From: Candidatus Saccharimonadota bacterium
GTDB lineage: Bacteria; Patescibacteriota; Saccharimonadia; Saccharimonadales; Saccharimonadaceae
DNA length: 64,000 bases
NCBI GenBank assembly: GCA_009783305.1
Contig: WRHJ01000001.1
Span: 186,001-250,000, forward strand
Reading direction: 5' to 3'
The position numbers and the translations under genes were made by a program. Each line of letters starts with the position of its first letter. Positions within the stretch are counted from its first letter, which is position 1. The notes under the pieces were generated by a model. It worked only from the letters and a program-made list of their open reading frames with translations. It did not search any database and was not told where the DNA came from. Positions 1 to 64,000 of the stretch are shown piece after piece.

Positions 1-46
1 AGTCTGGATGCCAATTAAAAAGCAACTCATTAAAGAAGGGGTGGCG

Positions 47-439
47 ATGACGGCATCGTATGATGCGGAACAAAATATCACCACTTTCAGCTTTATGCCG
101 AACGGCGCCATTTATGATGACGACGTGGTTGATGGCATCCGCGAACAGCTGCAGAAAGAACTGCAAAAAGCCAAAAAGAAGGGCTGCAATATCGACGCCA
201 ACGTGGCGTTGAGGCTAATAGTCGGCAGAATGGCCGACTATATGATACTTGTTATCAATGGCCAAGAAATAAGCCTTACTGTCGATAAGGACCGTTTGAA
301 CGAGCACCTGCTGGTTGAGGCTACAACGAGGTTTATCGATAAGCTGCAAGAGACGTTTGACGGGAATACGCCGGAAGAAATGGCAAGAGATTTCACGGAA
401 AACCCTGTAAGCAGCTGCGACGAAGCCTGTTGCTTCTGA
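47..439 (+). CDS. Hypothetical 130-aa protein
   Basis: I do not recognise a family. An ATG at 8 is also open, but I chose the ATG at 47 because a purine-rich AAGAAGGGG lies 5-6 nt before it. The protein is soluble, mixed alpha/beta, with a Lys-rich helix around residues 35-50 and an acidic C-terminal half. It ends in a Cys-rich tail (SSCDEACCF), which might bind metal or form disulphides. It is followed by a strong bidirectional terminator shared with the convergent rpsO. The upstream edge of the window cuts off its promoter, so the start is only moderately secure. Confidence 0.6.
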   Translation: MTASYDAEQNITTFSFMPNGAIYDDDVVDGIREQLQKELQKAKKKGCNIDANVALRLIVGRMADYMILVINGQEISLTVDKDRLNEHLLVEATTRFIDKLQETFDGNTPEEMARDFTENPVSSCDEACCF

Positions 440-472
440 ATGCTCTTTAATGGTGGAGTATCCACCAAAAAA

Positions 473-495
473 CCGCCCATTCATGGGCGGTTTTT
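473..495. terminator. Bidirectional intrinsic terminator
   Basis: An 8-bp GC-rich stem (CCGCCCAT / ATGGGCGG) with a 2-nt spacer is flanked by A runs on one side and T runs on the other. It sits between the convergent 130-aa gene and rpsO, so it can end transcription from both sides. Confidence 0.85.
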
Positions 496-507
496 AATGT
501 ACTAAAA

Positions 508-774
508 TTATTTGCGGAGGCCAAGCTTGGCAACGGTAGATTTGTAGAGTTCAAAATCTGTCTTTTCGAGGTATTTGAGTAATTTTTTACGCTTGCCAAC
601 CATCTGCAGTAGTCCGCGTTTGGCCATGAAATCATGTTTGTGAGTTTTGACGTGATCGGTGACTTCAGCGATGCGTTTGGTTAAAATTGAAATCTGGACC
701 TCTGGGGAGCCAACATCCTTACCGTCGCGTGCGAGCGCAGCAATAGCCTCAGATTTATTATCTTTAGTAATCAT
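508..774 (-). CDS. rpsO: 30S ribosomal protein S15
   Basis: This 88-residue protein has the full family length and the S15 pattern: an N-terminal helix, the GSPEVQI segment near residue 21, the HxxDxxxxRGL-type helix (HDFMAKRGLLQMVG) and the terminal YLEKTDFELY helix. S15 binds 16S rRNA in the platform of the small subunit and is an early assembly protein. The gene stands alone, without the pnp gene that follows it in many bacteria. An extended -10 box lies 9 nt before the ATG, so the mRNA has almost no leader. Classical S15 autoregulation through a 5' UTR pseudoknot is therefore unlikely here. Confidence 0.97.
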   Translation of the reverse strand: MITKDNKSEAIAALARDGKDVGSPEVQISILTKRIAEVTDHVKTHKHDFMAKRGLLQMVGKRKKLLKYLEKTDFELYKSTVAKLGLRK

Positions 775-783
775 ATTGGGAAG

Positions 784-789
784 ATTTTA
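784..789 (-). promoter_or_regulatory. rpsO extended -10 box, leaderless spacing
   Basis: On the minus strand the sequence reads TGATAAAAT, an extended -10, with 9 nt between the hexamer and the rpsO ATG. No Shine-Dalgarno sequence fits in that space. Confidence 0.55.
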
Positions 790-817
790 TCACAGATTGG
801 CTCTCTCTGCAAGGGAT

Positions 818-2425
818 TTATTTGAGATCGCGATAACGATATTCGGTGTGATAGGTGGTGGCATTGGCAATCTTTGCGGTGCCGTCGTATCCCCAACCGT
901 CCTTGATAATATAGGCGTCGTACACATAGCTGCCGCAAGTAGTAGTGTCATACCCGTAGTAAAGCTGGCAGGTTAGCTGATAATTGAGTTGGATGTTATC
1001 CCAGTGCCCGCCGGCGCAGGAGGGATTCTCGAATCTGAGCCAGGCTGTTTCGTAGGTGTAATAATAGGTAGTGCCGTTGGCGTAAATTGTGATATAGGCT
1101 GGGCAATGGAGACGACTATATTTGTATTCGGTACGGTAGGTCGCGGGATTAGCGACTTGTTTAGTTTCGACTTGGCGAGTGGCGGAGGCAGTAGCTACTG
1201 TGGTGGACCAGCTGGACCAAGCGGACCAAGTTGGGGTGGGAGTTGGAGTGGGTTTAGATGGTGTGGGAGTGGGCTGGGGGGTAGGGGAAGGTGTAGCCGG
1301 AGTGGTGGGAGCGGGAGCCACATTAGTCATATCGCCTGGCTGAGAAAATTTGGCAATGAGAAAAGCTTCATTGCCACCAAGGTTTGAGGCATTTGAACGG
1401 ACGGGGCCAGTTGCGACGAAAGAATTCATATACCAAAAGGCCTTGGCGCCTTTAGAATAAATGTAGATTTTGCCTTGATAGCTGTAGATTTGGAATTTTT
1501 CCCAATCCTGCTCCTTTTCACCCATGACTTTTAGAGGACTACCGCCTTCATCTTTTCTGGCGGATATATACTTTGATGTCTCTTGATTTTGAAAAGTTAT
1601 CCATTTGCCATCACTGTCGGTGATTATATGGGTTTTGAATTTTTCCCAGCTACCGACATCTTTTAGCGAACTGATGCGGGCCTGAAGTGGCGCACCGGGG
1701 TCATGCAGCCAGCCGGAAAGATACTTGCCATTCCAGGTTGACTTGATGGTGACGACTTGATTTTTCCAGTCGGCGTGTTCGGTAATATTGGCTAGCCCGT
1801 AGGTACTGATAGATTCGGCGGTAAGAGGCAAGAGATCCACGTATTTGACAATTTTATTACCTCCGGGCAGAAAGTCTCGAGGGTTTTCGATATGGCCATC
1901 GCTTTGACGGCGCACTTCATAGTGGAGATGGTTAGCATCAGAGTTGCCAGTGTTGCCAATCCAGCCAAGCACGGTTTCGCCAGCTCTGACTTCGCCTTCT
2001 CTAATCAGATCGGGATTAATACGGCCGAAGTGAGCGAAATAGATGTAATAGACTATGCCATTGATGGGTTTGGTGCGGATGATAACGGTGTTACCGTAAT
2101 ACTGGTTGCCATAACATGGCGGATTGTAATAACAGTTATATGGATATTCCCAAATGGTATCGAGATAGCCGTCATAAGTGGCAACAACGGTTAGGTTGGC
2201 GTCAGTGAGAATGTCTGTACCGGTGTGGGCGCCACCACCATGTTGAGGCAGATAATTAGGGAAATCATAGTTGCGATATTTGGCATAGATATCAATGGAT
2301 GGTATCGGATTGGTTGGTGCTTGATTAACTGCTCTCGCTGATACGGGAGTGGTGCCGGCGAGCAGAAGGTATGCTAGCGCGGATATGAAGATGGCAAGAG
2401 GGATTTTGATCTTAAGACTAATCAT
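818..2425 (-). CDS. Secreted M23 peptidase with fascin-like domain and Trp-rich C-terminus
   Basis: Residues 1-30 form a signal peptide. The M23 (lysostaphin/LytM-type) zinc endopeptidase domain follows, with the zinc ligands in HTGTD (about residue 67) and HLHYE (about residue 167). M23 enzymes cut peptidoglycan cross-bridges. Next comes a beta-trefoil-like region resembling fascin/RICIN folds (about 215-355), a Pro/Thr linker (about 370-400), and a C-terminal domain starting with WSAWSSWST and ending in paired TEYKYSR / TEYRYRD motifs. That tail resembles Trp-motif modules of Firmicutes surface proteins. The start overlaps the preceding gene's stop in ATGA, so the two are translationally coupled. 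Target wall (own or host's) is unknown. Confidence 0.8.
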   Translation of the reverse strand: MISLKIKIPLAIFISALAYLLLAGTTPVSARAVNQAPTNPIPSIDIYAKYRNYDFPNYLPQHGGGAHTGTDILTDANLTVVATYDGYLDTIWEYPYNCYYNPPCYGNQYYGNTVIIRTKPINGIVYYIYFAHFGRINPDLIREGEVRAGETVLGWIGNTGNSDANHLHYEVRRQSDGHIENPRDFLPGGNKIVKYVDLLPLTAESISTYGLANITEHADWKNQVVTIKSTWNGKYLSGWLHDPGAPLQARISSLKDVGSWEKFKTHIITDSDGKWITFQNQETSKYISARKDEGGSPLKVMGEKEQDWEKFQIYSYQGKIYIYSKGAKAFWYMNSFVATGPVRSNASNLGGNEAFLIAKFSQPGDMTNVAPAPTTPATPSPTPQPTPTPSKPTPTPTPTWSAWSSWSTTVATASATRQVETKQVANPATYRTEYKYSRLHCPAYITIYANGTTYYYTYETAWLRFENPSCAGGHWDNIQLNYQLTCQLYYGYDTTTCGSYVYDAYIIKDGWGYDGTAKIANATTYHTEYRYRDLK

Positions 2426-3024
2426 TTGGCTACACTTTCATCTTTGGTGAGATCGATAAATTCAACGTCTTCAGGAATAGCAAAGTCGGCGTCAACAGCT
2501 GGTTGGCAGTTGAAATCGTAGGCTTTGTAATAGTAGGAGGAGCTAGAGGCGACGTCTAGGAAAGTTTTCATGTATAAATCAATGAAATCGTTACTGTCGA
2601 ATTCGACTTTACTAGCAGTTGCATCGTCGCCGTCAGTCTGTTGGTTATAGACATAGCCGTCGCGGTATAAACTGAGATAGGTAGTAGTAGAATCACTGCC
2701 GTCATTGAGATAGCGTGTGGCAAAATCTTTGAGTAGGTGCCTGTCAGCGTCAATAGAGATGACATGATCGATGTCGTCACCCATGTAATCATTTTCATGG
2801 TTGGTAAACTTAAATGTGCATGTAGTAGGGATGCCGTTTTGAACAGTGGCTCGGACTTGGTCGAGAGTGTCATATCTGGCGATGGTTTTGTCTATATTTG
2901 GAATCAGTAATAGAGCGACTAAGACTAGGGTGGCTGCCCAACCGATAATTGCGATAACGATTATGGTTTTTTTGCCGGATTTTTTGTCTTTGGATTGTTC
3001 TTTTTTGAGGGTTTCTTTGCTCAT
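2422..3024 (-). CDS. Membrane-anchored hypothetical protein upstream of the M23 peptidase
   Basis: This 200-residue protein has a basic, Lys-rich N-terminus, one membrane segment (about residues 20-42) and an acidic extracellular domain rich in Asp, Tyr and Ser (for example SSSSYYYKAYD). I know no family for it. A good Shine-Dalgarno (AAGGAG, around 3035-3041) precedes the ATG, and a TATAGT-type -10 lies at 3048-3053. Its stop overlaps the start of the M23 peptidase gene by 4 nt. The coupling suggests an accessory or anchoring role for the peptidase, which is inference only. Confidence 0.7.
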   Translation of the reverse strand: MSKETLKKEQSKDKKSGKKTIIVIAIIGWAATLVLVALLLIPNIDKTIARYDTLDQVRATVQNGIPTTCTFKFTNHENDYMGDDIDHVISIDADRHLLKDFATRYLNDGSDSTTTYLSLYRDGYVYNQQTDGDDATASKVEFDSNDFIDLYMKTFLDVASSSSYYYKAYDFNCQPAVDADFAIPEDVEFIDLTKDESVAK

Positions 3025-3059
3025 TTTCGTATTACTCCTTTTTACTTACTATAATGCAA

Positions 3060-4415
3060 TTATTTTTTGTCCATGTATTTAATAAGGGTGGTACGGAGGT
3101 CCTTAACTGGCAGTACGAATTTATCTTTGATGGTAGCAGGAGCGATTGCACCGGTAAAGCCGAGTTTTTTAGCTTCGGTGAGGCGACGGTCCGATGCAGC
3201 AGCGCTGCGAATTTCGCCGCCAAGTCCGACTTCGCCAAAAACGACGAGTTTATCGTCTAATTTACGCCCGGCCGTGGCAGAAGCGATAGCCATACAAACG
3301 GCAAGATCGGCGGCGGCATCGCTAAGGCGGAGGCCGCCGACGACATTAATGAAAATGTCTTTATCTTGAAGTTTGAGTTTAGTGCGTTTTTCGAGGACTG
3401 CAACTAGTAGGTTGAGACGATTAAGATCGAAACCGGAGGCGGTACGTTTGGGATAGCCGAAATTAGTTGGATTAACCAAAGCTTGGATTTCGACTAAAAT
3501 TGGTCGCGTGCCCTCTATGGTACTAAGGATGATGCTGCCGTCGGTATTTTGGCGTTCGGAAAGAAGTGCGGCGGAAGGATTTTTAACTTCTTCTAGGCCC
3601 TTCTCATTCATTTCAAAAATCGCGACTTCTGTGGTGGAACCAAAACGGTTTTTGACAGCGCGGACAGTCTTGAAGCCGCCGTAACGGTCGCCTTCGAAGT
3701 TTAAAACTACATCAACGAGATGTTCGAGGACTTTGGGGCCGGCGAGAGTGCCGTCCTTGGTAACATGGCCGACAATCATGACGGCAGTGTCGGTGGATTT
3801 AGCGGCACGGATAATTAAATTACCGCAGTTGCTGACTTGGCTGACGGTGCCGGGAGCGGAGGAAATTTCAGAAAGACTAAGGGTCTGGATGGAGTCGACA
3901 ATTACGAAATCATAATTCCCTTCCTCGATGGTTTTGGCGATATCGTTGCCTGACGTGGAACTGGCAAAATGTAATTTATCCGAACTAGCACCAAGGCGGA
4001 TGGCACGGAGTTTGACTTGACCAGCAGATTCTTCGCCGGAAATATAAAGGACATTTTTTTGTTGGGAAATGTAGTTGGCGATTTGCATAAGGAGAGTGGA
4101 TTTGCCAATACCGGGCTGGCCGGCAAGCAGGGCGACTGAACCAAGCAAAATGCCACCACCCAAAACTGAATCTAGCTCAGGGAAGCTGGTTCCAAGACGA
4201 CTTTTGGCGTCGGTGGGGATGATTTTATTGACCGAAATAGTTTCAAGTTTTTTGCCAGAAACAGCACCTTTTGCCAGGGCGGTTTTGGCTTCGGTTTCGT
4301 TGATGATTTGCTCGAGCAGAGTATTCCATTGGCCGCAATTGTCACACTTTCCTGCCCACTTACTGTAGTTGGCGCCGCAATTTTGGCAGATAAACCTCGC
4401 TTTTGTCTTTACCAT
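3060..4415 (-). CDS. radA: DNA repair protein RadA
   Basis: At 451 residues this is the usual RadA/Sms length. Visible features are the N-terminal C4 zinc finger (CQNCG ... CDNCG, residues 10-27), Walker A GQPGIGKST (about 95), the RadA signature KNRFGST (about 255) and the C-terminal Lon-protease-like domain (GGLRLSDAAADLA). RadA is a RecA-like ATPase that drives branch migration in recombinational repair and natural transformation. The -10 element lies 6 nt before the ATG, giving a leaderless transcript, and it interleaves with the promoter of the divergent gene at 4461. Confidence 0.96.
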   Translation of the reverse strand: MVKTKARFICQNCGANYSKWAGKCDNCGQWNTLLEQIINETEAKTALAKGAVSGKKLETISVNKIIPTDAKSRLGTSFPELDSVLGGGILLGSVALLAGQPGIGKSTLLMQIANYISQQKNVLYISGEESAGQVKLRAIRLGASSDKLHFASSTSGNDIAKTIEEGNYDFVIVDSIQTLSLSEISSAPGTVSQVSNCGNLIIRAAKSTDTAVMIVGHVTKDGTLAGPKVLEHLVDVVLNFEGDRYGGFKTVRAVKNRFGSTTEVAIFEMNEKGLEEVKNPSAALLSERQNTDGSIILSTIEGTRPILVEIQALVNPTNFGYPKRTASGFDLNRLNLLVAVLEKRTKLKLQDKDIFINVVGGLRLSDAAADLAVCMAIASATAGRKLDDKLVVFGEVGLGGEIRSAAASDRRLTEAKKLGFTGAIAPATIKDKFVLPVKDLRTTLIKYMDKK

Positions 4416-4421
4416 AATTAC

Positions 4422-4439
4422 AGTTTAGCATGGTAAAAT
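4422..4439. promoter_or_regulatory. Interleaved divergent promoters of radA and the gene at 4461
   Basis: On the minus strand TGC-TAAACT (4422-4427) lies 6 nt before the radA start. On the plus strand TGG-TAAAAT (4434-4439) lies 21 nt before the ATG at 4461, leaving room for the AAAGGA ribosome binding site. The -35 region of each falls over the other's initiation zone, so simultaneous occupancy looks impossible. Confidence 0.5.
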
Positions 4440-4460
4440 GATTGCGAAAGGATAAGCATA

Positions 4461-5075
4461 ATGAAAAAAATAAAGAAAGATAGAAAATCAGCGGGGCGGA
4501 AGATTGCGACTGGCATCATACTGATTTGCGTGCTGGTGGTGGCGGTGGGCTTTGGATGCTCGGTGCAAAAACAGCTAGATTCGCTGCAAGATCGAACTTG
4601 GCTGACAAGCTGGGAAACGGGTCTATTTCAGAATAGCCGTGAGCTACAAGCGAGTGACGATGGCAAATGGTTCTTGATTCCAGAGGTGCGGATTAGGATG
4701 CCGTTCTTTGCGCAATGGAAAGCGGATGGCGAGATGTGGTTAGATGCACCGCGTTACAGCCAATATATTTGGGTATCGCCGGAGATAGCAGTTGCTTTTA
4801 ATAATTGGTTTGATGGCACTTACCGGATGGATGAGGAATTTCTTGGTCAAGGATGTATGGACCCGTTTATTATGAGAATAGACAGCGATGGTAGCGTTCC
4901 TAATGACATTGTGGAAGCGGCCAAATATGAGACTTTTTACGAAACACGCTTGGCGGATGATCGAGAGGTAAAATTACAGATGCGCACGGCGGGTCCGGGC
5001 GAATGCATGAGATACATGGAAGGTACGTGGGGAGAAAAAATGAAGGAGGCTCTCAGTAAGATTGAGAGCTATTAG
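4461..5075 (+). CDS. Exported hypothetical protein
   Basis: The 204-residue product begins with a Lys/Arg-rich stretch and a hydrophobic segment (residues 17-35) ending in GFGC. That could be a signal anchor or an atypical lipobox. The rest is a soluble, Trp-rich extracytoplasmic domain with two further Cys residues (QGCMDP and GECMRY) that might form a disulphide. The start has an AAAGGA ribosome binding site (about 4447-4452). Its stop codon overlaps that of the convergent clpP gene by 4 nt, leaving no space for a terminator. I recognise no family. Confidence 0.65.
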
Positions 5076-5659
5076 GCAGATTTGAGGACTTTGTCTATAA
5101 TGCCGTAGGTTTTGGCTTCGTCGGCAGACATCCAGTTGTCGCGGTCCATGTCTTTTTCGACTTTATCGAGTTTTTGACCAGTGTTCTTGGCGAAAATTTC
5201 AGCAGTGCGTTTTTTGAGGAAAATGCCTTCGCGCAACATAATTTCTTGGTCAGTGATTTTACCTTCGGTGCCGGAAGATGGTTGATGAATCATAATGCGG
5301 GAGTTAGGGAGAGCGGAGCGTTTGCCTTTGGTGCCGGAGCTAAGCAAAAGTGCGCCCATGCTTGCCTGAAGACCGATCCCAATGGTTTGAATATCTGGTT
5401 CAATGTAATTCATGGTGTCGATAATGGCTAAACCATCATAAATGGTGCCGCCGGGAGAATTGATGTAGAGTTTGATGTCTTTTTTGGGGTCCTCGAAAGC
5501 GAGGTGTAAGAGTTGAGCGATGATGATATTGGCAGTGTGCGGGTTGATGTCTTCGCCGATAAAAATCACGCGCTCCTTGAGCAAACGTGAGTAGATATCA
5601 AAGGCGCGTTCACCGCGGTTAGTTTCTTCTATGACTGTGGGTACTAAATAATTTTTCAT
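5072..5659 (-). CDS. clpP: ATP-dependent Clp protease proteolytic subunit
   Basis: The 195-residue product has standard ClpP length. The catalytic triad is visible: Ser in [10 protein letters not shown] (about residue 97), His in RIMIHQP (about 122) and Asp in MDRDNWMS (about 171). ClpP forms the barrel peptidase fed by Clp ATPases. Two candidate partners are in this window, clpC at 6749 and the ClpA/C-like gene at 42483. Both carry the [LI]GF loop that docks into ClpP. The promoter is near-consensus and leaderless, and a CIRCE-like operator covers its -35 box, which points to heat-shock repression. Confidence 0.97.
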
Positions 5660-5665
5660 GATTTT

Positions 5666-5694
5666 ATTGTATAGGACAAGGTTAGCACTGTCAA
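5666..5694 (-). promoter_or_regulatory. clpP promoter, leaderless
   Basis: On the minus strand TTGACA (5689-5694) is followed after exactly 17 bp by TACAAT (5666-5671). Only 6 nt separate the -10 from the ATG at 5659, so the transcript should start at or within a base of the start codon. Confidence 0.8.
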
Positions 5695-5708
5695 GGCGCG
5701 AGTGCTAG
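5682..5708. promoter_or_regulatory. CIRCE-like operator at clpP
   Basis: The sequence TTAGCACTG, 9 nt, GAGTGCTAG matches the CIRCE consensus (TTAGCACTC-N9-GAGTGCTAA) at 16 of 18 arm positions, with the exact 9-nt spacer. It overlaps the clpP -35 box and reaches into the stop codon of the upstream gene. CIRCE is the binding site of the heat-shock repressor HrcA. hrcA itself is not in this window. Confidence 0.8.
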
Positions 5709-6685
5709 ACTTCGGGAGTAGGTGGCGCGTTGCTATTAACGCTGTCGAGAAGAAGTTGAGTGCGGGCAATATTGTTATTGTACTGTTCGATTAGGCCATT
5801 GGTGTCGTCGGCCAGAGCGGCAATTTCATTATAGAGTCGTTCGAGCTCTTGTTGACGGGCAATAAGAGTGGCACGTTCAGCATTAAAGGCTGCGGTACTG
5901 GTAAAGTAGCCGCTTTCGGCCCGACGATTAAAATCGATGATGGCGGCAGCAAGGTCGTTGACAGCATCGTCATAATTGGCGACTTTGGCTTTGATCAGTT
6001 CTTGATTGATGTCGATTTGCTCATAGAGCGCTTCGGCTTCGGCTTTAAGTTCTTTGAATTTAATATTGTACTTGTCAAAAAAGGAGACGACGACATTTTG
6101 GTCATTGAAATACTCAGCGTAGTGCTTTTTTAGATTATCAGATAAACTGGCGAACTCGGTGCCAGCTATAGAGTGGAGCTCGTCATAAAAGCTAGATTCG
6201 GGGTAAAGTTTGAGACGCGATTGCAAGCTGTCAAAATTTGCTTCATAAATAGCATCTAAGTCTGGTTCGAGACGACTACGATCGCTGGTAGATAAACGGT
6301 CCCAGGCGGCATGCAACAATTCATGGGCAAGCGTAGATTGTTTGATGCCGGCAAGTTCGGGATTATTGATATCGTAGAGGAAGATAAATCTACCGTCGTA
6401 GCAACCGAGGATAGAAACTTCGCTGACAGAAGAGGAACAGGCCTGATTAAAGGCTCTTCTGTCTTTGATGGCAGGCTGGGTGGCAAAGAAAATAATTCTG
6501 GCTCTGGCGGTAAGGTCAAGGTCGGTTTTTAAGTTCGACATTTCGGTAGTAGGTTCGAAGCCGAAGCCGAGAAAACGATCGACGATAATGTTCCAATTGA
6601 TGAAAGTACTGGCGGCTAAAATGCAGGCGCAGATGATAATGGCGGATATATCGCGAATTAATTTACTCTGCCTGACTGTAATCAT
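5705..6685 (-). CDS. Membrane-anchored zinc metallopeptidase-like protein
   Basis: The open frame extends to 6715, but a consensus TATAAT at 6695-6700 would lie inside it. The start with leaderless spacing is the ATG at 6685 (about 326 residues). A single membrane segment follows (about residues 12-32). An HELLH motif in STLAHELLHAAWD fits an HExxH zinc-peptidase site. The C-terminal third is Ala/Glu/Leu-rich and probably a coiled coil (about 205-310), ending in a Pro-rich tail. The catalytic domain should face outside. I cannot assign a MEROPS family. The stop codon lies within the clpP operator. Confidence 0.7.
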   Translation of the reverse strand: MITVRQSKLIRDISAIIICACILAASTFINWNIIVDRFLGFGFEPTTEMSNLKTDLDLTARARIIFFATQPAIKDRRAFNQACSSSVSEVSILGCYDGRFIFLYDINNPELAGIKQSTLAHELLHAAWDRLSTSDRSRLEPDLDAIYEANFDSLQSRLKLYPESSFYDELHSIAGTEFASLSDNLKKHYAEYFNDQNVVVSFFDKYNIKFKELKAEAEALYEQIDINQELIKAKVANYDDAVNDLAAAIIDFNRRAESGYFTSTAAFNAERATLIARQQELERLYNEIAALADDTNGLIEQYNNNIARTQLLLDSVNSNAPPTPEV

Positions 6686-6694
6686 TACCATGAT

Positions 6695-6700
6695 ATTATA
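6695..6700 (-). promoter_or_regulatory. Extended -10 box of the HELLH protein gene
   Basis: The minus strand reads TGC-TATAAT, a perfect extended -10. It lies 9 nt before the ATG at 6685 and only 3 nt before the ATG at 6691, which favours the downstream start. Confidence 0.65.
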
Positions 6701-6748
6701 GCACGCTGAATACATGACAAGCGTGAGCGTGTAGGATTATAGAGCTTA

Positions 6749-9226
6749 TTATTCTGGTTTAGATTCGGCTAGTTTGAGCCGAGTTTTATCGAGAGTAACA
6801 GAAGCGATAATGCCGGGTTGCAGGGTGCCGTCGAGAATCTTTTCGGCCAGAAGAGATTCGAGTTGATCTTCGATGGCGCGGCGCAGGGGTCGGGCGCCGT
6901 TTTTGGGGTCGAAGCCAATTTTGATGAGATAGTTTTTGACCTGGGTGGAAAGTTTTAGGCCGATGGATTTGGCGGCGAGGCGTTTTTTTAAATCTTCGAT
7001 CAGGTTGTCGAAAATCTTATTGACGTCTTTGCGAGTGAGGGCGTGAAAGGTGACTATGGCGTCGAAGCGATTGACGAGTTCGGGACGCATAATTTTTTTG
7101 AGGGCGCGCATGGCGGCGGCTTTGTTTTGTTCATGTTCAGCTTCGAGATCTTTGGTGTCTTTTTTGTTGCGGGCGCTAAAGCCGAGTTCAGATTCGCGAT
7201 ACATGTCTTCGGCACCGAGGTTAGAAGTGAGGATGACGATGGTATTATTGAATTTAATTTTGTTGCCTTGGCCATCGGTGATTAGGCCGTCTTCGAGAAT
7301 CTGCAAGAGCATATTGAAGACGTCGGGGTGGGCTTTCTCAATTTCATCAAACAGAACTACAGAATATGGACGGCGGCGGATGGCTTCGGTGAGTTTGCCA
7401 CCATCGTCGTAGCCAACATAACCGGCGGGAGCGCCGACGAGACGACTAACATTGTGTTTTTCGCCAAATTCAGACATATCGATCTTAATCAGGGAGTTTT
7501 CACCACCAAAAACTTCTTTGGCGATGACTTTAGCGAGTTCGGTTTTACCAACGCCAGTTGGGCCAAGGAAGATAAATGATCCAATCGGACGGTTGGCGCT
7601 GGCGATGCCGGAACGGCCGCGGCGGATGGCTTTGCTGACAACTTTGATGGCTTCGCCTTGACCAATAATTGATTTTTCAAGGTGAGATTCGAGTCGGTTG
7701 AGCATTTTCTGCTCGCTGCCATGAACTTTGCTGACCGGGATGCCGGTTTTGAGACTGATAGCTGTGGCAAGATTATCAAAATTGAGCTCAGGGACTTTGG
7801 GTAGATTCTTAGTGTCCTTTTCGAGCTTTTTGATGGATTCGTTGACTTGCGCTAAGCGAGTTTTGTAGAGGGCAGCTTTTTCGTAATCTTGTAGTTCGGC
7901 GGCCATTTCGATTTTTTGACTAATTTCGGCTTGTTCGATTTTGTATTTTTTGTAGAGGCTGCCGCCTTTTTTGTCGACCGAAACACGGGCGATAGCGGAA
8001 GCCTCATCGATAACGTCGATGACTTTGTCAGGCATAAAGCGATCGTTGATGTAGCGATTGGACATATAAACAGCTTGCTCAAGAATATCATCGGGGATGG
8101 TGACTTGGTGGTGAGATTCGTAATGGTTTTTGATGCCCTTAAGGATGCGCAGCGTAATGGTATCAGAAGGTTCTTCGACTATGACAGTCTGGAAGCGGCG
8201 ACTGAGAGCTTTGTCTTTTTCGATACTTTTGCGGTACTCATCTAGCGTAGTGGCGCCGATGAGGTTGAGGGTACTGCGAGCAAGGGCGGGCTTCAAAATA
8301 TTGGCGGCGTCCATGCTGCCTTCGGCCGAGCCAGCGCCATTGAGCAAATGCAACTCGTCAATGAAAAGAATAACTGATTCATCACCAACGGCTTCATCGA
8401 TGATGCCTTTGATGCGTTCTTCAAATTCGCCGCGAAATTTAGTACCAGCTACTACAGAGGAAAGGTCGATTTGGTAAATATGTTTACCGATGAGTTTGCC
8501 AGGAACGTTGTTTTTGGCAATGCGGGTAGCGAGGCCTTCGACAATGGCAGTTTTGCCAACGCCGGCTTCGCCGATGAGGACGGGATTAGATTTAGTGCGG
8601 CGACAAAGCACGGTGATAGCGCGTTCAATTTCTTGATCGCGGCCAATGACAGTATCGAGTTTACCGCGGGCGGCATCATCAGTGAGGTCGGTGCCGTAGC
8701 GGTTGAGCCAGCGGAAATTGACTTTTTTACCGGCTTTTTGTTTGATCTTTTCGACTTTGGCTTCTTCGGCTTGTTTTTCAGCGAGGTCTTCAATGTGACC
8801 GGCTAGCTGACCAAGATTGGCGCCGACTTGAGTTAGCAATACGGCAGCTTTGGAGTTTGGTTGACGAATCAGGGAATAGACGATGTGCTCAGTACCTATA
8901 ATTTCAAGGCCGTTTTCGCGGGCGAAATTCATGGACATGCGGAGGGTGAGCACGGCAGATTCGCTAAGCGACATCATGGCCATAGGAGAAGCAGGAACGT
9001 CGACGGCGACTTTGCCTTGGGCTTGCTCGACTTCGTTGAGATTAACGCCTTCGTCGCGGAGAAATTTAGCACCGGTAGAGACATCTTGTGCCAGAACTCC
9101 CATGAGGATATGTTCGGTGCCCATATAGCCCTGGTTGTAACGCTTACTGAAGAAGTCGGCTTTTTGGAGTGCGAAGCGAGCATTCTCGCTTAGGTGATTC
9201 ATAATTTCAGAAAATTCATCCATCAT
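6749..9226 (-). CDS. clpC: ATP-dependent Clp protease ATP-binding subunit ClpC
   Basis: About 825 residues from the ATG at 9226, the first of a tandem ATG-ATG; upstream codons lie in the promoter. Domains in order: double Clp_N repeat (1-145), AAA1 with Walker [10 protein letters not shown], Walker B ILFIDELH, a short UVR/M-type coiled coil ([16 protein letters not shown] region), AAA2 with [12 protein letters not shown] and [14 protein letters not shown], and the ClpP-docking LGF loop in SELGFSARN. ClpC unfolds substrates and feeds them to ClpP. It has its own TTGACA/TACAAT promoter under a CIRCE-like element, matching clpP, so the two should be co-regulated although separated by the HELLH gene. 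Confidence 0.95.
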
Positions 9227-9235
9227 AATATTTCT

Positions 9236-9264
9236 ATTGTATGTAACTAGCACTCACGTGTCAA
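9236..9264 (-). promoter_or_regulatory. clpC promoter
   Basis: On the minus strand TTGACA (9259-9264), 17 bp, TACAAT (9236-9241), then 9 nt to the ATG at 9226. Both hexamers and the spacing are identical to the clpP promoter. Confidence 0.8.
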
Positions 9265-9273
9265 GACTGCCAA
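9247..9273. promoter_or_regulatory. CIRCE-like operator at clpC
   Basis: CTAGCACTC, 9 nt, GACTGCCAA. The left arm matches 8 of 9 CIRCE positions and the right arm 7 of 9, with the canonical spacer. As at clpP, the -35 TTGACA lies in the 9-nt spacer. The right arm also forms part of the ligA terminator-like hairpin. Confidence 0.65.
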
Positions 9274-9287
9274 CTTTCAGTTGGCAG
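9267..9287 (-). terminator. Hairpin downstream of ligA
   Basis: An 8-bp perfect stem (CTGCCAAC / GTTGGCAG) with a 5-nt loop lies 65 nt beyond the ligA stop. The tail on the minus strand (TCTTGAC) is only weakly U-rich, so termination may be partial. Confidence 0.45.
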
Positions 9288-9351
9288 CAGATAATCCTGC
9301 CTCGCTCGAAAAAGCAAGCTTTTCACTCGCTTCGTTGAATTATCAAGAGTG

Positions 9352-12365
<3,014 letters not shown>

Positions 12366-12385
<20 letters not shown>

Positions 12386-13247
12386 CTTCTAGCCTTTTGA
12401 TGCGTTTTTCTAGCGGGGGGTGGGTCGAGAAAAGACCGGTTATAGCAGATTTTTTGAGAGGATTAGCAATGAAAAGCGCTTCGGTGGCGGCATTTTGCTG
12501 ATGCATGGGCCGAGCGTGAGCTTCAAGTTTTTGGAGGGCGGAAACCATGCCCTCTGGATAACGTGTGATCAGGGCGGCAGACGAATCAGCTAAATATTCA
12601 CGTTGGCGGGAAACGGCAGCTTGGACAAAGATGGCAATAATTGGGGCCAGGATAATAGTAGCCAGTGCAATCAGCAGGCCAATGGGGCTGCGATCTTTAC
12701 CGCCACTGCGACTGCCGCCGAAAAACAGCATGCGCAAGCCAATATCGGAAATCAGACCAATCACACAGACCATGCCGAAAACAATCATGCTGACGCGGAT
12801 GTCGTAATTTTTGACGTGGGACATTTCGTGGGCCATGACGGCAGTGAGCTCTTTGTCATCCATGATTTCCATCAAGCCGGTAGTGGCAGCGACAACAGCG
12901 TGTTTGGGGTCGCGGCCAGTAGCGAAGGCGTTGGGTGCAGGATCGTTAATAACGCAGATCTTTGGCATTGGCATACCGGTAGTGATGGAAAGGTTTTCAA
13001 CAATGTTGTATAAGCGCGGGTTATCGGATTTCTTGATCTCTTTGGCACCAGTCATAGCCATAGCTAGTCGGCCAGCAGCGAAATATTGGATGGTGGCGTA
13101 GATGAGAGCAATTACTAGAAACCAAATTGCGACAACCCAGTCGTTGTTGAGATAGGCGAAGAGTACGCCGATGACGCCGATAAACAGCACGAAGCCGACC
13201 ATGATAAAAATGGTATTACGTTTGTTGGCGGCGATGTGCTTGTACAT
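12366..13247 (-). CDS. htpX: Membrane zinc metalloprotease HtpX
   Basis: At 293 residues this is typical HtpX/M48B. Two N-terminal membrane helices (about 14-35, 40-58) precede the catalytic motif HEMSH in VMAHEMSHVKN (about residue 138). Two more hydrophobic segments follow, then the downstream Glu-containing helix in SRQREYLADSSA. HtpX degrades misfolded membrane proteins under stress. It sits directly after lemA, an arrangement common in many bacteria, and overlaps the downstream membrane-protein gene. Confidence 0.95.
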
Positions 13248-13256
13248 TTTTGGAGT

Positions 13257-13829
13257 TTAGAATTTTACTTCAGGAGCATCAGCGATGCGTGCAGCTTCGG
13301 CTTCTTTGACTTCGAAGTAGTCTCGGACCTTAAAACCAAGGCGCTTGGCAAAAACATTGGACGGGAAGACTTTCATCTTGACGTTAAGTTCTTTGGCACC
13401 AGCATTGTAGAAGCGGCGAGCAGCTTGAATTTTGTCTTCGACATCTTGAAGTTGCTTTTGAAGCTCTTTGAAGTTTTCGTTGGCTTTGAGTTCTGGATAA
13501 GCTTCGGCGATGGCGAAAATCTTAGATAGGCTGGCGGTGAGGGCGTCTTCGGCTTCGGCGGCAGATTTGACGTTTTTGGCGCCCATGACTTGGCTGCGAG
13601 CTTCAGTGACATCTTTGAAAGCTTCTTTTTCGTGTTTGGCATAGCCCTTGACGGTTTCGACGACATTGGGGATAAGGTCGGCGCGGTATTTGAGTTGGAC
13701 AGTAATGTCAGACCAAGCTTCGTTGACCTGTTCGTTAAGTTTGACGAGTCTGTTATAAGTGCTCCAGATGATAGCTATGAGAGCCATAACTACGCATCCG
13801 ATGATGATCCAAATGATTGCTGGGTCCAT
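13257..13829 (-). CDS. lemA: LemA family protein
   Basis: The 190-residue protein has an N-terminal membrane helix (5-25) and a helical bundle with LemA family hallmarks (YNRLVKLNEQVNEAWSDI, LIPNVVETVKGY, RRFYNAGAKELN). The N-terminus is probably outside and the bundle inside. The function is unknown in detail, but lemA is often linked to htpX, as here. It has a conventional promoter and a strong ribosome binding site (AAAGGAGG, 4 nt before the ATG), so the lemA-htpX-membrane protein-ligA run can be one transcript. Confidence 0.93.
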   Translation of the reverse strand: MDPAIIWIIIGCVVMALIAIIWSTYNRLVKLNEQVNEAWSDITVQLKYRADLIPNVVETVKGYAKHEKEAFKDVTEARSQVMGAKNVKSAAEAEDALTASLSKIFAIAEAYPELKANENFKELQKQLQDVEDKIQAARRFYNAGAKELNVKMKVFPSNVFAKRLGFKVRDYFEVKEAEAARIADAPEVKF

Positions 13830-13855
13830 ATGTCCTCCTTTAAGGTTATATTTAT

Positions 13856-13884
13856 ATTATACTACAGGCGAAAGCTTGATACAA
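13856..13884 (-). promoter_or_regulatory. lemA-htpX operon promoter
   Basis: On the minus strand TTGTAT (13879-13884), 17 bp, TATAAT (13856-13861), followed by a leader of about 25 nt that contains AAAGGAGG. It overlaps the tRNA promoter on the other strand. Confidence 0.7.
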
Positions 13885-13904
13885 TTTTGGTTTTACATTA
13901 TCAT
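13876..13904 (+). promoter_or_regulatory. tRNA-Gly promoter
   Basis: TTGATA (13876-13881), 17 bp, TATCAT (13899-13904), 11 nt before the mature tRNA 5' end. It is interleaved with the divergent lemA promoter. Confidence 0.5.
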
Positions 13905-13915
13905 AGTAGCTGTGA

Positions 13916-13991
13916 GCGGGCGTAGCTCAGTTGTTAGAGCGCTTCCTTGCCAAGGAAGAGGTCGAGAGTTAGAGTCTCTTCGCCCGCACCA
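13916..13991 (+). tRNA. tRNA-Gly (anticodon GCC), with U19/A56 instead of G19/C56
   Basis: The 76-nt cloverleaf is complete. The acceptor stem is GCGGGCG/CGCCCGC, the D stem GCTC/GAGC, the anticodon stem CTTCC/GGAAG with loop TTGCCAA (anticodon GCC), and the T stem GAGAG/CTCTT. The discriminator is A73 and CCA is encoded. The D loop reads AGTTGTTA, giving G18-U19, and the T loop reads TTAGAGT, giving U55-A56. The near-universal tertiary pair G19-C56 is therefore replaced by U19-A56, a compensatory double change that supports a functional tRNA. A terminator follows 5 nt after the CCA. Confidence 0.95.
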
Positions 13992-13996
13992 ATAAG

Positions 13997-14019
13997 ACAA
14001 GACCTAGTCTTGTTTTTTT
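13997..14019 (+). terminator. tRNA-Gly terminator
   Basis: ACAAGAC, loop CTA, GTCTTGT, then seven T. It directly follows the tRNA and stops transcription before the convergent adhesin gene. Confidence 0.85.
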
Positions 14020-14026
14020 GTTGTAT

Positions 14027-17000
14027 TTAATTCCCTACTGCTGTGATGATGATAGTGAACGAGAAGTTAGCAGGTAAGGTAGTTAAGTCCGCATTAGCTC
14101 CTACAATAAAGGTAGTCTCATTATCTGTTTGCATAGTAAATAATTGTTTAATAGTTATAGGAGAAGCTTCTTCTGGTATAGCAGCATACTTATTAGTATG
14201 AGAAATAGTAGGAACAGAAGAGACTATGGGATAGCTAGCATCAAAACCAGAAGTGATTAGTCCTGCACTATTAGTCTGAGTCTTAGGTACAGCAAAGCCA
14301 ATGGTACCTGGTGTAAGAGCAATGGGATTGACTAGAGTACCAGTAGTACTGCCATCTCCTATGGCTACTAGAGGATAAGCTATGTCCCAAGAAGAATCAT
14401 CAAGAGCTAGAGACAGACTATAGCCTAGATAACCGCTAGTGATAGTGGCAGTACATGCTCCGTTGCTGATCGCTCCATCTGGTGATGGAGTGATAGAGAT
14501 TTCTAATCCTACTGAGCAGATGTCGTCTAGAGACATAGAGATAGGCAGATCGTCATATTTGTAACCTAGCAGAGCTACTCCATCTGGCATGTAGATGGTG
14601 CCGTCTTGAGCAGTTGTGCCACCAGAATTGGCGCGAGTGCCCCGATTGGCAGTAATAGTGCCGTCAAAATTGACTGTTTTGACATCGACGTAGCCAGGCA
14701 TAGCTCCTGCCGGAACCGTCATAGTAGCAGTGGTATTATTTTGGACATTGATGTTAGTAGCCAGATTGCCATCGAAGTAGAATCTAGTACCGCTAGTGAA
14801 TCCACCGCCTGTGATGGTTACAGTATTGCCGCCTATGAAGGGGCCATGATTGGCAACGATATTGGTGATGTATATACCGCTGGTATAGATCGCTATCCTT
14901 CCCCCGCCGCCAGGAGCAAGAGTACCACTCCCACCACTAGTAGTATTGCCACCATTGGCGGTGATATTACCAGTACCAATTAATTGATTGGTAACAATGT
15001 AAATACTACCGCCGCCGCCGGCACCGGCCTGATTATTGGTGCCGGTGCCACCATTAGAAGCGATGGATCCGTTGACCGTAATGGAATCGGCGGCGATATG
15101 GATGGCGCCACCGCCACCGGTAGCTTGGCCAGTGTTGCCGGTTGTGTAATAGTGGCGTCCACCAGAGCCAAGATCAGTGGGGGTCATGAGTTCACCATAT
15201 GTAGCAGAGGCGGTACAACTTCCTTGGATAGCGCCCTGCCCGCCATACTGGCCACCGACGGCGCCATATTGAGTGCAGGCGGCGATGTTGGCACCGCTGT
15301 TGCCGGGGTTGGAGTTGATTGTCGCTACTCCTGCATAACCCTTACCTGTAGTATCGATGCTGGCACCGCTGGAAATAGAGAGACTATTAGATAAGTCAAT
15401 GTTGAGAGTGCGGAGACTAGTGGCAGTAGCAGCATTTGTGCAATGAGTTAACACAGCAGTGCCATTGAGAGTGAGGTTGGTGGCACTAACATTGACAGTG
15501 TTGAGTGTAGTGGTAAGGCCGGCACCGGAACCAGTAGTGGTGGAGGTAATAGAGCAGACCGTAGTAGTACCGTCAGTAATGGTAATGTCATCTGCTATAT
15601 CTAAGTAGGCGTTAAGAGTGTTGGTGGATGAAGTACCAGAAATAGTCAGATTAGTGGCGGTTATGGTGTCGGAAATGGTTATGACGCTGTTTAATGGGGC
15701 TCCGGAGAGATTAATGCCGTCTTGGACATCGAGATTACCATTTACGATGAGACTGTAAGCGCTACTAGTGCCACTGGTAATATTCATGCTGAAGATTTGT
15801 TGGGAAGAATTAATTGTGACAAAGTTACCTGTGGTATTTTGCATGATGAGATTGGTATCAGTATTGGCGAAGCTCCCGATAGTAAGATAGAAATAATTGG
15901 TATTGAGGATGAAGTCATCGGAAGTCGTATAGTCAAGGAAGCCAGATACATTGAGTGATGCATAATCGCCTCTAAAGTCGTAAGTGGTAAATTCGAGATC
16001 GCCGTTCAAGGCTAGGCGTCCGCCTTGGATAATAACTAGTTCGTCATATTGATAGAGAGCAGCTGGTACGGTGCTAGTAAGTGCAGTAGAGTCGGCAGCG
16101 GAGTGGTTAGCGTTATCTACGATGAAGGTGCCGTAGGTGGAAGATGAGTCGTGGAAGAAGACTGTCCCAGCCGCTCCAGCTAAAGAGCCGCCGTAGCCAC
16201 CTGCTGATCGACTGCCGGAGGCCGCTTGGTATTGGGAAGTGGCGAGTGAGTTGACCCCAGTAGTGATGGATGCTATTCTGCCGCCGCTGCCAGGACCACA
16301 ATTAAAGGTAGAGCTGCATGAACTGCCAGCACTGCCTCCATTAGCAATAAGATTACCAGCACCAGAAATTTGAGCAGCAGTAATGTAGATGCTGCCGCCG
16401 GCACCAGAAGCTGCAAAGGTAGCCGAGGCATTGCCACCGTTGGAAACGATGGACCCATTGAGAGTAATGGAGTCAGCATTAACTCGTATGGCACCACCAC
16501 CAGCGCCTATAGCGTTGGTATTACCAGTAGTATACCTAGTGCGTCCACCAGATCCAAGATCGGTGGGAGCTAAAAAATTACCATAAGGATCGGAAGTAGT
16601 GCAGCCTCCTTGTAGGCCGCCGGTACCTCCATATTGACCGCCAATGGCACCGTTGGTGCCATTACATGCACCGGTGTTGGCACCGCTGTTGCTGGGATTG
16701 GCATTAAGAGCTACGGTACCAGCGTAACCTTTGCCTGTAGCATCAATTGTGGCGCTTGAGGCGATGAGGAGGTCGCTCGCAAGATTAATGTTGAGAGTGC
16801 GGAGATTAGTGGCAGTGGCAGCATTTGTACAGTGAGTAAGGATGGCAGTTCCGTTTAGAGTGAGGTTGGTGGCACTAACATTAACTGTATTGAGTGAAGT
16901 CGTTAGTCCAGCACCAGAACCAGAAGTGGTGGAAGTAATTGAGCAAATAGTAGTGGTGCCGTCGGTGAGATCGATATCATCGGTAATGTCCAAGTAGGCG

Positions 17001-20000
17001 TTAAGAGTGTTGGTGGATGAAGTACCAGAAATGATGAGGTTGGTGGCAGTGGCGACACCGGTAACAGTCATTGTGTTACTTGATGAATTGCCAGAAATTA
17101 CAATATCATCTTGGATGTCGAGGTTGCCATTAACGGTAGTAGTAGAGGTGCTGCTGGCGATGTTCATGCTAAACATTTGTTGAGAAGAATTGATAACGAT
17201 AACATTGCCAATGGTATTTTGCATAATAAAATTAGTGTTAGTGTTGGCAAAGCTGCCGATGGTAAGATAGAAATAGTTAGTATTAAGGATGAAGTCGTCG
17301 GAAGTGGGATAGGTAAGTGAACCAGACAGAGTAAGAGCGGCGTAGTTGCCCCTAAGATCATAAGTAGTAAAATAAAGGTTTCCAGTCAGGCTAAGGCGTC
17401 CGCCTTGGATAATAACTAGTTCGTCATATTGGTAGAGAGCGGCTGGCGTAGTGCCAGTTAAAGCGGTGGAGTCAGCAGCTGAGTGGTTGGCATTATCGAT
17501 GATGAGAGTACCGTAAGTGGAGGAAGAACCACGGAAGAAGATGGTACCGGCAGCTCCAGCTAGAGCGCCGCCGTAACCTCCTGCCGATCTGCTACCGGAA
17601 ACGGCCTGGTATTGAGAATTGATAAGTGAGTTGACCCCAGTGGTGATGACTGATATTCTGCCACCGCTGCCAGGACCACAGTTGAAAGTGCCACTACACT
17701 GGTTAGCAGCATTGCCGCCGTTAGCGGTAAGGATACCGGAGCCAGAGATTTGAGTGGCGGTAATGTAGATACTGCCGCCGGCACCAGAAGCGGCGAAGGT
17801 AGCAGAAGCGGCGGCACCGTTAGAGACTATGGAACCGCTAAGGGCAACGGAATCAGCATTAATCCGTATGGCGCCACCGCCAGCTCCAGAAGCGTTGCCG
17901 TTGCTAGCGGTATATCTGGTGCGTCCGCCGGAGCCGAGATCGACTGGAGCGAGGAAGTCACCGTAGGGGTCTGAGATGGTACATCCTCCTTGTACGCCAC
18001 CGTGACCGCCGTATTGACCACCAACGGCAGCACCGGTGGCGCCATTACATGCACCGGTATTGGCGCCGCTGTTGCTGGGATTGGCATTAAGAGCTACGGT
18101 ACCAGCGTAACCTTTGCCCGTAGCATCAATTGTGGCACCACTGGCAATAGATAAATCATCAGAAAGATCGATATTGAGAGTGCGGAGATTGGTAGTAGTG
18201 GCAGCATTTGTACAGTGAGTCAGGGTAGCGACTCCGTTTAGGGTGAGGTTCGTAGCGCTAATATTGACGGTGTTGAGCGAAGTAATAAGACCAGAACCGG
18301 CACCACTAGTGGTGGCAGTGACGGAGCAAACGGTGGTTGTACCATCGGTGAGCGTGATGTCATCAGTGATGTCTAGGTAGGTATTCAGGGTATTGGTAGA
18401 TGAAGTGCCGGAGATGATGAGATTTGTAGCGGTGGTAGTACCAGTGATGGTAATATTGTTGTTTGATGAATTTCCACTGAGGATGATGTCGTCTTGGACA
18501 TCAAGGTCGCCGTTGATGGTAATGGTGGAAGTATTGCTATCAATATAAATACTGGCGAGCTGCTGAGACGAGTTAATAACGATGATGTTGTCAGTGGTAT
18601 TTTGCATGATGAGATTGGTGTTGGTGTTGACGAAACTACCAACAGTTAAGGAGAAGTTGTTAGTATTGAGTATAAAATCATCAGATGACGTGTAAGAAAA
18701 GGAACCGGAAAGATTGAGGATGGAGTAGTCACCTTGAAAATTGTAAGATGCAACTTCTAAATTGCCAGTGAGGTTGATACGGCCACCGTTAGTGATGGTT
18801 AAGTCGTCGAATTGATAAGGAGAGCTGATACCTAGGCTAGTGCGAGCAGATGAGTCAGCAGCGGTGCGATTGGTATTGGAGATAGTAAGATTGCCGTAAG
18901 TAGTGGAAGAGTTTTTCACGTAGATTGTCCCGGCTGCTCCGGCGATAGCGCCAGCGTAACCGCCAGCCGACCTGCTGCCAGAAACGGCTTGGTACTGGGA
19001 AGTGGTGAGCGAGTTGGTGCCTGTGGTAACGACGGAGATTCTTCCGCCGCTGCCAGGGCCACAGTTGAAGGTACCACTACATGAGCCGCCAGCGCTGCCA
19101 CCGTTGGCGGTGAGATTACCGGCACCAGAAATTTGAGCAGCAGTAATGTAGATGCTGCCACCGGCACCAGAAGCTGCAAAGGTAGCCGAGGCATCATTAC
19201 CGTTGGAGACGATGGAACCGCCGAGAGTGATGGAACCAGCGTTAACCCGTATGACACCGCCACCAGCGCCGACAGCACTACTGTTGCCAGTAGTGTATCT
19301 AGCACGCCCACCAGATCCGAGATCAGTGGGGGCGAGGGAATTGCCATAAGGGTCGGAGACGACGCAGCCTCCTTGCAAACCACCGTGACCTCCATATTGA
19401 CCGCCAATGGCACCGTTGGTGCCACTACATGCACCGGTATTGGCACCGCTGTTGCTGGGGTTAGCATTAAGAGCTGCGGTACCAGCAAACCCTTTGCCGT
19501 TAACGTTGATACTGGCTCCACTGACGATGGATAATAACCCACCAATATCCAGATTTATAGTGTTGGGAGTGACAGTGGCGGCAGTATTAGTTGGAGAAGT
19601 GATTTGGCTGGTGTCCTCCAGATAAATGTCTGCAGTAGTAATGAGCTTAGTAACAATAGGACCGCCACCTTGCAATGTACCAGTGTTAACGGACGAGATA
19701 GTGAGGACAGTAGCGCCAGTAAGGGTGAGGGAGTTGATGGTCAAGTTTGTGCTACTGGGAATAGATAAAGTGACATTAGCAGAAGGGATCAGTACATCAT
19801 CGGAAGCAATCGGTACCAAACCAGTGTCCCAGTTTGCAGCAGTATTCCAGTTGCTATCAGTACCGCCTAACCAAGTAATAGTGGGAATAGGTAAGGCACT
19901 GACACCTGTAGGAGATTGCCGAGCTACAATGATACCTACTACTGCAGTAAGAAGAAGCGAGAAGACAAAGGTAAGGACAAGAGAGAGTGAATTTCTACCC

Positions 20001-20032
20001 CCCCCTACTTTTTGACCTAACGACAAGCTCAT
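14027..20032 (-). CDS. Giant repeat-containing surface protein (2001 aa), adhesin-like
   Basis: A signal peptide/anchor spans about residues 16-38. A G8-like or strand-loop-strand segment follows (TWLGGTDSNWNTAANW, about 52-70). Three full tandem units of about 460 residues and a shortened fourth come next. Each unit has a Gly-rich core (NANPSNSGANTGAC, then GGQYGGHGG-type and GSGGRISV motifs) and Thr/Asn/Ser-rich beta-helix-like stretches. Near the C-terminus is an IPT/TIG-type Ig fold (PFIGGNTVTITGGGF, about residue 1720). There is no LPXTG motif or C-terminal anchor. Composition and architecture fit an extracellular adhesin, perhaps for host contact, but this is inference. An extended -10 lies 9 nt before the ATG. 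Confidence 0.85.
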   Translation of the reverse strand: MSLSLGQKVGGGRNSLSLVLTFVFSLLLTAVVGIIVARQSPTGVSALPIPTITWLGGTDSNWNTAANWDTGLVPIASDDVLIPSANVTLSIPSSTNLTINSLTLTGATVLTISSVNTGTLQGGGPIVTKLITTADIYLEDTSQITSPTNTAATVTPNTINLDIGGLLSIVSGASINVNGKGFAGTAALNANPSNSGANTGACSGTNGAIGGQYGGHGGLQGGCVVSDPYGNSLAPTDLGSGGRARYTTGNSSAVGAGGGVIRVNAGSITLGGSIVSNGNDASATFAASGAGGSIYITAAQISGAGNLTANGGSAGGSCSGTFNCGPGSGGRISVVTTGTNSLTTSQYQAVSGSRSAGGYAGAIAGAAGTIYVKNSSTTYGNLTISNTNRTAADSSARTSLGISSPYQFDDLTITNGGRINLTGNLEVASYNFQGDYSILNLSGSFSYTSSDDFILNTNNFSLTVGSFVNTNTNLIMQNTTDNIIVINSSQQLASIYIDSNTSTITINGDLDVQDDIILSGNSSNNNITITGTTTATNLIISGTSSTNTLNTYLDITDDITLTDGTTTVCSVTATTSGAGSGLITSLNTVNISATNLTLNGVATLTHCTNAATTTNLRTLNIDLSDDLSIASGATIDATGKGYAGTVALNANPSNSGANTGACNGATGAAVGGQYGGHGGVQGGCTISDPYGDFLAPVDLGSGGRTRYTASNGNASGAGGGAIRINADSVALSGSIVSNGAAASATFAASGAGGSIYITATQISGSGILTANGGNAANQCSGTFNCGPGSGGRISVITTGVNSLINSQYQAVSGSRSAGGYGGALAGAAGTIFFRGSSSTYGTLIIDNANHSAADSTALTGTTPAALYQYDELVIIQGGRLSLTGNLYFTTYDLRGNYAALTLSGSLTYPTSDDFILNTNYFYLTIGSFANTNTNFIMQNTIGNVIVINSSQQMFSMNIASSTSTTTVNGNLDIQDDIVISGNSSSNTMTVTGVATATNLIISGTSSTNTLNAYLDITDDIDLTDGTTTICSITSTTSGSGAGLTTSLNTVNVSATNLTLNGTAILTHCTNAATATNLRTLNINLASDLLIASSATIDATGKGYAGTVALNANPSNSGANTGACNGTNGAIGGQYGGTGGLQGGCTTSDPYGNFLAPTDLGSGGRTRYTTGNTNAIGAGGGAIRVNADSITLNGSIVSNGGNASATFAASGAGGSIYITAAQISGAGNLIANGGSAGSSCSSTFNCGPGSGGRIASITTGVNSLATSQYQAASGSRSAGGYGGSLAGAAGTVFFHDSSSTYGTFIVDNANHSAADSTALTSTVPAALYQYDELVIIQGGRLALNGDLEFTTYDFRGDYASLNVSGFLDYTTSDDFILNTNYFYLTIGSFANTDTNLIMQNTTGNFVTINSSQQIFSMNITSGTSSAYSLIVNGNLDVQDGINLSGAPLNSVITISDTITATNLTISGTSSTNTLNAYLDIADDITITDGTTTVCSITSTTTGSGAGLTTTLNTVNVSATNLTLNGTAVLTHCTNAATATSLRTLNIDLSNSLSISSGASIDTTGKGYAGVATINSNPGNSGANIAACTQYGAVGGQYGGQGAIQGSCTASATYGELMTPTDLGSGGRHYYTTGNTGQATGGGGAIHIAADSITVNGSIASNGGTGTNNQAGAGGGGSIYIVTNQLIGTGNITANGGNTTSGGSGTLAPGGGGRIAIYTSGIYITNIVANHGPFIGGNTVTITGGGFTSGTRFYFDGNLATNINVQNNTTATMTVPAGAMPGYVDVKTVNFDGTITANRGTRANSGGTTAQDGTIYMPDGVALLGYKYDDLPISMSLDDICSVGLEISITPSPDGAISNGACTATITSGYLGYSLSLALDDSSWDIAYPLVAIGDGSTTGTLVNPIALTPGTIGFAVPKTQTNSAGLITSGFDASYPIVSSVPTISHTNKYAAIPEEASPITIKQLFTMQTDNETTFIVGANADLTTLPANFSFTIIITAVGN
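14870..19560 (-). repeat. Long tandem repeats (about 1.38 kb) inside the adhesin gene
   Basis: The conserved GKGYAG/NANPSNSGANTG segment recurs near 19490, 18110, 16730 and 15340, a period of about 1382-1388 bp. Three full units and a truncated fourth are present. Nucleotide identity is high over long stretches. The segment around 16720-16745 and 18100-18127 is nearly identical, which suggests recent duplication or recombination and a risk of assembly collapse. Confidence 0.85.
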
Positions 20033-20041
20033 GCTTGCTTT

Positions 20042-20047
20042 ATTTTA
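20042..20047 (-). promoter_or_regulatory. Adhesin gene extended -10 box
   Basis: TGC-TAAAAT on the minus strand, 9 nt before the ATG at 20032. The same ATGCTAAAAT string occurs before galU and the histidine kinase gene at 42406. Confidence 0.6.
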
Positions 20048-20070
20048 GCATAAGCACACCGAAAAAAGAA

Positions 20071-20092
20071 AGCCCCCGTATCGACGGGGGCT
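20071..20092 (-). terminator. Terminator of the gene at 20115
   Basis: A 9-bp stem (AGCCCCCGT / ACGGGGGCT) with a 4-nt loop is followed on the minus strand by TTTCTTTTTTC. It separates the 149-aa gene from the adhesin gene downstream. Confidence 0.85.
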
Positions 20093-20114
20093 GAGTTTTG
20101 TGGGGCTTAATATG

Positions 20115-20564
20115 TTAGGCTGCCTTGAGGTCAACTAGGGGAACAGGCATATGGCCGGCGCAGTTGTGCATGATGGAATTAACCATTCCTTGCAAACGGG
20201 CATTTGGCGGTATATAGCTGTCTCGGTCTAATTCGGTGGCATCAAAGTAAAGTTTGAAGCCGGAAACAGCTTTTGGTCGACTACAGTACCTCATTGCGAT
20301 ATCCACGAGCGCTGCGTAGGTTTCTAAGGGCATTTCTGGAAGTTTTCCAGCGGTGGCTCTTTTGGGGAGCCCTTGGAGATCAATGACGTCTTGGTAGCTG
20401 CAGAAACTTTTGGTCAGAGCGAGAAAACCCTCATTGGCCCATAACTTCTCAGGAATAAAACCTTCGAAGTCGATAGTGGCCCTGGGGAAAGAGAGTCCCT
20501 CATAGATAAGGGGTTCTCCGCCGAGGATGATGGGGATGGTCTTGATGTTCGCCTTAGCTTGCAT
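20115..20564 (-). CDS. Hypothetical protein, 149 aa
   Basis: I do not recognise the family. The ATG at 20564 was chosen over 20579 because GGAGGG lies 5 nt before it. The protein appears soluble, with a C-terminal stretch containing MHNCAGHMPVP (His and Cys that could bind metal) and a region around residues 85-100 with IAMRYCSRP. It has its own promoter, 65 nt of leader and its own terminator, so it is monocistronic. Confidence 0.6.
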   Translation of the reverse strand: MQAKANIKTIPIILGGEPLIYEGLSFPRATIDFEGFIPEKLWANEGFLALTKSFCSYQDVIDLQGLPKRATAGKLPEMPLETYAALVDIAMRYCSRPKAVSGFKLYFDATELDRDSYIPPNARLQGMVNSIMHNCAGHMPVPLVDLKAA

Positions 20565-20627
20565 ATTATCCCTCCACAAAAATGATAAAAATCATAGTGA
20601 TGCCATGGTGACACCTCTATTATTCTA

Positions 20628-20656
20628 ATTATATCACTTATGTCTAAATAAGTCAA
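20628..20656 (-). promoter_or_regulatory. Promoter of the gene at 20115
   Basis: TTGACT (20651-20656), exactly 17 bp, TATAAT (20628-20633) on the minus strand. The predicted leader is about 58 nt. The remaining spacer up to 20845 holds only the divergent promoter of the next operon; I see no gene in it. Confidence 0.75.
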
Positions 20657-20832
20657 TAAGAAAAATCCTCACATAAAAAGTGAGTCTCATGGTATTTCCG
20701 GCAATCTCTCAAATTCGCCCGAATTACTATTTCATTTTAGCGCAAGCGGATTCTATGTCAACATTGACTTTTTTGGTTTTGGTGTTGTTTTGTTACTTGA
20801 CAGTTTCGAATTTGGTTGTGAAATGTTTATGT

Positions 20833-20838
20833 TATACT
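20833..20838 (+). promoter_or_regulatory. Extended -10 of the thiol-redox operon, leaderless
   Basis: TGT-TATACT with 7 nt to the ATG at 20846. A TTGACA lies upstream at about 20797, but the 30-bp distance is too long for a normal -35. Confidence 0.55.
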
Positions 20839-20845
20839 GGTAGAT

Positions 20846-21451
20846 ATGAAGGTACGTAACGTTTTGGAGCTCTGGGTGGACGACACTAAGATGGCATTGG
20901 TGGGTATTGGTATGGTAATGCGGCGACCTAAATACGTACTGATTGGCGTGGCGGCTTTTCTATTTTTCGGCTATATATTGACGATGTTCAAGGATGGGAC
21001 TAGCACTTGGAGTTTGTTGTGGTCTGGCATTGGTTTTGGAGATAAGGTGCTGCTGAGTCTTGAAGTGGGTGGACGGATGTTTGGAAATTTGTTTGATCTG
21101 TGGGGATTGGTCTTGATGGTGTTGGCGTTGATGCAGGGGCTGACGATAGCCTTATTGGTATTTGGCTGGCGATCAAAGATATCAAAGAAGGCAACGGCAG
21201 CAGGGTTGGAGGCTGGCAGTGTAGGGACGGTGATTAGTTTATTGGCGCTGGGGTGTCCAGCTTGCGGCACTTCCCTGTTGATGCCTTTTTTGACCACAGT
21301 CTTGGGTTCAAGTGCAGCGGTGATGGGAGAGATTTTAGGATGGGTTCTGGTGGTGCTGGCAATGGTATTATTATTACATGCGGCGCGACGATTGGGCTAT
21401 GGGGCGTTTATTGAAATAACAGCAAGGAGGTATAAAAATGGGAAAAGTTAA
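20846..21451 (+). CDS. Membrane protein with CPACG motif, partner of DsbA-like protein
   Basis: The 201-residue protein has about five hydrophobic segments (around 30-50, 60-80, 85-112, 125-150, 155-180). A conserved-looking GCPACGTSLL motif lies at the edge of the fourth. It overlaps the downstream DsbA-like gene by 14 nt. A membrane CxxC beside a thioredoxin-fold CxxC suggests a thiol relay comparable in role to DsbB, VKOR or CcdA, but I cannot assign it to those families. Confidence 0.7.
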   Translation: MKVRNVLELWVDDTKMALVGIGMVMRRPKYVLIGVAAFLFFGYILTMFKDGTSTWSLLWSGIGFGDKVLLSLEVGGRMFGNLFDLWGLVLMVLALMQGLTIALLVFGWRSKISKKATAAGLEAGSVGTVISLLALGCPACGTSLLMPFLTTVLGSSAAVMGEILGWVLVVLAMVLLLHAARRLGYGAFIEITARRYKNGKS

Positions 21452-22139
21452 GATTATTTTAACGGTAGTTGTGGTAGTGTTTGTGGTGGCGCTGATTGTG
21501 TTCAATGCGAGCAATCCGGCTAAGCCGGATGCTCTGGCCTGGAACAGCTCGATGACGAAGGGTGATCCGGAGACCGGCAAGCATTTTGTGATGTATACGG
21601 ATGTTTTTTGCCCGTATTGCGACAAATTCAGTAATTCCCTGCATGCTAATGCGGAAGAATTTATGGAAAATTATATTGATAACGGCAAGGTGTATTATGA
21701 GGTGCGCGTGACGGATATTAATTTTCTATCAGGGCACTCGGTGAACAGCGAAGTGGGGGGTGAATCAGCTTATTGTGCGGCAAAACAGGATAAATTTTGG
21801 GGTTACTACAAGGCGTTGCTGGATAAGCTGTATGAAGATTGGCACTCTAACGGAATTGGGGTGAGCAAAGATGCAGAGAAGATCCCGAAACTGGATAATG
21901 ATTATTTTTATGAGATCGGAGAGGAGGCCGAGTTGGATGGCGAGGTGTTTAAAGCTTGCATCGAGAACCACGAAGCGCTGGATGAGCTGAATACTGCTAC
22001 GAGTAAGACGCAGAAGATCATCCCTGGTGGTATACCGTATTTTGTATTTGGCAACTATAAGGCGAGCGGATTTGATGGGAATTGGGATACGGACAATGAT
22101 TGGAAGCAGGCTCGATTAATGCTGGACGCCGGGCTATAA
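21438..22139 (+). CDS. DsbA-like thioredoxin-fold protein
   Basis: The 233-residue protein has an N-terminal membrane anchor (5-22) and a thioredoxin fold of the DsbA/DSBA-like type with the active site FCPYCDKF (about residue 57). A cis-Pro loop (GGIPYFVF) lies near residue 197. It should act outside the membrane, forming or isomerising disulphides in exported proteins, of which several Cys-containing examples lie in this window. A strong AAGGAGG ribosome binding site precedes the ATG at 21438, inside the end of the upstream membrane gene. Its 3' end overlaps the convergent methyltransferase gene by 6 nt. Confidence 0.88.
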   Translation: MGKVKIILTVVVVVFVVALIVFNASNPAKPDALAWNSSMTKGDPETGKHFVMYTDVFCPYCDKFSNSLHANAEEFMENYIDNGKVYYEVRVTDINFLSGHSVNSEVGGESAYCAAKQDKFWGYYKALLDKLYEDWHSNGIGVSKDAEKIPKLDNDYFYEIGEEAELDGEVFKACIENHEALDELNTATSKTQKIIPGGIPYFVFGNYKASGFDGNWDTDNDWKQARLMLDAGL

Positions 22140-22670
22140 CAGCTTCTGACGGCGAACAAATTCATAGATTGCGATAGCGCTGGCGCAGCCAACGTTGATG
22201 CTGCGGGTGGAACCAAGTTGTTCGATGTAATAGGTTTTAGTGGCGGCTTTTTGTAGTTCTTCTGAGATACCGTCGGATTCGGAGCCAAAAATAAGGATAG
22301 AATTGGGGGTGAATTTGGCGGATTTTAATGGTTTTGCTCCAGGGCAGTTATTTTCAATGGCGATTAGTTCCCTGTTTCTGGTTTGGCTGTCTGCGATAAA
22401 TTCGGCGGCAGTGGACCAGTGTTGGATATGGAGATATTTATCGGTAACCATGGCGCCGCGGCGATTGTATTTGCGCTTGCCGATGATGTGGACTTTGCTG
22501 ACGTTAAAGGCGTTGGCGTTACGGATGATGGTGCCGATATTGAAGTCATGCGCGAGGTTTTCGATGGCGATCTGCAGCGAAATACGGGTTTGGTCGAGAT
22601 CGGCGATAATTTCTTCGTTAGGAAGGCCTTTATATTTGTCGATCAGATTGCGGGTGTCGTGGGTATTCAT
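22134..22670 (-). CDS. SpoU/TrmH family RNA 2'-O-methyltransferase
   Basis: The 178-residue protein shows the three SPOUT motifs: HDFNIGTIIRNANAF (about residue 38), LIFGSESDGIS (about 125) and STRSINVGCASAIAIYEF (about 152). These build the trefoil-knot SAM site. The family methylates ribose 2'-OH in tRNA or rRNA; the length is close to TrmL/TrmH-type single-domain enzymes, and the target cannot be told from sequence. The -10 lies 6 nt from the ATG, interleaved with the promoter of the divergent gene. Confidence 0.9.
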   Translation of the reverse strand: MNTHDTRNLIDKYKGLPNEEIIADLDQTRISLQIAIENLAHDFNIGTIIRNANAFNVSKVHIIGKRKYNRRGAMVTDKYLHIQHWSTAAEFIADSQTRNRELIAIENNCPGAKPLKSAKFTPNSILIFGSESDGISEELQKAATKTYYIEQLGSTRSINVGCASAIAIYEFVRRQKLL

Positions 22671-22676
22671 GAAAAT

Positions 22677-22719
22677 ATTGTACCAATGTATTGACTTTTT
22701 TGCTAGTGTGTGATATAAT
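22677..22719. promoter_or_regulatory. Overlapping divergent promoters, both leaderless
   Basis: Minus strand: TGG-TACAAT (22677-22682), 6 nt before the methyltransferase ATG. Plus strand: TTGACT (22691-22696), 17 bp, TATAAT (22714-22719), 6 nt before the ATG at 22726. Confidence 0.75.
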
Positions 22720-22725
22720 GAGGTT

Positions 22726-22998
22726 ATGAATATATTGGAATATTTTTCTAGATTACATAAAGAGAAGCGCGAGCTGGCTCTTCTTGAGTGGACCTATCTG
22801 GTGATGGTGGTTATTTCCGTGCTGGTAGCCGGGATTTTTGCCTTGTTTAACCAGGCACTGGGTGTAGGTATTTTGATTGTGCCGTTAGTGGCGTTTATCG
22901 CTATGAGCATGAACGTGGTAGCGTGGGCGCTGATTAAATTGGCCGCAGACACCTTTTTGCCAAAAAAAGCAGACAAGAAACCTTTAAAAAAGAAGTAG
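22726..22998 (+). CDS. Small two-helix membrane protein
   Basis: The 90-residue protein has two membrane segments (about 24-44 and 50-72) and a Lys-rich C-terminus (PKKADKKPLKKK). No family is recognised. Its amber (TAG) stop is followed in the same frame by a further 66 codons before the next stop, containing a conserved-looking small zinc-ribbon-like ORF (see 23008). The expression signal is a near-consensus leaderless promoter. Confidence 0.7.
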   Translation: MNILEYFSRLHKEKRELALLEWTYLVMVVISVLVAGIFALFNQALGVGILIVPLVAFIAMSMNVVAWALIKLAADTFLPKKADKKPLKKK

Positions 22999-23007
22999 GG
23001 TGGCACT

Positions 23008-23199
23008 CTGAAAAAAACAAAAATACAAACAACGGAACCGAAAAAATGCTGGGTAAATGATACTCAGAAGGTTTGTTATGGTAGCCGAGAAGAGGCGGAA
23101 GGCGCCGCGCGGCTGGCCGAAGTTGAGCACGGTATAGAACCTAATTCGCTAACTGTTTATAAGTGCGAGTATGGCGAGCACTGGCATTTAGCGCATTAG
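23008..23199 (+). CDS. Small Cys/His-rich ORF without a normal start codon
   Basis: From a CTG at 23008 an open frame encodes about 63 residues ending in VYKCEYGEHWHLAH. Cys occurs in KKCW, KVCYG and YKCEYG. The pattern (Cys pairs, EEAEGAARLAEVEHG helix, terminal WHL) looks like a genuine small zinc-ribbon-type protein rather than random sequence. No ATG, GTG or TTG occurs in frame after the preceding TAG. It lies in the same frame as the 90-aa gene, so readthrough of that TAG, a CTG or ATA start with the nearby GGGTGG, or a local sequencing error (a run of seven A follows) are all possible. Confidence 0.5.
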   Translation: MKKTKIQTTEPKKCWVNDTQKVCYGSREEAEGAARLAEVEHGIEPNSLTVYKCEYGEHWHLAH

Positions 23200-23289
23200 T
23201 TTCTGTGTGGCGGCGGTTATGCTTGCCTCAAGTTCAAAATTACTGGTAAGATGAGGGCAACCGGGGGAGTTATTTTTTATGAAAGGTAG

Positions 23290-23943
23290 GTGATTGGCGT
23301 GAGCCAATACGAGAGTAAGCTGGTATTTCTTGATTTGGACGACATGACGCTTGATCTAAGGGGATCGATAATTCCATTTAACAATAAGTTTTTCGGGATC
23401 ACGATTACCCCGGAGCAGTATGCTGGAAATTGGCGAAATACACCGTGGGCGAGCAATTATAATTCTCAGGAAGAATATGACGTAATGATCAAGAACGAGT
23501 GGTGGCCCAGCGTCATAAAGGCAGGACTGTATGAGAATGTACGAGCTATGCCTGACGCGAGGCCTGTGCTGTTAAGACTGCAGAAATGTGGCGTGCCGTT
23601 CGCCGCGATAACCTCGCGACCGGAGAAGATCCAAAATGCAACCATGGTATGTCTGGAGCGAGAACTGGCGGACATCCAACTTCAAGATGTGGTTTTCATG
23701 GGAGATAGGGGGCATGGCGCTCCTAAAGGAGAGGTCGTAGCACAAATGGGTGGCGTCATGCTGATGGACGACGTATACGACCAAATAAAATCGGCAACTG
23801 ATTGCAGAGTTATGGGGTTGCTGTTTGGCAACGCACCAGACGTGATTGACGTGCAGGCGGATGAAGGAAATCTGTTATATCGCGCGAAGAATTGGCTGGA
23901 TGCCGAGTCGACGATATTACAGATGCTGGGAAATGCAGTGTGA
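23290..23943 (+). CDS. HAD-superfamily 5'-nucleotidase-like protein
   Basis: The product is about 217 residues and starts with GTG (23290, preceded by AAAGG); a second GTG at 23299 is possible. HAD motifs are visible: motif I FLDLDDMTLD (residue 13 on; the usual T/V at +4 is Met), motif II ITSRP (about 110), motif III Lys in GAPKGEVV (about 148) and motif IV LMDD (about 158). The layout resembles NT5C-type deoxyribonucleotidases. It precedes thyA, which fits a role in deoxynucleotide pool control, though the substrate is inferred. Confidence 0.75.
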   Translation: MIGVSQYESKLVFLDLDDMTLDLRGSIIPFNNKFFGITITPEQYAGNWRNTPWASNYNSQEEYDVMIKNEWWPSVIKAGLYENVRAMPDARPVLLRLQKCGVPFAAITSRPEKIQNATMVCLERELADIQLQDVVFMGDRGHGAPKGEVVAQMGGVMLMDDVYDQIKSATDCRVMGLLFGNAPDVIDVQADEGNLLYRAKNWLDAESTILQMLGNAV

Positions 23944-23964
23944 ATTACCTCCCTATCATAAAAG

Positions 23965-23992
23965 CCCTGGACTTGATTGGTCCAGGGTTTTT
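23965..23992 (+). terminator. Terminator after the HAD gene
   Basis: CCCTGGAC, 7-nt loop, GTCCAGGG, then TTTTTC. Confidence 0.85.
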
Positions 23993-24035
23993 CATGTATA
24001 CTTGAGATAAGGGTCGGGGGAAATTGGAGGTAATT

Positions 24036-24959
24036 GTGACGAAGTTTGACGAGCAGTATTTGGATCTCTGTCGGCGAATTTTGGAAGAGGGGGAGATAGT
24101 CCAGAATAATCCGAGTGTGGCAGATATGAAGCTGAAGAATAATGCTGGGACTAATTTCCCGAATCATCTAGCGCAAACTTTGGCGCCGATTACAACTTAT
24201 CGGTTGCCGCAACAGGTATTGAAGTTTGATTTGTCGGAAGAATTCCCAATTTTAACTAGCAAACATGTTGGTTTTAAAACCGCGGCGCTGGAAATGTTGT
24301 GGATTTATCAGGTGCAAAGCAATAAGGTGGCGTGGTTGCAGGAGCGCGGGATAAAGATTTGGAATGAGTGGGAAATCGATCAAAAAGGCATGTATCTTGG
24401 TAAAAAATTTGGAAAGAAGTGGGCGGGGACAATTGGCACGGCATACGGATGGATTGTAAAGCGGTATCAACTGACGCAGGGTTTGATCGAAACAATTAAA
24501 AATGATAGCAACAACCGACGGATGATTATGTCGTTGTGGCAGAACGAGTGGCTGCCGACAGCTGCCCTGCCGTCTTGTGTTTGGAACACGCAATGGAGCG
24601 TGACGGATGGACGACTGAACGTGATCGTGACAGTGCGCAGTAATGATGTGCCTTTGGGCATGCCGTTTAATGTATCGCAATACGCAACTTTGTGTTGCCT
24701 GCTAGCGCATGTTTGCGATTTGCAACCAGGACAAATGACCTACGTAATTAACGATGCGCATATTTATGAAAATCAGATTGGCGGGATTTGGCGCCAGATT
24801 CGGATGGCGGAGGAACAGGAGTTGCCGCCGGCGCCGAAGTTGTGGATTAATCCGGAAATTACGGACTTCTTTGAGTTTGATAATTCAAAAGAGCTGAAAG
24901 ATATTAAGTTAATTGGATATAAAAATCTCGGCAAGATTTCGATGCCGGTAGCAGTATAG
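24036..24959 (+). CDS. thyA: Thymidylate synthase ThyA
   Basis: The start is GTG at 24036 with GGAGG 5 nt upstream, giving about 307 residues. The family pattern includes the Arg pair in NNRRMIMSLW, the catalytic Cys in LPSCVWNTQW (about residue 180), RSNDVPLGMPFNVSQYA and the dUMP-binding HIYENQI. It converts dUMP to dTMP using methylene-tetrahydrofolate. The residue after the catalytic Cys is Val rather than the usual His, so the active-site loop is divergent. It is longer than the common 264-residue form. The neighbour is a nucleotidase-like HAD gene; no folA is seen. Confidence 0.93.
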   Translation: MTKFDEQYLDLCRRILEEGEIVQNNPSVADMKLKNNAGTNFPNHLAQTLAPITTYRLPQQVLKFDLSEEFPILTSKHVGFKTAALEMLWIYQVQSNKVAWLQERGIKIWNEWEIDQKGMYLGKKFGKKWAGTIGTAYGWIVKRYQLTQGLIETIKNDSNNRRMIMSLWQNEWLPTAALPSCVWNTQWSVTDGRLNVIVTVRSNDVPLGMPFNVSQYATLCCLLAHVCDLQPGQMTYVINDAHIYENQIGGIWRQIRMAEEQELPPAPKLWINPEITDFFEFDNSKELKDIKLIGYKNLGKISMPVAV

Positions 24960-24968
24960 TGAATTCAG

Positions 24969-25015
24969 AAAGAGTATTTCTCGCGATGTACTTATTGCGA
25001 GAAATACTCTTTTTG
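24969..25015. terminator. Long bidirectional terminator between thyA and rarA
   Basis: A perfect 16-bp stem (starting AAAGAGTATTTCTCGC) with a 12-nt loop, flanked by A and T runs. It serves thyA on the plus strand and rarA on the minus strand. Confidence 0.85.
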
Positions 25016-25023
25016 GGTTCTAT

Positions 25024-26211
25024 CTACGCTATCTTTTCGTCTTTGATTTCGTCGGGAAGATAGTTTTGGTCAAGATGAAATCCGGCGGTCCATTGTTGGC
25101 GTTGTCCAGATTTGGATTTGCCGAATCCCATGTCTTTCATCATCTTGGTGGGAGCGTTGCGCAGCCAAATTGGTACGGGAAGGCCCATAGTTTTGTGCGC
25201 CAGACTTTGGGCGCGACCCCAGGCATCATAACTTTCGCGGGATTTTTTGGCTTTAGCTAAAGCGTAGGCGACGTGACTCAAGATAATCCCGCCTTCCGGC
25301 ATACCGACGCGTTCGATGGCCATGAAGGCATCAGTGGCTAAACCAAGAGCGCCATTACCGGCTAGACCAATATCTTCGGAGGCAAAAATCACCATACGGC
25401 GAGCGATAAATTTGGGGTCTTCGCCGGCTTCGACCATGCGTGCCATGTAATACAAAGTTGCGTCGACGTCGCCGCCGCGCATCGATTTGATGAAAGCCGA
25501 GATATTGTCGTAATGATTGTCGCCTTTTTTGTCGTAGCCAGGGACTTTGCGGCCAGCGGCTTGTTTGACGGTTTGCTCGGTAACTTTTTTGGCGAGCGAC
25601 AAGGATAACTCTAAGTTGGATAGTGCAACGCGGGCGTCGCCGGCGGACAATTCGGCTAGATAATCAATGGCTTTTTTATCGACGCGGCTGGTAACTTTCT
25701 CTAGTTTGATGGCGCGTTTTAAAACTTGGACGATACCTTCATGGGTTAAGGCTTTGACGACGATGACGCGGCTGCGGGACAGGAGGGGGGAGATAATTTC
25801 AAAACTGGGGTTTTCGGTGGTGGCGCCAATCAGAGTGATGAGACCAGATTCGACGTGGGGCAGGAAAGCGTCTTGTTGAGCTTTGTTGAAACGGTGGATT
25901 TCGTCGACGAATAGGACGGTGCGGAGTTGTAAATTCCAGTTTTGACGGGCGATTTCAACAACTTTCTCAACGTCTTTTTTGCCGGATGTGACAGCGCTGA
26001 TTTCAATAAAATCAGCTTTGAATTCGTTAGCGATGATGCGCGCTAAAGTGGTTTTGCCGGTACCGGGCGGACCCCAAAAGACAATATTAACTGGCTCTTT
26101 ATTTTCAACAATTTTATTTAAGATTTTGCCATGGCCAATAATCTCATCTTGACCTACCACCTCCTCCAACTTTTTGGGCCGCATCCTCTCGGCCAGTGGC
26201 ACTCTGTTCAT
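25024..26211 (-). CDS. rarA: Replication-associated recombination protein RarA
   Basis: The 395-residue AAA+ ATPase has Walker [12 protein letters not shown] (about residue 51), Walker [10 protein letters not shown] (about 98), sensor 1 GATTENPSF and the conserved C-terminal clamp-loader-like domain ([22 protein letters not shown]). RarA (MgsA/WRNIP1 family) acts at stalled replication forks. A perfect TATAAT lies 7 nt before the ATG, immediately next to the stop codon of the nudix gene upstream, so rarA is transcribed from its own leaderless promoter. Confidence 0.95.
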
Positions 26212-26218
26212 GTCTTAT

Positions 26219-26224
26219 ATTATA
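26219..26224 (-). promoter_or_regulatory. rarA extended -10 box, leaderless
   Basis: TGA-TATAAT on the minus strand, 7 nt before the ATG and directly adjacent to the stop of the preceding gene. Confidence 0.65.
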
Positions 26225-26695
26225 TCATTTAATGACTTTGACGATTTTGCCGAGCAGTTTATAGTCGTCAGTAAATTTGAATCTGCCTTCGACTTTTTTA
26301 CCAGCGATAACTTGCGGCAGCCAATATTTGTCGTCGACCCACATTTTGTCGTAGGGGATTTGATCAACGGTGAACCACTCAGGTTCGATTTCTTCAGTCT
26401 CAATCAGTTCGCCTTGCCATTTTGTGCCTATGAAGCAGTGCATAATGGTTTGTTTGCGGGTACCTTTGTAAAACAAATCATCAAAGATAATGGTGGCAAC
26501 TTTTTCATATTGTGTCACTTTAACACCTATCTCTTCTTCAGTTTCGCGTACGGCGGCTTGTTCGACGGTCTCGCCAGGATCAACTTTGCCGCCAACGCCA
26601 TTGAGATAACCAGCACCAAAACCGCGTTTTTTGTGACCCAAGAGCACACGGTCGCCGTCGCGCAATATCATCCAGGTGACATGCATGGGGTCCAT
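26225..26695 (-). CDS. Nudix hydrolase, MutT-like
   Basis: About 156 residues from the ATG at 26695. The Nudix box is complete: GGKVDPGETVEQAAVRETEEEIGV (start about residue 36, in two parts GGKVDPGE and RETEEEIG). The opening LRDGDRVLLGHKKRGFGAGYLNG resembles 8-oxo-dGTP diphosphatases of the MutT/MTH1 type. It likely cleans oxidised nucleotides, though other NTP substrates are possible. The start is 2 nt after the galU stop, so it is co-translated with galU. Confidence 0.88.
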   Translation of the reverse strand: MDPMHVTWMILRDGDRVLLGHKKRGFGAGYLNGVGGKVDPGETVEQAAVRETEEEIGVKVTQYEKVATIIFDDLFYKGTRKQTIMHCFIGTKWQGELIETEEIEPEWFTVDQIPYDKMWVDDKYWLPQVIAGKKVEGRFKFTDDYKLLGKIVKVIK

Positions 26696-26697
26696 GA

Positions 26698-27534
26698 TTA
26701 TTCGCCGCAGACGACATTGTTGGCATGAAGCCAACCTTCGAGCGTGCCGCCGTCGAGATATTCGCCGGTGATGGGGAGGACGTGAATTTTACCTTGAGCC
26801 TTGATGTGCTCGATGATGGGATCAGTAATGAGATATTCTTGATCACGAGGGCCAAAATGATTTGAATTGTAGTAGTCGACGACGCGTTTTAATAGTTTGG
26901 CTGACATGACATATTTGCTGACATTGATAAAATTACTCGGGGCATCTTCCTTTTTAGGTTTTTCGTAGATACCGGTAAGAATACTGTCTTCGATTTTTAG
27001 TACGCCATACTTTTCAACCTCATCATGCGGAATTTCGACAGCCAGCAGGCCGGAATCTTCGGGGGTTTTGATTAGATCGATTAGGCGTTTTAGATCAGAG
27101 GAACCGTCACGATTATACATAAAATCGTCGCCCATGAGGACGGCGACTGGTTCATCAATCTTGAATTGCTCAACAACTTGGGCGACGGGAGCGGCGGTAC
27201 CGTAGCGAGTATCGACATCTTTTTGAGTAAAGAAGTGAATAGTCATGCCATTTGGTTTGGTCTCAACAATGGATAATTTATCTTCTTTGCCGCGAGCAAT
27301 GAGATATTTATTGAGCGTGGCGTTTTGTTCGTAGTAAGCTTTGACTTGACTGAAGGGTTTTTCGTCGATGACGATATAGACTTCTTTAATGCCAGCGCGG
27401 GCACAATCTTCAACCACATAATCAACAATGGGACGATTGCCGATGGGCAACATAGATTTTTCGATCACTTTAGTGATGGGCAGGCGGCGCGTGCCCCAAC
27501 CGGCGACAGGGATGATAGCTTTTTTGATTTCCAT
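26698..27534 (-). CDS. galU: UTP-glucose-1-phosphate uridylyltransferase
   Basis: At 278 residues this is typical GalU. The nucleotidyltransferase signature reads AGWGTRRLPITKVIEKSML (residue 11 on, usually AGLGTRFLPATK), with GDDFMYN (about 133) and the EYLITDPI region near the end. It makes UDP-glucose for surface glycans. A -10 (TGC-TAAAAT) overlaps the stop of the upstream gpmI gene, followed by a 25-nt leader with a GAGG site. Confidence 0.94.
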   Translation of the reverse strand: MEIKKAIIPVAGWGTRRLPITKVIEKSMLPIGNRPIVDYVVEDCARAGIKEVYIVIDEKPFSQVKAYYEQNATLNKYLIARGKEDKLSIVETKPNGMTIHFFTQKDVDTRYGTAAPVAQVVEQFKIDEPVAVLMGDDFMYNRDGSSDLKRLIDLIKTPEDSGLLAVEIPHDEVEKYGVLKIEDSILTGIYEKPKKEDAPSNFINVSKYVMSAKLLKRVVDYYNSNHFGPRDQEYLITDPIIEHIKAQGKIHVLPITGEYLDGGTLEGWLHANNVVCGE

Positions 27535-27559
27535 AAAAAACCTCGCTTAAGTTGGGTCT

Positions 27560-27565
27560 ATTTTA
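27560..27565 (-). promoter_or_regulatory. galU-nudix promoter (-10)
   Basis: TGC-TAAAAT on the minus strand, inside the last codons of gpmI. A 25-nt leader follows, unlike the leaderless promoters elsewhere. Confidence 0.5.
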
Positions 27566-29137
27566 GCATAATTCAATAATTGGCGGAAGCCAGTTGGGGT
27601 CGGGCTCGATACCGAGCAGAAGGCTGATAGTACTGGTAAGATTGGCGAGGCCAAAATCGCCTTCAGCCAGGCGATATTTATCACGATTTTCGGTATTATC
27701 AACAAAAACGCAGGGGACTTTATTAGAAGTATGGGCAGTTTTAGGCACGCCGTTTTCGTCCAACAGTTCTTCGGCATTGCCGTGATCAGCAGTAACGATG
27801 GCGATGCCGCCAAGCTTGTTGACGGCTTCAATGACGCGCTTGATAGAGAGATCAACGGCTTCGAGAGCAATAATGGTGGGTTCCATTTCCGAAAAATGTC
27901 CAACCATGTCACCGTTGGGATAATTAACACGCAAAAATTGATACTCGCCGCTCTCGATGGCAGCTAGAAGTTTATCGGTAATTTCAGCAGCCTTCATCCA
28001 GGGACGTGTATCAAATGGTTCAATATCAGAGAGGACTTCTTCATCGACTTCGCCCGAAGGTTTTTCATAACTATTGCCATTGAAATAATAAGTGACGTGG
28101 CCAAATTTAACGGTTTCGGAAATGGCATACTGTTTGATGTTATTTTCGGACAGAAATCGCGGTAGCGGGTGTTTAAACTCAATTGGGTTGACAATGGTGA
28201 GAGCGGGGACATGAGTGTCGGAGTTGTATTCGGTCATACCGGCGTAATAAACATGAGGACGGCGAACACGATCAAAGTATGGGAAATCATCGTAGGTAAA
28301 GGCCATAGAAATTTCGATGGCGCGATCAGCGCGAAAATCAATATAAATCACGCTGTCGTTGTCGTTGATGGTGCCAATGGGTTGACCATTTTCGGCGATA
28401 ACAAATGGCGGCATATACTGATCTTGGATTCCAGGATCTTCGGCGCGATAAGTTTCGATGGCTTCGGTAGCACTGATGAACTGCCGGCCTTCGCCCAGTA
28501 CATGAGTGTGCCAACCTTTTTCGACCATGCCCCAATCATTTTCGTAACGATCGGCAGTAATGACCATACGGCCGCCGCCGGAAGCGATTTTATAATCTGG
28601 GTCGCCTAGCTCATGGACAAAATTTTCAAAACGATTGATATATTTGGGTTCGCTTTGGGGCGGGACATCACGGCCGTCGACTAGGATGTGGACGCGGATG
28701 CGCTGGATGCCTTCGTCGTGGGCCTGTCGGATCATGGCTTCGAGGTGAGTAACGTTGCTGTGGTTGTTGCCGTCGGAGAAAATGCCCATGAAGTGCAGAG
28801 TTGAATTGTGATCTTTGACATTTTTGATGGCGTTTTGCCAAGTGGGCTCACCGAAAGCTTTACCGCCGATGATGGCTTCATCGACCAATTTAGTGCCTTG
28901 GGCAATGATTTCGCCTGCGCCTATAGCATTATGACCAACTTCGCTGTTGCCCATATCGCCGTCGGGAATACCGACGTAGCGGCCGCTAGCGCCCAGTTTA
29001 GTAAAAGGATAATCTTGGAAAAGATTATTGATGGTTTCAATACGTGCTTCTTTTAAGGCGTTGCCTTCAGTGCGATCGCTCAGTCCGACGCCGTCCATGA
29101 CAATTAATACCAATGGCCCATTGTATTTTATGCTCAT
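27563..29137 (-). CDS. gpmI: 2,3-bisphosphoglycerate-independent phosphoglycerate mutase
   Basis: The 524-residue protein has full GpmI length. Residues visible: metal-site VMDGVGLSD (about residue 14), catalytic Ser in GDMGNSEVGHNAIGAG (about 65), HILVDGRDVPPQS (about 150), the DFRADRA segment (about 265) and the metal-binding TADHGNAE (about 450). It interconverts 3- and 2-phosphoglycerate in lower glycolysis. An extended -10 lies 9 nt from the ATG. Confidence 0.96.
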   Translation of the reverse strand: MSIKYNGPLVLIVMDGVGLSDRTEGNALKEARIETINNLFQDYPFTKLGASGRYVGIPDGDMGNSEVGHNAIGAGEIIAQGTKLVDEAIIGGKAFGEPTWQNAIKNVKDHNSTLHFMGIFSDGNNHSNVTHLEAMIRQAHDEGIQRIRVHILVDGRDVPPQSEPKYINRFENFVHELGDPDYKIASGGGRMVITADRYENDWGMVEKGWHTHVLGEGRQFISATEAIETYRAEDPGIQDQYMPPFVIAENGQPIGTINDNDSVIYIDFRADRAIEISMAFTYDDFPYFDRVRRPHVYYAGMTEYNSDTHVPALTIVNPIEFKHPLPRFLSENNIKQYAISETVKFGHVTYYFNGNSYEKPSGEVDEEVLSDIEPFDTRPWMKAAEITDKLLAAIESGEYQFLRVNYPNGDMVGHFSEMEPTIIALEAVDLSIKRVIEAVNKLGGIAIVTADHGNAEELLDENGVPKTAHTSNKVPCVFVDNTENRDKYRLAEGDFGLANLTSTISLLLGIEPDPNWLPPIIELC

Positions 29138-29146
29138 AATAGCTTC

Positions 29147-29152
29147 AGTATA
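29147..29152 (-). promoter_or_regulatory. gpmI extended -10 box
   Basis: TGC-TATACT on the minus strand, 9 nt before the ATG. Confidence 0.55.
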
Positions 29153-29168
29153 GCATAAGCTTAGATTA

Positions 29169-29732
29169 TTAGTAGTCTATACCTATGATTGCTAAGCTGC
29201 CTTGATCATAAGGATGTTTGAGCTTAGTCATGCTAGTAGCATAATCGACGAGTGGCAACAGGTCTTTGGAGAAATTACGGCCTGTCAGACAAAGATGGGT
29301 GCTGGGATGACGAGTTTTGATCAAGGTCCTTAGTTGCGACTTGGTAAGCAGACCGTCGTGGACGGCGTTGTTAATTTCGTCGGCGATCACTAAGTCGTAA
29401 TCGCCAGATTGGGTACGAGTGAGGACATCTGCGTAAGTATCGGCAGCAGCTTTATGATGCTCGGCCTTGCTCACCTCTGTTAGCGGAGGTTTGACCTGCG
29501 CTTGATCTTTTGCGTAATAGAATCCCTTGCCGCCTTTATGGAGATATATTTTGCTGCCATAGATTTGTTGAAGAGCAGATAGAGTTTGGTCTTCGGATAC
29601 TGCCCAGGCTTTAATGAATTGGATGAACGCAACTTTAAAATCAGCGCCAAGCGCCCGCAAGGCAAGGCCCAAAGCAGCTTCGGTCTTCCCTTTTCCGTCG
29701 CCGGTAAAGACAATTACGCTTGATTGAGCCAT
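29169..29732 (-). CDS. cobO: Cob(I)alamin adenosyltransferase, CobA/BtuR type
   Basis: The 187-residue protein begins with the CobA/CobO/BtuR P-loop TGDGKGKTEAALGLALRA (residues 10-27) and includes the family Asp-Glu segment DLVIADEINNAVHDGLL (about 113) and LTGRNF (about 148). The enzyme transfers adenosine from ATP to cob(I)alamin, making adenosylcobalamin, the cofactor of the class II ribonucleotide reductase at the head of this operon. Its start overlaps the thioredoxin gene by 19 nt. No cobalamin synthesis gene is present, so it serves salvage. A small palindrome (29473-29490) lies inside the coding region. Confidence 0.92.
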   Translation of the reverse strand: MAQSSVIVFTGDGKGKTEAALGLALRALGADFKVAFIQFIKAWAVSEDQTLSALQQIYGSKIYLHKGGKGFYYAKDQAQVKPPLTEVSKAEHHKAAADTYADVLTRTQSGDYDLVIADEINNAVHDGLLTKSQLRTLIKTRHPSTHLCLTGRNFSKDLLPLVDYATSMTKLKHPYDQGSLAIIGIDY

Positions 29733-30019
29733 GATACGAGATTAGGCTTAGTCACGATGCCGGTTTTTTGTCCAATTAATTTGCCGTCTTTATAAAGCAG
29801 TAGGGTTGGCAGGGTTGTGACGCCTAATTTTTGACCGAGTTCCATGTTTTGGCTGATATCAACTTTGCCAATTTTTACTTTGCCGGTAAATTCTGGGGCG
29901 GTCTGGTCTAAGATTGCGGCCATGCGCGGGCATTGGCTGCACCATCCTGCCCAAGCATCGACGAGCACCATGCCCGAGCTGACAAATCCTTGATAGTTAT
30001 CTTTATTTAATTCGGTCAT
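29714..30019 (-). CDS. trxA: Thioredoxin
   Basis: About 101 residues from the ATG at 30019, preceded by GAAAGG. The thioredoxin fold is clear, with active site WCSQC (about residue 26) in place of the usual WCGPC, followed by cis-Pro in TTLPTLLLY (about 70). The changed dipeptide should alter redox potential. Within this operon it is the obvious reductant for the NrdJ C-terminal cysteines. It overlaps both neighbours (17 nt upstream, 19 nt downstream). Confidence 0.93.
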   Translation of the reverse strand: MTELNKDNYQGFVSSGMVLVDAWAGWCSQCPRMAAILDQTAPEFTGKVKIGKVDISQNMELGQKLGVTTLPTLLLYKDGKLIGQKTGIVTKPNLVSWLNQA

Positions 30020-30575
30020 GGAGCGCTGCCTTTCTTTTGTTAGTGATATATGTGTTTGCGTATTGGTAAGCAATGAAGAGCGTTAGCGAGTAAGTGAGAT
30101 CACCTAGTATGGTCCACTTTAAAAATGGTAAGGCATTGATATAGCTGGTAATTTGTCCTGCCAAAGTATGCGGATACATAACTGGTCCGTTGCCACGATA
30201 GAGGAAGACACAGTTAGTAATGAGATAAAATACTAAACTAGCTGCTAGCGAGGTGCCGATGGTGCGTCCCACGCTGTATTTTTTGCGGAGGTAGAACCCA
30301 ATGAAGAAACAAATGAGAAATGAACCGTAAACGATTAAGCGTTGATGCCAGGCGTAGCTCGGCAGGAAGAAATCTGCGATGATCATGCCGATGAGCGGGA
30401 TGGATGCTGCCCATTGGCGGTGGCGGAAGAAATATGCGGAGAACAGAGCTACGGCGGCAACTGGGGTGAAGTTGGGCAGATGCGGTAGTACTCGTGCTGC
30501 TACGATCAGCAGCACTAATCCTAAGGCAACTCCTAAATCAATTAGAAGGCGTCGTCTAGATCGGTGAGTACCCAC
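30003..30575 (-). CDS. DUF6580-like membrane protein, possible cobalamin ECF S component
   Basis: The 190-residue protein starts with GTG (GGAG 8-9 nt upstream) and has five to six membrane segments. Family-like motifs are LPNFTPVAAVALFSAYFF (about 31-48), IIADFFLPSY and WTILGDLTYSLTLF near the end. I relate it to DUF6580, a family similar to substrate-binding (S) components of ECF vitamin transporters. Position between a transcobalamin-like protein and the adenosyltransferase suggests cobalamin as substrate. That is inference. The ATPase and T subunits are not in the window. It overlaps the upstream gene by 34 nt. Confidence 0.7.
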   Translation of the reverse strand: MGTHRSRRRLLIDLGVALGLVLLIVAARVLPHLPNFTPVAAVALFSAYFFRHRQWAASIPLIGMIIADFFLPSYAWHQRLIVYGSFLICFFIGFYLRKKYSVGRTIGTSLAASLVFYLITNCVFLYRGNGPVMYPHTLAGQITSYINALPFLKWTILGDLTYSLTLFIAYQYANTYITNKRKAALHDRIK

Positions 30576-30958
30576 TTTATCTCATCTCCTTCCTGTGCCT
30601 CATAAGTGCCGGCGCCTTCGTTGGCGTAGTCGTCATTAATATAAAATGCCCAATAATGTGTGTCGCCAGCTTCATGTCCAGCAATTGCAGTCACGAAACC
30701 ATCCCAGGTTGGGTGCAAATCTACTCCGCATAAGCTTTGTAAAGTGGCTAGTGCGGTCTCGCCGACTACGCCCTCATATTCTACTGTTACTGGATCTATT
30801 TTCACGACTGGACAAAGCGGGCCAGGCAGGTTGGCTACTGGACTATCGGGCTTACTGATAATCAGCGCTATTGCTACGATTCCCATCGTTAACAGCAAGG
30901 CAATAATACCGGCAATGATAGTCTTTTTGCTAGTTGAAGTTTTTTTATTATCTTTCAT
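30542..30958 (-). CDS. Membrane-anchored DUF4430 (transcobalamin-like) protein
   Basis: About 138 residues from the ATG at 30958, which has AAGGAGG 8 nt upstream. A Lys/Ser/Thr-rich N-terminus and one membrane helix (about 14-37) anchor a small extracellular domain. Family features are VGETALATLQSLCGV, HYWAFYINDDYANEG and EGDEIKWVLTD, which fit DUF4430, related to the beta domain of eukaryotic transcobalamin and intrinsic factor. DUF4430 proteins often accompany cobalamin-type ECF transporters in Firmicutes. Here it would capture corrinoids at the surface and hand them to the membrane protein encoded next. Confidence 0.78.
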   Translation of the reverse strand: MKDNKKTSTSKKTIIAGIIALLLTMGIVAIALIISKPDSPVANLPGPLCPVVKIDPVTVEYEGVVGETALATLQSLCGVDLHPTWDGFVTAIAGHEAGDTHYWAFYINDDYANEGAGTYEAQEGDEIKWVLTDLDDAF

Positions 30959-30986
30959 TTTTAACACCTCCTTATAGTGTTTATTT

Positions 30987-33794
30987 TTATGAACATCCGC
31001 TGGTGCTGCCGCACAGCTCGCAAATATGGCAAGAGCCGGCAGGCCGCATTTTTACGCCGCAGCTAAGGCAGAGGGGGGCATCACCATCGTCATTGGCCAA
31101 GTCGGCAGTTGAATGCACCTCTTTGGTTGATTCGATGTTAAGTTCTAGTTTGGTTTGCTTGTCGGCAGCAATTTGATTTTCTTCGGCTGATTTTTCAGGC
31201 GTGAAGGATTCAGGCAATGGTTCGTAGACGCCGGTGTCAATGGCATGCAGGCGTTCAGTTGTGGAATAGACGCCATAGCCGCTGCGGACATCAAACGGCA
31301 GGTGGTCGAGTGCGAGGCGGCGGAAAATATAGTCGACGAGGGACTTGGCAAATGGGATGTCTGGATCGTCAGTCATGCCGGCAGGTTCAAATTGCATATT
31401 GGCAAATTTTTTGACGTAAGTTTCCAGCGGTACGCCATATTGTAAGCCTAGCGATACGCAAATAGCTAAGGTATCCATGATTCCGGATAGTGTGCTGCCC
31501 TGTTTGGATAGTTTGACGAAGAGTTCGCCGAGATCGCCATCTTCGTGTACGCCGGAGGTCATGTAACCCTCGGCTCCACCGACACTAAATGAATAAGTAT
31601 GGCCAACGCGCTTGCGCGGCAGTCGGCGGCGAGTGAAGACTTGGCCTTGCGCGAGAGCTACGACGTTGGTATCTTCTTTGTCCTTTTTATCACTGAGCGG
31701 CTGGCTGGCTTTGCAGTTGTCGCGATAAATGGCGATGGCTTTGAGGCCTAGTTTCCAACCTTGCAGGTAGATTTCTTTGACGTCTTCGACAGTGGCGTTT
31801 TCGGGCATATTGACAGTTTTACTGATGGCGCCGGACAAAAATGGCTGCACAGCCGACATCATCTGGATATGGCCCATTGGCTTGATGGCGCGCTGCCCAA
31901 CGGCACAGTCAAAGATGGCATAGTGTTCCGGTTTGAGATTGGGGGCATCTACAGCTACGCCGGTGTCAGTGATGTGGTTGATAATAACCTGGATTTGATC
32001 TCTGTCATATTCTAAAGTAGTCAAAGCGCGCGGGATGGACTGATTAACGATTTGCATAGAACCGCCGCCAACTAATTTTTTGTATTTGACCAGACTGAAA
32101 TCTGGCTCGATGCCGGTGGTGTCGCAGTCCATCATGAAACCGATGGTGCCGGTGGGCGCGAGCAGGCTGGCTTGGCAGTTGCGGTAACCGCACTGTTGGC
32201 CAATTTCTAAGGCCTCTTGCCATTGTTCGCTGGCAGATTCAAAGATATCGTTGAGATTGACATGGACTTCTAGTCCGTCGGAATTTAGAGCGGCGGCTTC
32301 GGAAGCGCTGGCATGTTTTTTGATGATTTTCAGTTGATCTTTAGCGTTGCGCTCGTAATTTTTGTACGCACCAACGGCACCAGCCATTTCGGCGGAGCGG
32401 CGATAGGCGGCGGCAGTCATCAAACTGGTGATGCCGGCGGCAATGGCGCGTCCTTCGTCAGAATCGTACGGTACGCCTACGGTCATAAGCAGAGCGCCGA
32501 GGTTGGCATAGCCAATACCTAGGGCGCGGAAATCTTTGGTGTTTTGGGTGATTTTATCAGTTGGGAATTCACCAAAAGTAACCGATATGTCCATAGCGGT
32601 GAAGATAACTTCTACGGCGGCTATGAAACGTTTGGCATCAAATTTGCCATCGTCCTTGAGGAATTTGAGTAAGTTTATGCTGGCCAGGTTGCAAGAGGAA
32701 TTGTCGATAGACATGAATTCTGAGCAGGGGTTGCTGGCGGTAATTTTGCCTTCTTTGGGTATAGTGTGCCAGTTATTGATGATGTCATCGTACTGAATGC
32801 CTGGGTCGGCGCAGGCCCAAGCAGCTTCGCATAATTTATCCCAGATATCGCGGGCTTTATGAGTTTCGATGGGCTTATTGTTGGTGCGGGCAAGTAATTC
32901 AAAATCGCCATCGGCTTCAACAGCGCGCATAAATTTGTTGGATACGCGGACGGAGTTGTTAGCATTTTGATACTGCACAGAGTAAGTGTCTTTGCCGTCT
33001 ACGCCCATGTCGAAACCGGCGGCTTGCAGAGCGCGGATTTTTTCTTCTTCGTGCACCTTGGTATCAATAAAATCTAAGATATCGGGATGGTCGACGTCGA
33101 GTACGACCATTTTGGCAGCGCGTCGGGTGGCGCCGCCGGACGCAATGGTCCCGGCGGATGCATCTGCACCTCGCATAAATGATACGGGTCCAGAAGCAAT
33201 ACCGCCGGTGCTAAGTCCTTCTTTGCGGGAACGAATTTTGGACAGGTTGACTCCCGCACCTGAGCCGCGCTTGAAGATGCGGCCCTCTTCTACATACCAA
33301 TTCAAAATGTCTTCCATGGAATCGTTGACGGATAAGATGAAGCAGGCGGAAACTTGTTGCGAGGCGCCGGTCGCGCCCACGTTGAACCAGACTGGAGAGT
33401 TAAATGAGAAATACTGGTGCAGCAGCATCCAGGTTAATTCATCACTGAAGATTTCGGCGTCTTTTTTACTGGCAAAATATTTGCTGTTGATGCCGCAATT
33501 GACATATTCTTTGACGACACGGTCAATCAACTGCTTGAGAGATTTTTCGCGATCTTTGGTGCCCAGTTTGCCACGAAAATATTTACTGGCTACGATTTGC
33601 GTAGCATTAATACTCCAAAAATCTGGGAACTCCACGCCCTTTTGTTCAAAATTGACTTTGCCATCACGCCAGTTAGTCATGACGACATCGCGTTTTTCCC
33701 ATGTGACTTCGTCGTATGGGTGCACGCCAGCGGTAGAAAATGTGCGCTTGAACTTGATTCTGCCGTGCTCGCGCACGCCGTCTTGCTCGGGCAT
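30987..33794 (-). CDS. nrdJ: Adenosylcobalamin-dependent (class II) ribonucleotide reductase
   Basis: The 935-residue protein has the large NrdJ layout. Key features are QQVSACFILSV (first redox Cys, about 146), the specificity region around 240-260, the thiyl-radical signature NPCSEF (about 365), the MAPTG-like LLAPTGTIGF and a C-terminal Cys cluster (CLSCGVKM, CHICELCGSTSGCS) that relays electrons from thioredoxin. It reduces ribonucleotides using adenosylcobalamin and needs no oxygen. It leads an operon with cobalamin uptake, thioredoxin and adenosyltransferase genes. The start has AAGGAGG 10 nt upstream. Two NrdR-box-like palindromes flank its promoter. Confidence 0.96.
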   Translation of the reverse strand: MPEQDGVREHGRIKFKRTFSTAGVHPYDEVTWEKRDVVMTNWRDGKVNFEQKGVEFPDFWSINATQIVASKYFRGKLGTKDREKSLKQLIDRVVKEYVNCGINSKYFASKKDAEIFSDELTWMLLHQYFSFNSPVWFNVGATGASQQVSACFILSVNDSMEDILNWYVEEGRIFKRGSGAGVNLSKIRSRKEGLSTGGIASGPVSFMRGADASAGTIASGGATRRAAKMVVLDVDHPDILDFIDTKVHEEEKIRALQAAGFDMGVDGKDTYSVQYQNANNSVRVSNKFMRAVEADGDFELLARTNNKPIETHKARDIWDKLCEAAWACADPGIQYDDIINNWHTIPKEGKITASNPCSEFMSIDNSSCNLASINLLKFLKDDGKFDAKRFIAAVEVIFTAMDISVTFGEFPTDKITQNTKDFRALGIGYANLGALLMTVGVPYDSDEGRAIAAGITSLMTAAAYRRSAEMAGAVGAYKNYERNAKDQLKIIKKHASASEAAALNSDGLEVHVNLNDIFESASEQWQEALEIGQQCGYRNCQASLLAPTGTIGFMMDCDTTGIEPDFSLVKYKKLVGGGSMQIVNQSIPRALTTLEYDRDQIQVIINHITDTGVAVDAPNLKPEHYAIFDCAVGQRAIKPMGHIQMMSAVQPFLSGAISKTVNMPENATVEDVKEIYLQGWKLGLKAIAIYRDNCKASQPLSDKKDKEDTNVVALAQGQVFTRRRLPRKRVGHTYSFSVGGAEGYMTSGVHEDGDLGELFVKLSKQGSTLSGIMDTLAICVSLGLQYGVPLETYVKKFANMQFEPAGMTDDPDIPFAKSLVDYIFRRLALDHLPFDVRSGYGVYSTTERLHAIDTGVYEPLPESFTPEKSAEENQIAADKQTKLELNIESTKEVHSTADLANDDGDAPLCLSCGVKMRPAGSCHICELCGSTSGCS

Positions 33795-33860
33795 GATAAA
33801 TTAACCTCCTTGATTTACCTTAGATAGATGTTTGTTTGTCCCACTCAACATTGGGTCAAA

Positions 33861-33876
33861 ACACTATATATGGTGT
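33861..33876. promoter_or_regulatory. NrdR box 1
   Basis: ACACTATATATGGTGT differs from the NrdR box consensus ACACTATATATAGTGT at one position. It lies just downstream of the predicted nrdJ transcription start. Confidence 0.75.
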
Positions 33877-33885
33877 TTGATTATT

Positions 33886-33914
33886 AGTGTATAGCGCTAT
33901 ATATAGCGTGTCAA
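33886..33914 (-). promoter_or_regulatory. nrdJ operon promoter
   Basis: TTGACA (33909-33914), 17 bp, TACACT (33886-33891) on the minus strand. NrdR box 2 fills the spacer and box 1 begins about 10 nt downstream of the -10. A leader of about 85 nt follows with AAGGAGG. I see no cobalamin riboswitch in it. Confidence 0.6.
33894..33909. promoter_or_regulatory. NrdR box 2
   Basis: GCGCTATATATAGCGT is a palindrome matching the CTATATATAG core of NrdR boxes. It is 33 bp (about three helical turns) from box 1, a typical paired arrangement. Confidence 0.65.
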
Positions 33915-33920
33915 GCGTTT

Positions 33921-35957
33921 TTAGCGTGTATTATTTACAACGGATACTTCAAGCGGTTTGATATTGATGGGCGTGGTAATGATAATGTCGGTACCACCAG
34001 CGGAGCGAGGAGTGGCGGAAATATTGCCGCCAGTATAGGTAAGGATGAGGCGGTCAAGGAAGAGGCTTAAGCCGAGACCTTCATAGCCAAAGTCGACAGC
34101 AGATTCGGCGCGGGAGAAGGGCTTAAAGAGTTGGTCAAGCTTGGCGGGATCAATGCCGCGGCCATTGTCGCTAACTTTGACGCGGATGGTCTTGCTTTGC
34201 GGGTGGCTGGAAATGGCGATGTGGCCGCCAGAGTTGGAGAATTTGATGGCATTGTCAAGGACGGAATTAATGACGAAGGTGAAGAGCGATTCGTTTTGGG
34301 TAAGGGATATGTTGCCGACCGAGTTTTGGACAGTGATTTTTTTGTCAGTGAGGCGAGTTTGTTCATTGGCAATGACATTGTCGACAGTAGTTTTGAGATT
34401 GAAGGTGGTGGCGCCGCGATTGCCGCCGGTTCTGACAAACGGCAGGACGACGAATTTGCTATAAACGTCTTTGAGGCGAGAAAGGCCGTCGGAGTAAAGA
34501 GTGTAAGGTTTGGAGGGCGGGTAAGATGCGTTGTTGACGCGGAGAGAATTTAGAGCAATGCCAATTTGGGCAGTTTGTTGTTCGATGAACTGATTGCGGG
34601 TGTCGTCAATGGCGCGTTCGTGAGCAATGAGGGCGTCTTTCTCTTGACGGAGTTTCTTCTGAATATGATAATTGCGGACGATGAGATAGAGTGCAACGAT
34701 AAAGGCGATGATGATAAATAACTGGAAGAGAGCGTTGGTAATACCGATTTCGCGATCACCAACCACACCGATGAGGAAGTTGATGATGAGGGTGAGGACG
34801 ATAGAAAGGACGATAGGCACCCAGAAGAAGCCGGAACGCCAAAATGGTTTGGGTTTGGCGACGGATGGTGCGGCGGGAGTATTTAGTGATGCGTTGGTCT
34901 CGGTAGAAGCGAGGCTGCTGCTGATTTGATCGCTGAGGGTTTTGAGAGCTTCGTTTAAGCTATTGGAATCTGCCCGGGTAATGTCGCCAGAGCCAATCAT
35001 GAGAGGGATACTGTCTTTCATGGTGGCGATAGGTGTGCGGAGATAATGGGAGGCGAGGGCCATAAAGTTCTCTTTTTCTTCTGCAATACTCTGTTCGCGT
35101 TTGTAGAAAGCCATAAGACGGCGTTTGTAGAGATACTCTCGGATAGATTGCGGTATGGGGATAAGGATGAAGATGAGAGCGAGTATAAATATGTAGAGCG
35201 GGAGCTGATTGACGACATCAGCGGGTAAATCGCGGAAGAAATCTTTGATGAAGTCTGGAACAAGACTGACGAGGAAACGGCCAAAATCTTGGAGGAAGTC
35301 AGGAAGATTTTTGAGCGGAGGCTCTTGCGGAGTAGGAGTGGGAGCGGGAGGAGTAGGCGGCTGCGGAGTGGATTGGCGATAGCAGTTGCCGTCAGCAGTG
35401 CGATAATAACCTTCTGGGACTACAGTTTGAATGCCAGGAAGGTTGGGGCAAAGATCATCGTCACTGGTATCAGGTGGTTCGGGAATACAAGAGTTGGTAT
35501 CTGGATCTAGGGTATAGCCGTCTGGTACGGAAGTTTGGACGCCAGGAAGGTTGGGGCAAAGATCAACTGGCGGGGTGGGTGGGGTAGGCTGGCGGTAGCA
35601 GTTACCGTCAGAAGTGCGGTAATAACCTTCTGGGACCACAAGTTGGATGCCTGGTAGATTGAGGCACATGTCTACGGGGGGCGGAGGAGGATATACGCAA
35701 TTACCGCCGCCATCGATAATCATACCAGGGGGGACTGATGGTTGGATGCCAGGCAGGTTGGGACAAGCATCGAAGGGCGGCTCAATTGGGTTTGTGATTT
35801 CAAATCCGATTTGGATATCGTTGGAGCCAGCGTATACAGTATTTATAAATAATAAAAGTGGCGTGACGATAAAAAGGAGGACTAAGCCCAAACTGCCAGC
35901 CCTTATTTGCCGATGACGATGTGATTTTTGGTTGGTGTTTGTTTTGTGGACACGCAC
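33921..35957 (-). CDS. Sensor kinase-like membrane protein with four extracellular Cys repeats
   Basis: The 678-residue protein has an N-terminal signal/TM (about 20-42) and four repeats of the form CPNLPGIQ..VPEGYY....GNC (about residues 63-195) separated by Pro-rich linkers. A TM follows (about 255-275), then an H-box-like ALASHYLRTPIATMKD (about 308), two more TM helices (about 383-405 and 415-438), a coiled coil and a HATPase_c domain (DNAIKFSNSGG, VSDNGRGI, GYEGLGLSLFL). It is probably a histidine kinase sensing an extracellular cue. The H-box and ATPase are separated by membrane helices, which is odd. Start codon GTG. No regulator is adjacent. Confidence 0.75.
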   Translation of the reverse strand: MRVHKTNTNQKSHRHRQIRAGSLGLVLLFIVTPLLLFINTVYAGSNDIQIGFEITNPIEPPFDACPNLPGIQPSVPPGMIIDGGGNCVYPPPPPVDMCLNLPGIQLVVPEGYYRTSDGNCYRQPTPPTPPVDLCPNLPGVQTSVPDGYTLDPDTNSCIPEPPDTSDDDLCPNLPGIQTVVPEGYYRTADGNCYRQSTPQPPTPPAPTPTPQEPPLKNLPDFLQDFGRFLVSLVPDFIKDFFRDLPADVVNQLPLYIFILALIFILIPIPQSIREYLYKRRLMAFYKREQSIAEEKENFMALASHYLRTPIATMKDSIPLMIGSGDITRADSNSLNEALKTLSDQISSSLASTETNASLNTPAAPSVAKPKPFWRSGFFWVPIVLSIVLTLIINFLIGVVGDREIGITNALFQLFIIIAFIVALYLIVRNYHIQKKLRQEKDALIAHERAIDDTRNQFIEQQTAQIGIALNSLRVNNASYPPSKPYTLYSDGLSRLKDVYSKFVVLPFVRTGGNRGATTFNLKTTVDNVIANEQTRLTDKKITVQNSVGNISLTQNESLFTFVINSVLDNAIKFSNSGGHIAISSHPQSKTIRVKVSDNGRGIDPAKLDQLFKPFSRAESAVDFGYEGLGLSLFLDRLILTYTGGNISATPRSAGGTDIIITTPINIKPLEVSVVNNTR

Positions 35958-36050
35958 AACGATTGGCCTCTACTATTACCAGTCCTTGATATGATCCACT
36001 TACTCTGCCTATAATACTAGCGCTTATTTGTTAAAATGTCAAGAGTAATA

Positions 36051-36056
36051 TAGAAT
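36051..36056 (+). promoter_or_regulatory. alaS -10 box, leaderless
   Basis: TAGAAT with exactly 6 nt to the ATG at 36063. The spacer 35958-36062 also holds a TTGACA-like element for the divergent kinase gene. Confidence 0.45.
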
Positions 36057-36062
36057 AATGGG

Positions 36063-37937
36063 ATGAACGCAAACGAAGTAAGACAGAAATATTTAGATTT
36101 TATGAAAAAGAAGGGGCATGTGGAAATTGCCCCGGCGCCATTGGTGCTGGAGGGTGATCCGACGACGCTGTTTACTGGTTCGGGGATGCAACCGCTGATG
36201 CCGTATTTGTTGGGTGAGCCGCATCCAGACGGCAAGCGCTTGGTAGATTCGCAGCCTTGCATGCGACTGCAAGATATTGAAGATGTAGGCGATCCGCGGC
36301 ATACGACAGTTTTTGAGATGCTGGGCAACTGGTCGTTGGGTGATTATTTCAAAGAGGAGCAGATTCGAAATTTCTTTGAGTTTTTGACAGCTGAGATTGG
36401 ACTGGATCCGCGGAAGATTTATGTGACGTGTTTTGCTGGGGATGAAAAATATGGCATACCGCGCGACGATGAGGCAGCGGAAATTTGGAAACAACTGTTC
36501 GCCGAAACAGATATAAAAGCGGAAATAACTGAAATTGGAACGGCGGAAAATGGCGCCAAGCGCGGCATTGCTGAGGGCGAACGAATTTTCTTCTACAATG
36601 ACAAGGAAAACTGGTGGTCGCGCGGCGGCGGAATTGAAAGTACGCCAATCGGCGATCCATGCGGACCAGATAGCGAGGTGTTTTATGATTTTGGCGAGGA
36701 AAATCAGGATGAGGCTAAATATGGCAAATCGCATCCAGCGTCGGATGGAGCACGGTTCATGGAGATCGGCAACCAAGTGTTTATGCAATATCGCCGGCTG
36801 CCGGATGGAAGTTTTGAAGAGCTAGCAAATAAAAATGTGGATTTCGGTGGCGGGCTGGAACGGATTACAGCGGCGAGCTTGGATAGTTATGATGTGTTTA
36901 GAATTTCCTTGCTGAAGCCGATTGTAGATAAATTGGCGCAGTTGAGCCACAAAGATTACGAAAGTAATACTTCGGATATGCGGATTATCGCTGATCATTT
37001 GCGCGGGGCTTATTTGCTGTCAGCGCAAGGCTTGACGCCGAGCAATAAGCAGCAAGGTTATGCGCTGAGGCGATTGATCCGCCGGGCGATTTTGAAGGCG
37101 CTACATCTGGGCATTGAGCAGAATTTCTTGCAGGAAGTAATACCGATTGTGGCGGAAAATTATAGTTCCCTGCCGGCAGAGATTTTGACGCATCGCGATC
37201 AAGTAGAATTAATTTTGGAAAAAGAAGAAAAGGTATTTAGGCAAACCTTGAATCGCGGTATTCGCGAATTGCATAAACTGAAGGCGCAGGGGTTGACTGG
37301 CGTGGAGCTGTTCAAGTTGCAGGATACGTATGGTTTCCCATTGGAATTGTCAGTTGAGGAGGCGTATCGACAAAATATTGATTTGAGTAAAAACTGGAGG
37401 GCTGAGTTTGACGAAGAACTGCGGAAGCAGCGCGAGCGCAGCCAGACTGCTAGCAAGGGCATGTTCAAAGGCGGTTTGGAAGACCAGGGCGAGCAGACGG
37501 TAAAATATCACACCACGGCGCATTTAGTATTGGCAGCGATGCAAAAATTGATTGATCCGAATATTGATCAAAAAGGTGCGAATATCACGCATGAACGGCT
37601 GCGGTTCGATTTTGGCATCGAACGCAAGTTGGAACCGGAGGAAATTGCAAAAATCGAAAAACAAGTGAATGAGTGGATAGAAGCAGATTTGCCGGTGACG
37701 CATGCGGAATATGATAAAGATTACGCGCGAAATGTGTTGAAGGCGCATGGACAGTTTTGGGATCGATATCCGGATAAGGTAACTGTGTATATGGTTGGTG
37801 ATGAAAAAAATCCGGTGAGCGTGGAGATTTGCGGCGGGCCGCACGTGGAGCGTACTGGCGGATTGGGCAAGTTCAGAATTGTGAAGGAAGAATCTTCGGC
37901 AAGGGGCGTGCGTCGAATCAAAGCCATACTTGAATAA
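36063..37937 (+). CDS. alaS: Alanyl-tRNA synthetase lacking the C-Ala domain
   Basis: The product is 624 residues; most bacterial AlaRS are about 870-880. The class II catalytic core is complete (GSGMQPLMPYL, RLQDIEDVG, FEMLGNWSLGDYF). The editing domain has its zinc ligands in HTTAH (about residue 480) and CGGPH (about 600). The protein ends shortly after the editing domain (ARGVRRIKAILE), so the C-Ala/DHHA1 domain used for tRNA binding and dimerisation is absent. The stop is clean and followed by an independent promoter, so this is a natural short form rather than a frameshift. Short AlaRS forms are known in some CPR bacteria. Confidence 0.95.
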   Translation: MNANEVRQKYLDFMKKKGHVEIAPAPLVLEGDPTTLFTGSGMQPLMPYLLGEPHPDGKRLVDSQPCMRLQDIEDVGDPRHTTVFEMLGNWSLGDYFKEEQIRNFFEFLTAEIGLDPRKIYVTCFAGDEKYGIPRDDEAAEIWKQLFAETDIKAEITEIGTAENGAKRGIAEGERIFFYNDKENWWSRGGGIESTPIGDPCGPDSEVFYDFGEENQDEAKYGKSHPASDGARFMEIGNQVFMQYRRLPDGSFEELANKNVDFGGGLERITAASLDSYDVFRISLLKPIVDKLAQLSHKDYESNTSDMRIIADHLRGAYLLSAQGLTPSNKQQGYALRRLIRRAILKALHLGIEQNFLQEVIPIVAENYSSLPAEILTHRDQVELILEKEEKVFRQTLNRGIRELHKLKAQGLTGVELFKLQDTYGFPLELSVEEAYRQNIDLSKNWRAEFDEELRKQRERSQTASKGMFKGGLEDQGEQTVKYHTTAHLVLAAMQKLIDPNIDQKGANITHERLRFDFGIERKLEPEEIAKIEKQVNEWIEADLPVTHAEYDKDYARNVLKAHGQFWDRYPDKVTVYMVGDEKNPVSVEICGGPHVERTGGLGKFRIVKEESSARGVRRIKAILE

Positions 37938-37946
37938 TTTCTGTGG

Positions 37947-37952
37947 TACAAT
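37947..37952 (+). promoter_or_regulatory. ftsA extended -10 box, leaderless
   Basis: TGG-TACAAT with 6 nt to the ATG at 37959. Confidence 0.65.
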
Positions 37953-37958
37953 TAAACC

Positions 37959-39224
37959 ATGAGAATTTTGGGTAAGACGAAGGTGGCGGAGGCGGCACCG
38001 AATCGAGACTATTTGTTGGCGCTGGATATTGGCACGGAATATGTGAAGGCTTTGATTGCAAAGAAGGGTAAAAATGCGGTAGAGATTGTGGGCGTGGGCA
38101 AAGCGCACGAAGCGCCGTCTAACATGTATTCGGGAGCAATTGCAGATATTACGGGCGTGGCGAAAACTTGCGAGGAGGCATTGGCGAAGGCAGAGGAAAT
38201 GGCGGGCGTGACAGCAGGCGAAGCAGTGGTGGGGATTGCCGGGGAGCTGGTGAAAGGCAATACGGTGACCATCAAATTCCGACGAGCGGAACCAAATAAG
38301 CCGATTTCTGAACCAGAGATGGAATTAATTATTGATAAAGTACAGCAGAGGGCGGGAGAGCGAGCACGCAAAGAAATTGCTTTGGAAACGAATAATCCGG
38401 ATGTAGATGTACGGTTGATCAATTCGGCTTTGGTGTCGCTGCATATTGACGGTTATAAGATTTCCAATCCAATTGGTTTTAAGGGTAAGGATGTGGCGGT
38501 GCAGATTTATACAGCGTTTGCGCCATTGGTGCATATCTCGGCGATCGAGAAGGTTTGCGATGAGCTGCAACTAGAACTGGTAGCGGTAGCGGTAGAGCCT
38601 TTTGCAGTTTGCCGCGCTTGCTTGGGAGATGATGTTGATAATGAATTTTCGGGAATTGTGATGGATTTGGGCGGCGGCACAACGGATATTGCGGTGGTGG
38701 AGGATGGCGGTGTGGAAGGGACAAAGATGTTTTCAATTGGGGGGCGTTCGTTTACGCATCAGATTGGCGAACAGTTAGGATTGGAATTTGAGGATGCGGA
38801 GAAAATAAAATTGCTGGAAGATAGCCCGAAAATGGATCCGGAGCTGAAGAAAAAAGTGGATGATGCGATTGACCGGAATCTGGCAGTGTGGATTGCTGGC
38901 GTGCAGCTGGCGATTGAAGAATTTGACCATTTGGAAACTTTGCCAGGGCAGATTTTGATGTGCGGCGGCGGAGCGGGATTGAGCCAAATTCCAGAGACTT
39001 TGGCCACGAGTGATTGGTATAAAGGTTTGCCGTTTGCGCGGCGTCCGTTGATTCATATTATTGATCCGGAAGATATCCCTGGCATTACTAACGCAACTGG
39101 GAAGCAACTTGATCATACGCTGATTACGGCGATGGGACTACTGAGGGTAGGGATTGATACTTTGGTCGGGACAACGGAGTCGGGGGGGATTAGGGCAAAG
39201 TTGGCGAAATTACTGAGGAATTAG
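37959..39224 (+). CDS. ftsA: FtsA-like cell division actin homologue
   Basis: The 421-residue protein has actin-fold ATPase motifs: LLALDIGTEYVKALI (phosphate 1, about residue 20), an FtsA-type 1C/SHS2 region (about 90-190), DLGGGTTDIAVVEDG (phosphate 2, about 230) and MCGGGAGLSQIPE (adenosine motif, about 330). It ends in an amphipathic, basic helix (GGIRAKLAKLLRN) that could be the membrane-targeting sequence by which FtsA tethers FtsZ. PilM is a related alternative, but the C-terminal helix favours FtsA. ftsZ is not adjacent; a terminator follows. Confidence 0.85.
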   Translation: MRILGKTKVAEAAPNRDYLLALDIGTEYVKALIAKKGKNAVEIVGVGKAHEAPSNMYSGAIADITGVAKTCEEALAKAEEMAGVTAGEAVVGIAGELVKGNTVTIKFRRAEPNKPISEPEMELIIDKVQQRAGERARKEIALETNNPDVDVRLINSALVSLHIDGYKISNPIGFKGKDVAVQIYTAFAPLVHISAIEKVCDELQLELVAVAVEPFAVCRACLGDDVDNEFSGIVMDLGGGTTDIAVVEDGGVEGTKMFSIGGRSFTHQIGEQLGLEFEDAEKIKLLEDSPKMDPELKKKVDDAIDRNLAVWIAGVQLAIEEFDHLETLPGQILMCGGGAGLSQIPETLATSDWYKGLPFARRPLIHIIDPEDIPGITNATGKQLDHTLITAMGLLRVGIDTLVGTTESGGIRAKLAKLLRN

Positions 39225-39326
39225 GTTTAAATAGTATTTTCTAGAACCAGCTCTGTCGCAGAGAAAAACCTGTTTCAGGCAGGTTTTTCTCTGGATTCGC
39301 TACGTTCTTTAAAATACTATTTAACC
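39224..39326. terminator. Nested inverted repeats: bidirectional terminator within a larger palindrome
   Basis: The inner hairpin is a perfect 13-bp stem (AGAGAAAAACCTG / CAGGTTTTTCTCT) with a 7-nt loop (39260-39292). It is enclosed by an outer pair, GGTTTAAATAGTATTTT (39224-39240) and AAAATACTATTTAACC (39311-39326), complementary except for one extra T. The outer arms include the end of ftsA and the last codons of the convergent pseudouridine synthase gene. Confidence 0.8.
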
Positions 39327-39991
39327 TTAATTTCTTGCCATTTTCCTGAAGCTAAATCACCAAGCACGTAGGGGCCGAAGGTGGTGCGATGGAGTTTTTT
39401 GACGGTGTAGCCGAGGGCGCCGAAGGTGCGGCGGATTTGACGATTGCGGCCTTCGGCTAATTCAACTTTCCAGTTTTTGCGGCTATCATCTAAGCTGGTG
39501 AGCGTTAATTTACTGAGGCCGTCGGTAAGGTTGATGCCAAAGTCGGAAATCATTTGCTGGTGGAGAGGTTCGAGGGGTGATTCTAGGAGAACAAGGTAAG
39601 TTTTGGACTTATGAAATTTGGGGTGGGTCATCGAGAAAGCGAAGTCGCCGTCGTTGGTGAGCAAAATCAGCCCGGAGCTATCTTTGTCGAGGCGGCCCAC
39701 GGTTTTGAGTTTTTGAAATTCTTTAGGGAGGAGCTCGTATAGGGTCGGTGTGGTATTTTGGGCCCGACGGCTGCTGACGTAGCCAGTGGGTTTGTTAAGC
39801 ATGACATAAACGGCAGCGACAGTTTCGACGGGCTTACCTTTAACAGTGACTGCTCTGCCCTCTTCTACTCTGGCGCCCAGTATGGCAGGTCGGTCATCGA
39901 TAGTGACTTGGCCGGCAACAATAATGTCATCAGCTTCGCGGCGAGAAATTCCGAGATTAGTTGCGAGAAATTTATTGAGGCGCTGGGGCAT
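39317..39991 (-). CDS. rluB: RsuA/RluB family pseudouridine synthase
   Basis: The 224-residue protein has an N-terminal S4 RNA-binding domain (RLNKFLATNLGISRREAD, residues 3-20) and the catalytic Asp in GRLDKDSSGLILLTNDG (about residue 100), followed by NRQIRRTFGALGY. It isomerises uridine in rRNA. Length and the KLHRTTFGP tail suggest RluB-type (23S) more than RsuA, but the exact site is not decidable from sequence. The start overlaps the response regulator gene by 20 nt. Confidence 0.92.
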   Translation of the reverse strand: MPQRLNKFLATNLGISRREADDIIVAGQVTIDDRPAILGARVEEGRAVTVKGKPVETVAAVYVMLNKPTGYVSSRRAQNTTPTLYELLPKEFQKLKTVGRLDKDSSGLILLTNDGDFAFSMTHPKFHKSKTYLVLLESPLEPLHQQMISDFGINLTDGLSKLTLTSLDDSRKNWKVELAEGRNRQIRRTFGALGYTVKKLHRTTFGPYVLGDLASGKWQEIKVK

Positions 39992-40949
39992 TGGCGGGAG
40001 CTGTTGGGGCGGCGGGCGTACCTAACGCCTCGGCCATTCTTTGTTCCATACTGATAGTGTTCTCTGGCGTATCACTGGTGGGCAAGGGCTGAATAACACG
40101 CTCGCCAACCATATTTTGGGCGATGGGCGATGATGGGGCGGCTTCGGGTATAGGCATAGATGGAGATTCAGGTATGGCTTGAGCGGTTGGAGCGGGAGGA
40201 GGTGCTGGTTGGGGAGCTGCCGGGGCTGGGGCTGGAGTTGACTCAGGCGCTGGGGCGGGTATTGGAGCTGCGGGTGCAGGAGCCGGAGTGGGGACAGGTG
40301 CTGGTGCGGCGGGAGCTGGGGCTGCAGGCGGAGCTTCTGGAACGGGTGCTGGTTGGGGAGCTGCCGGGGCTGGGGTTGGAGTTGGAGCAGTTGGAGCGGG
40401 AGCTGCAGGCGCTGGTGTAGGAGCCGGAGTGGGGACAGGTGCTGGTGCGGCGGGAGCTGGAGCGGCAGGCGGAGCTTCTGGAACAGGTGCGGGTTGGGGA
40501 GCTGCCGGGGCTGGGGTGGCGGGAGTATCACCCTGTAACGCAGCTAGAGTATTGATGTTGTTAAGAGCATTGGCGGCAGGACGATCGCCCAGCACCTGAT
40601 GGACAGAATTAACTACGTCCTCTATGCCAACCTGGCTTTTGACTAAGTACATATCGGCGCCTAAACTTTCGCCGCGCTTGCGTTGATCCTCTGTAGAAAG
40701 AGCAGTCATCATAATGATCTTGATATTTTTGGTCTCTGGGGTGGAACGAATAATATCGAGCATGTCAAAACCGGAAATCTTGGGCATCATGACGTCGGAA
40801 ATAATTAATTCTGGGCGTTCGCGAACGGCCATAGCAAGAGCTTCCTCGCCGTCGCCGGCAGCGATCACGTTATAACCTTCGGCAACTAAGCGGATACTGT
40901 AAATCTCGCGCAGAGACTTATCGTCCTCAACTAACATTATTTTGGTCAT
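39972..40949 (-). CDS. Response regulator with long Ala/Pro-rich tail
   Basis: The 325-residue protein has a receiver domain (1-125) with acidic pair VEDD, phospho-acceptor Asp in LIISDVMMPK (about residue 52), Thr in MMTALS (about 81) and Lys in LVKSQ (about 104). There is no DNA-binding domain. Instead a roughly 130-residue Ala/Pro-repeat linker (about 143-255) leads to a short C-terminal segment (ISMEQRMAEAL). It lies directly downstream of a histidine kinase gene with a GGAGG site, so the two form a two-component pair. Output is probably by protein-protein contact. Confidence 0.9.
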   Translation of the reverse strand: MTKIMLVEDDKSLREIYSIRLVAEGYNVIAAGDGEEALAMAVRERPELIISDVMMPKISGFDMLDIIRSTPETKNIKIIMMTALSTEDQRKRGESLGADMYLVKSQVGIEDVVNSVHQVLGDRPAANALNNINTLAALQGDTPATPAPAAPQPAPVPEAPPAAPAPAAPAPVPTPAPTPAPAAPAPTAPTPTPAPAAPQPAPVPEAPPAAPAPAAPAPVPTPAPAPAAPIPAPAPESTPAPAPAAPQPAPPPAPTAQAIPESPSMPIPEAAPSSPIAQNMVGERVIQPLPTSDTPENTISMEQRMAEALGTPAAPTAPANAPAPQ

Positions 40950-40984
40950 GTTGCCTCCATTTTAATACACTTATGTTAAAAAAT

Positions 40985-42406
40985 CTACACATTTTGTGTT
41001 CCGCCGGTTTGCATGTTTTTAGAAAATTCGGCCTTGCGTCTTTCTAGATCTTCGGCGCTCATATAAACAACTGGCTTAATTGAGGCAACTTCTGCAGGGG
41101 TTTGGGATACGGGCGCAGATGATGATGGAGTTTCTGCCGGCGCGGGCTGGCTAATGGGAGCTGGGGTTGGCTGAATAGTTTTATTAATAGATGGAGCCAT
41201 GATGCTATTCATAATCATCTTTTGCTGCTCGTACTCTTTGCTGGAGATGCGAGGGAAAGCGACAAAGAAAGTAGATCCTCTGCCTTCATTGCTCTCGACC
41301 CAAACCCGGCCATGCAGAGCCCCTACGCGCTGCTTAACAATATAGAGGCCAAGTCCGGTGCCTTCTGTGCTGCGGATTTCCGAGTTGTCAACGCGATAAA
41401 ATTTCTGGAAAATATGTTTTTGGTGTTCCCTGCTAATGCCTATACCGGTATCGGCCACAGAAATAATGGCTTCATTATCATTGCCAATTACTGAAACTAC
41501 AATTGAACCGCCAGATGGTGTGTATTTGATGGCATTATTGATAAGGTTGTCGATAATTTCACGCAGGAAATCAATGTCGAGATTGCTATAGATGACTTGG
41601 CCGAGCTTGCGAGCAGAAGACGGCAGGATATTCTTTTCGACTTCTTGTTGACCAAAATTATAGGTTAAGCCCTTAGCGGCGATGGCGGGCGCCAAACTGT
41701 CGGCGAGTTGTTTGACGGTTACGGTCATTTCTACGGGGACATTGTGGATTTTGACCACTCGATTGTCGTCAAACCTGGAAGCATCCAGCAGATCGCGGAA
41801 CAGTCGTCCAAGGTGCTGTGATGATTCGTGTGCTTTTTCGAGATATGCTCTGGCACGGGCATCAATAGCAGCAGTTTGAGGACTGAGAGCTAAACCCAAA
41901 TAACCCTCAATACTGGCAACCGGGTGGCGCATTTCATGACTAGCGGTCGAAATAAACTCGCTGCGCTCTTGTTCTTCTTTGAGTTCTTTGGCAATGTTGC
42001 GCAGAATAATGACTCTGCTGCTGTTCGGATCAGTGCTGGTAGGTGTGATAGTCAGAGATACGGGGACTGATTCTTTGAGTTTAATTTTGGAAACACTAAA
42101 CTCTCGGGTTTCAAGAGGCTTGTTTTCTCGCAGCGAAGAAGCAATGGGATCGTGGCCATTTTCGACTAGGGCGCCATTTTGATCGACTAAGCGGATGCTT
42201 GTAGTATAGTGCAAGCCGATGGCTTCCTCTCTGGGGGAATCAAAAAGGTCAAAGGCAGCTGGATTCATATATTGAATAACTCCGCGCGAATCAACTATAA
42301 CTATGGCATCGCGGATAACGTTCAGGATGATGTCATTGATGGCTTTTGCAGAACCGTTCCCGTTGCCACTATTGGCGTTTTTTTTGCGTTTGCTAAAAAT
42401 GCCCAT
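40985..42406 (-). CDS. Soluble PAS-histidine kinase
   Basis: I chose the ATG at 42406 (about 473 residues). The open frame continues upstream, but it would run through the terminator at 42451-42475 and across a TGC-TAAAAT box 8 nt before this ATG. Domains are PAS (about 20-130), HisKA with FISTASHEMRHPVASIEGYL (His about residue 170), and HATPase_c with NLINNAIKYTPSGG, DTGIGI and GTGLGLYIV (about 280-395). A Pro/Ser-rich tail follows. There is no membrane segment, so it senses a cytoplasmic cue. It shares Pro-rich tails with its partner regulator at 39972. Confidence 0.9.
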   Translation of the reverse strand: MGIFSKRKKNANSGNGNGSAKAINDIILNVIRDAIVIVDSRGVIQYMNPAAFDLFDSPREEAIGLHYTTSIRLVDQNGALVENGHDPIASSLRENKPLETREFSVSKIKLKESVPVSLTITPTSTDPNSSRVIILRNIAKELKEEQERSEFISTASHEMRHPVASIEGYLGLALSPQTAAIDARARAYLEKAHESSQHLGRLFRDLLDASRFDDNRVVKIHNVPVEMTVTVKQLADSLAPAIAAKGLTYNFGQQEVEKNILPSSARKLGQVIYSNLDIDFLREIIDNLINNAIKYTPSGGSIVVSVIGNDNEAIISVADTGIGISREHQKHIFQKFYRVDNSEIRSTEGTGLGLYIVKQRVGALHGRVWVESNEGRGSTFFVAFPRISSKEYEQQKMIMNSIMAPSINKTIQPTPAPISQPAPAETPSSSAPVSQTPAEVASIKPVVYMSAEDLERRKAEFSKNMQTGGTQNV

Positions 42407-42414
42407 TTGGTTAC

Positions 42415-42420
42415 ATTTTA
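42415..42420 (-). promoter_or_regulatory. Two-component operon -10 box
   Basis: TGC-TAAAAT on the minus strand, 8 nt before the kinase ATG at 42406. Confidence 0.6.
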
Positions 42421-42450
42421 GCATAAGTGAAATAAGTTGGATACGGAAAA

Positions 42451-42475
42451 GAAAAACCCCGCCGAAGCGGGGTTT
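42451..42475 (-). terminator. Terminator of the Clp ATPase gene
   Basis: AAACCCCGC, loop TTCG, GCGGGGTTT followed by TTTCTTTTCC on the minus strand, a few nt after the Clp stop. The UUCG tetraloop makes it very stable. Confidence 0.9.
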
Positions 42476-42482
42476 AAATTGG

Positions 42483-44957
42483 TCATAGTTCAGCACCAGC
42501 TGGACCTACGACCTCAAGGAGGTAAATGTCATCAGGCGAGTCGCTCGCGATGATTTTGATCATGTCGCCACTTCCGAGGCCACTGATAAGAATATATTCG
42601 CTGAGCGGGGTTTCGATGTGCCGTTTGATATACGATTTGATGCCGCGTGCACCGTAGCTGTCCGACGTGGCTGCTTTGGCGATCTTTTCGCAAACAGCGA
42701 CTTCGTCATCGGGATGGACGATAATACCGGTGGCATCGTAAAGGCGCTCAGTCAGCTCTTTCAGCTCGAGATCGACGATTTGGATATAGTCGTCATAAGC
42801 AAGCTGATTAAACACTACAACGTCATCGATGCGGCCGAGCAATTCAGGACGGAACTGTTGTTTGATGGCTTTGTCGAAAAGTTCCTTTCGGGAAGCAGCC
42901 AGTGCAGCGGCATCGGAGCTGCCAAAGCCGATAGGTTTGGCGGACGATACAGACGAACCGACATTGGTCGTGAGGATAACAATCGCGTTGTTGAAATGTG
43001 CGATGTTCCCTTTTGCATCCGTTAAGACGCCTTCTTCAAAGATCTGCAACAGAATATTGAGGACGTCGGGGTGAGCCTTTTCAACCTCGTCGAATAAAAG
43101 CACACAATAAGGTTTGCTCCGAACCTTATTGACGAGTTGACCGCCCTCATCGCTACCTATGTACCCGGGTGGGGATCCGACTAAGCGACTAACGGAGTGT
43201 TTCTCCATATATTCGCTCATATCGAAGCGGATGAAATCATCCTCTGCTGGAAAATAGTACTCGGCGATTTGACGACAGACTTCGGTTTTGCCCACGCCGG
43301 AACTGCCGGCAAAGAGCGCAGTATAAATAGGCTTTTTCTTATCCCTTAAGCCTACGACGCTGCGCCGAAGTCCGCTCATGATGGCCGCGATGGCTTCATT
43401 TTGGCCAATGATCCGTTCGTGGAGAGCTTGTTCCGTAAAGTTAATACGTCCAAGCGTGTCTGCAGTGAGCTGGTTAGCGGGAATGCCGGAGAGTTGGGCA
43501 ATCTTGCACAATGCCATGTCTCCGGTGATTTCTTGTCGACCACTAACTTCAGCAGCAGCGCAGGTACGGCCTAAAATTTGAATTTCGCGGCGCGGGGAGT
43601 GGCCCGAGGCGTAATTGCGGACGGCGGCGATAATAGTGTCTATGCACTCATCTGTGATCGTAACGTTATGATGAGTTTCATATTCACCTTTTATGCCCAG
43701 CATAATCTGCCGGGTCATATCCTCGTCCGGTTCTTTAATCCTTAGGGCTGTGAATCTTTCGGCGAAGGCAGGATCAGAAGCAATGTGCTTACGGTATTCA
43801 TCTTCGGTCGTCGCTCCAATAATGCGAATACGATTTTCGCTGATGGCGCTCTTAAGCGGTTGTCCGGCACCTTCGGCGCCAGAAGCTCTGCCCGCTTTGA
43901 TTAATTCGTGGATTTCATCTACGAAGATCAGCAGATTGGGATCTTTCTCGGCAATCTTGATAAGAGAGTCAAGGCGATCTTCGAACATACCACGAAGAGA
44001 TGTGCCGGCCACCATACTATTGGTGTTGAGACTGAAGATTTGAGTTAGCCTAAGCCGATCGGGGACTTGTCCAGCTTCAATGAGCTGCGCTAATCCTTTT
44101 GCCATCGCAGTTTTGCCGACGCCTGGTTCACCTATGATGATACAGTTCGGCATATTGCGCTGGTGCAGGATTTCTACCAGTTCGTCCAGTTCTTTTTCTC
44201 GCCCAATGAGGGGAGAAAGTTCGCCTTTACGAGCTAGTTCGCTGAGATTGGTACCGTATTCGTCGAGTTTGCCAATGAGGGATTTCGGCCTGGAGACATC
44301 GTCAGGGCCGGCGGCAGCGAAGGCAGGTTTGGCTTTTTTGAGGAGAGCCTCTTTGGCTGCAGCTTCTGCAAGGCCACGCTGGATGGCAAAGGCAATGTCT
44401 TGATGGGTAGTGCCGATCATTTTGATGGCTTGCTTAAGTTGGGATGAGATATTGGCGTCAGACAGTATAGCACGTAGAAGATCAAAGGGTTGCGCAGTGA
44501 CATTATTGCGCTCGCTCTTGGCTAAGACTTGCGCGCCCTGAAGGGTGCGTATAGCTTCGGGAGTCAAGCCAACTTTCTCGTCTTTGCTGATGGGCGCGTG
44601 TTTGAGATTCATGCTGATTGAGTTGAAGCGGGCGCCCACTACTTGGGCGATGCAGAGTCTCAGGCTAGCAAGCTTGAGTTCTCTGGCGCTGAGCGTCTTG
44701 CCGTCAAGTTGCTGGATGACGTTGGACACGGTAGTGGTGGAATCAAAGGTATCCAGGATACGCCGGAGGATGGTTTTTGCGGTGTCGTCGTTGAGGTCGT
44801 CTATGGCTTCGAAAAAGGCAAGAAAAATGAATTCCGGCATAATATCGACTCGGCTGAAGAGTAGAGTGTCTATTGCCGCCTGATCCAAAATCATATGAAC
44901 GTCCCCGTTTGCCAGGAAATTAATTTTCTGCAGGGCTTGCGGGTTGATCTTTCCCAT
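42483..44957 (-). CDS. Second Clp ATPase (ClpA/ClpC-like, no M domain)
   Basis: The 824-residue protein has an N-terminal region with a Clp_N-like half-repeat (LTPEAIRTLQGAQVLAKSER, about 128-190). AAA1 has GEPGVGKTAMAKG and LIFVDEIHEL. A short linker without the coiled-coil M domain follows, then AAA2 with GSSGVGKTEVC and VLLFDEVEKAHPDV, and an IGF loop (AKPIGFGSS) for ClpP docking. It should be a second unfoldase for the ClpP at 5072. It follows a tiny Clp_N-like gene by 17 nt and has a strong AAGGAGG site. No CIRCE element is seen, so its control differs from clpC. Confidence 0.9.
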   Translation of the reverse strand: MGKINPQALQKINFLANGDVHMILDQAAIDTLLFSRVDIMPEFIFLAFFEAIDDLNDDTAKTILRRILDTFDSTTTVSNVIQQLDGKTLSARELKLASLRLCIAQVVGARFNSISMNLKHAPISKDEKVGLTPEAIRTLQGAQVLAKSERNNVTAQPFDLLRAILSDANISSQLKQAIKMIGTTHQDIAFAIQRGLAEAAAKEALLKKAKPAFAAAGPDDVSRPKSLIGKLDEYGTNLSELARKGELSPLIGREKELDELVEILHQRNMPNCIIIGEPGVGKTAMAKGLAQLIEAGQVPDRLRLTQIFSLNTNSMVAGTSLRGMFEDRLDSLIKIAEKDPNLLIFVDEIHELIKAGRASGAEGAGQPLKSAISENRIRIIGATTEDEYRKHIASDPAFAERFTALRIKEPDEDMTRQIMLGIKGEYETHHNVTITDECIDTIIAAVRNYASGHSPRREIQILGRTCAAAEVSGRQEITGDMALCKIAQLSGIPANQLTADTLGRINFTEQALHERIIGQNEAIAAIMSGLRRSVVGLRDKKKPIYTALFAGSSGVGKTEVCRQIAEYYFPAEDDFIRFDMSEYMEKHSVSRLVGSPPGYIGSDEGGQLVNKVRSKPYCVLLFDEVEKAHPDVLNILLQIFEEGVLTDAKGNIAHFNNAIVILTTNVGSSVSSAKPIGFGSSDAAALAASRKELFDKAIKQQFRPELLGRIDDVVVFNQLAYDDYIQIVDLELKELTERLYDATGIIVHPDDEVAVCEKIAKAATSDSYGARGIKSYIKRHIETPLSEYILISGLGSGDMIKIIASDSPDDIYLLEVVGPAGAEL

Positions 44958-44974
44958 GTTGTGCGGCCTCCTTC

Positions 44975-45223
44975 TTATATGGATTCGTCAATACGAATCC
45001 ATAGCCTGTTGCGAAAGTCTTGGGGGTCGATGTTTAGGTCTTTGAATACAGCGCGTACTGCTGGAGTCGGATGGCGCAGGGCGGCAAGCATGAGACTGTC
45101 CGTGTCGCTCAAACGAGGTATGAGTGGACTGGCTATGCCGTGCTTGTCGTAGGTAACTCCAAGGGAAATGTTTTCCAACTCCTTCCTCGTGGTCACAATG
45201 GCAACCAGGTCTGTGCTTGGCAT
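44975..45223 (-). CDS. Free-standing Clp_N-like small protein
   Basis: The 82-residue protein contains DSLMLAALRHPTPAVRAVF followed by KDLNIDPQDFRNRL. This matches the pattern of a Clp_N repeat second half (..LLLALLR....A..iL..lgid...lr..). It precedes the Clp ATPase, whose own N-terminal region seems to hold only part of a Clp_N double repeat. The pair may therefore be a split ClpC N-domain, with this piece acting as a detachable adaptor-binding module. The ribosome binding site is AAGGAGG. Confidence 0.65.
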   Translation of the reverse strand: MPSTDLVAIVTTRKELENISLGVTYDKHGIASPLIPRLSDTDSLMLAALRHPTPAVRAVFKDLNIDPQDFRNRLWIRIDESI

Positions 45224-45289
45224 TTGTGGAACCTCCTTTTTAATGAGCGAGAAAGCTGCTCTGTTGATTTACCTCCTGTATATTTATAG

Positions 45290-45317
45290 AGTATAAGCAA
45301 ACGACTAGAGGGGTCAA
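45290..45317 (-). promoter_or_regulatory. Promoter of the split Clp operon
   Basis: TTGACC (45312-45317), 16 bp, TATACT (45290-45295) on the minus strand. The leader of about 65 nt contains an extra AGGAGG around 45270-45277 with no start codon after it. Confidence 0.55.
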
Positions 45318-45344
45318 GCATAAGGGTATTATATGTTGCTACTA

Positions 45345-45373
45345 TTGACTTTTTCGGTAATCTGTGATACAAT
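45345..45373 (+). promoter_or_regulatory. Promoter of the gene at 45452
   Basis: TTGACT (45345-45350), 17 bp, TACAAT (45368-45373). The 5' leader is about 72 nt and ends in AGAGGAGG before the ATG. Confidence 0.75.
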
Positions 45374-45451
45374 GAAGAGATAGGGGGAGTTTTTTTACTT
45401 GAAGGTGCTCTGTATAACCCCTGTGGAATATCTTAGAGGAGGTATGTTCCG

Positions 45452-45658
45452 ATGAAATCCAAAAACATTCTGTTCTGGCTGGCAATTCTCCTGTTCCTAT
45501 TCGCGATCATTGTAGTGGTGAACCTAGTCGCCCTCATATCGCACCCCAGCATCACCGGCCTTTTGTATTTGGCGGTCTCAGTGGTGATCACAATTGTGAC
45601 CTACAATCAGGTGGGCGGTTTCAAAAATGCCTTTAGGCAAATCAAAAAAATGTTTTGA
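45452..45658 (+). CDS. Small two-helix membrane protein, 68 aa
   Basis: The protein has two membrane segments (about 8-30 and 36-54) and a basic C-terminus (FRQIKKMF). It is monocistronic, with a consensus promoter, AGGAGG site and a strong terminator, so it is surely expressed. No family is recognised. Confidence 0.7.
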   Translation: MKSKNILFWLAILLFLFAIIVVVNLVALISHPSITGLLYLAVSVVITIVTYNQVGGFKNAFRQIKKMF

Positions 45659-45688
45659 TAAGCCTATACAGGCAGCACTTTTCACTTA

Positions 45689-45717
45689 GCCCCGCAGGAA
45701 ACTGCGGGGCGTTTTTT
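45689..45717 (+). terminator. Terminator after the 68-aa gene
   Basis: GCCCCGCAG, loop GAAA, CTGCGGGGC, G, then six T. GNRA tetraloop. Confidence 0.92.
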
Positions 45718-45740
45718 GCGCTTAAAGCGAGTTATTGTGC

Positions 45741-45746
45741 TACAAT
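45741..45746 (+). promoter_or_regulatory. Envelope cluster -10 box, leaderless
   Basis: TGC-TACAAT with 6 nt to the ATG at 45753. This argues against the upstream in-frame TTG (45735) and ATG (45747). Confidence 0.65.
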
Positions 45747-45752
45747 ATGGTT

Positions 45753-47444
45753 ATGAATAAAGATGTGATTTATATTGAACCAGAGGATGATATTACTGAC
45801 ATTTTAACTGGAGTCAAAGGCAGCAAGGCAAAAGTGGTAGCCCTGGTGCCGCCGAAAAAAGCAGGCGTGCTAAAAAGCGCCGTGAATTTCAAACTGTTGG
45901 CACGGACAGCAAGAGAAACTGAAAAGGCAGTGGTATTGGTCACGTCTGATAGCGCGCTATTAAAGTTAGCGGCAACGGCCGGAATACCGGTGGCAAAAAA
46001 TTTACAGACTCGGCCGGAGGTGCCGACCAATGCTGTACCTGCGGAAGAAACTGAGCCAGAAAGTGACGTGATTGACGGCGAGGAAGCGGCAGCGGTGACA
46101 AAGTCTGAGAAAAAAGCGATCAAAGTGGATGAAGAGTCGGTGGTGGAATCGGTTGATTTAAGTGAAGATGGCGAAGCAGCTACCGAAGAGGAAGCGGATG
46201 ACAAAAAGAAATCAAAAAAGAAGAAGTCGGCGGTGCCAAATTTTGATAAGTATCGAAAGTTTATCATTATGGGGATTGTCGGGGTAGTGCTGATTGTCGG
46301 TCTTTTGCTTTGGGCGCTGGTGTTTGCGCCGGCGGCAACGATTATGGTGACTGTGCGCACGACGGCGCGGTCGTTTTCGGAGGCGGTGTCGTTCACGACT
46401 AATGAAGCTAAAGAAGATTCGTTGGGCGGGGTGTTCTTGTTGGATGAGCAAAAAGTGACGAAACAGTCTTCGGTGGAATTTGAAGCGACGGGGGAAGTGG
46501 ATAAAGGGAACAAAGCTACAGGGACGTTAACCCTGAAGCGAACGACGGTGAATTCGATACCTTTAAGCGCTATAACTGTGGCAAAAGGTACTAAATTTAC
46601 TCAAGGCGGGCGAGTATACATCACGACTGAGGCGACAGAATTGGCGAGACTAGACAGCACTAACACGAGTTGTACTTCTACTTGTTCGTTTACCGTGCCC
46701 GGAGTAGATACGGCCACCGTGAAAGTTGAAGCCGAAGTTCCAGGCACGGAATCCAATACTACTTCTTCATTAGGCTGGTCAGGGGCCGGCAGCGGGTATT
46801 CTATTTCGGGTGCAAACGTGAGTGGGGGGACGAGTAAGATGGTGAGAGTAGTGTCGGCGACAGATGTGGCAAAGGCAAAAGAAAAGTTGGAATCGGTCAG
46901 TGCGGCGGATGGCCGGGCGGAACTGCTGGCGGACTTCCCGGTGGGATTGTTGCCAATTGCAGTGAGCTTCAGATCGGAGACAGGCGATCCGGTGTCAACA
47001 CCGGCAGTTGGTGAAGAGGTGGGCGAAGACGTGACGCCAAAGTTAGTGGCGAAGACGACCTTTGTAATGTATGGCGTGGATCGGGTAAGGATTTCTGAAT
47101 ATATTGAGGAGCGAACCAAGCAAGCTATTAGCGGCGAGGCTGGCCAGATGGTGCATTCGACAGGAGTGAGTGATAACGCAGATGAGAATAAGGCGTTTAT
47201 AGAATCATTTCGGGAATTAGGTGAGGGATTTACGGGCAGATTAAAATCAGTGGCGAAGGTGGGTCCGGAAGTGACTGACCAGATGGTGATGGATAAATCT
47301 TTGGGGCGGAAGATTGGCGAAGTGCAGAGTTTATTGAAATCAATTAACGGAGTGAGCAAGGTGCAGGTTGAGACCCCGTTCTTTTGGGTGAGTTCGATAC
47401 CGGATGATATTAATAAAGTGACAGTTGAAATCACGGTAGAGTAA
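45753..47444 (+). CDS. CPR-type membrane protein with Rossmann-like N-domain and extracellular beta domains
   Basis: About 563 residues. The N-terminal cytoplasmic domain (1-95) has alternating strands and helices with VVALVPPKKAGVL and AVVLVTSDSALLKLA. A long acidic/Lys linker follows, then a TM (about 172-196) and an extracellular beta-rich part with GTLTLKRTT, VAKGTKFTQGG and a Cys pair (TSCTSTCSF). Proteins of this layout are common in CPR genomes and are sometimes annotated as baseplate J-like. The function is unknown; membrane/wall assembly is a guess from the neighbouring hydrolases. The following fusion gene starts 1 nt after its stop. Confidence 0.75.
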   Translation: MNKDVIYIEPEDDITDILTGVKGSKAKVVALVPPKKAGVLKSAVNFKLLARTARETEKAVVLVTSDSALLKLAATAGIPVAKNLQTRPEVPTNAVPAEETEPESDVIDGEEAAAVTKSEKKAIKVDEESVVESVDLSEDGEAATEEEADDKKKSKKKKSAVPNFDKYRKFIIMGIVGVVLIVGLLLWALVFAPAATIMVTVRTTARSFSEAVSFTTNEAKEDSLGGVFLLDEQKVTKQSSVEFEATGEVDKGNKATGTLTLKRTTVNSIPLSAITVAKGTKFTQGGRVYITTEATELARLDSTNTSCTSTCSFTVPGVDTATVKVEAEVPGTESNTTSSLGWSGAGSGYSISGANVSGGTSKMVRVVSATDVAKAKEKLESVSAADGRAELLADFPVGLLPIAVSFRSETGDPVSTPAVGEEVGEDVTPKLVAKTTFVMYGVDRVRISEYIEERTKQAISGEAGQMVHSTGVSDNADENKAFIESFRELGEGFTGRLKSVAKVGPEVTDQMVMDKSLGRKIGEVQSLLKSINGVSKVQVETPFFWVSSIPDDINKVTVEITVE

Positions 47445-47445
47445 G

Positions 47446-49224
47446 ATGAAATTAGTTGCTTTAGACGTTGGTGAGAAACGGATTGGGGTCGCAACAGCAG
47501 ATAGTTCAGTGAAGATTGCGGTGCCGCGCGGTACGGTAGATGTGGATGGTGACGAATTGATGATGCTTGCGAAGATTGTGCAAGATGAAGGCGCGAAACA
47601 CCTGATAATTGGATTGCCGCGTAATGCGCAAGGCGAAGAGACGGCGCAATCACGAGCAGTGCGGGCGTTTGCAGCGGCGTTGCAAGGATATTTTGTGAAG
47701 CAAAAAATGGAACGGCCGTTGGTAAAATTTCAGGATGAGTCTTTGACTTCGGTGATGGCAGAAGAGCGATTGGGTTCGAAAAAGCGCAAGAAACGCCGCC
47801 AAAAAGCGGATGTAGATAGCGAGGCGGCAACGATTATTTTGCAAGATTTTTTGAATAGTTTTGGTGGAGAGCAGTCTTTTCCTGTTGAGGCGAAAAAAAA
47901 GCCCAAAACAAAGAATAAGGTGAAGCATAAGGTTTTTAAAGTTTTTGCTATGGTCGTCGGGCTGCTGATTGTGGCGTCAATAGCGGCGATTACGTGGTAC
48001 AAAGATATGCTGAGACCGGTGGATCCGGATAATTGCCAAAGCGAGAGATGTGAGACGCAGAGTTTTGTGGTGCTGGAAGGGGAATCAGTGGAGAGAGTGG
48101 CGAATAGTTTGGAAACTCAAGGGTTAATTAGATCGGAGCTGGCTTTTCGAATATTCCTGAAGCTGGAGAGGAAAGAAAGCGATCTGAAGGCGGGGGTATA
48201 TACATTAAACAGTGGGATGGAAACAGCAGAGGTGGCAAGAGTGCTGAGCGAGGGGTCGAAAGTGCGCAGTTTCAAAATAGAAGTGTTGCCGGGCGAGAGT
48301 TTGAATAGGGTGAAACAGACTCTGATTGGGATAGGATACGATAGGGTGGCCGTGGATGAGGCATTTGCGCGGGATTATCAGCATGAATTTTGGGGTGCGG
48401 GGATGAAGGTGGAGAACTTTTTGTATGCTGGGAGCTATGATGTAGGGGTAGATCAAAAAGTGGAAGATTTTGTGCAAATAATGCTGGGACGACTGGCGGG
48501 AATAAGCGTGGAGTATAGGGTACGGGAAAAATTTGCTGAAATAGAGCTGGACTATTGGCAAGGTTTTGATCTGGCGGCGCGGGTGAGAGTGGAGGTGGGA
48601 GGGGTGTCAGAGCGGGCGATGAAGGAAACTGCTCGAGCGGCGGAATTAATAAGGGCGGGTGATACCAATGGGAAGACAGGGGTGGCGGTGGATTTTTATG
48701 CGTTGATGGGGACAGCCTATTGGGAGAGTCACTTGCCTTTTGTGTCGGCAGGAGATTATGCGGGATGGCTGGAAGTGTATGGAGAGTTAGCGCAGGAAGT
48801 GGGGACGAAATACGGGATTCCTTATGAGGCAATTTTGGCGCAAAGCATATTGGAGTCGAGTTGGGGGCGGAGTAAGCTGGCCTATAAGTATTTTAACTTT
48901 TTTGGGATCAAGTATGCGAATATGCCGAAAGATCCAAGTGTGGCGCCGAGCGGCAGCGTGAATATGCAGACTTGGGAAGAATATGAGCCGGGAGTGTCTA
49001 CAACTATACAGGCAGATTTTGCAGTTTGGGATTCTAAGAGTAAAGGATTTCATGCTTATGGAGCTTGGATTACCGGGCAAAGCCGATATAAAGAAGCGCT
49101 GCGTTATCCGCATGATCCGATCCGCTATATCGAGGAGTTAAAGAGGGCTGGTTATGCGACTGATGCTAATTATGTGGAAATACTGGTGAAGATAATTGAA
49201 GCTTTGCAGGCGGTAAAGGATTAA
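47446..49224 (+). CDS. Fusion: RuvX resolvase - TM - degenerate MltG - GH73 glucosaminidase
   Basis: The 592-residue protein joins three modules. Residues 1-135 are RuvX/YqgF, with conserved acidic sites in ALDVGEKRIGVA, LIIGLPRNAQGEE, FQDESLTSVMAEERL and DVDSEAATIIL. A Lys-rich linker and TM (about 165-185) follow. Residues about 200-430 resemble MltG/YceG (LysM-like VLEGESVERVANSLE, VENFLYAGSYDV), but the catalytic Glu of the ASI-EKE motif appears as Arg (AARVRVEVGG). Residues about 440-590 are a GH73-type glucosaminidase (AILAQSILESSWGRSKLAYKYFNFFG). The topology allows a cytoplasmic resolvase and an outside wall hydrolase. ruvX and mltG are adjacent in many bacteria, so gene fusion is plausible. 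Confidence 0.85.
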   Translation: MKLVALDVGEKRIGVATADSSVKIAVPRGTVDVDGDELMMLAKIVQDEGAKHLIIGLPRNAQGEETAQSRAVRAFAAALQGYFVKQKMERPLVKFQDESLTSVMAEERLGSKKRKKRRQKADVDSEAATIILQDFLNSFGGEQSFPVEAKKKPKTKNKVKHKVFKVFAMVVGLLIVASIAAITWYKDMLRPVDPDNCQSERCETQSFVVLEGESVERVANSLETQGLIRSELAFRIFLKLERKESDLKAGVYTLNSGMETAEVARVLSEGSKVRSFKIEVLPGESLNRVKQTLIGIGYDRVAVDEAFARDYQHEFWGAGMKVENFLYAGSYDVGVDQKVEDFVQIMLGRLAGISVEYRVREKFAEIELDYWQGFDLAARVRVEVGGVSERAMKETARAAELIRAGDTNGKTGVAVDFYALMGTAYWESHLPFVSAGDYAGWLEVYGELAQEVGTKYGIPYEAILAQSILESSWGRSKLAYKYFNFFGIKYANMPKDPSVAPSGSVNMQTWEEYEPGVSTTIQADFAVWDSKSKGFHAYGAWITGQSRYKEALRYPHDPIRYIEELKRAGYATDANYVEILVKIIEALQAVKD

Positions 49225-49243
49225 CTTAATAGGTGATTTATGG

Positions 49244-49249
49244 TATAAT
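49244..49249 (+). promoter_or_regulatory. Extended -10 of the LysM/CHAP gene
   Basis: TGG-TATAAT, followed by a 20-nt leader with AAGGGTGAT before the ATG at 49270. Confidence 0.6.
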
Positions 49250-49269
49250 AAGAATAAGGGTGATCTCTT

Positions 49270-50424
49270 ATGAAAGATAAGAAAAGCAGAAATTCGAAGA
49301 TTCGGGGGTTTATGGGACGGTTTTTCCCTTACATCGCGCTATTTGCGATTATTTTGACGGTGATGATTGTGGGCTCACAAGATGAGCAGAAAATGTCTAT
49401 ATCGAGCACGGTGCTGAACGTGATCAATGATACTAGCTTTAAGGTGACGACGGATCAGCTGTCGGAATCATTTATTGTGGCGGAAACGGCGAATATTTTT
49501 AATCTGCCATCAGCGAACTCGATTGGCGAAAACTTTGTGTCGATTGCAATACGCTACACGATGACGGGCGGGGTTGACAGCGGTATTATTGAAAAACCCA
49601 ACATTATTGATACTTCAAATTTGTCGCGAGGCATTTTAACTTACATAGTAGAAGCAGGCGATAACTTGCCGGCCATTGCGGCGCGGTTCGGTTTGAGTTC
49701 AACGCAAATTCGCTGGAGCAACAATATGAAGAACGAGACCATTGCAATTGGTCAGAAATTATTCTTGCCGTCGGTGCCGGGCATTTTATATACAGTGCGA
49801 AACGGCGATACGCTTGAAGGCATTGCGGAAAAATATCAGTCTAATGCGTCTCAGATCAAGACGCTAAATGATTTGGAAATTTCGGGATTGGTGGTGGGGC
49901 AGACAATCATTTTACCGAACGGGATACTGCCGGAAAAGGAACGTCCAGAATACGTACCACCGGCACCGGCGCCAACTTATACATTTAACTTGTCGGATTC
50001 TGGAGTGCGTCATAATATGCGCGAGATTGGCAGCTATAGCTATTGGCGCTATACGGTGACTCCAGGTGCCAGGTGGATGGGGAATCCGTCAAGCGAGGGG
50101 CAATGTACGTGGTTTGCATGGTGGTGGCGCCGTAATTATATGCCGGAAAATTATTGGTTGCCGACCGGCGTGATTGGCAATGCGCGCGACTGGGTGACGA
50201 GGTTGCGTTCGAGATATTTGGTAAATCAGTATCCGGCCTATGGTGCAGTAGTTCAGACTCGCACTAGCAACTGGGGGCACGTGGCTGTAGTGACAAATGT
50301 GGTTGAGGGTGAGTATATTTTGATACAAGAAATGAACTGGAATTATCAACCGTATAGGGTATACGAATCGCGCATTTATTGGGCAGATGCTCTAAAGTTT
50401 GTGTATATCCATGGAAGGTATTAA
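49270..50424 (+). CDS. Membrane-anchored LysM-CHAP peptidoglycan hydrolase
   Basis: The 384-residue protein has a TM (about 18-38), two LysM repeats (YIVEAGDNLPAIAARFG, about 117-160; YTVRNGDTLEGIAEKY, about 168-212), a Pro linker and a CHAP domain. CHAP residues are Cys in EGQCTWFAWWWRR (about 280), His in NWGHVAVV (about 338) and Glu/Asn in IQEMNWN. CHAP enzymes are amidases or endopeptidases that cut peptidoglycan. It lies between the GH73 fusion and obg, and its stop TAA shares one base with the obg ATG. Confidence 0.92.
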   Translation: MKDKKSRNSKIRGFMGRFFPYIALFAIILTVMIVGSQDEQKMSISSTVLNVINDTSFKVTTDQLSESFIVAETANIFNLPSANSIGENFVSIAIRYTMTGGVDSGIIEKPNIIDTSNLSRGILTYIVEAGDNLPAIAARFGLSSTQIRWSNNMKNETIAIGQKLFLPSVPGILYTVRNGDTLEGIAEKYQSNASQIKTLNDLEISGLVVGQTIILPNGILPEKERPEYVPPAPAPTYTFNLSDSGVRHNMREIGSYSYWRYTVTPGARWMGNPSSEGQCTWFAWWWRRNYMPENYWLPTGVIGNARDWVTRLRSRYLVNQYPAYGAVVQTRTSNWGHVAVVTNVVEGEYILIQEMNWNYQPYRVYESRIYWADALKFVYIHGRY

Positions 50425-51839
50425 TGTTCGTTGACACCGCGAAGATTTTTGTTCAAGCCGGAAAAGGTGGGGATGGCGCAGTGTCGTTTCGGCATGAGAT
50501 TTATGTGCCAAAGGGCGGACCAGATGGGGGGGATGGCGGCAAGGGCGGCGATGTGATATTCAGGGCCAGTAAAGATTGTAATACGCTGATTGATTTTCGG
50601 TATCAGCCAGAGTTGAGGGCGAAAGATGGTAAAAATGGTGCGAAACGACAGGCGGCGGGGCGAAGCGGCGAGGATCTGATTGTGGAAGTGCCGATTGGCA
50701 CAGTCGTGAAGCGTGATGGCGAAATAGTAGCAGATTTGGTGGAAGATGGTCAGGAAGAGATTGCGGCGAAGGGTGGTGATGGCGGACGTGGCAATGCACA
50801 TTTTAAGTCATCGACGCGACAAGCTCCGAAGATTGCGGAAGTGGGCGAGCCAGGCGAGAGCTTTGAAGCAGAATTAGAATTGAAACTGCTGGCGGATGTG
50901 GGATTGATTGGTTTTCCTAATGCTGGCAAGTCGACGTTTTTGTCGGTAGTGAGTAATGCTACACCGAAGGTAGCGGATTATCCATTTACGACTTTGACGC
51001 CGAGTTTGGGTGTAGCGACAATTGACGAGCAAGATATTTTGATTGCGGATATTCCCGGGTTGATTGAGGGAGCGTCCGAGGGTAAAGGTTTGGGAGATAA
51101 GTTTTTGCGGCACGTGGAACGCAATCAGATTTTATTGCATCTGATTGATGTATATGTCGACGATGCGGGCGAGGCGTACCGGACGATTCGTAAAGAACTG
51201 GCAAATTATTCGCACGATTTGGCGCAGCGACCAGAAATTGTGGCCCTGACCAAAGTTGAGGGGGTAGATCAAGAAATTGTTGATATGCAGATGGCGAGTA
51301 TTTTGAGCGTGAATCCGGAAGCGGAGATTTATGCGATTTCTGCGTCGGCACATGATGGATTGACTGAACTGCTACGAGCATTGAAGGAGAAACTAGCTCA
51401 AATTCATCTTTCAGAAGACACTTTGCGTGCGCGCCCGTCTTCACGGGGCGCAGGCGCTAGCGTTCGGCTGGAAGTAGATGGCCAGCGGCCATCTCTTCCA
51501 CAGCTTCTTCAAGATGAACTTGAGCCAGCTTCTCGCCCCTCTTCCACAGCTTCTTCAGAACTACCATCTGAGTCTGCTGATTTACCGGTTATTACTTTGA
51601 CTAAAAACAAAGTTGGGAAGTCATTTAAGGTGACGAGAGAAGATGATAAGTTCGTGGTGACCGGGGAGAAGATTGAGAAGTTTGCGCGGAAGACAGACTA
51701 CGGAAATTATGATTCGTTGAATCGCTTGCGGGATATTATGAAGAAGATGGGGATTCGGGGCGAATTGACAAATCAGGGTGCCCTGCCCGATTCAATGATT
51801 GAGATCGCTGGACACGAATTTACTTTGATGGAGCAATAA
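50424..51839 (+). CDS. obg: GTPase Obg with OCT domain and an in-frame palindromic insertion
   Basis: 471 residues from the ATG at 50424 (GGAAGG 5 nt upstream). The Gly-rich Obg fold (1-158) is followed by a G domain with GFPNAGKST (about 166), DIPGLIEGASEGKG (about 212) and LTKVEGVD (about 275, in place of NKxD). The C-terminal OCT domain is at about 400-471 (KVTREDDKFVVTGEKIEKF). Obg assists 50S assembly and stringent responses. Between G and OCT domains, about 50 residues (ARPSSRGAGASVRLEVD and Ser/Pro-rich sequence) are encoded by a stretch with two strong hairpins and a 19-bp direct repeat. This looks inserted. Confidence 0.95.
   Translation: MFVDTAKIFVQAGKGGDGAVSFRHEIYVPKGGPDGGDGGKGGDVIFRASKDCNTLIDFRYQPELRAKDGKNGAKRQAAGRSGEDLIVEVPIGTVVKRDGEIVADLVEDGQEEIAAKGGDGGRGNAHFKSSTRQAPKIAEVGEPGESFEAELELKLLADVGLIGFPNAGKSTFLSVVSNATPKVADYPFTTLTPSLGVATIDEQDILIADIPGLIEGASEGKGLGDKFLRHVERNQILLHLIDVYVDDAGEAYRTIRKELANYSHDLAQRPEIVALTKVEGVDQEIVDMQMASILSVNPEAEIYAISASAHDGLTELLRALKEKLAQIHLSEDTLRARPSSRGAGASVRLEVDGQRPSLPQLLQDELEPASRPSSTASSELPSESADLPVITLTKNKVGKSFKVTREDDKFVVTGEKIEKFARKTDYGNYDSLNRLRDIMKKMGIRGELTNQGALPDSMIEIAGHEFTLMEQ
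51431..51557. repeat. Palindromic/direct-repeat insertion inside obg
   Basis: Hairpin 1 (51431-51451) is GCGCCCGT / ACGGGGCGC. Hairpin 2 (51470-51499) is GGAAG-T-AGATGGCC, loop AGC, GGCCATCTCTTCC, a 13-bp stem with one bulge. The direct repeat CTCTTCCACAGCTTCTTCA occurs at 51493-51511 and 51539-51557, a period of 46 bp. Confidence 0.75.
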
Positions 51840-51840
51840 A

Positions 51841-51870
51841 AAAATAACCTCGCCGGAGCGAGGTTATTTT
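51841..51870. terminator. Bidirectional terminator between obg and the RRM gene
   Basis: A perfect 13-bp stem (AAAATAACCTCGC / GCGAGGTTATTTT) with loop CGGA. Confidence 0.9.
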
Positions 51871-51879
51871 AGTAGACGA

Positions 51880-52131
51880 TTAGTCTTTTGGTCGAGCAAT
51901 GCTGACCGTGATTTGACGCCCGTCAAGCTCTTTGCCATTGAGAGTATCAACAGCTTTTTTGTTGTTAGCTTCGTCAGCAAATTCGACGAAACCAAAACCG
52001 CGGCTTTTATGGGTGTCCCGGTCGGTGACAACGCGAGCGCTGGCCACTTCACCAATGGTCTCAAAGAATTCTTTGAGGCTGGCGTCAGTGGTAGCCCAAG
52101 CGAGCGAACCGACAAATAGATTTTGTGCCAT
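51880..52131 (-). CDS. RRM-domain RNA-binding protein
   Basis: The 83-residue protein is essentially one RNA recognition motif, with RNP2 LFVGSL (residues 5-10) and RNP1 RGFGFVEF (44-51). Such single-RRM proteins are frequent in cyanobacteria and CPR and bind RNA, often in cold response. The leader is about 72 nt with AAAAGGAAAAG before the ATG, and a TATAAT -10 lies at 52210-52215. A longer leader than most genes here may allow post-transcriptional control. Confidence 0.93.
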   Translation of the reverse strand: MAQNLFVGSLAWATTDASLKEFFETIGEVASARVVTDRDTHKSRGFGFVEFADEANNKKAVDTLNGKELDGRQITVSIARPKD

Positions 52132-52209
52132 ATCTTTTCCTTTTTAACAATTTTCAGTTCGACCATGACTCATCTTTGTTTAGGAGAAGACATCACACTG
52201 AACGCTACC

Positions 52210-52215
52210 ATTATA
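52210..52215 (-). promoter_or_regulatory. RRM gene -10 box
   Basis: TATAAT on the minus strand, 78 nt before the start codon. No convincing -35. Confidence 0.5.
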
Positions 52216-52249
52216 TCATATTTTTATGTTTTCTAATAAAATTCAAGTC

Positions 52250-52278
52250 TTTACAAATTAGGATAAGCATGATACTAT
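52250..52278 (+). promoter_or_regulatory. Promoter of candidate ncRNA
   Basis: TTTACA (52250-52255), 17 bp, TACTAT (52273-52278), with TG one base before the -10 (extended -10). Confidence 0.5.
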
Positions 52279-52284
52279 AGAGGT

Positions 52285-52436
52285 AAGCTGGTACGCTTCA
52301 CAGGGGTTCCACTGAAATGTGGACAGTGTGGAGACTAGATACAAAACAAAAACAGCGGATTAAAACAAGCCAATGTGCCCCAGGGTGGGCGCGGATCAGC
52401 GAAACCGGACCGACAAAATCGGTCCGGTTTGGTTTT
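52285..52436 (+). ncRNA. Candidate stand-alone small RNA, about 150 nt
   Basis: The 316-nt spacer 52132-52447 contains, on the plus strand, a promoter-like pair, about 115 nt without a convincing ORF, and a very strong terminator. Possible structure: a closing stem between GCTG-CGC near the 5' end (52288-52297) and GCG-CAGC near 52391-52400, an inner hairpin TCCACTG/CAGTG..GGA around 52308-52333, and GCCC/GGGC near 52377-52390. It does not match tmRNA, SRP RNA or RNase P RNA as I know them. A 6S-like role is possible but not supported by motifs. Confidence 0.5.
52402..52436 (+). terminator. Terminator of the candidate ncRNA
   Basis: A perfect 12-bp stem (AAACCGGACCGA / TCGGTCCGGTTT) with loop CAAAA, followed by GGTTTT. 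It may also end the convergent protease gene. Confidence 0.8.
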
Positions 52437-52447
52437 GAGATGGGTTT

Positions 52448-55400
52448 TTATTTTTTGAACAACAAGCTTGCAGAGTGGGTAGATTTGGCGGTATCTTTGG
52501 CAGTGGCCGTAGCTTTGATGATATGATCTCCCGCTTTGGTGTCTTGTCCTTTAATCTGGATATCGCAAGCACCGTTTTTGGGATTATCGCAAGTAGCTAC
52601 TAGCTTTTCGTCAATGAAGATTTCGATCTTGGCAATACCAGCCGAGTGAGAGGAGTTGATGGTAATCTTGGTGTTTCCGTTGGCCTTGAGGGTTTCGCCG
52701 TCTTTGATGCCGGAGATACTGACACTGGGCGGAACAGGCGAGGTGGTGCCACCGCCATTGCCGCCGCCAGTGTTGCCGCCGCCAGTGTTGGTCTTGGCAA
52801 TGATGAAGCTAACGTTCTGCTGGGCAGTCTTTTTACTATCGCCAGAGTGAGCGACTTTTATAACAACTGTATGGATACCATCGTTAACGTTAGGTGCGGT
52901 TACAGTAAAGGTTTGGGAGGCGCTGGCGCCAGGAGTTAGGGAGAGCGATTTAGATGATGGAGAAAAGGCGAATCCTTTGGTGCTGTTGTTGGACATGGCT
53001 GCAGTAATGTTGAAGTTGGCGTTGGTGCAATCTTGGCTGTCGTTATTTTTGACTGTAATGACATAGTCAATCTTGCCGCCTGGTTCGGCTTTACCGCTGG
53101 TGGGATTGACAGTAACGGTAGGATTATTGCGGACGCAAACTACTACAGGAGCAGAAACTGTGAAGCTGACATTTTGAGTGACCGAAGTACTATTGGCAGA
53201 ATTCGTGACCTTGAAGGACATGGTGTAAGTCCCATTGGCTATATTGGAAGGTGAAGTGACAGAGAAGGTTTGGGAGGAACTGGTAGCACCCGGATTGATA
53301 GACCAGCTTTTGGATGTAGGCGAGAAGTTGAAGCCAGACGCGCTGGAGCTAGGAGTGACAATATAGGTAATACTTTCACAATCTTGGCTATCGTTGCTCT
53401 TGACGGTGACTGAGTAGTCAATCTTGCCGCCAGGAGTGACTTTGCCGCTGGTGGGACTGATGGTGATGGTCGGGTTGTTGCGGGTGCAAACCTGGACTGG
53501 CTTTACTGCTGTATATGTCACACTCTGGGTGACTGCGTTGCTATTGGCGCTATTTGTAACCCTAAAGGTTATGGTGTAGTTGCCGTTCGCTAGACTTGAC
53601 GGCGAGGTTACAGAGAAGGTTTGGGAGGCGCTGGTGGCTCCTGGCGCTAAGGTCCAAGCTTTGCTAGTCGGAGAGTAGGTGAAACCAGAGGTACCAGAGC
53701 TAGGAGTGACCGTGTAGGTAGCGCTGGCACAAGCTGTGCTATCGTTATTCTTTACAGTAACTGCGTAGTCTACCTTGACGCCCGGGGCGGCACTGCCGCT
53801 GGTTGGGTTAATGGTGATAGTCGGGTTGTTACGGGTACAAACTGGAGCCGCCCCAGTAACAGTGTATGTTACGTTTTGATTCACTACGTTGCTATTGGCA
53901 TTGTTGGTAACTTTGAAAGTTATCGCATAGTTACCGGCAGCCAGACTTGACGGCGAGGTTACAGAGAAGGTTTGGGAGGCGCTGGTGGCTCCTGGCGCTA
54001 AGGTCCAAGCTTTGCTAGTCGGAGAGTAGGTGAAACCAGAAGTCGTGGAACTGGGATTTACCGTAAAGGTGGCGTTGGCGCATCCTGAACTATCGTTATT
54101 CTTGACCGTTACAGCGTAATCGATTTTACCGCCTGAGGTAGCGCTGCCGCTGGTTGGGTTGATGCTAATAGTTGGGTTGTTACGGGTACAAACTGGAGCT
54201 GGTCGTTCTACTGTATACGTCACATTTTGCGTGACTGCGTTGCTATTGGCGCTATTTGTAACTCTAAATGTAATCGTATAGTTCCCGTTAGCTATGGTAG
54301 AGGGCGAGGTGATAGAAAATGACTGAGAGGTGCCGGTGCTGCCTGGCGTAAGGGTCCAAGCTCGAGAAGTTGGAGAGAAAGTGAAGCCAGAAGTACTGGC
54401 CGAGGGCGTAACGGTATAGGTTGCGCTAGCACAGTCTTGGCTATCGTTGCTTTTGACGGTTACAGCGTAACTGATGGCCTTGCCTGGCTCGGCTTTGCCG
54501 CTGGCAGGGTTGATGGAAATGGTTGGGTTGTTACGGGTACAAACTGGGGTGGGTGGAGGAGTGACTGAATTGCCAAGTTTGATATTGAGCGTGGCCTTAT
54601 CTTGCGTGTAAGAAGTAACTTCAATAGAAAGATTGGGGTTGTTCGGATCAGTGAAGACCATGCCGGGACGAAGTCCGGTGGCACAGCGGATACAGACCTC
54701 GGCGCCAGGTAGAGTGCCAAGCGCGAAGAGATAGGAGAGAGAGTAGGTGGTACCAGAACCGACGCGGACAAAGACGCCGTTATAGTCGTCTTTGTAGGTG
54801 GCGGAAATACCGCTTTCTGCGCCAATCGGTTTGCGGAGTTCAATGTAGTAATAGTATGGCGCGGAACCATTGGGGCTGGTGGTGCTGGAAGGTCGAGTGA
54901 CGTTGTATGGCATTTGGATGCGGATAAGCTGGGTGCCGCTAGAAGCTGCCTCTGACGGATAAAGGTCATAAGTGCCGCTGGCGGTAACGGTTTTGACATT
55001 AGCGGCCGGTATCCAGCCGAGTTTAGATTTGTTGGTAGCACTGAAGTGAGGTGCAGGAGTACCGCGAGACGAGCTGTTACCCATGGCATCGTAGTAATCG
55101 CCGTATTCTATGAAGGAAGTACAATCCGTACCAGGATTGCCGAAGACGGTGGTTTGGCCACCTACTTTGCAGGTGTAACTGCGGGCAGCGTGGGATAGTC
55201 CCAAGTTATGTCCCATTTCGTGGACGGTGACCAATGCGCTAGTAGCGCCAATCTGCCAGATACTGGATCCACCGACTGAACCGCGGCCGGACCAACCGCA
55301 ACCGGATGAACCATTAATCATGACAATGACGTGCTGATAGCCGGTGATATTGAAGCCATCGGCGGCAGCGGCGGCTCTGCCTTGAGTATGCCAGCCAGAA

Positions 55401-56395
55401 TAAGATGATTCGCAAGTGCCGTTGCTGGCATTGGTGACTTCGTAGATGCCGAAGACGTCGGCGGATTGGCTGGGATTGTTTTTGCCGGCGAGATAGATTT
55501 TGCCGTAGGATGCTTCACGATACCATTGGTCGCTAGCTTCAAGGGTTTTGAGGGCGTTTGCCTTGGTAAAAGTGGATGATATGGCAGCACCCTTAATGTT
55601 AACTAGGATAACTGCAACCTGGCGTTTAGTACCAGTGGGTTCAAGGGCGGCGGCGGCGGTGACGACGAAGTTGTCGGTGTCGGCAATGATATTGGGCACG
55701 ACCAGGTCGCCTAGCTCATAACCGGTGATTTGTACTTTGTCGTTGGCTTGATAGTTGACTGGTATGGATTTGGGGAGGAAGACTTGTTTAACTTCACCGG
55801 AGGGGAGATTTAGGAAAAGATCAGTGGAGTGGTAAGTGTTGCCATCTTCGTCCTCTTCTTCTTCACCGCAGTCAATGATGTCCAGTGTTCCGGTTAACGT
55901 AACGGGACGCTCGATGCTTTCGACGTCATAGAATAATTCGCTTTGAACATCTGGGGGCAAGGCGATGCGCAGAAATTCATCTGGATTTTCCCGCATTAAT
56001 CTTTCAATATACTGTTGCCTTTGGGCGGCAGTTTCGCGCATGCTGGTGAGAGTGGCGCCTTTGGCAATATAGTCGGAGTTTTGGTGGGCGATGCCATCTC
56101 CCAAGAGTTGTGACGTTAAGTTTTCGCTCATGCCGATAACGACTTCTTGGCTGGCGGTGTCGACGCTTACGGTGGGGGTGAGCCAATCGAATTCAGAAAC
56201 GCCAATCCAAAAGCCTACGACTAATAGACAGGTAGCGACGATGCCATAAAGGGAGCGTTTGGGCCATTTTTTCTCGCGAATATAGCCGCTGATGGCGCCG
56301 TTTCTTTTGACAACTACGACCTCGTCGCTGTTGTGTGTATCTTTGACTACTTGATCACCGTCAAGTTGTTTGCGTTTGCGTTTGCGTTTGAACAC
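52448..56395 (-). CDS. Membrane-anchored M11-like metalloprotease with five beta repeats
   Basis: The start is GTG at 56395 with TTGGAGG upstream, about 1315 residues. A Lys/Arg-rich N-terminus and TM (about 45-65) are followed by an OB-like region. A metzincin domain has HEMGHNLGLSH (about residue 395) and Met-turn YDAMGNSS (about 435), resembling gametolysin (M11). Five tandem modules of about 117 residues follow, each opening CTRNNPTI.I.P.SG (NEW3-like), then a Gly/Thr linker and a C-terminal Ig-like domain (PPSVSISGIKDGETLKANG). It should be an extracellular protease, perhaps acting on host surface proteins, but substrate is unknown. Confidence 0.85.
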   Translation of the reverse strand: MFKRKRKRKQLDGDQVVKDTHNSDEVVVVKRNGAISGYIREKKWPKRSLYGIVATCLLVVGFWIGVSEFDWLTPTVSVDTASQEVVIGMSENLTSQLLGDGIAHQNSDYIAKGATLTSMRETAAQRQQYIERLMRENPDEFLRIALPPDVQSELFYDVESIERPVTLTGTLDIIDCGEEEEDEDGNTYHSTDLFLNLPSGEVKQVFLPKSIPVNYQANDKVQITGYELGDLVVPNIIADTDNFVVTAAAALEPTGTKRQVAVILVNIKGAAISSTFTKANALKTLEASDQWYREASYGKIYLAGKNNPSQSADVFGIYEVTNASNGTCESSYSGWHTQGRAAAAADGFNITGYQHVIVMINGSSGCGWSGRGSVGGSSIWQIGATSALVTVHEMGHNLGLSHAARSYTCKVGGQTTVFGNPGTDCTSFIEYGDYYDAMGNSSSRGTPAPHFSATNKSKLGWIPAANVKTVTASGTYDLYPSEAASSGTQLIRIQMPYNVTRPSSTTSPNGSAPYYYYIELRKPIGAESGISATYKDDYNGVFVRVGSGTTYSLSYLFALGTLPGAEVCIRCATGLRPGMVFTDPNNPNLSIEVTSYTQDKATLNIKLGNSVTPPPTPVCTRNNPTISINPASGKAEPGKAISYAVTVKSNDSQDCASATYTVTPSASTSGFTFSPTSRAWTLTPGSTGTSQSFSITSPSTIANGNYTITFRVTNSANSNAVTQNVTYTVERPAPVCTRNNPTISINPTSGSATSGGKIDYAVTVKNNDSSGCANATFTVNPSSTTSGFTYSPTSKAWTLAPGATSASQTFSVTSPSSLAAGNYAITFKVTNNANSNVVNQNVTYTVTGAAPVCTRNNPTITINPTSGSAAPGVKVDYAVTVKNNDSTACASATYTVTPSSGTSGFTYSPTSKAWTLAPGATSASQTFSVTSPSSLANGNYTITFRVTNSANSNAVTQSVTYTAVKPVQVCTRNNPTITISPTSGKVTPGGKIDYSVTVKSNDSQDCESITYIVTPSSSASGFNFSPTSKSWSINPGATSSSQTFSVTSPSNIANGTYTMSFKVTNSANSTSVTQNVSFTVSAPVVVCVRNNPTVTVNPTSGKAEPGGKIDYVITVKNNDSQDCTNANFNITAAMSNNSTKGFAFSPSSKSLSLTPGASASQTFTVTAPNVNDGIHTVVIKVAHSGDSKKTAQQNVSFIIAKTNTGGGNTGGGNGGGTTSPVPPSVSISGIKDGETLKANGNTKITINSSHSAGIAKIEIFIDEKLVATCDNPKNGACDIQIKGQDTKAGDHIIKATATAKDTAKSTHSASLLFKK
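52790..54550 (-). repeat. Five tandem 351-bp modules in the metalloprotease gene
   Basis: The CTRNNPT-encoding segment recurs about every 350 bp (near 54540, 54190, 53840, 53490, 53140). Neighbouring copies share long identical stretches, for example around 53600-53660 and 53950-54010. Confidence 0.85.
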
Positions 56396-56423
56396 AATAA
56401 GTACCTCCAAGTTGATTAAGCTT

Positions 56424-56453
56424 ATTGTATATTAGACGGGAAATTGCTGTCAA
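56424..56453 (-). promoter_or_regulatory. Metalloprotease gene promoter
   Basis: TTGACA (56448-56453), 18 bp, TACAAT (56424-56429) on the minus strand. A leader of about 22 nt carries GGAGG. Confidence 0.7.
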
Positions 56454-56458
56454 CGCTT

Positions 56459-57499
56459 TTATTGGGAAATGATGCCGCCGCCAAGGCAGATTTCGTGATT
56501 TTTCCCGGCGTAAAAAACGATGGATTGGCCAGGAGTGAGAGATTTTTGGAGTTCTGTGAAGGTGACGGTTTGGGTTTTGGCATTAAAGGTAGCGGGAGCG
56601 AGGGGGGCGCGATGGCGGATGCGAACGCGGAGATTTTTAGGTACAGTCTGCCCTGCCCTGATGAAGACATCAGTTAGTTTGGCCTGCTTGCTCCAAAGAT
56701 GCGAATTATTGAGATCCCGTGAGACATAAATGATGTTTTGCTTCATGTCTTTTTTGACGACATAGTATGGCAACCCGGTAGTAAGATAGAGGCCATGGCG
56801 CTGACCGAGCGTGTAAAAAATAGCGCCGTCGTGCGAACCAAGAATTTGGCCAGTTTCGAGTTCGCGAATTTCGCCGGGTTTAGTTTCAATAAATTCGGAG
56901 ATAAACTCGCGAATACCAGCTTCGCCGACAAAACAGACGCCCATGGATTCTGGTTTGTGAGCGACGGGCAGTTTTAGTTTGGCGGCGAGTTTTTTGACGT
57001 CGGATTTTTGCATGCCGCCGATGGGGAAAATAGTTTTGGCAAGAGCTTGGTCGGAAATACGGTAGAGGAAATAGGTTTGATCTTTGTTATCGTCGGCGGC
57101 ACGGAGAAGATTTTGACCGTCAGTGCGGGCATAGTGGCCAGTGGCGATGAGATCGGCACCCTGTTCCAGTGCGGTGTCGAAAAAAAGTTTGAATTTAATC
57201 TGCTCATTGCACATGATGTCTGGGTTGGGCGTGTTGCCTTTTTGGTATTCTGCCAGCATATAATCGACAACTTTTTGGCGGTACTGCGTTTCAAAATCAA
57301 AAACTTTGAACTCAATATCGAGCATGGTGGCGACGCGCTTGGCGTCGGCCAAATCTTCGGCCCAAGGGCACTTCATGCCAGGAAGGTCGCGGCTCCAGTT
57401 TTTCATGTAACAGCCGGTAACGTCGTAACTATCTTTTTGAAGGAGAGTTGCGGCGACAGAGGAATCAACACCACCGGACATACCGAGGAAAACTTTCAT
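56459..57499 (-). CDS. mnmA: tRNA-specific 2-thiouridylase MnmA
   Basis: At 346 residues this is typical. The PP-loop is GMSGGVDSSVAA (residue 6 on), catalytic Cys are in NPDIMCNEQIKF (about 97) and MGVCFVGE (about 193), and the C-terminal beta-barrel ends in APATFN and GGGIIS. It places sulphur at U34 of tRNA for Lys, Glu and Gln. It overlaps the upstream cysteine desulfurase gene by 4 nt (ATGA), giving a self-contained sulphur-donor/acceptor pair. The tusABCDE relay is not seen and is likely bypassed. Confidence 0.96.
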   Translation of the reverse strand: MKVFLGMSGGVDSSVAATLLQKDSYDVTGCYMKNWSRDLPGMKCPWAEDLADAKRVATMLDIEFKVFDFETQYRQKVVDYMLAEYQKGNTPNPDIMCNEQIKFKLFFDTALEQGADLIATGHYARTDGQNLLRAADDNKDQTYFLYRISDQALAKTIFPIGGMQKSDVKKLAAKLKLPVAHKPESMGVCFVGEAGIREFISEFIETKPGEIRELETGQILGSHDGAIFYTLGQRHGLYLTTGLPYYVVKKDMKQNIIYVSRDLNNSHLWSKQAKLTDVFIRAGQTVPKNLRVRIRHRAPLAPATFNAKTQTVTFTELQKSLTPGQSIVFYAGKNHEICLGGGIISQ

Positions 57500-58647
57500 T
57501 TGATGCGTTCCTGCTCGGCAACGATAACGTCCAAGATGATTTTGGCGACTTGTTTGATGGTTTTTTCGTCGTTGAGTTTGCCCAAGGTAAGACGGAGTGA
57601 GCCGGTAATTTGTTCGGTGGATAGCCCGATGGCAGATAGGGCTGGGCTTTTGACGCCTTTGCGGGCGGCACAGGCAGCACCGGTAGAGACGTAGACTTCG
57701 TGTTGTTCCAGTTTAAAAATGAGACGTTCAGCATCAAGGCCAGGGATCGAGATAGGCAAGAAGTTGACTAGTTGGCATTTGGGGTGACCAAGAAATTTAA
57801 TGCTTGGGTTGTTTGATAATTCACGGCGGAGCAAGTCGCGGAGCTTTTGGAGCCGCTTGCGCTCGGAGGCGAGGTGTCTATCGGCTTCTTTGATGGCAGC
57901 AGCAAAACCAATCACGGCGGGGACATTTTCGGTGCCGGAACGTAATCCCATTTCTTGTCCGCCACCGACGACAATGGGTCGCAATTTAACTTGATGAGCA
58001 TGCCACAGAGCTCCGATACCTTTGGGGCCGTAAATTTTGCCAGAATTAATGGTGAGCAGGTCAACGCCAAGTCGAGAGACTTTAATATCAACCAGTCCTA
58101 CTCCCTGCGAGGCATCGCAATGGAGATAGATCGGCGTTTTGTCACCAGCCTGGAGGCGGCGTTGGCGCTCGGTGCGAATTAGCTGGGCGATTTCGGAAAT
58201 AGGTTGCAGCGTACCGAGCTCGCTGCTGGCAAGACAAACTGAAATAAGTTGGGTGCGAGGAGTGATTTTGGCGGCGAGATCAGACAAAATAATTTGTCCA
58301 TACTGATCGACCTTGATGGTACCGAATTTGGGGAATTTTTTAGCATTGGCGATAACGGATGGGTGTTCGACGGCAGATATAAGGACAGCGTTGCTATCGG
58401 TAGACGTGACAGCTGTAAAGGCCAGATTGATTGATTCGGTGGCACCGGCGGTGATAATTAGGTCAGTGCCTTTGCCGCCGAAACGAGAAGCGATGTCATC
58501 TTTGGCAGCTTCGTAGATTTTGCGAACTTCAACAGCCGGCAAATAGGGTGCAGATGGGTTGAAAAAGTCGGCGGCAAAATACGGCGTCATGGCGGCGAGC
58601 GCCTTGTCGCTAACGGGAGTGGCAGCGGCGTGATCTAGGTAAAACAT
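57496..58647 (-). CDS. iscS: Cysteine desulfurase (IscS/NifS family)
   Basis: The 383-residue PLP enzyme has the N-terminal YLDHAAATPVS, substrate-site HCDASQGVG (about 188), PLP-Lys in NSGKIYGPKG (about 208; the usual SxHK reads SGK, so the His is missing), RSGTENV (about 240) and the sulphur-accepting Cys in STGAACAARKG (about 325). It mobilises sulphur from cysteine for MnmA and possibly Fe-S clusters. No iscU is adjacent, so the tRNA thiolation role is the better supported one. Confidence 0.94.
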   Translation of the reverse strand: MFYLDHAAATPVSDKALAAMTPYFAADFFNPSAPYLPAVEVRKIYEAAKDDIASRFGGKGTDLIITAGATESINLAFTAVTSTDSNAVLISAVEHPSVIANAKKFPKFGTIKVDQYGQIILSDLAAKITPRTQLISVCLASSELGTLQPISEIAQLIRTERQRRLQAGDKTPIYLHCDASQGVGLVDIKVSRLGVDLLTINSGKIYGPKGIGALWHAHQVKLRPIVVGGGQEMGLRSGTENVPAVIGFAAAIKEADRHLASERKRLQKLRDLLRRELSNNPSIKFLGHPKCQLVNFLPISIPGLDAERLIFKLEQHEVYVSTGAACAARKGVKSPALSAIGLSTEQITGSLRLTLGKLNDEKTIKQVAKIILDVIVAEQERIK

Positions 58648-58656
58648 ATCTGTTAA

Positions 58657-58662
58657 ATTGTA
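58657..58662 (-). promoter_or_regulatory. Sulphur-transfer operon -10 box
   Basis: TGG-TACAAT on the minus strand, 9 nt before the desulfurase ATG, with TTGCGC 17 bp upstream. Confidence 0.6.
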
Positions 58663-58696
58663 CCACTATTGACATATTTGCGCAAGTGTGATATAC

Positions 58697-59920
58697 TTAG
58701 GGGATAGGTTCCTCTATGGGGAACACCTTCTTGGATTTGCTCAGTAAAACAACGGGGATCATAAAGATAGCGTTGACGGCGATGAAAATTGGCAGATAAG
58801 TGGTGCCGCTGTTGGTGATAAAGAAGAGCAGGATAGTTAGCGAGATGACGCGGCCAATATTCAAAAAGACTTCGCTGACAGATTCAATTTCGAGCGTGAA
58901 GGAATGCCCGCTGAGCTGTTTTTTGATTGAGCGTTGGACTCGGCCCATGACGAACATTTCAAAGAAACTTTCGATGATGGCGATAGTATAGATGTAGAGG
59001 ATGATGGCGGTCAGGCTGGAGGGGAAAAGCGCGAGAGCGACAGAGAAAACGACGGCAAGCGGGGCGAGAATCCAGAGGAAGATGCGCGAGGCGCGTTTGT
59101 GGCGGGAGATGCGGTGGAAAATTATAATGACGGCGATGGAGATAATGGCGCCGATTGATGCGAAGAGACCAAGATCTAAATCAGAGTTGGTGAAATTGTA
59201 GACAAGCAAGGGTACGATGATGAGGAAAGCCGAACCGGAAACAATTAACCCGCGGAAAAATTGAAGATAAAGGATACGGCGCAGGGGCTGGCTGTTGATA
59301 ATTTTGCGGAAGGTGACGCTAGCGTGATGGGCGGGATAAACCACGTCGCGGGAGGGACGAAAGAGGATGGAAAGCAGAAATTGGACAACGGAAATGCCGA
59401 GGATGATGAAAGCAGCGGTGATGAATCCGGCTTCGGTGATGAAGAGGCCAAGGAAAAATGGCATGATGATGGTAGAGGCATTGGTGAGGATTTGGCGGAT
59501 GCTTTGGAAACGGAGCCGGCGGTCGTTGCGGACTTCGGTAATCATGAAAAAGGCGCCGGGGCGCCAGTAGAGAGTTGACTCAATGGCGACGACAAGCGCG
59601 AGGACGTAGGGGAAAATGGCGGTCTGAGTATAGAGCGTAATGATAACTAAGACGCGGATGATGGAGAACAGCATGCCGAGACGCCAGGCAATGAGGGCGT
59701 GTTTGCGCACAAACTGCAAGAGCACAATGGCGAGAACAGCGGTGCCGACAAAACTGAGCAGCCGATAAGCAATAAATTCGATGGGCGAATTGTCGATGGA
59801 GGTGCGGATCATGAAGGTCATGAGAAAAGTAGACAAAAAGACGGATTTGCTATGCAGCAGCGTGTCGACGGCAAGCAAAACATTTTCGTTGGTACGAAGG
59901 GCCTTAAGCCTGTTTAACAT
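58697..59920 (-). CDS. Polytopic transporter-like membrane protein (MFS-like)
   Basis: The 407-residue protein has about 10-12 hydrophobic segments spread over the full length, with a cytoplasmic basic loop midway (RPSRDVVYPAHH), the usual look of a major-facilitator protein. No substrate motif is recognised. A TAAAAT box lies 6 nt from the ATG at 59920, so it starts its own leaderless transcript. Confidence 0.7.
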   Translation of the reverse strand: MLNRLKALRTNENVLLAVDTLLHSKSVFLSTFLMTFMIRTSIDNSPIEFIAYRLLSFVGTAVLAIVLLQFVRKHALIAWRLGMLFSIIRVLVIITLYTQTAIFPYVLALVVAIESTLYWRPGAFFMITEVRNDRRLRFQSIRQILTNASTIIMPFFLGLFITEAGFITAAFIILGISVVQFLLSILFRPSRDVVYPAHHASVTFRKIINSQPLRRILYLQFFRGLIVSGSAFLIIVPLLVYNFTNSDLDLGLFASIGAIISIAVIIIFHRISRHKRASRIFLWILAPLAVVFSVALALFPSSLTAIILYIYTIAIIESFFEMFVMGRVQRSIKKQLSGHSFTLEIESVSEVFLNIGRVISLTILLFFITNSGTTYLPIFIAVNAIFMIPVVLLSKSKKVFPIEEPIP

Positions 59921-59926
59921 AAGCCT

Positions 59927-59932
59927 ATTTTA
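59927..59932 (-). promoter_or_regulatory. -10 box of the transporter-like gene, leaderless
   Basis: TAAAAT on the minus strand, exactly 6 nt before the ATG at 59920. It overlaps the stop of the preceding gene. Confidence 0.5.
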
Positions 59933-60271
59933 TCTGTAGAGGTGGCTTTTGACAAGTTTGAGGTAGGTTTTGGCAGCAGTGCGAAAGTTTTCTAATTCCG
60001 AACCAGTAATTCGCTCGTATTTACCGTCGCTAACTTTTTTGAAAACGCCATGTTGGCGAACTTCGTAGCGAATAGTGGTGCCGTTTTCGTACCAAATCCA
60101 GACATTTTTTTGATGATGGAAGAATTCACGCGGGTAGCCTTCGGGTACGGGACCAAAAATGGTGCGCCCGAGGGCAGATTCGGCGTTAATTAGATCATCT
60201 TCAGTGCGAGGTGTTTTGGCTGGCCGAAGTTTGAGATTTTTTAATAGTTTTGCAGAATCTTTGATCGACAT
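59930..60271 (-). CDS. Conserved-looking hypothetical protein, 113 aa
   Basis: The protein is soluble, basic, with two aromatic-rich beta segments (FFHHQKNVWIWYENG and TTIRYEVRQHGVFKK, about 50-80) and helical ends. I recall similar small proteins near tatD in CPR genomes but know no function. It overlaps the preceding small gene by 31 nt and is probably co-translated in the tatD operon. Confidence 0.65.
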   Translation of the reverse strand: MSIKDSAKLLKNLKLRPAKTPRTEDDLINAESALGRTIFGPVPEGYPREFFHHQKNVWIWYENGTTIRYEVRQHGVFKKVSDGKYERITGSELENFRTAAKTYLKLVKSHLYR

Positions 60272-60408
60272 TGTTGAATCTCCTCAGAGATGGCGGCTAA
60301 TTCTTGATAAACCTCGTTATCTTCCGGGGCAACAAAAGCGTAGGCAGCGGGACGTGCGAAAGATGGGACGTGAAACGGGATGCGGTAAGTTGAATTGTCT
60401 TGTTCCAT
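60241..60408 (-). CDS. Small hypothetical protein, 55 aa
   Basis: The ATG at 60408 begins 1 nt after the tatD stop. The product (MEQDNSTYRIPFHVP... to ...RSKILQNY) has a Pro/Phe-rich N-terminal half and a helical C-terminal half. Its coding potential is supported by its tight position between tatD and the 113-aa gene, but it could be partly spurious because it overlaps the next gene. Confidence 0.5.
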   Translation of the reverse strand: MEQDNSTYRIPFHVPSFARPAAYAFVAPEDNEVYQELAAISEEIQQCRSKILQNY

Positions 60409-60409
60409 A

Positions 60410-61174
60410 TTAATCCTGGAGGTTAAATAGTTCGGTGGCGTTTTGGGTCGTTGTCGCAGCGACCGCATCAAACGGCACTTCTAGTTTGTCCGCCACCCAC
60501 TCTGCTATGTTTTTGACATAGCTTGGCTCGTTTATTTTACCACGAAAAGGTTTTGGCGTCAAATAAGGAGCGTCGGTTTCGAGCAGCATATATTCAAGGG
60601 GAGGGAGAGGGATATTGGTAAAGGTAGCGAGACCGTTAACGCCGATGTAAAAATTGCGCTGGATGGCTTGTTGTAAATTGGCTTTATTGTCGGAGAAGGA
60701 GTGGAGGACGGCTTTTTTGATTTTTGCGTTGTCGACGATGGGCCAAAAGTCGTCAAATGCTTCGCGGACGTGGAAAATGACAGGCAAGTTGTGTTTTTGT
60801 GCCAGGTCGAGCATTTGTTCGAAGAGTTTAATTTGCTGCTGTTTGTTGAAGGGCTGGTAGTGATAGTCCAAACCGATCTCGCCGATGGCTACGAGCTTGC
60901 TGAAAGAGGATTTTCCAGAGCCATCGCCCAGAACGGGGATACGCTCTTGAAAATCCTCTTTCAGCAGCTCGTTGGATTCGCCGGGGTGGGCGCCGTAGCT
61001 CCAATAAACTCCATCGTGATCTTCGGCGAAGGCTTGGGCGATGCGATTGTCGTCGGGCGAAGTGCCGATGACGATGACTTTCTGGACGTCGGCATAGCGG
61101 GCACGGGCGAGAATTTCGGCGGCATCAAAATGATATTGCGGATCGTGAATATGACAGTGCGAATCTATCAACAT
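60410..61174 (-). CDS. tatD: TatD family metal-dependent hydrolase (DNase)
   Basis: The 254-residue TIM-barrel protein has DSHCHIHD (residues 4-11), GAHPGES (about 77), AIGEIGLDYHY (about 110), PVIFHVREA (about 150), and LLETDAPYLTP (about 215). These hold the metal ligands. TatD is a 3'-5' exonuclease in DNA repair and turnover. Between GAHP and VAIGE lies a longer-than-usual loop (ELLKEDFQERIPVLGDGSGK) encoded by a large imperfect palindrome. A perfect extended -10 (TGC-TATAAT) lies 7 nt before the ATG. Confidence 0.95.
   Translation of the reverse strand: MLIDSHCHIHDPQYHFDAAEILARARYADVQKVIVIGTSPDDNRIAQAFAEDHDGVYWSYGAHPGESNELLKEDFQERIPVLGDGSGKSSFSKLVAIGEIGLDYHYQPFNKQQQIKLFEQMLDLAQKHNLPVIFHVREAFDDFWPIVDNAKIKKAVLHSFSDNKANLQQAIQRNFYIGVNGLATFTNIPLPPLEYMLLETDAPYLTPKPFRGKINEPSYVKNIAEWVADKLEVPFDAVAATTTQNATELFNLQD
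60892..60971. repeat. Extended palindrome inside tatD
   Basis: GCTGAAAGAGGATTTTC (60899-60915) and its exact complement (60949-60965) form a 17-bp stem. After one mismatch five more pairs (AGAGC / GCTCT region) continue inward. CGAGCT/AGCTCG-type pairs extend it outward with one bulge. The sequence is in frame and codes for a loop in TatD. Confidence 0.8.
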
Positions 61175-61181
61175 GTTAGAA

Positions 61182-61187
61182 ATTATA
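61182..61187 (-). promoter_or_regulatory. tatD operon extended -10 box, leaderless
   Basis: TGC-TATAAT, a perfect extended -10 on the minus strand, 7 nt before the ATG and directly after the upstream terminator. Confidence 0.7.
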
Positions 61188-61196
61188 GCATGAGAA

Positions 61197-61218
61197 AGCC
61201 CGCCTTTTCAGGCGGGCT
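61197..61218 (-). terminator. Terminator overlapping the end of the gene at 61208
   Basis: AGCCCGCC, loop, GGCGGGCT, followed by TTTCTC on the minus strand. The stop codon of the upstream gene is inside the stem. Confidence 0.75.
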
Positions 61219-62011
61219 CGCAGTCGAAGGTGGATTCAAAAACTTCTTTGGCTATGACGCGGTCCAGATCTAAATCAATGAAATGCCTACCATCGGTATT
61301 CAGAAGCCAACGCTCTAGACCGCTGACGTTGTAAAAACCGAAGAAGGATATCCTCGTGCGAGGGTAAAATGCATCGATAATTTCTTGGAAGAGGTACGAT
61401 GTTTCGCTGGATTGCAATCTTTCGGTAAGCAATGGTATGCCGCTGAGGCCGAAGAAAACTCGATGCGGGCAAGTGAAGACGACATCAGGTTTATTCTCGG
61501 CATAAAATCGCTTCCTAGGAATTATGCCAGGGGTAAACCAAACTTGGTCAACACAGAGGCGTCTGCCAAGATATCGAACTTCGACCCAACTGTGGAAACT
61601 TTTTTCTCCATATTTGTTGAGGCAATAGCCGCGGACAATTTTTGACCTTTTGTGATTGAGCGCTAGCATGGCCAGAGTGGAAGCGACGTAGCAAAATCCT
61701 GTGCCATTATAGCGACCGAGCTTTTGGAAGCTGTCAGAGATAAAGAATTCTTTGAGCGTATGGCCGCAGAGGTGATATGAATCGAAGCGCCGCAGACAGT
61801 GTTCGTAAAACAGATAAAGATACCAATGATGAGGGTGAGCGATAAGGATGAAGAGAGACTTACGGAGTTCGCGCCTATGGTAGGCGGCTTCAGTGAAACT
61901 TTTCAACTTTAACCCCACGGCTAGAGCGATGTTAAGGTAGAGAAGACAGGCTAAACAAATAATCTGGAGTACTAGATGCACAAAAGACACCACCTTTCTA
62001 TAAAGATACAT
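61208..62011 (-). CDS. Membrane-anchored transglutaminase/papain-like fold protein
   Basis: The 267-residue protein has an N-terminal TM (about 8-32) and then a domain with an ordered Cys-His-Asp set: NGTGFCYVAS (Cys, about 107), SFHSWVEV (His, about 139) and LCVDQVWF (Asp, about 154). That order fits transglutaminase-like or papain-fold cysteine proteases. Additional Cys residues (EHCLRR, HLCGH) occur before the domain. Function is unknown. A TATAAT -10 with TTGTAA 17 bp upstream overlaps the 3' end of typA; the leader is about 12 nt. Confidence 0.65.
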   Translation of the reverse strand: MYLYRKVVSFVHLVLQIICLACLLYLNIALAVGLKLKSFTEAAYHRRELRKSLFILIAHPHHWYLYLFYEHCLRRFDSYHLCGHTLKEFFISDSFQKLGRYNGTGFCYVASTLAMLALNHKRSKIVRGYCLNKYGEKSFHSWVEVRYLGRRLCVDQVWFTPGIIPRKRFYAENKPDVVFTCPHRVFFGLSGIPLLTERLQSSETSYLFQEIIDAFYPRTRISFFGFYNVSGLERWLLNTDGRHFIDLDLDRVIAKEVFESTFDCEPA

Positions 62012-62023
62012 GCGAGTGTCTGT

Positions 62024-62052
62024 ATTATACTATGTTTTAGTTGATTTTACAA
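62024..62052 (-). promoter_or_regulatory. Promoter of the gene at 61208
   Basis: TTGTAA (62047-62052), 17 bp, TATAAT (62024-62029) on the minus strand; the -35 lies over the typA stop codon. Confidence 0.55.
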
Positions 62053-63858
62053 GCGGTTTTCGCGTTTGCGGAGGGTGGGATTGAGCTGGCGTTTACGAAG
62101 GCGGAGATTTTTCGGGGTGACTTCGAGTAATTCGTCGTCAGCTAAGAAATCTAAGCACTGTTCAAGAGAAAACTGGGTGTGGGGCGTGAGCTGGATAGCG
62201 CCGTCGCTGGCGTGAGTGCGCATGTTGGTAAGTTGTTTTTCGCGTGTAATATTGATGTCGAGTTCGTCTTTTTTGCTGAGACCGACAATCATGCCTTGAT
62301 AGACTTCAGCCCCAGGCGCAATGAACATAATGCCGCGCGGCTGGGCTTGGTCGAGGGCATAGGCGGTGGCTAGACCGGGTTCGGAGGCAACTAGGGCGCC
62401 ATTGCGCTCTTGCCGGTATTTAGCAGACATGGGCTGATAGCCTTTGGGGATAGAATTCATAATGATGGTGCCTTTGGTATCAGTTAGCAAGGTGTTGCGC
62501 AAGCCAATCAAAGCGGCTGTGGTGATGAGGTAGTGGGAGCGCACATTGCCGGCGGAGGTGGCTTCTTGATTGATGAGGATGGCTTTGCGGATGCCAAGTT
62601 CTTGGCTGACAACGCCGATGAACTCTGGATCGACTTCGACAGTCAAGCTTTCGATTGGTTCGAGGGTGACGCCATTTTCTTCGCGCAAAACTACTTCGGG
62701 GCGGCCAACTTCCAACTCATAGCCTTCGCGGCGCATGGCTTCAATCAGAACTGAGAGATGGAGCTCGCCGCGCCCGGAGACTTTGAAACCAAGTCCTTGC
62801 TCCTCAAGCTTGAGGGCGATGTTGGTTTCAAGTTCTTTGTGCAATCGATCGCCAATTTGACGAGAAGTCGTGAACTGCCCTTCCCTACCCTTCAGAGGGC
62901 TGGTGTTGGGCCCCATATAGATGGAAAGTGTGGGTGGTTCAAGTTCGATGGTAGGCAAGGCTTCGGGATGATCACCGGTGGCTAGAGTGTCGCCAATGTT
63001 GGCGGCATCAATGCCGGTAATGGCAACGATGTCGCCGGCGGTGGCTTCGGTGACTTCTTCTTTGCCGAGGCCGCGATAAGTGAATAATTGGTCTACTTTG
63101 CCTTTTGAGGCAGTGCCAGAAGACTTAATGATGGTGATATTTTCACCTTTTTTGAGTTTTCCGCGGGAAATTTTGCCAATGGCATATTTGCCGAGATAAT
63201 TATCGGCGGCGAGAGCAGCGACAAGGAGTTGAGTGCCTTTATCGGTATTTTCGTCGATGCGGGGTGCGGGGACCTCGTTGATAATGGCTTCGAAGATAAC
63301 ATTGAAGTTGTCGTCGAGATCAATGGTTTTGCCGGCTTGGCCAGTTTTGGCGATGGAATAGTAAATGGGGTAAGTGAGTTGAGATTCGTCGGTAGCTAAT
63401 TCGAGAAAAAGATCAGCAACTTCACTTTCCACTTCGGCGATGCGGGCAGCAGGTTTATCGATTTTGTTGATAATAACAATAGGTGTAAGGTGGAGGTCGA
63501 GAGCTTTGCTAAGTACAAACTTGGTTTGCGGCATCGGTCCTTCTTGGGCGTCGACAACCAATAGGACGCCGTCGGCCATGTTGAGGGTGCGTTCAACTTC
63601 GCCGGAGAAGTCAGCGTGACCCGGTGTATCGATAATGTTGATTTTATAATCACCATAGAAAACTGCGGTCTGTTTGGCGGTAATCGTAATCCCACGTTCG
63701 TGTTCTTGGTCCATGCTGTCCATAATGAGAGTCTGGTTCATCTCAGCTTGGTTGTCACGAAAAGTACGCGATTGCTTCAAAAGACCGTCAACGAGCGTGG
63801 TTTTACCGTGGTCGACGTGAGCAATAATAGCGATGTTTCGTATCTGTTGTTTATGCAT
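62047..63858 (-). CDS. typA: Ribosome-associated GTPase TypA/BipA
   Basis: The 603-residue protein has the full family length. G motifs are [13 protein letters not shown] (residue 14 on), [10 protein letters not shown] (about 75) and NKIDKPAAR (about 130). Effector-loop ERGITI, the EF-G-like domains III/V and the TypA-specific C-terminal domain ([38 protein letters not shown] region) follow. It acts in 50S biogenesis and stress adaptation. The promoter is near-consensus with a 14-nt leader containing AGAAGGA. Confidence 0.97.
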
Positions 63859-63872
63859 AAGTATATCCTTCT

Positions 63873-63901
63873 ATTATAGCACACTCGAATCAAAAAGTCA
63901 A
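63873..63901 (-). promoter_or_regulatory. typA promoter
   Basis: TTGACT (63896-63901), 17 bp, TATAAT (63873-63878) preceded by TGC (extended -10) on the minus strand. The leader is 14 nt with AAGGA. Confidence 0.8.
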
Positions 63902-63911
63902 CTGATGGGGG

Positions 63912-64000
63912 TCAGAAACGGATTCGGCGTCGACGTAGGTTGAGATGGCGTCTAAATATCGCGACTGATATTACAGCAACAACTGCTAGGGTGAGCCCTG
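63912..64000 (-). CDS. C-terminal end of a membrane protein (partial)
   Basis: On the minus strand an open frame runs from the window edge to a TGA at 63912-63914. It encodes LTLAVVAVISVAIF, a membrane helix, followed by the strongly basic RRHLNLRRRRIRF. This is the typical end of a C-tail-anchored or polytopic membrane protein. The rest lies beyond the window, so no function can be given. Confidence 0.55.
   Translation of the reverse strand, partial: GLTLAVVAVISVAIFRRHLNLRRRRIRF

Follow-up and report, generated by a model that had tools for sequence, protein, structure and literature searches.

A putative NrdR-controlled operon linking corrinoid uptake and activation to ribonucleotide reduction in a Saccharibacteria genome

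Introduction

In a 788-kb Saccharibacteria genome (98.5% complete; G000, the "own" genome among 101 of its family), a gene for a B12-dependent ribonucleotide reductase adjoins genes for two domain-of-unknown-function proteins, a thioredoxin, and a corrinoid adenosyltransferase. The locus raises the question of whether these genes together capture, import, activate, and use the cofactor, and what controls them. Many B12 importers remain unidentified, according to the available text of two transporter studies (PMC6072759, PMC5997447). An earlier note, made from the DNA letters, had proposed a single cobalamin operon behind one promoter. We analyzed the whole 64-kb stretch of DNA that carries the locus (the window), together with genomes of the same family and a set of named DUF6580 loci.

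Results

Family scores confirmed the identity and place of all five genes, which lie on the minus strand in the order nrdJ, DUF4430, DUF6580, thioredoxin, and cobO. nrdJ (30987..33794) encodes a 935-aa class II adenosylcobalamin-dependent ribonucleotide reductase with domains PF02867, PF08471, and PF12637, scoring above two equivalog cut-offs (NF005122, 1455.4 bits vs. 859; TIGR02504, 597.5 vs. 399.95). The DUF4430 gene (30542..30958; PF14478, 46.3 bits vs. 23.8), which encodes a proposed surface corrinoid binder, has an ATG start with AGGAGG upstream, and the gene for the DUF6580 membrane protein (30003..30575; PF20221, 149.2 bits vs. 27), a proposed cobalamin importer, has a GTG start and an AGGAG site within the DUF4430 gene. 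The proposed reductant of NrdJ is a thioredoxin with a WCSQC active site (29714..30019; PF00085, 79.3 bits vs. 23.5), which stays below the TIGR01068 cut-off (82.8 vs. 96.8 bits). cobO (also cobA or btuR; 29169..29732) encodes an ATP:corrinoid adenosyltransferase (PF02572, 161.6 bits vs. 25.7), below the stricter equivalog cut-off TIGR00708 (137.4 vs. 167.75). As the earlier note had described, the genes overlap or nearly do: a 28-bp gap separates nrdJ from DUF4430, and the next three junctions are overlaps of 34, 17, and 19 bp. This layout suggests that the five genes are co-transcribed.

One promoter-like site precedes the operon. This sigma-70-like site, TTGACA-N17-TACACT (33914-33886, minus strand; 10/12 consensus positions), falls in the stretch that separates nrdJ from the histidine kinase gene upstream of it, although sites of this kind often arise by chance (20 in 7.2 kb vs. 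9.1 expected). It carries two NrdR boxes on the minus strand that the earlier note had not reported: the one proximal to nrdJ, ACACCATATATAGTGT (33861..33876), is an exact match, and the weaker distal one (33894..33909) lies between the −35 and −10 hexamers. At the far end of the operon, an iPGM gene on the same strand begins 31 bp past cobO, so the transcript may extend beyond the five genes.

The two 16-bp boxes, separated by 17 bp and near the promoter, form a predicted NrdR operator; paired 16-bp boxes are shared with known NrdR regulons, and the spacer falls inside the 14–17 bp bound by tested NrdRs in the available text of PMC12051234. The window holds four NrdR-box matches (two sites on both strands) against 0.58 expected, and this pair is the only one in it. 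With four mismatches in total, it was equaled in 0/200 resampled upstream regions (here and below, chance controls for pairs were first-order Markov resamplings, not exact shuffles). Single boxes were unspecific: at up to three mismatches, the genome contained 12 forward and 13 reverse matches vs. 5 and 6 for a control pattern, and a box with two mismatches at position 23202 of contig C2 had no partner box. A candidate NrdR protein (G000:C3:91228-91632) matched TIGR00244 with E 1.8e-34 and 118.0 bits, below the cut-off of 124.65. No riboswitch for the operon was found in the window.

The DUF4430–DUF6580 unit is present in 6 of the 101 family genomes, and an NrdR-box pair precedes it in all six, with total mismatches of 4 (own), 6 (G020 and G099), 7 (G028), 8 (G074), and 9 (G073). 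In four of the five relatives, the unit and its box pair lie away from nrdJ. Resampling reached the observed pair in 0/200 trials for the own genome, G020, G028, G073, and G099; for G074, a pair as good as one near its reductase gene arose in 6/200. G074 had been considered a counterexample, having the DUF6580 pair and neither PF08471 NrdJ nor CobO. It was dropped as such because the gene before the pair encodes an RTPR-type B12-dependent reductase, which scores below the TIGR02505 cut-off (273.5 vs. 340.05) with three Pfam reductase domains above theirs.

Box pairs with at most eight mismatches also occur near cobO in loci L016, L018, and L030; those of L016 and L018 are located before the glutaredoxin gene of a glutaredoxin–cobO unit. 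For 19 of the 20 cobO loci, we resampled 450 bp of upstream sequence, a span beyond which the L016 and L018 pairs lie; the observed pair was reached in 0/100 trials for L015, L019, and L030, in 1/100 for L021 and L033, and in at least 23/100 for the other 14. A pair scan of 467,706 bases was enriched for nrd loci and held some places more than once; in a fairer background, the window (64 kb) and L009–L014 (∼93 kb), pairs occurred at the named sites only. The second DUF4430 gene of the own genome has no adjoining DUF6580 and no box pair. Judged by these sequence patterns, the window operon resembles several units of a single NrdR regulon brought together.

We compared DUF6580 with known transporters by profile and by predicted structure. 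Up to E 10, the sole PDB match of an 85-member DUF6580 profile (A3) was CbrT (6fnp_A, E 3.8e-5), over positions 6–91 of 179 and hence the first half only; a six-sequence profile reached CbrT at E 0.12, and BtuM chains were not among the matches of profiles A1 or A3 up to E 10. The earlier note had related the protein to vitamin-transporter S-components and had asked for a structure prediction, and the AlphaFold2 model (pLDDT 93.7) bore it out. In VIA-align, whose note warns that a best Z near 14 is frequent for helical models that match nothing clearly, the best structural match was BtuM with cyanocobalamin (8c7p; Z 14.9, rmsd 2.6, 161 aligned), followed by ECF S-components at Z 14.5–11.3 over nearly the whole model and by the first other fold at Z 8.4. 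Foldseek E-values were weak (best 0.055; BtuM 0.058, TM 0.65/0.68). The predicted fold of DUF6580 is thus that of an S-component.

BtuM is a solitary S-component-like cobalamin transporter, identified partly through colocalization with btuB, that operates without an ECF module; as far as the available text of PMC6072759 goes, it has an invariant, essential cysteine that serves as the cobalt ligand in loop 3. In contrast, the best cysteine column of DUF6580 (43/85; own residue 144) lies outside loop 3, and DUF6580 was ruled out as a BtuM member because the invariant cysteine is missing. Asp68 and Asn121 are invariant in DUF6580, and a loop, R-x-x-P-H-x-x-N-F, is nearly so. Its invariance across the 80 named loci is biased, the motif having been one of two search patterns; six sequences found through Pfam likewise show no variation at its Arg, Pro, His, Asn, or Phe. 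Asp68, Asn121, and His32 are predicted to lie in or next to the outer loops. One scan found at least 559 relatives of DUF6580, and a search of plasmids gave no match at E 0.01. We regard it as very probable that DUF6580 imports cobalamin.

The DUF4430 protein has a hydrophobic N terminus, which on visual inspection we took for a membrane anchor. Its family profile weakly matches transcobalamin-2 (E 0.01) and transcobalamin-1. In transcobalamin and intrinsic factor, DUF4430 lies in the C-terminal region (PMC4350170, available text), and the large helical domain of those proteins is missing from the window protein. In hhalign, the profile also matches (97%) a DUF4430 protein whose gene accompanies a CbrT-like gene in Enterococcus. 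In Enterococcus raffinosus, the DUF4430 gene overlaps the CbrT-like gene, paralleling the DUF4430/DUF6580 overlap in the window, and in Lactobacillus rhamnosus, a DUF4430 gene lies near rtpR (PMC9963975, available text).

The earlier note had supposed that B12 is scavenged for DNA precursors only, and searches of the own genome fit this: NrdB and NrdD were not found, nor was the B12-binding domain PF02310 (a search limited to B12 enzymes carrying that domain). The ECF energizing module that it had wanted sought did not appear. EcfT/CbiQ (PF02361) was found in 0/101 family genomes, the own included, vs. 10 of 14 control genomes, and a conventional ECF system was rejected on this absence. The own genome also lacks a FecCD (BtuC-type) permease; its search for known importer types covered EcfT/CbiQ and FecCD. 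Across the family, 19 of 101 genomes have PF08471 NrdJ, 20 have CobO above cut-off, and 18 have both. DUF6580 is absent from 13 of these 18 and from 14 of the 19 NrdJ genomes. The 13 contain no FecCD match. Lacking DUF6580, EcfT, and FecCD alike, they imply some further route of uptake within the family. Conversely, five of the six DUF6580 genomes have PF08471 NrdJ, vs. 19/101 overall (P ∼0.0008, kinship ignored). On gene order, the DUF4430–DUF6580 pair and the functional set recur, whereas the full five-gene order was seen in this genome only.

NrdJ, CobO, PduO, or BtuF-like genes occur in 36 of 80 named DUF6580 loci (30/80 without BtuF-like genes). All 45 such marker genes share the strand of DUF6580, 20 of them within 125 bp. 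BtuF-like denotes Peripla_BP_2 by Pfam in L093 and L103 and similarity to these elsewhere; BtuB-like denotes TonB receptor domains only by Pfam in L120, L137, and L140 and similarity elsewhere. Cobalamin-class riboswitches were found in 18 of 55 scanned loci; all 19 matches have the same orientation as DUF6580, and 17 lie upstream. None of the sought markers appeared in 35/80 loci, given that the riboswitch scan covered 55 and that some contigs end near the gene. nrdJ is present in 10/80 loci, eight titled as CPR lineages and two as "bacterium"; the six NrdJ proteins tested have best models spanning three subfamilies, and the adenosyltransferases at DUF6580 loci belong to two families. A thioredoxin gene also lies downstream of DUF6580 in L117, L141, and L147, and some CPR loci have a toroid-like protein before DUF6580. 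In the inspected loci of other phyla, DUF6580 genes have TonB receptor, BtuF-like, or PduO genes as neighbors.

Discussion

We consider it likely that this operon scavenges corrinoid to make DNA precursors and is repressed by NrdR as one unit. The chain of binder, S-component-like importer, adenosyltransferase, cobalamin-dependent reductase, and redoxin that the earlier note had drawn is well supported by the predicted fold, the CbrT match, the loci, the riboswitches, and the NrdR-box pairs. The membrane-anchored DUF4430 protein would bind corrinoid outside the cell and hand it to DUF6580 for passage across the membrane, independent of any ECF module. Adenosylation by CobO would then activate the corrinoid and may also trap it inside the cell, and NrdJ would use the adenosylcobalamin for ribonucleotide reduction, with the thioredoxin as its probable re-reducing partner. 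NrdR is a dATP-sensing repressor of ribonucleotide reductase genes. Here it would bind the two promoter boxes and repress the whole unit, so that vitamin import would follow dNTP demand.

One rival reading concerns energy coupling. Since no ECF module was found, DUF6580 must work alone, as BtuM supposedly does, or with another partner. Its sequence relationship to the ECF S-component CbrT and its fold, common to ECF S-components, would also suit a conventional S-component of a cobalamin unit that borrows an unrecognized energizing module or an unrelated ABC transporter, and one gene pair of the own genome (L014) looked to us like ABC transporter genes. We nevertheless regard such borrowing as rather improbable: the EcfT search that was positive in 10 of 14 controls was empty across the family, no ECF operon was noticed in the DUF6580 loci inspected in other phyla, and BtuM provides an example of a transporter that manages with no such module (PMC6072759, available text). 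The substrate leaves somewhat more latitude, and it is unlikely, though less so, that the system imports corrinoids that are incomplete, cobinamide for example, or cobamides whose lower ligand differs, instead of cobalamin. CbrT and BtuM also bind cobinamide according to the available text of PMC5997447 and PMC6072759, but cobinamide would need further enzymes.

That the five genes adjoin by chance or loose operon growth, with DUF6580 and DUF4430 serving another ligand, seems very improbable. The uniqueness of the full gene order, the NrdJ genomes without DUF6580, and the occurrence of DUF4430 elsewhere without DUF6580 would fit it. Against it, other CPR lineages rebuild the same functional set from different gene families, cobalamin riboswitches accompany DUF6580 loci, NrdR boxes precede the DUF4430–DUF6580 pair even away from nrdJ, and DUF6580 co-occurs with PF08471 NrdJ at the rate given above.

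Returning to the scavenging operon, its gene combination is, contrary to what the earlier note had believed, not undescribed. Lactobacillus delbrueckii has a published nrdJ-cbrS-cbrT-pduO cluster with ECF-CbrT (PMC5997447, available text), which likewise groups a B12-dependent reductase, an S-component related in sequence to DUF6580, and an adenosyltransferase; we would guess that cbrS is a DUF4430 gene. The clusters differ in that CbrT uses an ECF module, whereas the window genome has no EcfT; in that the adenosyltransferase is PduO there and CobO here; and in that the available text on L. delbrueckii mentions neither thioredoxin nor NrdR control, whereas the window has a thioredoxin and predicted boxes. 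The idea of clustering B12 uptake with its reductase is therefore not wholly new. Three proposals do appear new: that DUF6580 imports with no ECF module, that NrdR controls the uptake as well as the activation of B12, and that the module is spread among CPR. Among the titles and abstract starts listed in our literature search, none described such an operon for CPR or placed B12 uptake under NrdR; the available text of PMC8406219 and PMC12239599 likewise had nothing on this, and the word DUF6580 was not found in the literature searched, which covered few subscription papers.

More broadly, we lean toward the view that DUF6580 is a widespread importer family working without an ECF module, often partnered by a transcobalamin-like DUF4430 binder in CPR and by BtuB/BtuF-like or PduO genes elsewhere, and that NrdR governs capture, import, and activation along with the reductase in Saccharibacteria, with cobalamin riboswitches taking its place in some other CPR lineages. 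The named NrdR targets in the available text of PMC12051234 and PMC4409342 are ribonucleotide reductase genes and topA; the regulon here appears, unlike those, to include B12 uptake and activation genes, and a vitamin uptake pair would extend the regulator's named targets. If this is true, the dNTP pool, not the vitamin, sets B12 uptake, which would follow the need for the end product rather than the vitamin level. A family with hundreds of relatives would gain a specific, testable role in many phyla, and our findings suggest that some CPR lineages, which have few cultured members, may rely on scavenged B12 for DNA synthesis.

The proposed cobalamin operon and its NrdR boxes

The five genes that the earlier note had grouped are confirmed: on the minus strand at 29169-33794 lie nrdJ, the genes for a DUF4430 protein, a membrane protein of the DUF6580 family, and a thioredoxin, and then cobO. 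A 28-bp gap separates nrdJ from the DUF4430 gene, whereupon the four genes from DUF4430 to cobO overlap in succession (34, 17, and 19 bp). A ribosome-binding-like sequence, read in the DNA itself, stands ahead of both DUF4430 and DUF6580. The iPGM gene starts only 31 bp past cobO, and the transcript may therefore continue. Upstream lies a histidine kinase gene (33921-35957); the N-terminal part of its translation shows four repeats rich in cysteine and proline (around LPG-I/V-Q). The interval between this gene and nrdJ holds a promoter-like site plus a pair of NrdR boxes, of which one is exact, and the box starts are 33 bp apart. The resulting 17-bp spacer compares with the 14-17 bp bound by NrdR from four bacteria, according to PMC12051234.

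A search of 467,706 bases of family DNA allowed a distance of 31-34 bp between boxes and at most nine mismatches per pair. Pairs were confined to nrdJ/nrdR/nrdD loci, three cobO loci (L016, L018, L030), and five DUF4430-DUF6580 loci, those of genomes G020, G028, G073, G074, and G099. In the fragmentary assemblies of G020, G028, G073, and G099, nrdJ is on a different contig and missing from the stretches examined around DUF4430-DUF6580 (the G073 pair begins 320 bp from a contig end); for their DUF4430 upstream regions, none of 200 resampled sequences matched the observed pair score. At the G074 reductase, a weaker pair (11 mismatches) was equalled in 6 of 200 resamplings, and a better one (8 mismatches) falls inside the mechanically assigned start, ahead of the likely ATG. 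A glutaredoxin gene precedes cobO in G020, G028, G034, and G073, with box pairs upstream of 8, 10, 10, and 8 mismatches, respectively. In relatives, three units (reductase, binder-importer, and redoxin-adenosyltransferase) thus stand at separate loci behind similar box pairs; in the window they are joined.

Reductase class in the family

The genome containing the window (G000; 788 kb, 98.46% complete) has NrdJ; neither NrdB, NrdD, nor the B12-binding domain PF02310 was found in it. Three sampled genomes of the same genus (G011, G068, G094) have the anaerobic NrdD instead and lack PF08471 NrdJ, NrdB, CobO, DUF6580, and DUF4430. Reductase class is therefore patchy in the family, differing inside one genus. 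PF08471 NrdJ occurs in 19 of 101 family genomes and CobO, above cut-off, in 20; they coincide in 18 of the 19 NrdJ genomes (chance about 1e-16, kinship ignored). Two CobO genomes lack PF08471 NrdJ; in one of them, G088, an RTPR-type B12-dependent reductase gene starts just downstream of cobO, the locus stopping inside it.

DUF6580 was found in six family genomes, each time adjoined by DUF4430, and five of these have PF08471 NrdJ. The sixth, G074, carries an RTPR-type reductase directly before the DUF4430-DUF6580 pair; it scores 273.5 bits with TIGR02505, below the 340.05 cut-off, and PF02867, PF21995, and PF17975 are above theirs. G000 has a second DUF4430 gene outside the window (G000:C1:18989-19198; L014 6975-7376), with no adjoining DUF6580 or NrdR-box pair; a neighboring gene encodes an asparagine-synthase-like protein that also carries an F420-ligase-like domain.

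DUF6580 resembles cobalamin S-components

When an 85-member DUF6580 profile was run against all PDB sequences, its one match was CbrT from Lactobacillus delbrueckii, a cobalamin S-component (E 3.8e-5), and this covered just the first half; a six-member profile gave E 0.12. The AlphaFold2 model reached pLDDT 93.7 with the 85-member alignment and 72.3 with six members. VIA-align placed this predicted structure closest to BtuM, at Z 14.9 for the cyanocobalamin complex and the hydroxycobalamin complex alike, followed by BioY (14.5), RibU (13.5), FolT (13.1), and ThiT (12.5). The program warns that a best Z near 14 is frequent for helical models without a clear match; here the twenty best rows are S-components throughout, save one CbiM, and the first row of another fold is methane monooxygenase (Z 8.4). 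Foldseek by itself was weak (E 0.055-0.058). R28, P31, H32, N35, F36, D68, and N121 are invariant or almost so and sit at or beside predicted loops 1, 3, and 5, which in the model would face outward if the N terminus is inside; in PMC5997447, loops 1 and 3 of CbrT are termed gates. BtuM has an invariant cysteine with no counterpart in DUF6580, and H32 as cobalt ligand is a guess.

DUF6580 loci in other genomes

Named genomes contain at least 559 DUF6580 relatives, of which the best 80 were taken. Of these 80 loci, 36 have an NrdJ, CobO, PduO, or BtuF-like gene (30 leaving BtuF-like genes aside), and each of the 45 genes concerned shares the strand of DUF6580. Ten contain nrdJ: eight titled as CPR lineages (L086, L087, L107, L110, L117, L136, L141, L147) and two titled "bacterium" (L104, L139). 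In six of the ten, nrdR adjoins nrdJ (Pfam check on the L086 gene); six have CobO, two PduO (L107, L147), and L110 and L139 neither inside the locus. Thioredoxin follows DUF6580 in L117, L141, and L147. All six NrdJ proteins tested pass TIGR02504, their best matches spread over three subfamilies. Elsewhere PduO adjoins DUF6580 in 17 loci, many from Xanthomonadaceae (Pfam check on L092), BtuF-like binding proteins in 7, and TonB receptors, by similarity, in 13.

Riboswitches were scanned in 55 loci, 22 of them from CPR or carrying nrdJ and 33 of other kinds; the choice was made in part with their genes already known. We found 19 of cobalamin class in 18 loci (4 of 22 and 14 of 33), all on the DUF6580 strand and 17 upstream. 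Those of L107 and L117 stand directly ahead of DUF4430-DUF6580, that of L122 directly ahead of a DUF4430 gene that is itself 2.3 kb from DUF6580, and that of L139 between nrdJ and the two genes preceding DUF6580. In L160 (Bacteroidota), riboswitches at 7739-7877 and 8498-8637 flank DUF6580, one ahead of it and the other ahead of a TonB-receptor-like gene. The window has none, and 35 of the 80 loci showed neither riboswitch (within the 55 scanned) nor any of the four gene types.

In Magasanikbacteria, Falkowbacteria, and others, a squalene-cyclase-like toroid-repeat protein precedes DUF6580 (L089 5729-7957; L095 824-2509; L139 6711-7946), with further candidates by position and size in L090, L097, L106, L154, and L155. 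DUF4430 and toroid repeats share one gene in L089 and are neighbors in L095; animal transcobalamin consists of these two kinds of domain. Only L139 exceeds the toroid Pfam cut-off, and PDB matches were cyclases, with no transcobalamin. In loci from three phyla, a protein with an SGGKDS or SSGKDS motif, read by eye, occurs together with BtuF-like genes and DUF6580 (L093 6213-6905; L103 9564-10247; L153 5456-6229).

Relation to known systems and proposed working

The functional chain proposed in the earlier note stands. An ECF module does not, as neither EcfT/CbiQ nor FecCD was found in G000, and neither does the note's view of the combination as wholly undescribed: PMC5997447 describes nrdJ-cbrS-cbrT-pduO plus the ECF-CbrT transporter in L. 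delbrueckii, PMC9963975 places a DUF4430 gene near rtpR in L. rhamnosus, and in Enterococcus raffinosus a DUF4430 gene overlaps a CbrT-like gene. That makes the operon a variant on an idea already known. This analysis adds a proposed assignment for DUF6580 and a proposed NrdR regulon; in the open-licence papers searched, we found no mention of DUF6580 and, among the papers listed and the passages covered on NrdR, no report of B12 uptake under its control.

We infer binding, transport, reduction, and repression in what is the most likely working: corrinoid capture, import, adenosylation, and use by NrdJ, under NrdR. DUF4430 would bind corrinoid at the cell surface, DUF6580 would import it, CobO would adenosylate it, and NrdJ, kept reduced by thioredoxin, would use the product. 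With no ECF module to drive it, import may be facilitated, pulled along by adenosylation and NrdJ binding. Once dNTPs suffice, dATP-loaded NrdR would shut off the whole chain.

Follow-up and report, generated by a model that had tools for sequence, protein, structure and literature searches.

The membrane enzyme MltG normally cuts back cell-wall strands as they are synthesized. Its catalysis requires E218 in Escherichia coli and E242 in Bacillus subtilis, and even as an inactive protein, E. coli MltG decreases the transpeptidation carried out by class A PBPs (PMC8135044). The essential task of MltG is debated: in Enterococcus faecalis, the LysM domain is essential, whereas the whole YceG domain is dispensable for growth, even though YceG cuts nascent strands (PMC12288455). 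In Staphylococcus aureus, strand release has been ascribed to a GH73 enzyme, the membrane-associated SagB, which is held by SpdC and has been proposed to release nascent strands (PMC10581084). Furthermore, VirB1-like wall hydrolases have been described near virB4 in Patescibacteria (PMC12102498).

Here, we analyzed a window of 64,000 nucleotides (the whole stretch considered, from contig WRHJ01000001.1) of a Candidatus Saccharimonadota genome, which comprises 788 kb in 7 contigs with an estimated completeness of 98.5%. A single plus-strand frame of 592 codons with zero internal stops (Table 1) encodes RuvX, a membrane helix, an MltG portion, and a GH73 glucosaminidase, so that the presence of all 4 parts in one frame, as put forward in the original prediction, is confirmed by the uninterrupted frame, Pfam, and hydropathy. 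A frameshift or missed stop, for which the original prediction had proposed a check, is unlikely, since the frame is free of stops and the same RuvX-MltG fusion recurs in many independent assemblies. The RuvX domain matches its profiles almost completely (PF03652, 111.2 bits with a cut-off of 29.2, E 6e-32, profile positions 1-133 of 134; TIGR00250, 77.5 bits with a cut-off of 43.25), and its acidic residues, described correctly as intact, lie in invariant alignment columns. The sole hydrophobic segment spans approximately residues 161-186, with a Kyte-Doolittle maximum of 2.5 at residues 164-182, and is the only region exceeding 1.6. Because a lysine-rich stretch precedes this helix, RuvX should, according to the positive-inside rule, be located in the cytoplasm and the remainder of the protein outside.

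Table 1. Coordinates of the fusion gene, its domains, and the neighboring genes within the window.
Feature	Position	Strand	Evidence
Upstream conserved membrane protein, same locus, MNKDVIYIEPEDDITDIL... family	45735..47444	+	Syntenic in G231, G087, G281
Fusion gene RuvX - TM - MltG LysM-like - truncated MltG catalytic remnant - GH73, 592 aa	47446..49224	+	Open frame, Pfam
RuvX/YqgF domain, residues 1-137; D7, D97/E98, D124 kept	47446..47856	+	Pfam, TIGR00250, conserved columns
Lys-rich linker (positive-inside), residues 138-160	47857..47925	+	Sequence; no start codon with Shine-Dalgarno match
Single transmembrane helix, residues ~162-184	47929..47997	+	Kyte-Doolittle
MltG LysM-like domain, residues 205-292, intact	48058..48321	+	4iiw match, AF2, identity to congeners
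MltG catalytic remnant, residues 293-392, eroded; E383 at 48592-48594	48322..48621	+	YceG profile, identity, AF2
Junction/linker, residues 393-440, no homology found	48622..48765	+	AF2; base composition unremarkable
GH73 glucosaminidase domain, residues 447-588	48784..49209	+	Pfam, FlgJ 5dn5 alignment, Foldseek
LysM-LysM-CHAP protein, downstream	49270..50424	+	Pfam; syntenic in relatives, directly 3' of mltG
ObgE GTPase	50379..51839	+	Pfam; syntenic

The order of the locus (membrane protein, fusion gene, LysM-CHAP protein, ObgE) is the same in 3 relatives (G231, G087, and G281), in which RuvX and MltG are either fused or encoded by 2 abutting genes. The syntenic place of ObgE shows that this order is ancestral, and since the locus is otherwise syntenic, the 3' half of mltG was replaced by GH73 in place. 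Genome-wide searches revealed the fusion gene as the genome's only MltG, GH73, and RuvX; no second MltG, no second GH73, and no SLT domain was found in the genome, nor was the lost C-terminal half of MltG found elsewhere in it.

The MltG portion has been preserved to very different degrees. Its LysM-like domain matches residues 41-127 of Lmo1499 (4iiw), is confident in the AF2 model, and shows only slight decay, with 34-44% identity to congeners compared to 41-53% among congeners. For the catalytic remnant, the corresponding values are 21-26% and 50-62%, while RuvX, with 52-65% identity to congeners, exhibits no such decay; relative to G231, identity amounts to 65% for RuvX, 42% for LysM, and 21% for the remnant. 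The YceG/MltG match (PF02618, residues 208-390, E 3e-17) exceeds the Pfam cut-off and covers only profile positions 2-172 of 275, compared to 1/2 to 273/275 in the 42 other MltG-positive congeners, and the TIGR00247 score of 53.7 bits lies below the cut-off of 103.4, as opposed to what would be expected for a complete MltG catalytic domain. MltG sequence after approximately residue 392 is missing, and with it 24 of the 45 residues that are invariant in 17 relatives, all of them located C-terminal to the catalytic Glu. Furthermore, the stretch containing E383 (residues 380-386) has a pLDDT below 50; the model of an intact congener MltG folds confidently onto 4iiw, 2r1f, and 8yq7. With its C-terminal catalytic half missing and the remaining half eroded, the MltG lytic-transglycosylase module is, judging from its sequence, dead.

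The original prediction had also described MltG as degenerate, but attributed this to an Arg in place of the catalytic Glu, which is ruled out by the alignment. The E. coli MltG chain in PDB entry 2r1f contains the motif IIEKET, the second Glu of which is presumably E218. In saccharibacterial MltGs, the motif reads LASIVQKEA, with the first Glu changed to Gln and the second invariant, and Gln occupies the first-Glu column in the solved MltG 8yoa as well. The 592-aa protein has LAARVRVEV at this position, placing R381 in the column that holds Gln in nearly all relatives and E383 in the invariant catalytic column, that of E218. The catalytic Glu is thus kept, but its neighborhood is eroded. Regarding the column 2 positions before the catalytic residue (E216 in E. 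coli), Gln is found in nearly all aligned relatives, and Glu is kept in some other orders. Of the features read from the DNA in the original prediction, the frame, domains, helix, and RuvX acidic residues therefore hold and the Arg-for-Glu substitution does not; the degeneration of MltG is real, and the idea of an MltG part that serves just for binding or anchoring, with GH73 doing the cutting, is supported, although not through the residue that had been named.

The GH73 domain is well supported by an almost full-length profile match (PF01832, 106.5 bits with a cut-off of 30.2, E 2e-30, profile positions 2-122 of 123), and both acidic residues are present, with E470 and E512 aligning with E184 and E223 of FlgJ (5dn5). 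The domain is modeled confidently by AF2, and Foldseek matches it to FlgJ, Auto, and AtlA, while pLDDT values are below 50 across the linker (residues 406-433) and the LysM/remnant part shows no confident packing against GH73 in the model (pTM 0.49). The closest GH73 domains, with 42-50% identity, stem from other genera and belong to proteins encoded beside virB4-like genes and dnaN-recF, usually together with CHAP. While the 592-aa protein shares the GH73 domain and the equivalents of E470 and E512 with these type IV secretion system (T4SS)-locus proteins and with FlgJ/AtlA-type enzymes, it differs in lacking a CHAP or NlpC partner and in carrying GH73 on MltG at the ruvX-obg locus. The same T4SS locus is present in the source genome (VirB4 81% identical), where the hydrolase in the corresponding position combines a phage-tail lysozyme domain (PF18013) with GDSL and a weak NlpC/P60 match and has no GH73; it is located at L196:9584-11425 (G000:C2). 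Since PF18013 and GDSL stand where other genera have GH73-CHAP next to virB4 and recF, the catalytic domains of T4SS-locus hydrolases seem to be swapped often. In a GH73 tree, T4SS-locus domains were nearest by path and by identity, with the query on a long branch whose exact place is unsupported; a transfer of a T4SS-type GH73 onto MltG would be plausible.

It is GH73 in place of the MltG catalytic half that is unusual here, as the parts themselves are known. MltG is near-universal in the family, being detected in 380 of 394 genomes, a sample of species representatives from a larger family, and among these 380 the present protein is the single outlier (E 4e-18; next weakest 1e-35). The catalytic half is replaced in 1 of the 43 MltG-bearing genomes of the genus, and GH73 was found on MltG in none of 45 congeners. 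The original prediction had proposed searching related genomes for the same domain order, and the full order was not encountered in these congeners, was not recognizable by MltG score among the 394 family genomes, and was not found in the best 80 GTDB contigs, for which query coverage stops at or before residue 428; RuvX-MltG alone is common. A scan of genome contigs for the triple architecture in a single protein likewise gave no match, and no MltG parts were detected by Pfam on 10 scanned GH73 ORFs of the order. Three nearly complete family genomes (G233, G151, and G216) have no detectable MltG, and G233 has a GH73 protein.

Compared to MltG/YceG proteins (PF02618; E. coli 2r1f, Lmo1499 4iiw), the 592-aa protein thus retains the locus, TM helix, LysM-like domain, first catalytic part, and Glu column (E383), while the C-terminal catalytic half is replaced by GH73 and the remnant eroded. 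We consider it slightly favored (roughly 55%) that this is an MltG whose lytic-transglycosylase module has been exchanged for GH73, with the remaining chassis holding the new domain in place to cut nascent glycan. The TM helix and LysM-like domain would serve as the membrane chassis that keeps GH73 near the membrane, where it would cut nascent glycan strands and thereby set their length or release them; we infer this strand-release role as well as the activity and substrate of the domain. Hydrolysis would then do the "terminase" job of MltG and produce reducing GlcNAc ends instead of 1,6-anhydroMurNAc. A functional parallel could be drawn to the membrane-bound SagB of S. aureus, likewise a membrane-tethered GH73 outside the cell (here as predicted) with a proposed role in strand release; however, the anchor in our case consists of an MltG chassis, which includes a LysM-like domain, joined to a cytoplasmic RuvX, whose tethering would be a by-product of fusing 2 adjacent genes, with no function of its own being needed. 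GH73 may not be the sole glycan cutter, because a PF18013 glycosidase with another fold is encoded in the T4SS locus and the search covered part of the lytic-transglycosylase families.

GH73 could also act in another role, such as cell separation or attack on a host wall. The assumption of a general autolysin, used for daughter-cell separation or for locally opening the cell's own or a host's wall, with the MltG remnant a mere anchor and MltG function lost, appears unlikely, though far from negligible. It would fit with the kinship to T4SS-locus hydrolases, whose role lies outside strand termination, with the VirB1-like hydrolases near virB4 in Patescibacteria (PMC12102498), and with the phage-type lysozyme domain that the T4SS-position hydrolase of the source genome carries instead of GH73. 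However, GH73 sits at mltG's own locus on the TM helix and LysM of MltG, of all MltG parts LysM has been preserved best, and MltG is otherwise found almost throughout the family, all of which argue against a general autolysin. That RuvX-MltG was joined to a foreign GH73 through an assembly or binning error is scarcely credible, even though the architecture is known from a single assembly: the join is in frame with synteny on both sides as in relatives, GC and GC3 of all segments resemble those of the neighbors, the missing MltG half does not turn up elsewhere in the genome, and the erosion of the remnant 5' of the join would not be expected from a chimera.

With respect to RuvX, the fusion to MltG is ordinary in relatives, carries less weight by itself, and looks like a fusion of neighboring genes. 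Saccharibacterial RuvX-MltG fusions (e.g., G231, JAITNW010000004.1, and ruminant-gut MAGs) share the RuvX-TM-MltG order and the locus with the 592-aa protein but keep the full MltG and have no GH73. Fused frames occur in most sampled members of the large related genus g3 and in 2 of the g1 genomes; the congener found to carry one is G231. ORFs longer than 400 aa were the source of 82 of the 116 distinct RuvX sequences gathered, a set that was collected by similarity and is therefore biased to fused forms. In unfused congeners, ruvX and mltG abut or overlap, mostly with -26 to +20 bp between them, so that one small indel or lost stop is enough for a fusion, and the fused state amounts to 2 changes on a tree that left out G231. 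Selection for a membrane-bound RuvX, whose rRNA or Holliday-junction processing would then take place at the membrane or be linked to wall synthesis, would be in line with the recurrence in g3 and g1 and with S. pneumoniae MltG, which also has a cytoplasmic domain, its function being unknown (PMC8135044). Considering the adjacency of the genes in most congeners and the mere 2 changes, we nevertheless regard it as very unlikely, and a literature search for a link between RuvX/YqgF and MltG yielded nothing relevant, as did one on MltG in Saccharibacteria. It is also quite unlikely that internal initiation or proteolysis replaces the full-length product by 2 proteins, one a free RuvX and the other a GH73 protein in the membrane: a GTG at codon 159 (47920) is located just before the TM helix and near the start site of separate mltG genes, but neither this codon (dG -0.2 compared to -3.0 at the main start) nor ATG 169 has a Shine-Dalgarno match. 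RuvX therefore probably keeps its normal housekeeping role in the cytoplasm as a passenger, and its tethering is probably incidental. From the interpretation in the original prediction, an MltG part that anchors while GH73 cuts can be retained, while the coupling of nucleic-acid processing to wall remodeling finds little support, as a neighbor-gene fusion explains RuvX-MltG.

Whether the replacement represents a natural exchange of terminase chemistry, in which a glucosaminidase took over from a lytic transglycosylase while the locus and the membrane/LysM chassis stayed the same, is a broader question, which we would answer in the affirmative only tentatively and at somewhat less than even odds. 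If true, the essential contribution of MltG would lie in positioning, and SagB-type and MltG-type cutters would be interchangeable; a chassis that was kept while the cutter changed would be a natural test of the notion that position matters and chemistry does not. Under such a swap, anhydroMurNAc ends would be scarce in the cell wall or absent from it. That the hybrid occurs in only one genome counts against the swap.

Additional features of the window include a minus-strand ORF of 2001 aa (14027-20032), which may encode a giant surface protein and has no match to Pfam at E 1e-5, and a protein of 1320 aa (52448-56410, minus strand) with weak metallopeptidase (M10/M12B) matches and many Ig-like domains, which may be a secreted adhesin or protease. 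Furthermore, a short alanyl-tRNA synthetase of 624 aa is encoded at 36063-37937 (plus strand), with matches to the catalytic and SAD domains and none to the C-terminal domain.
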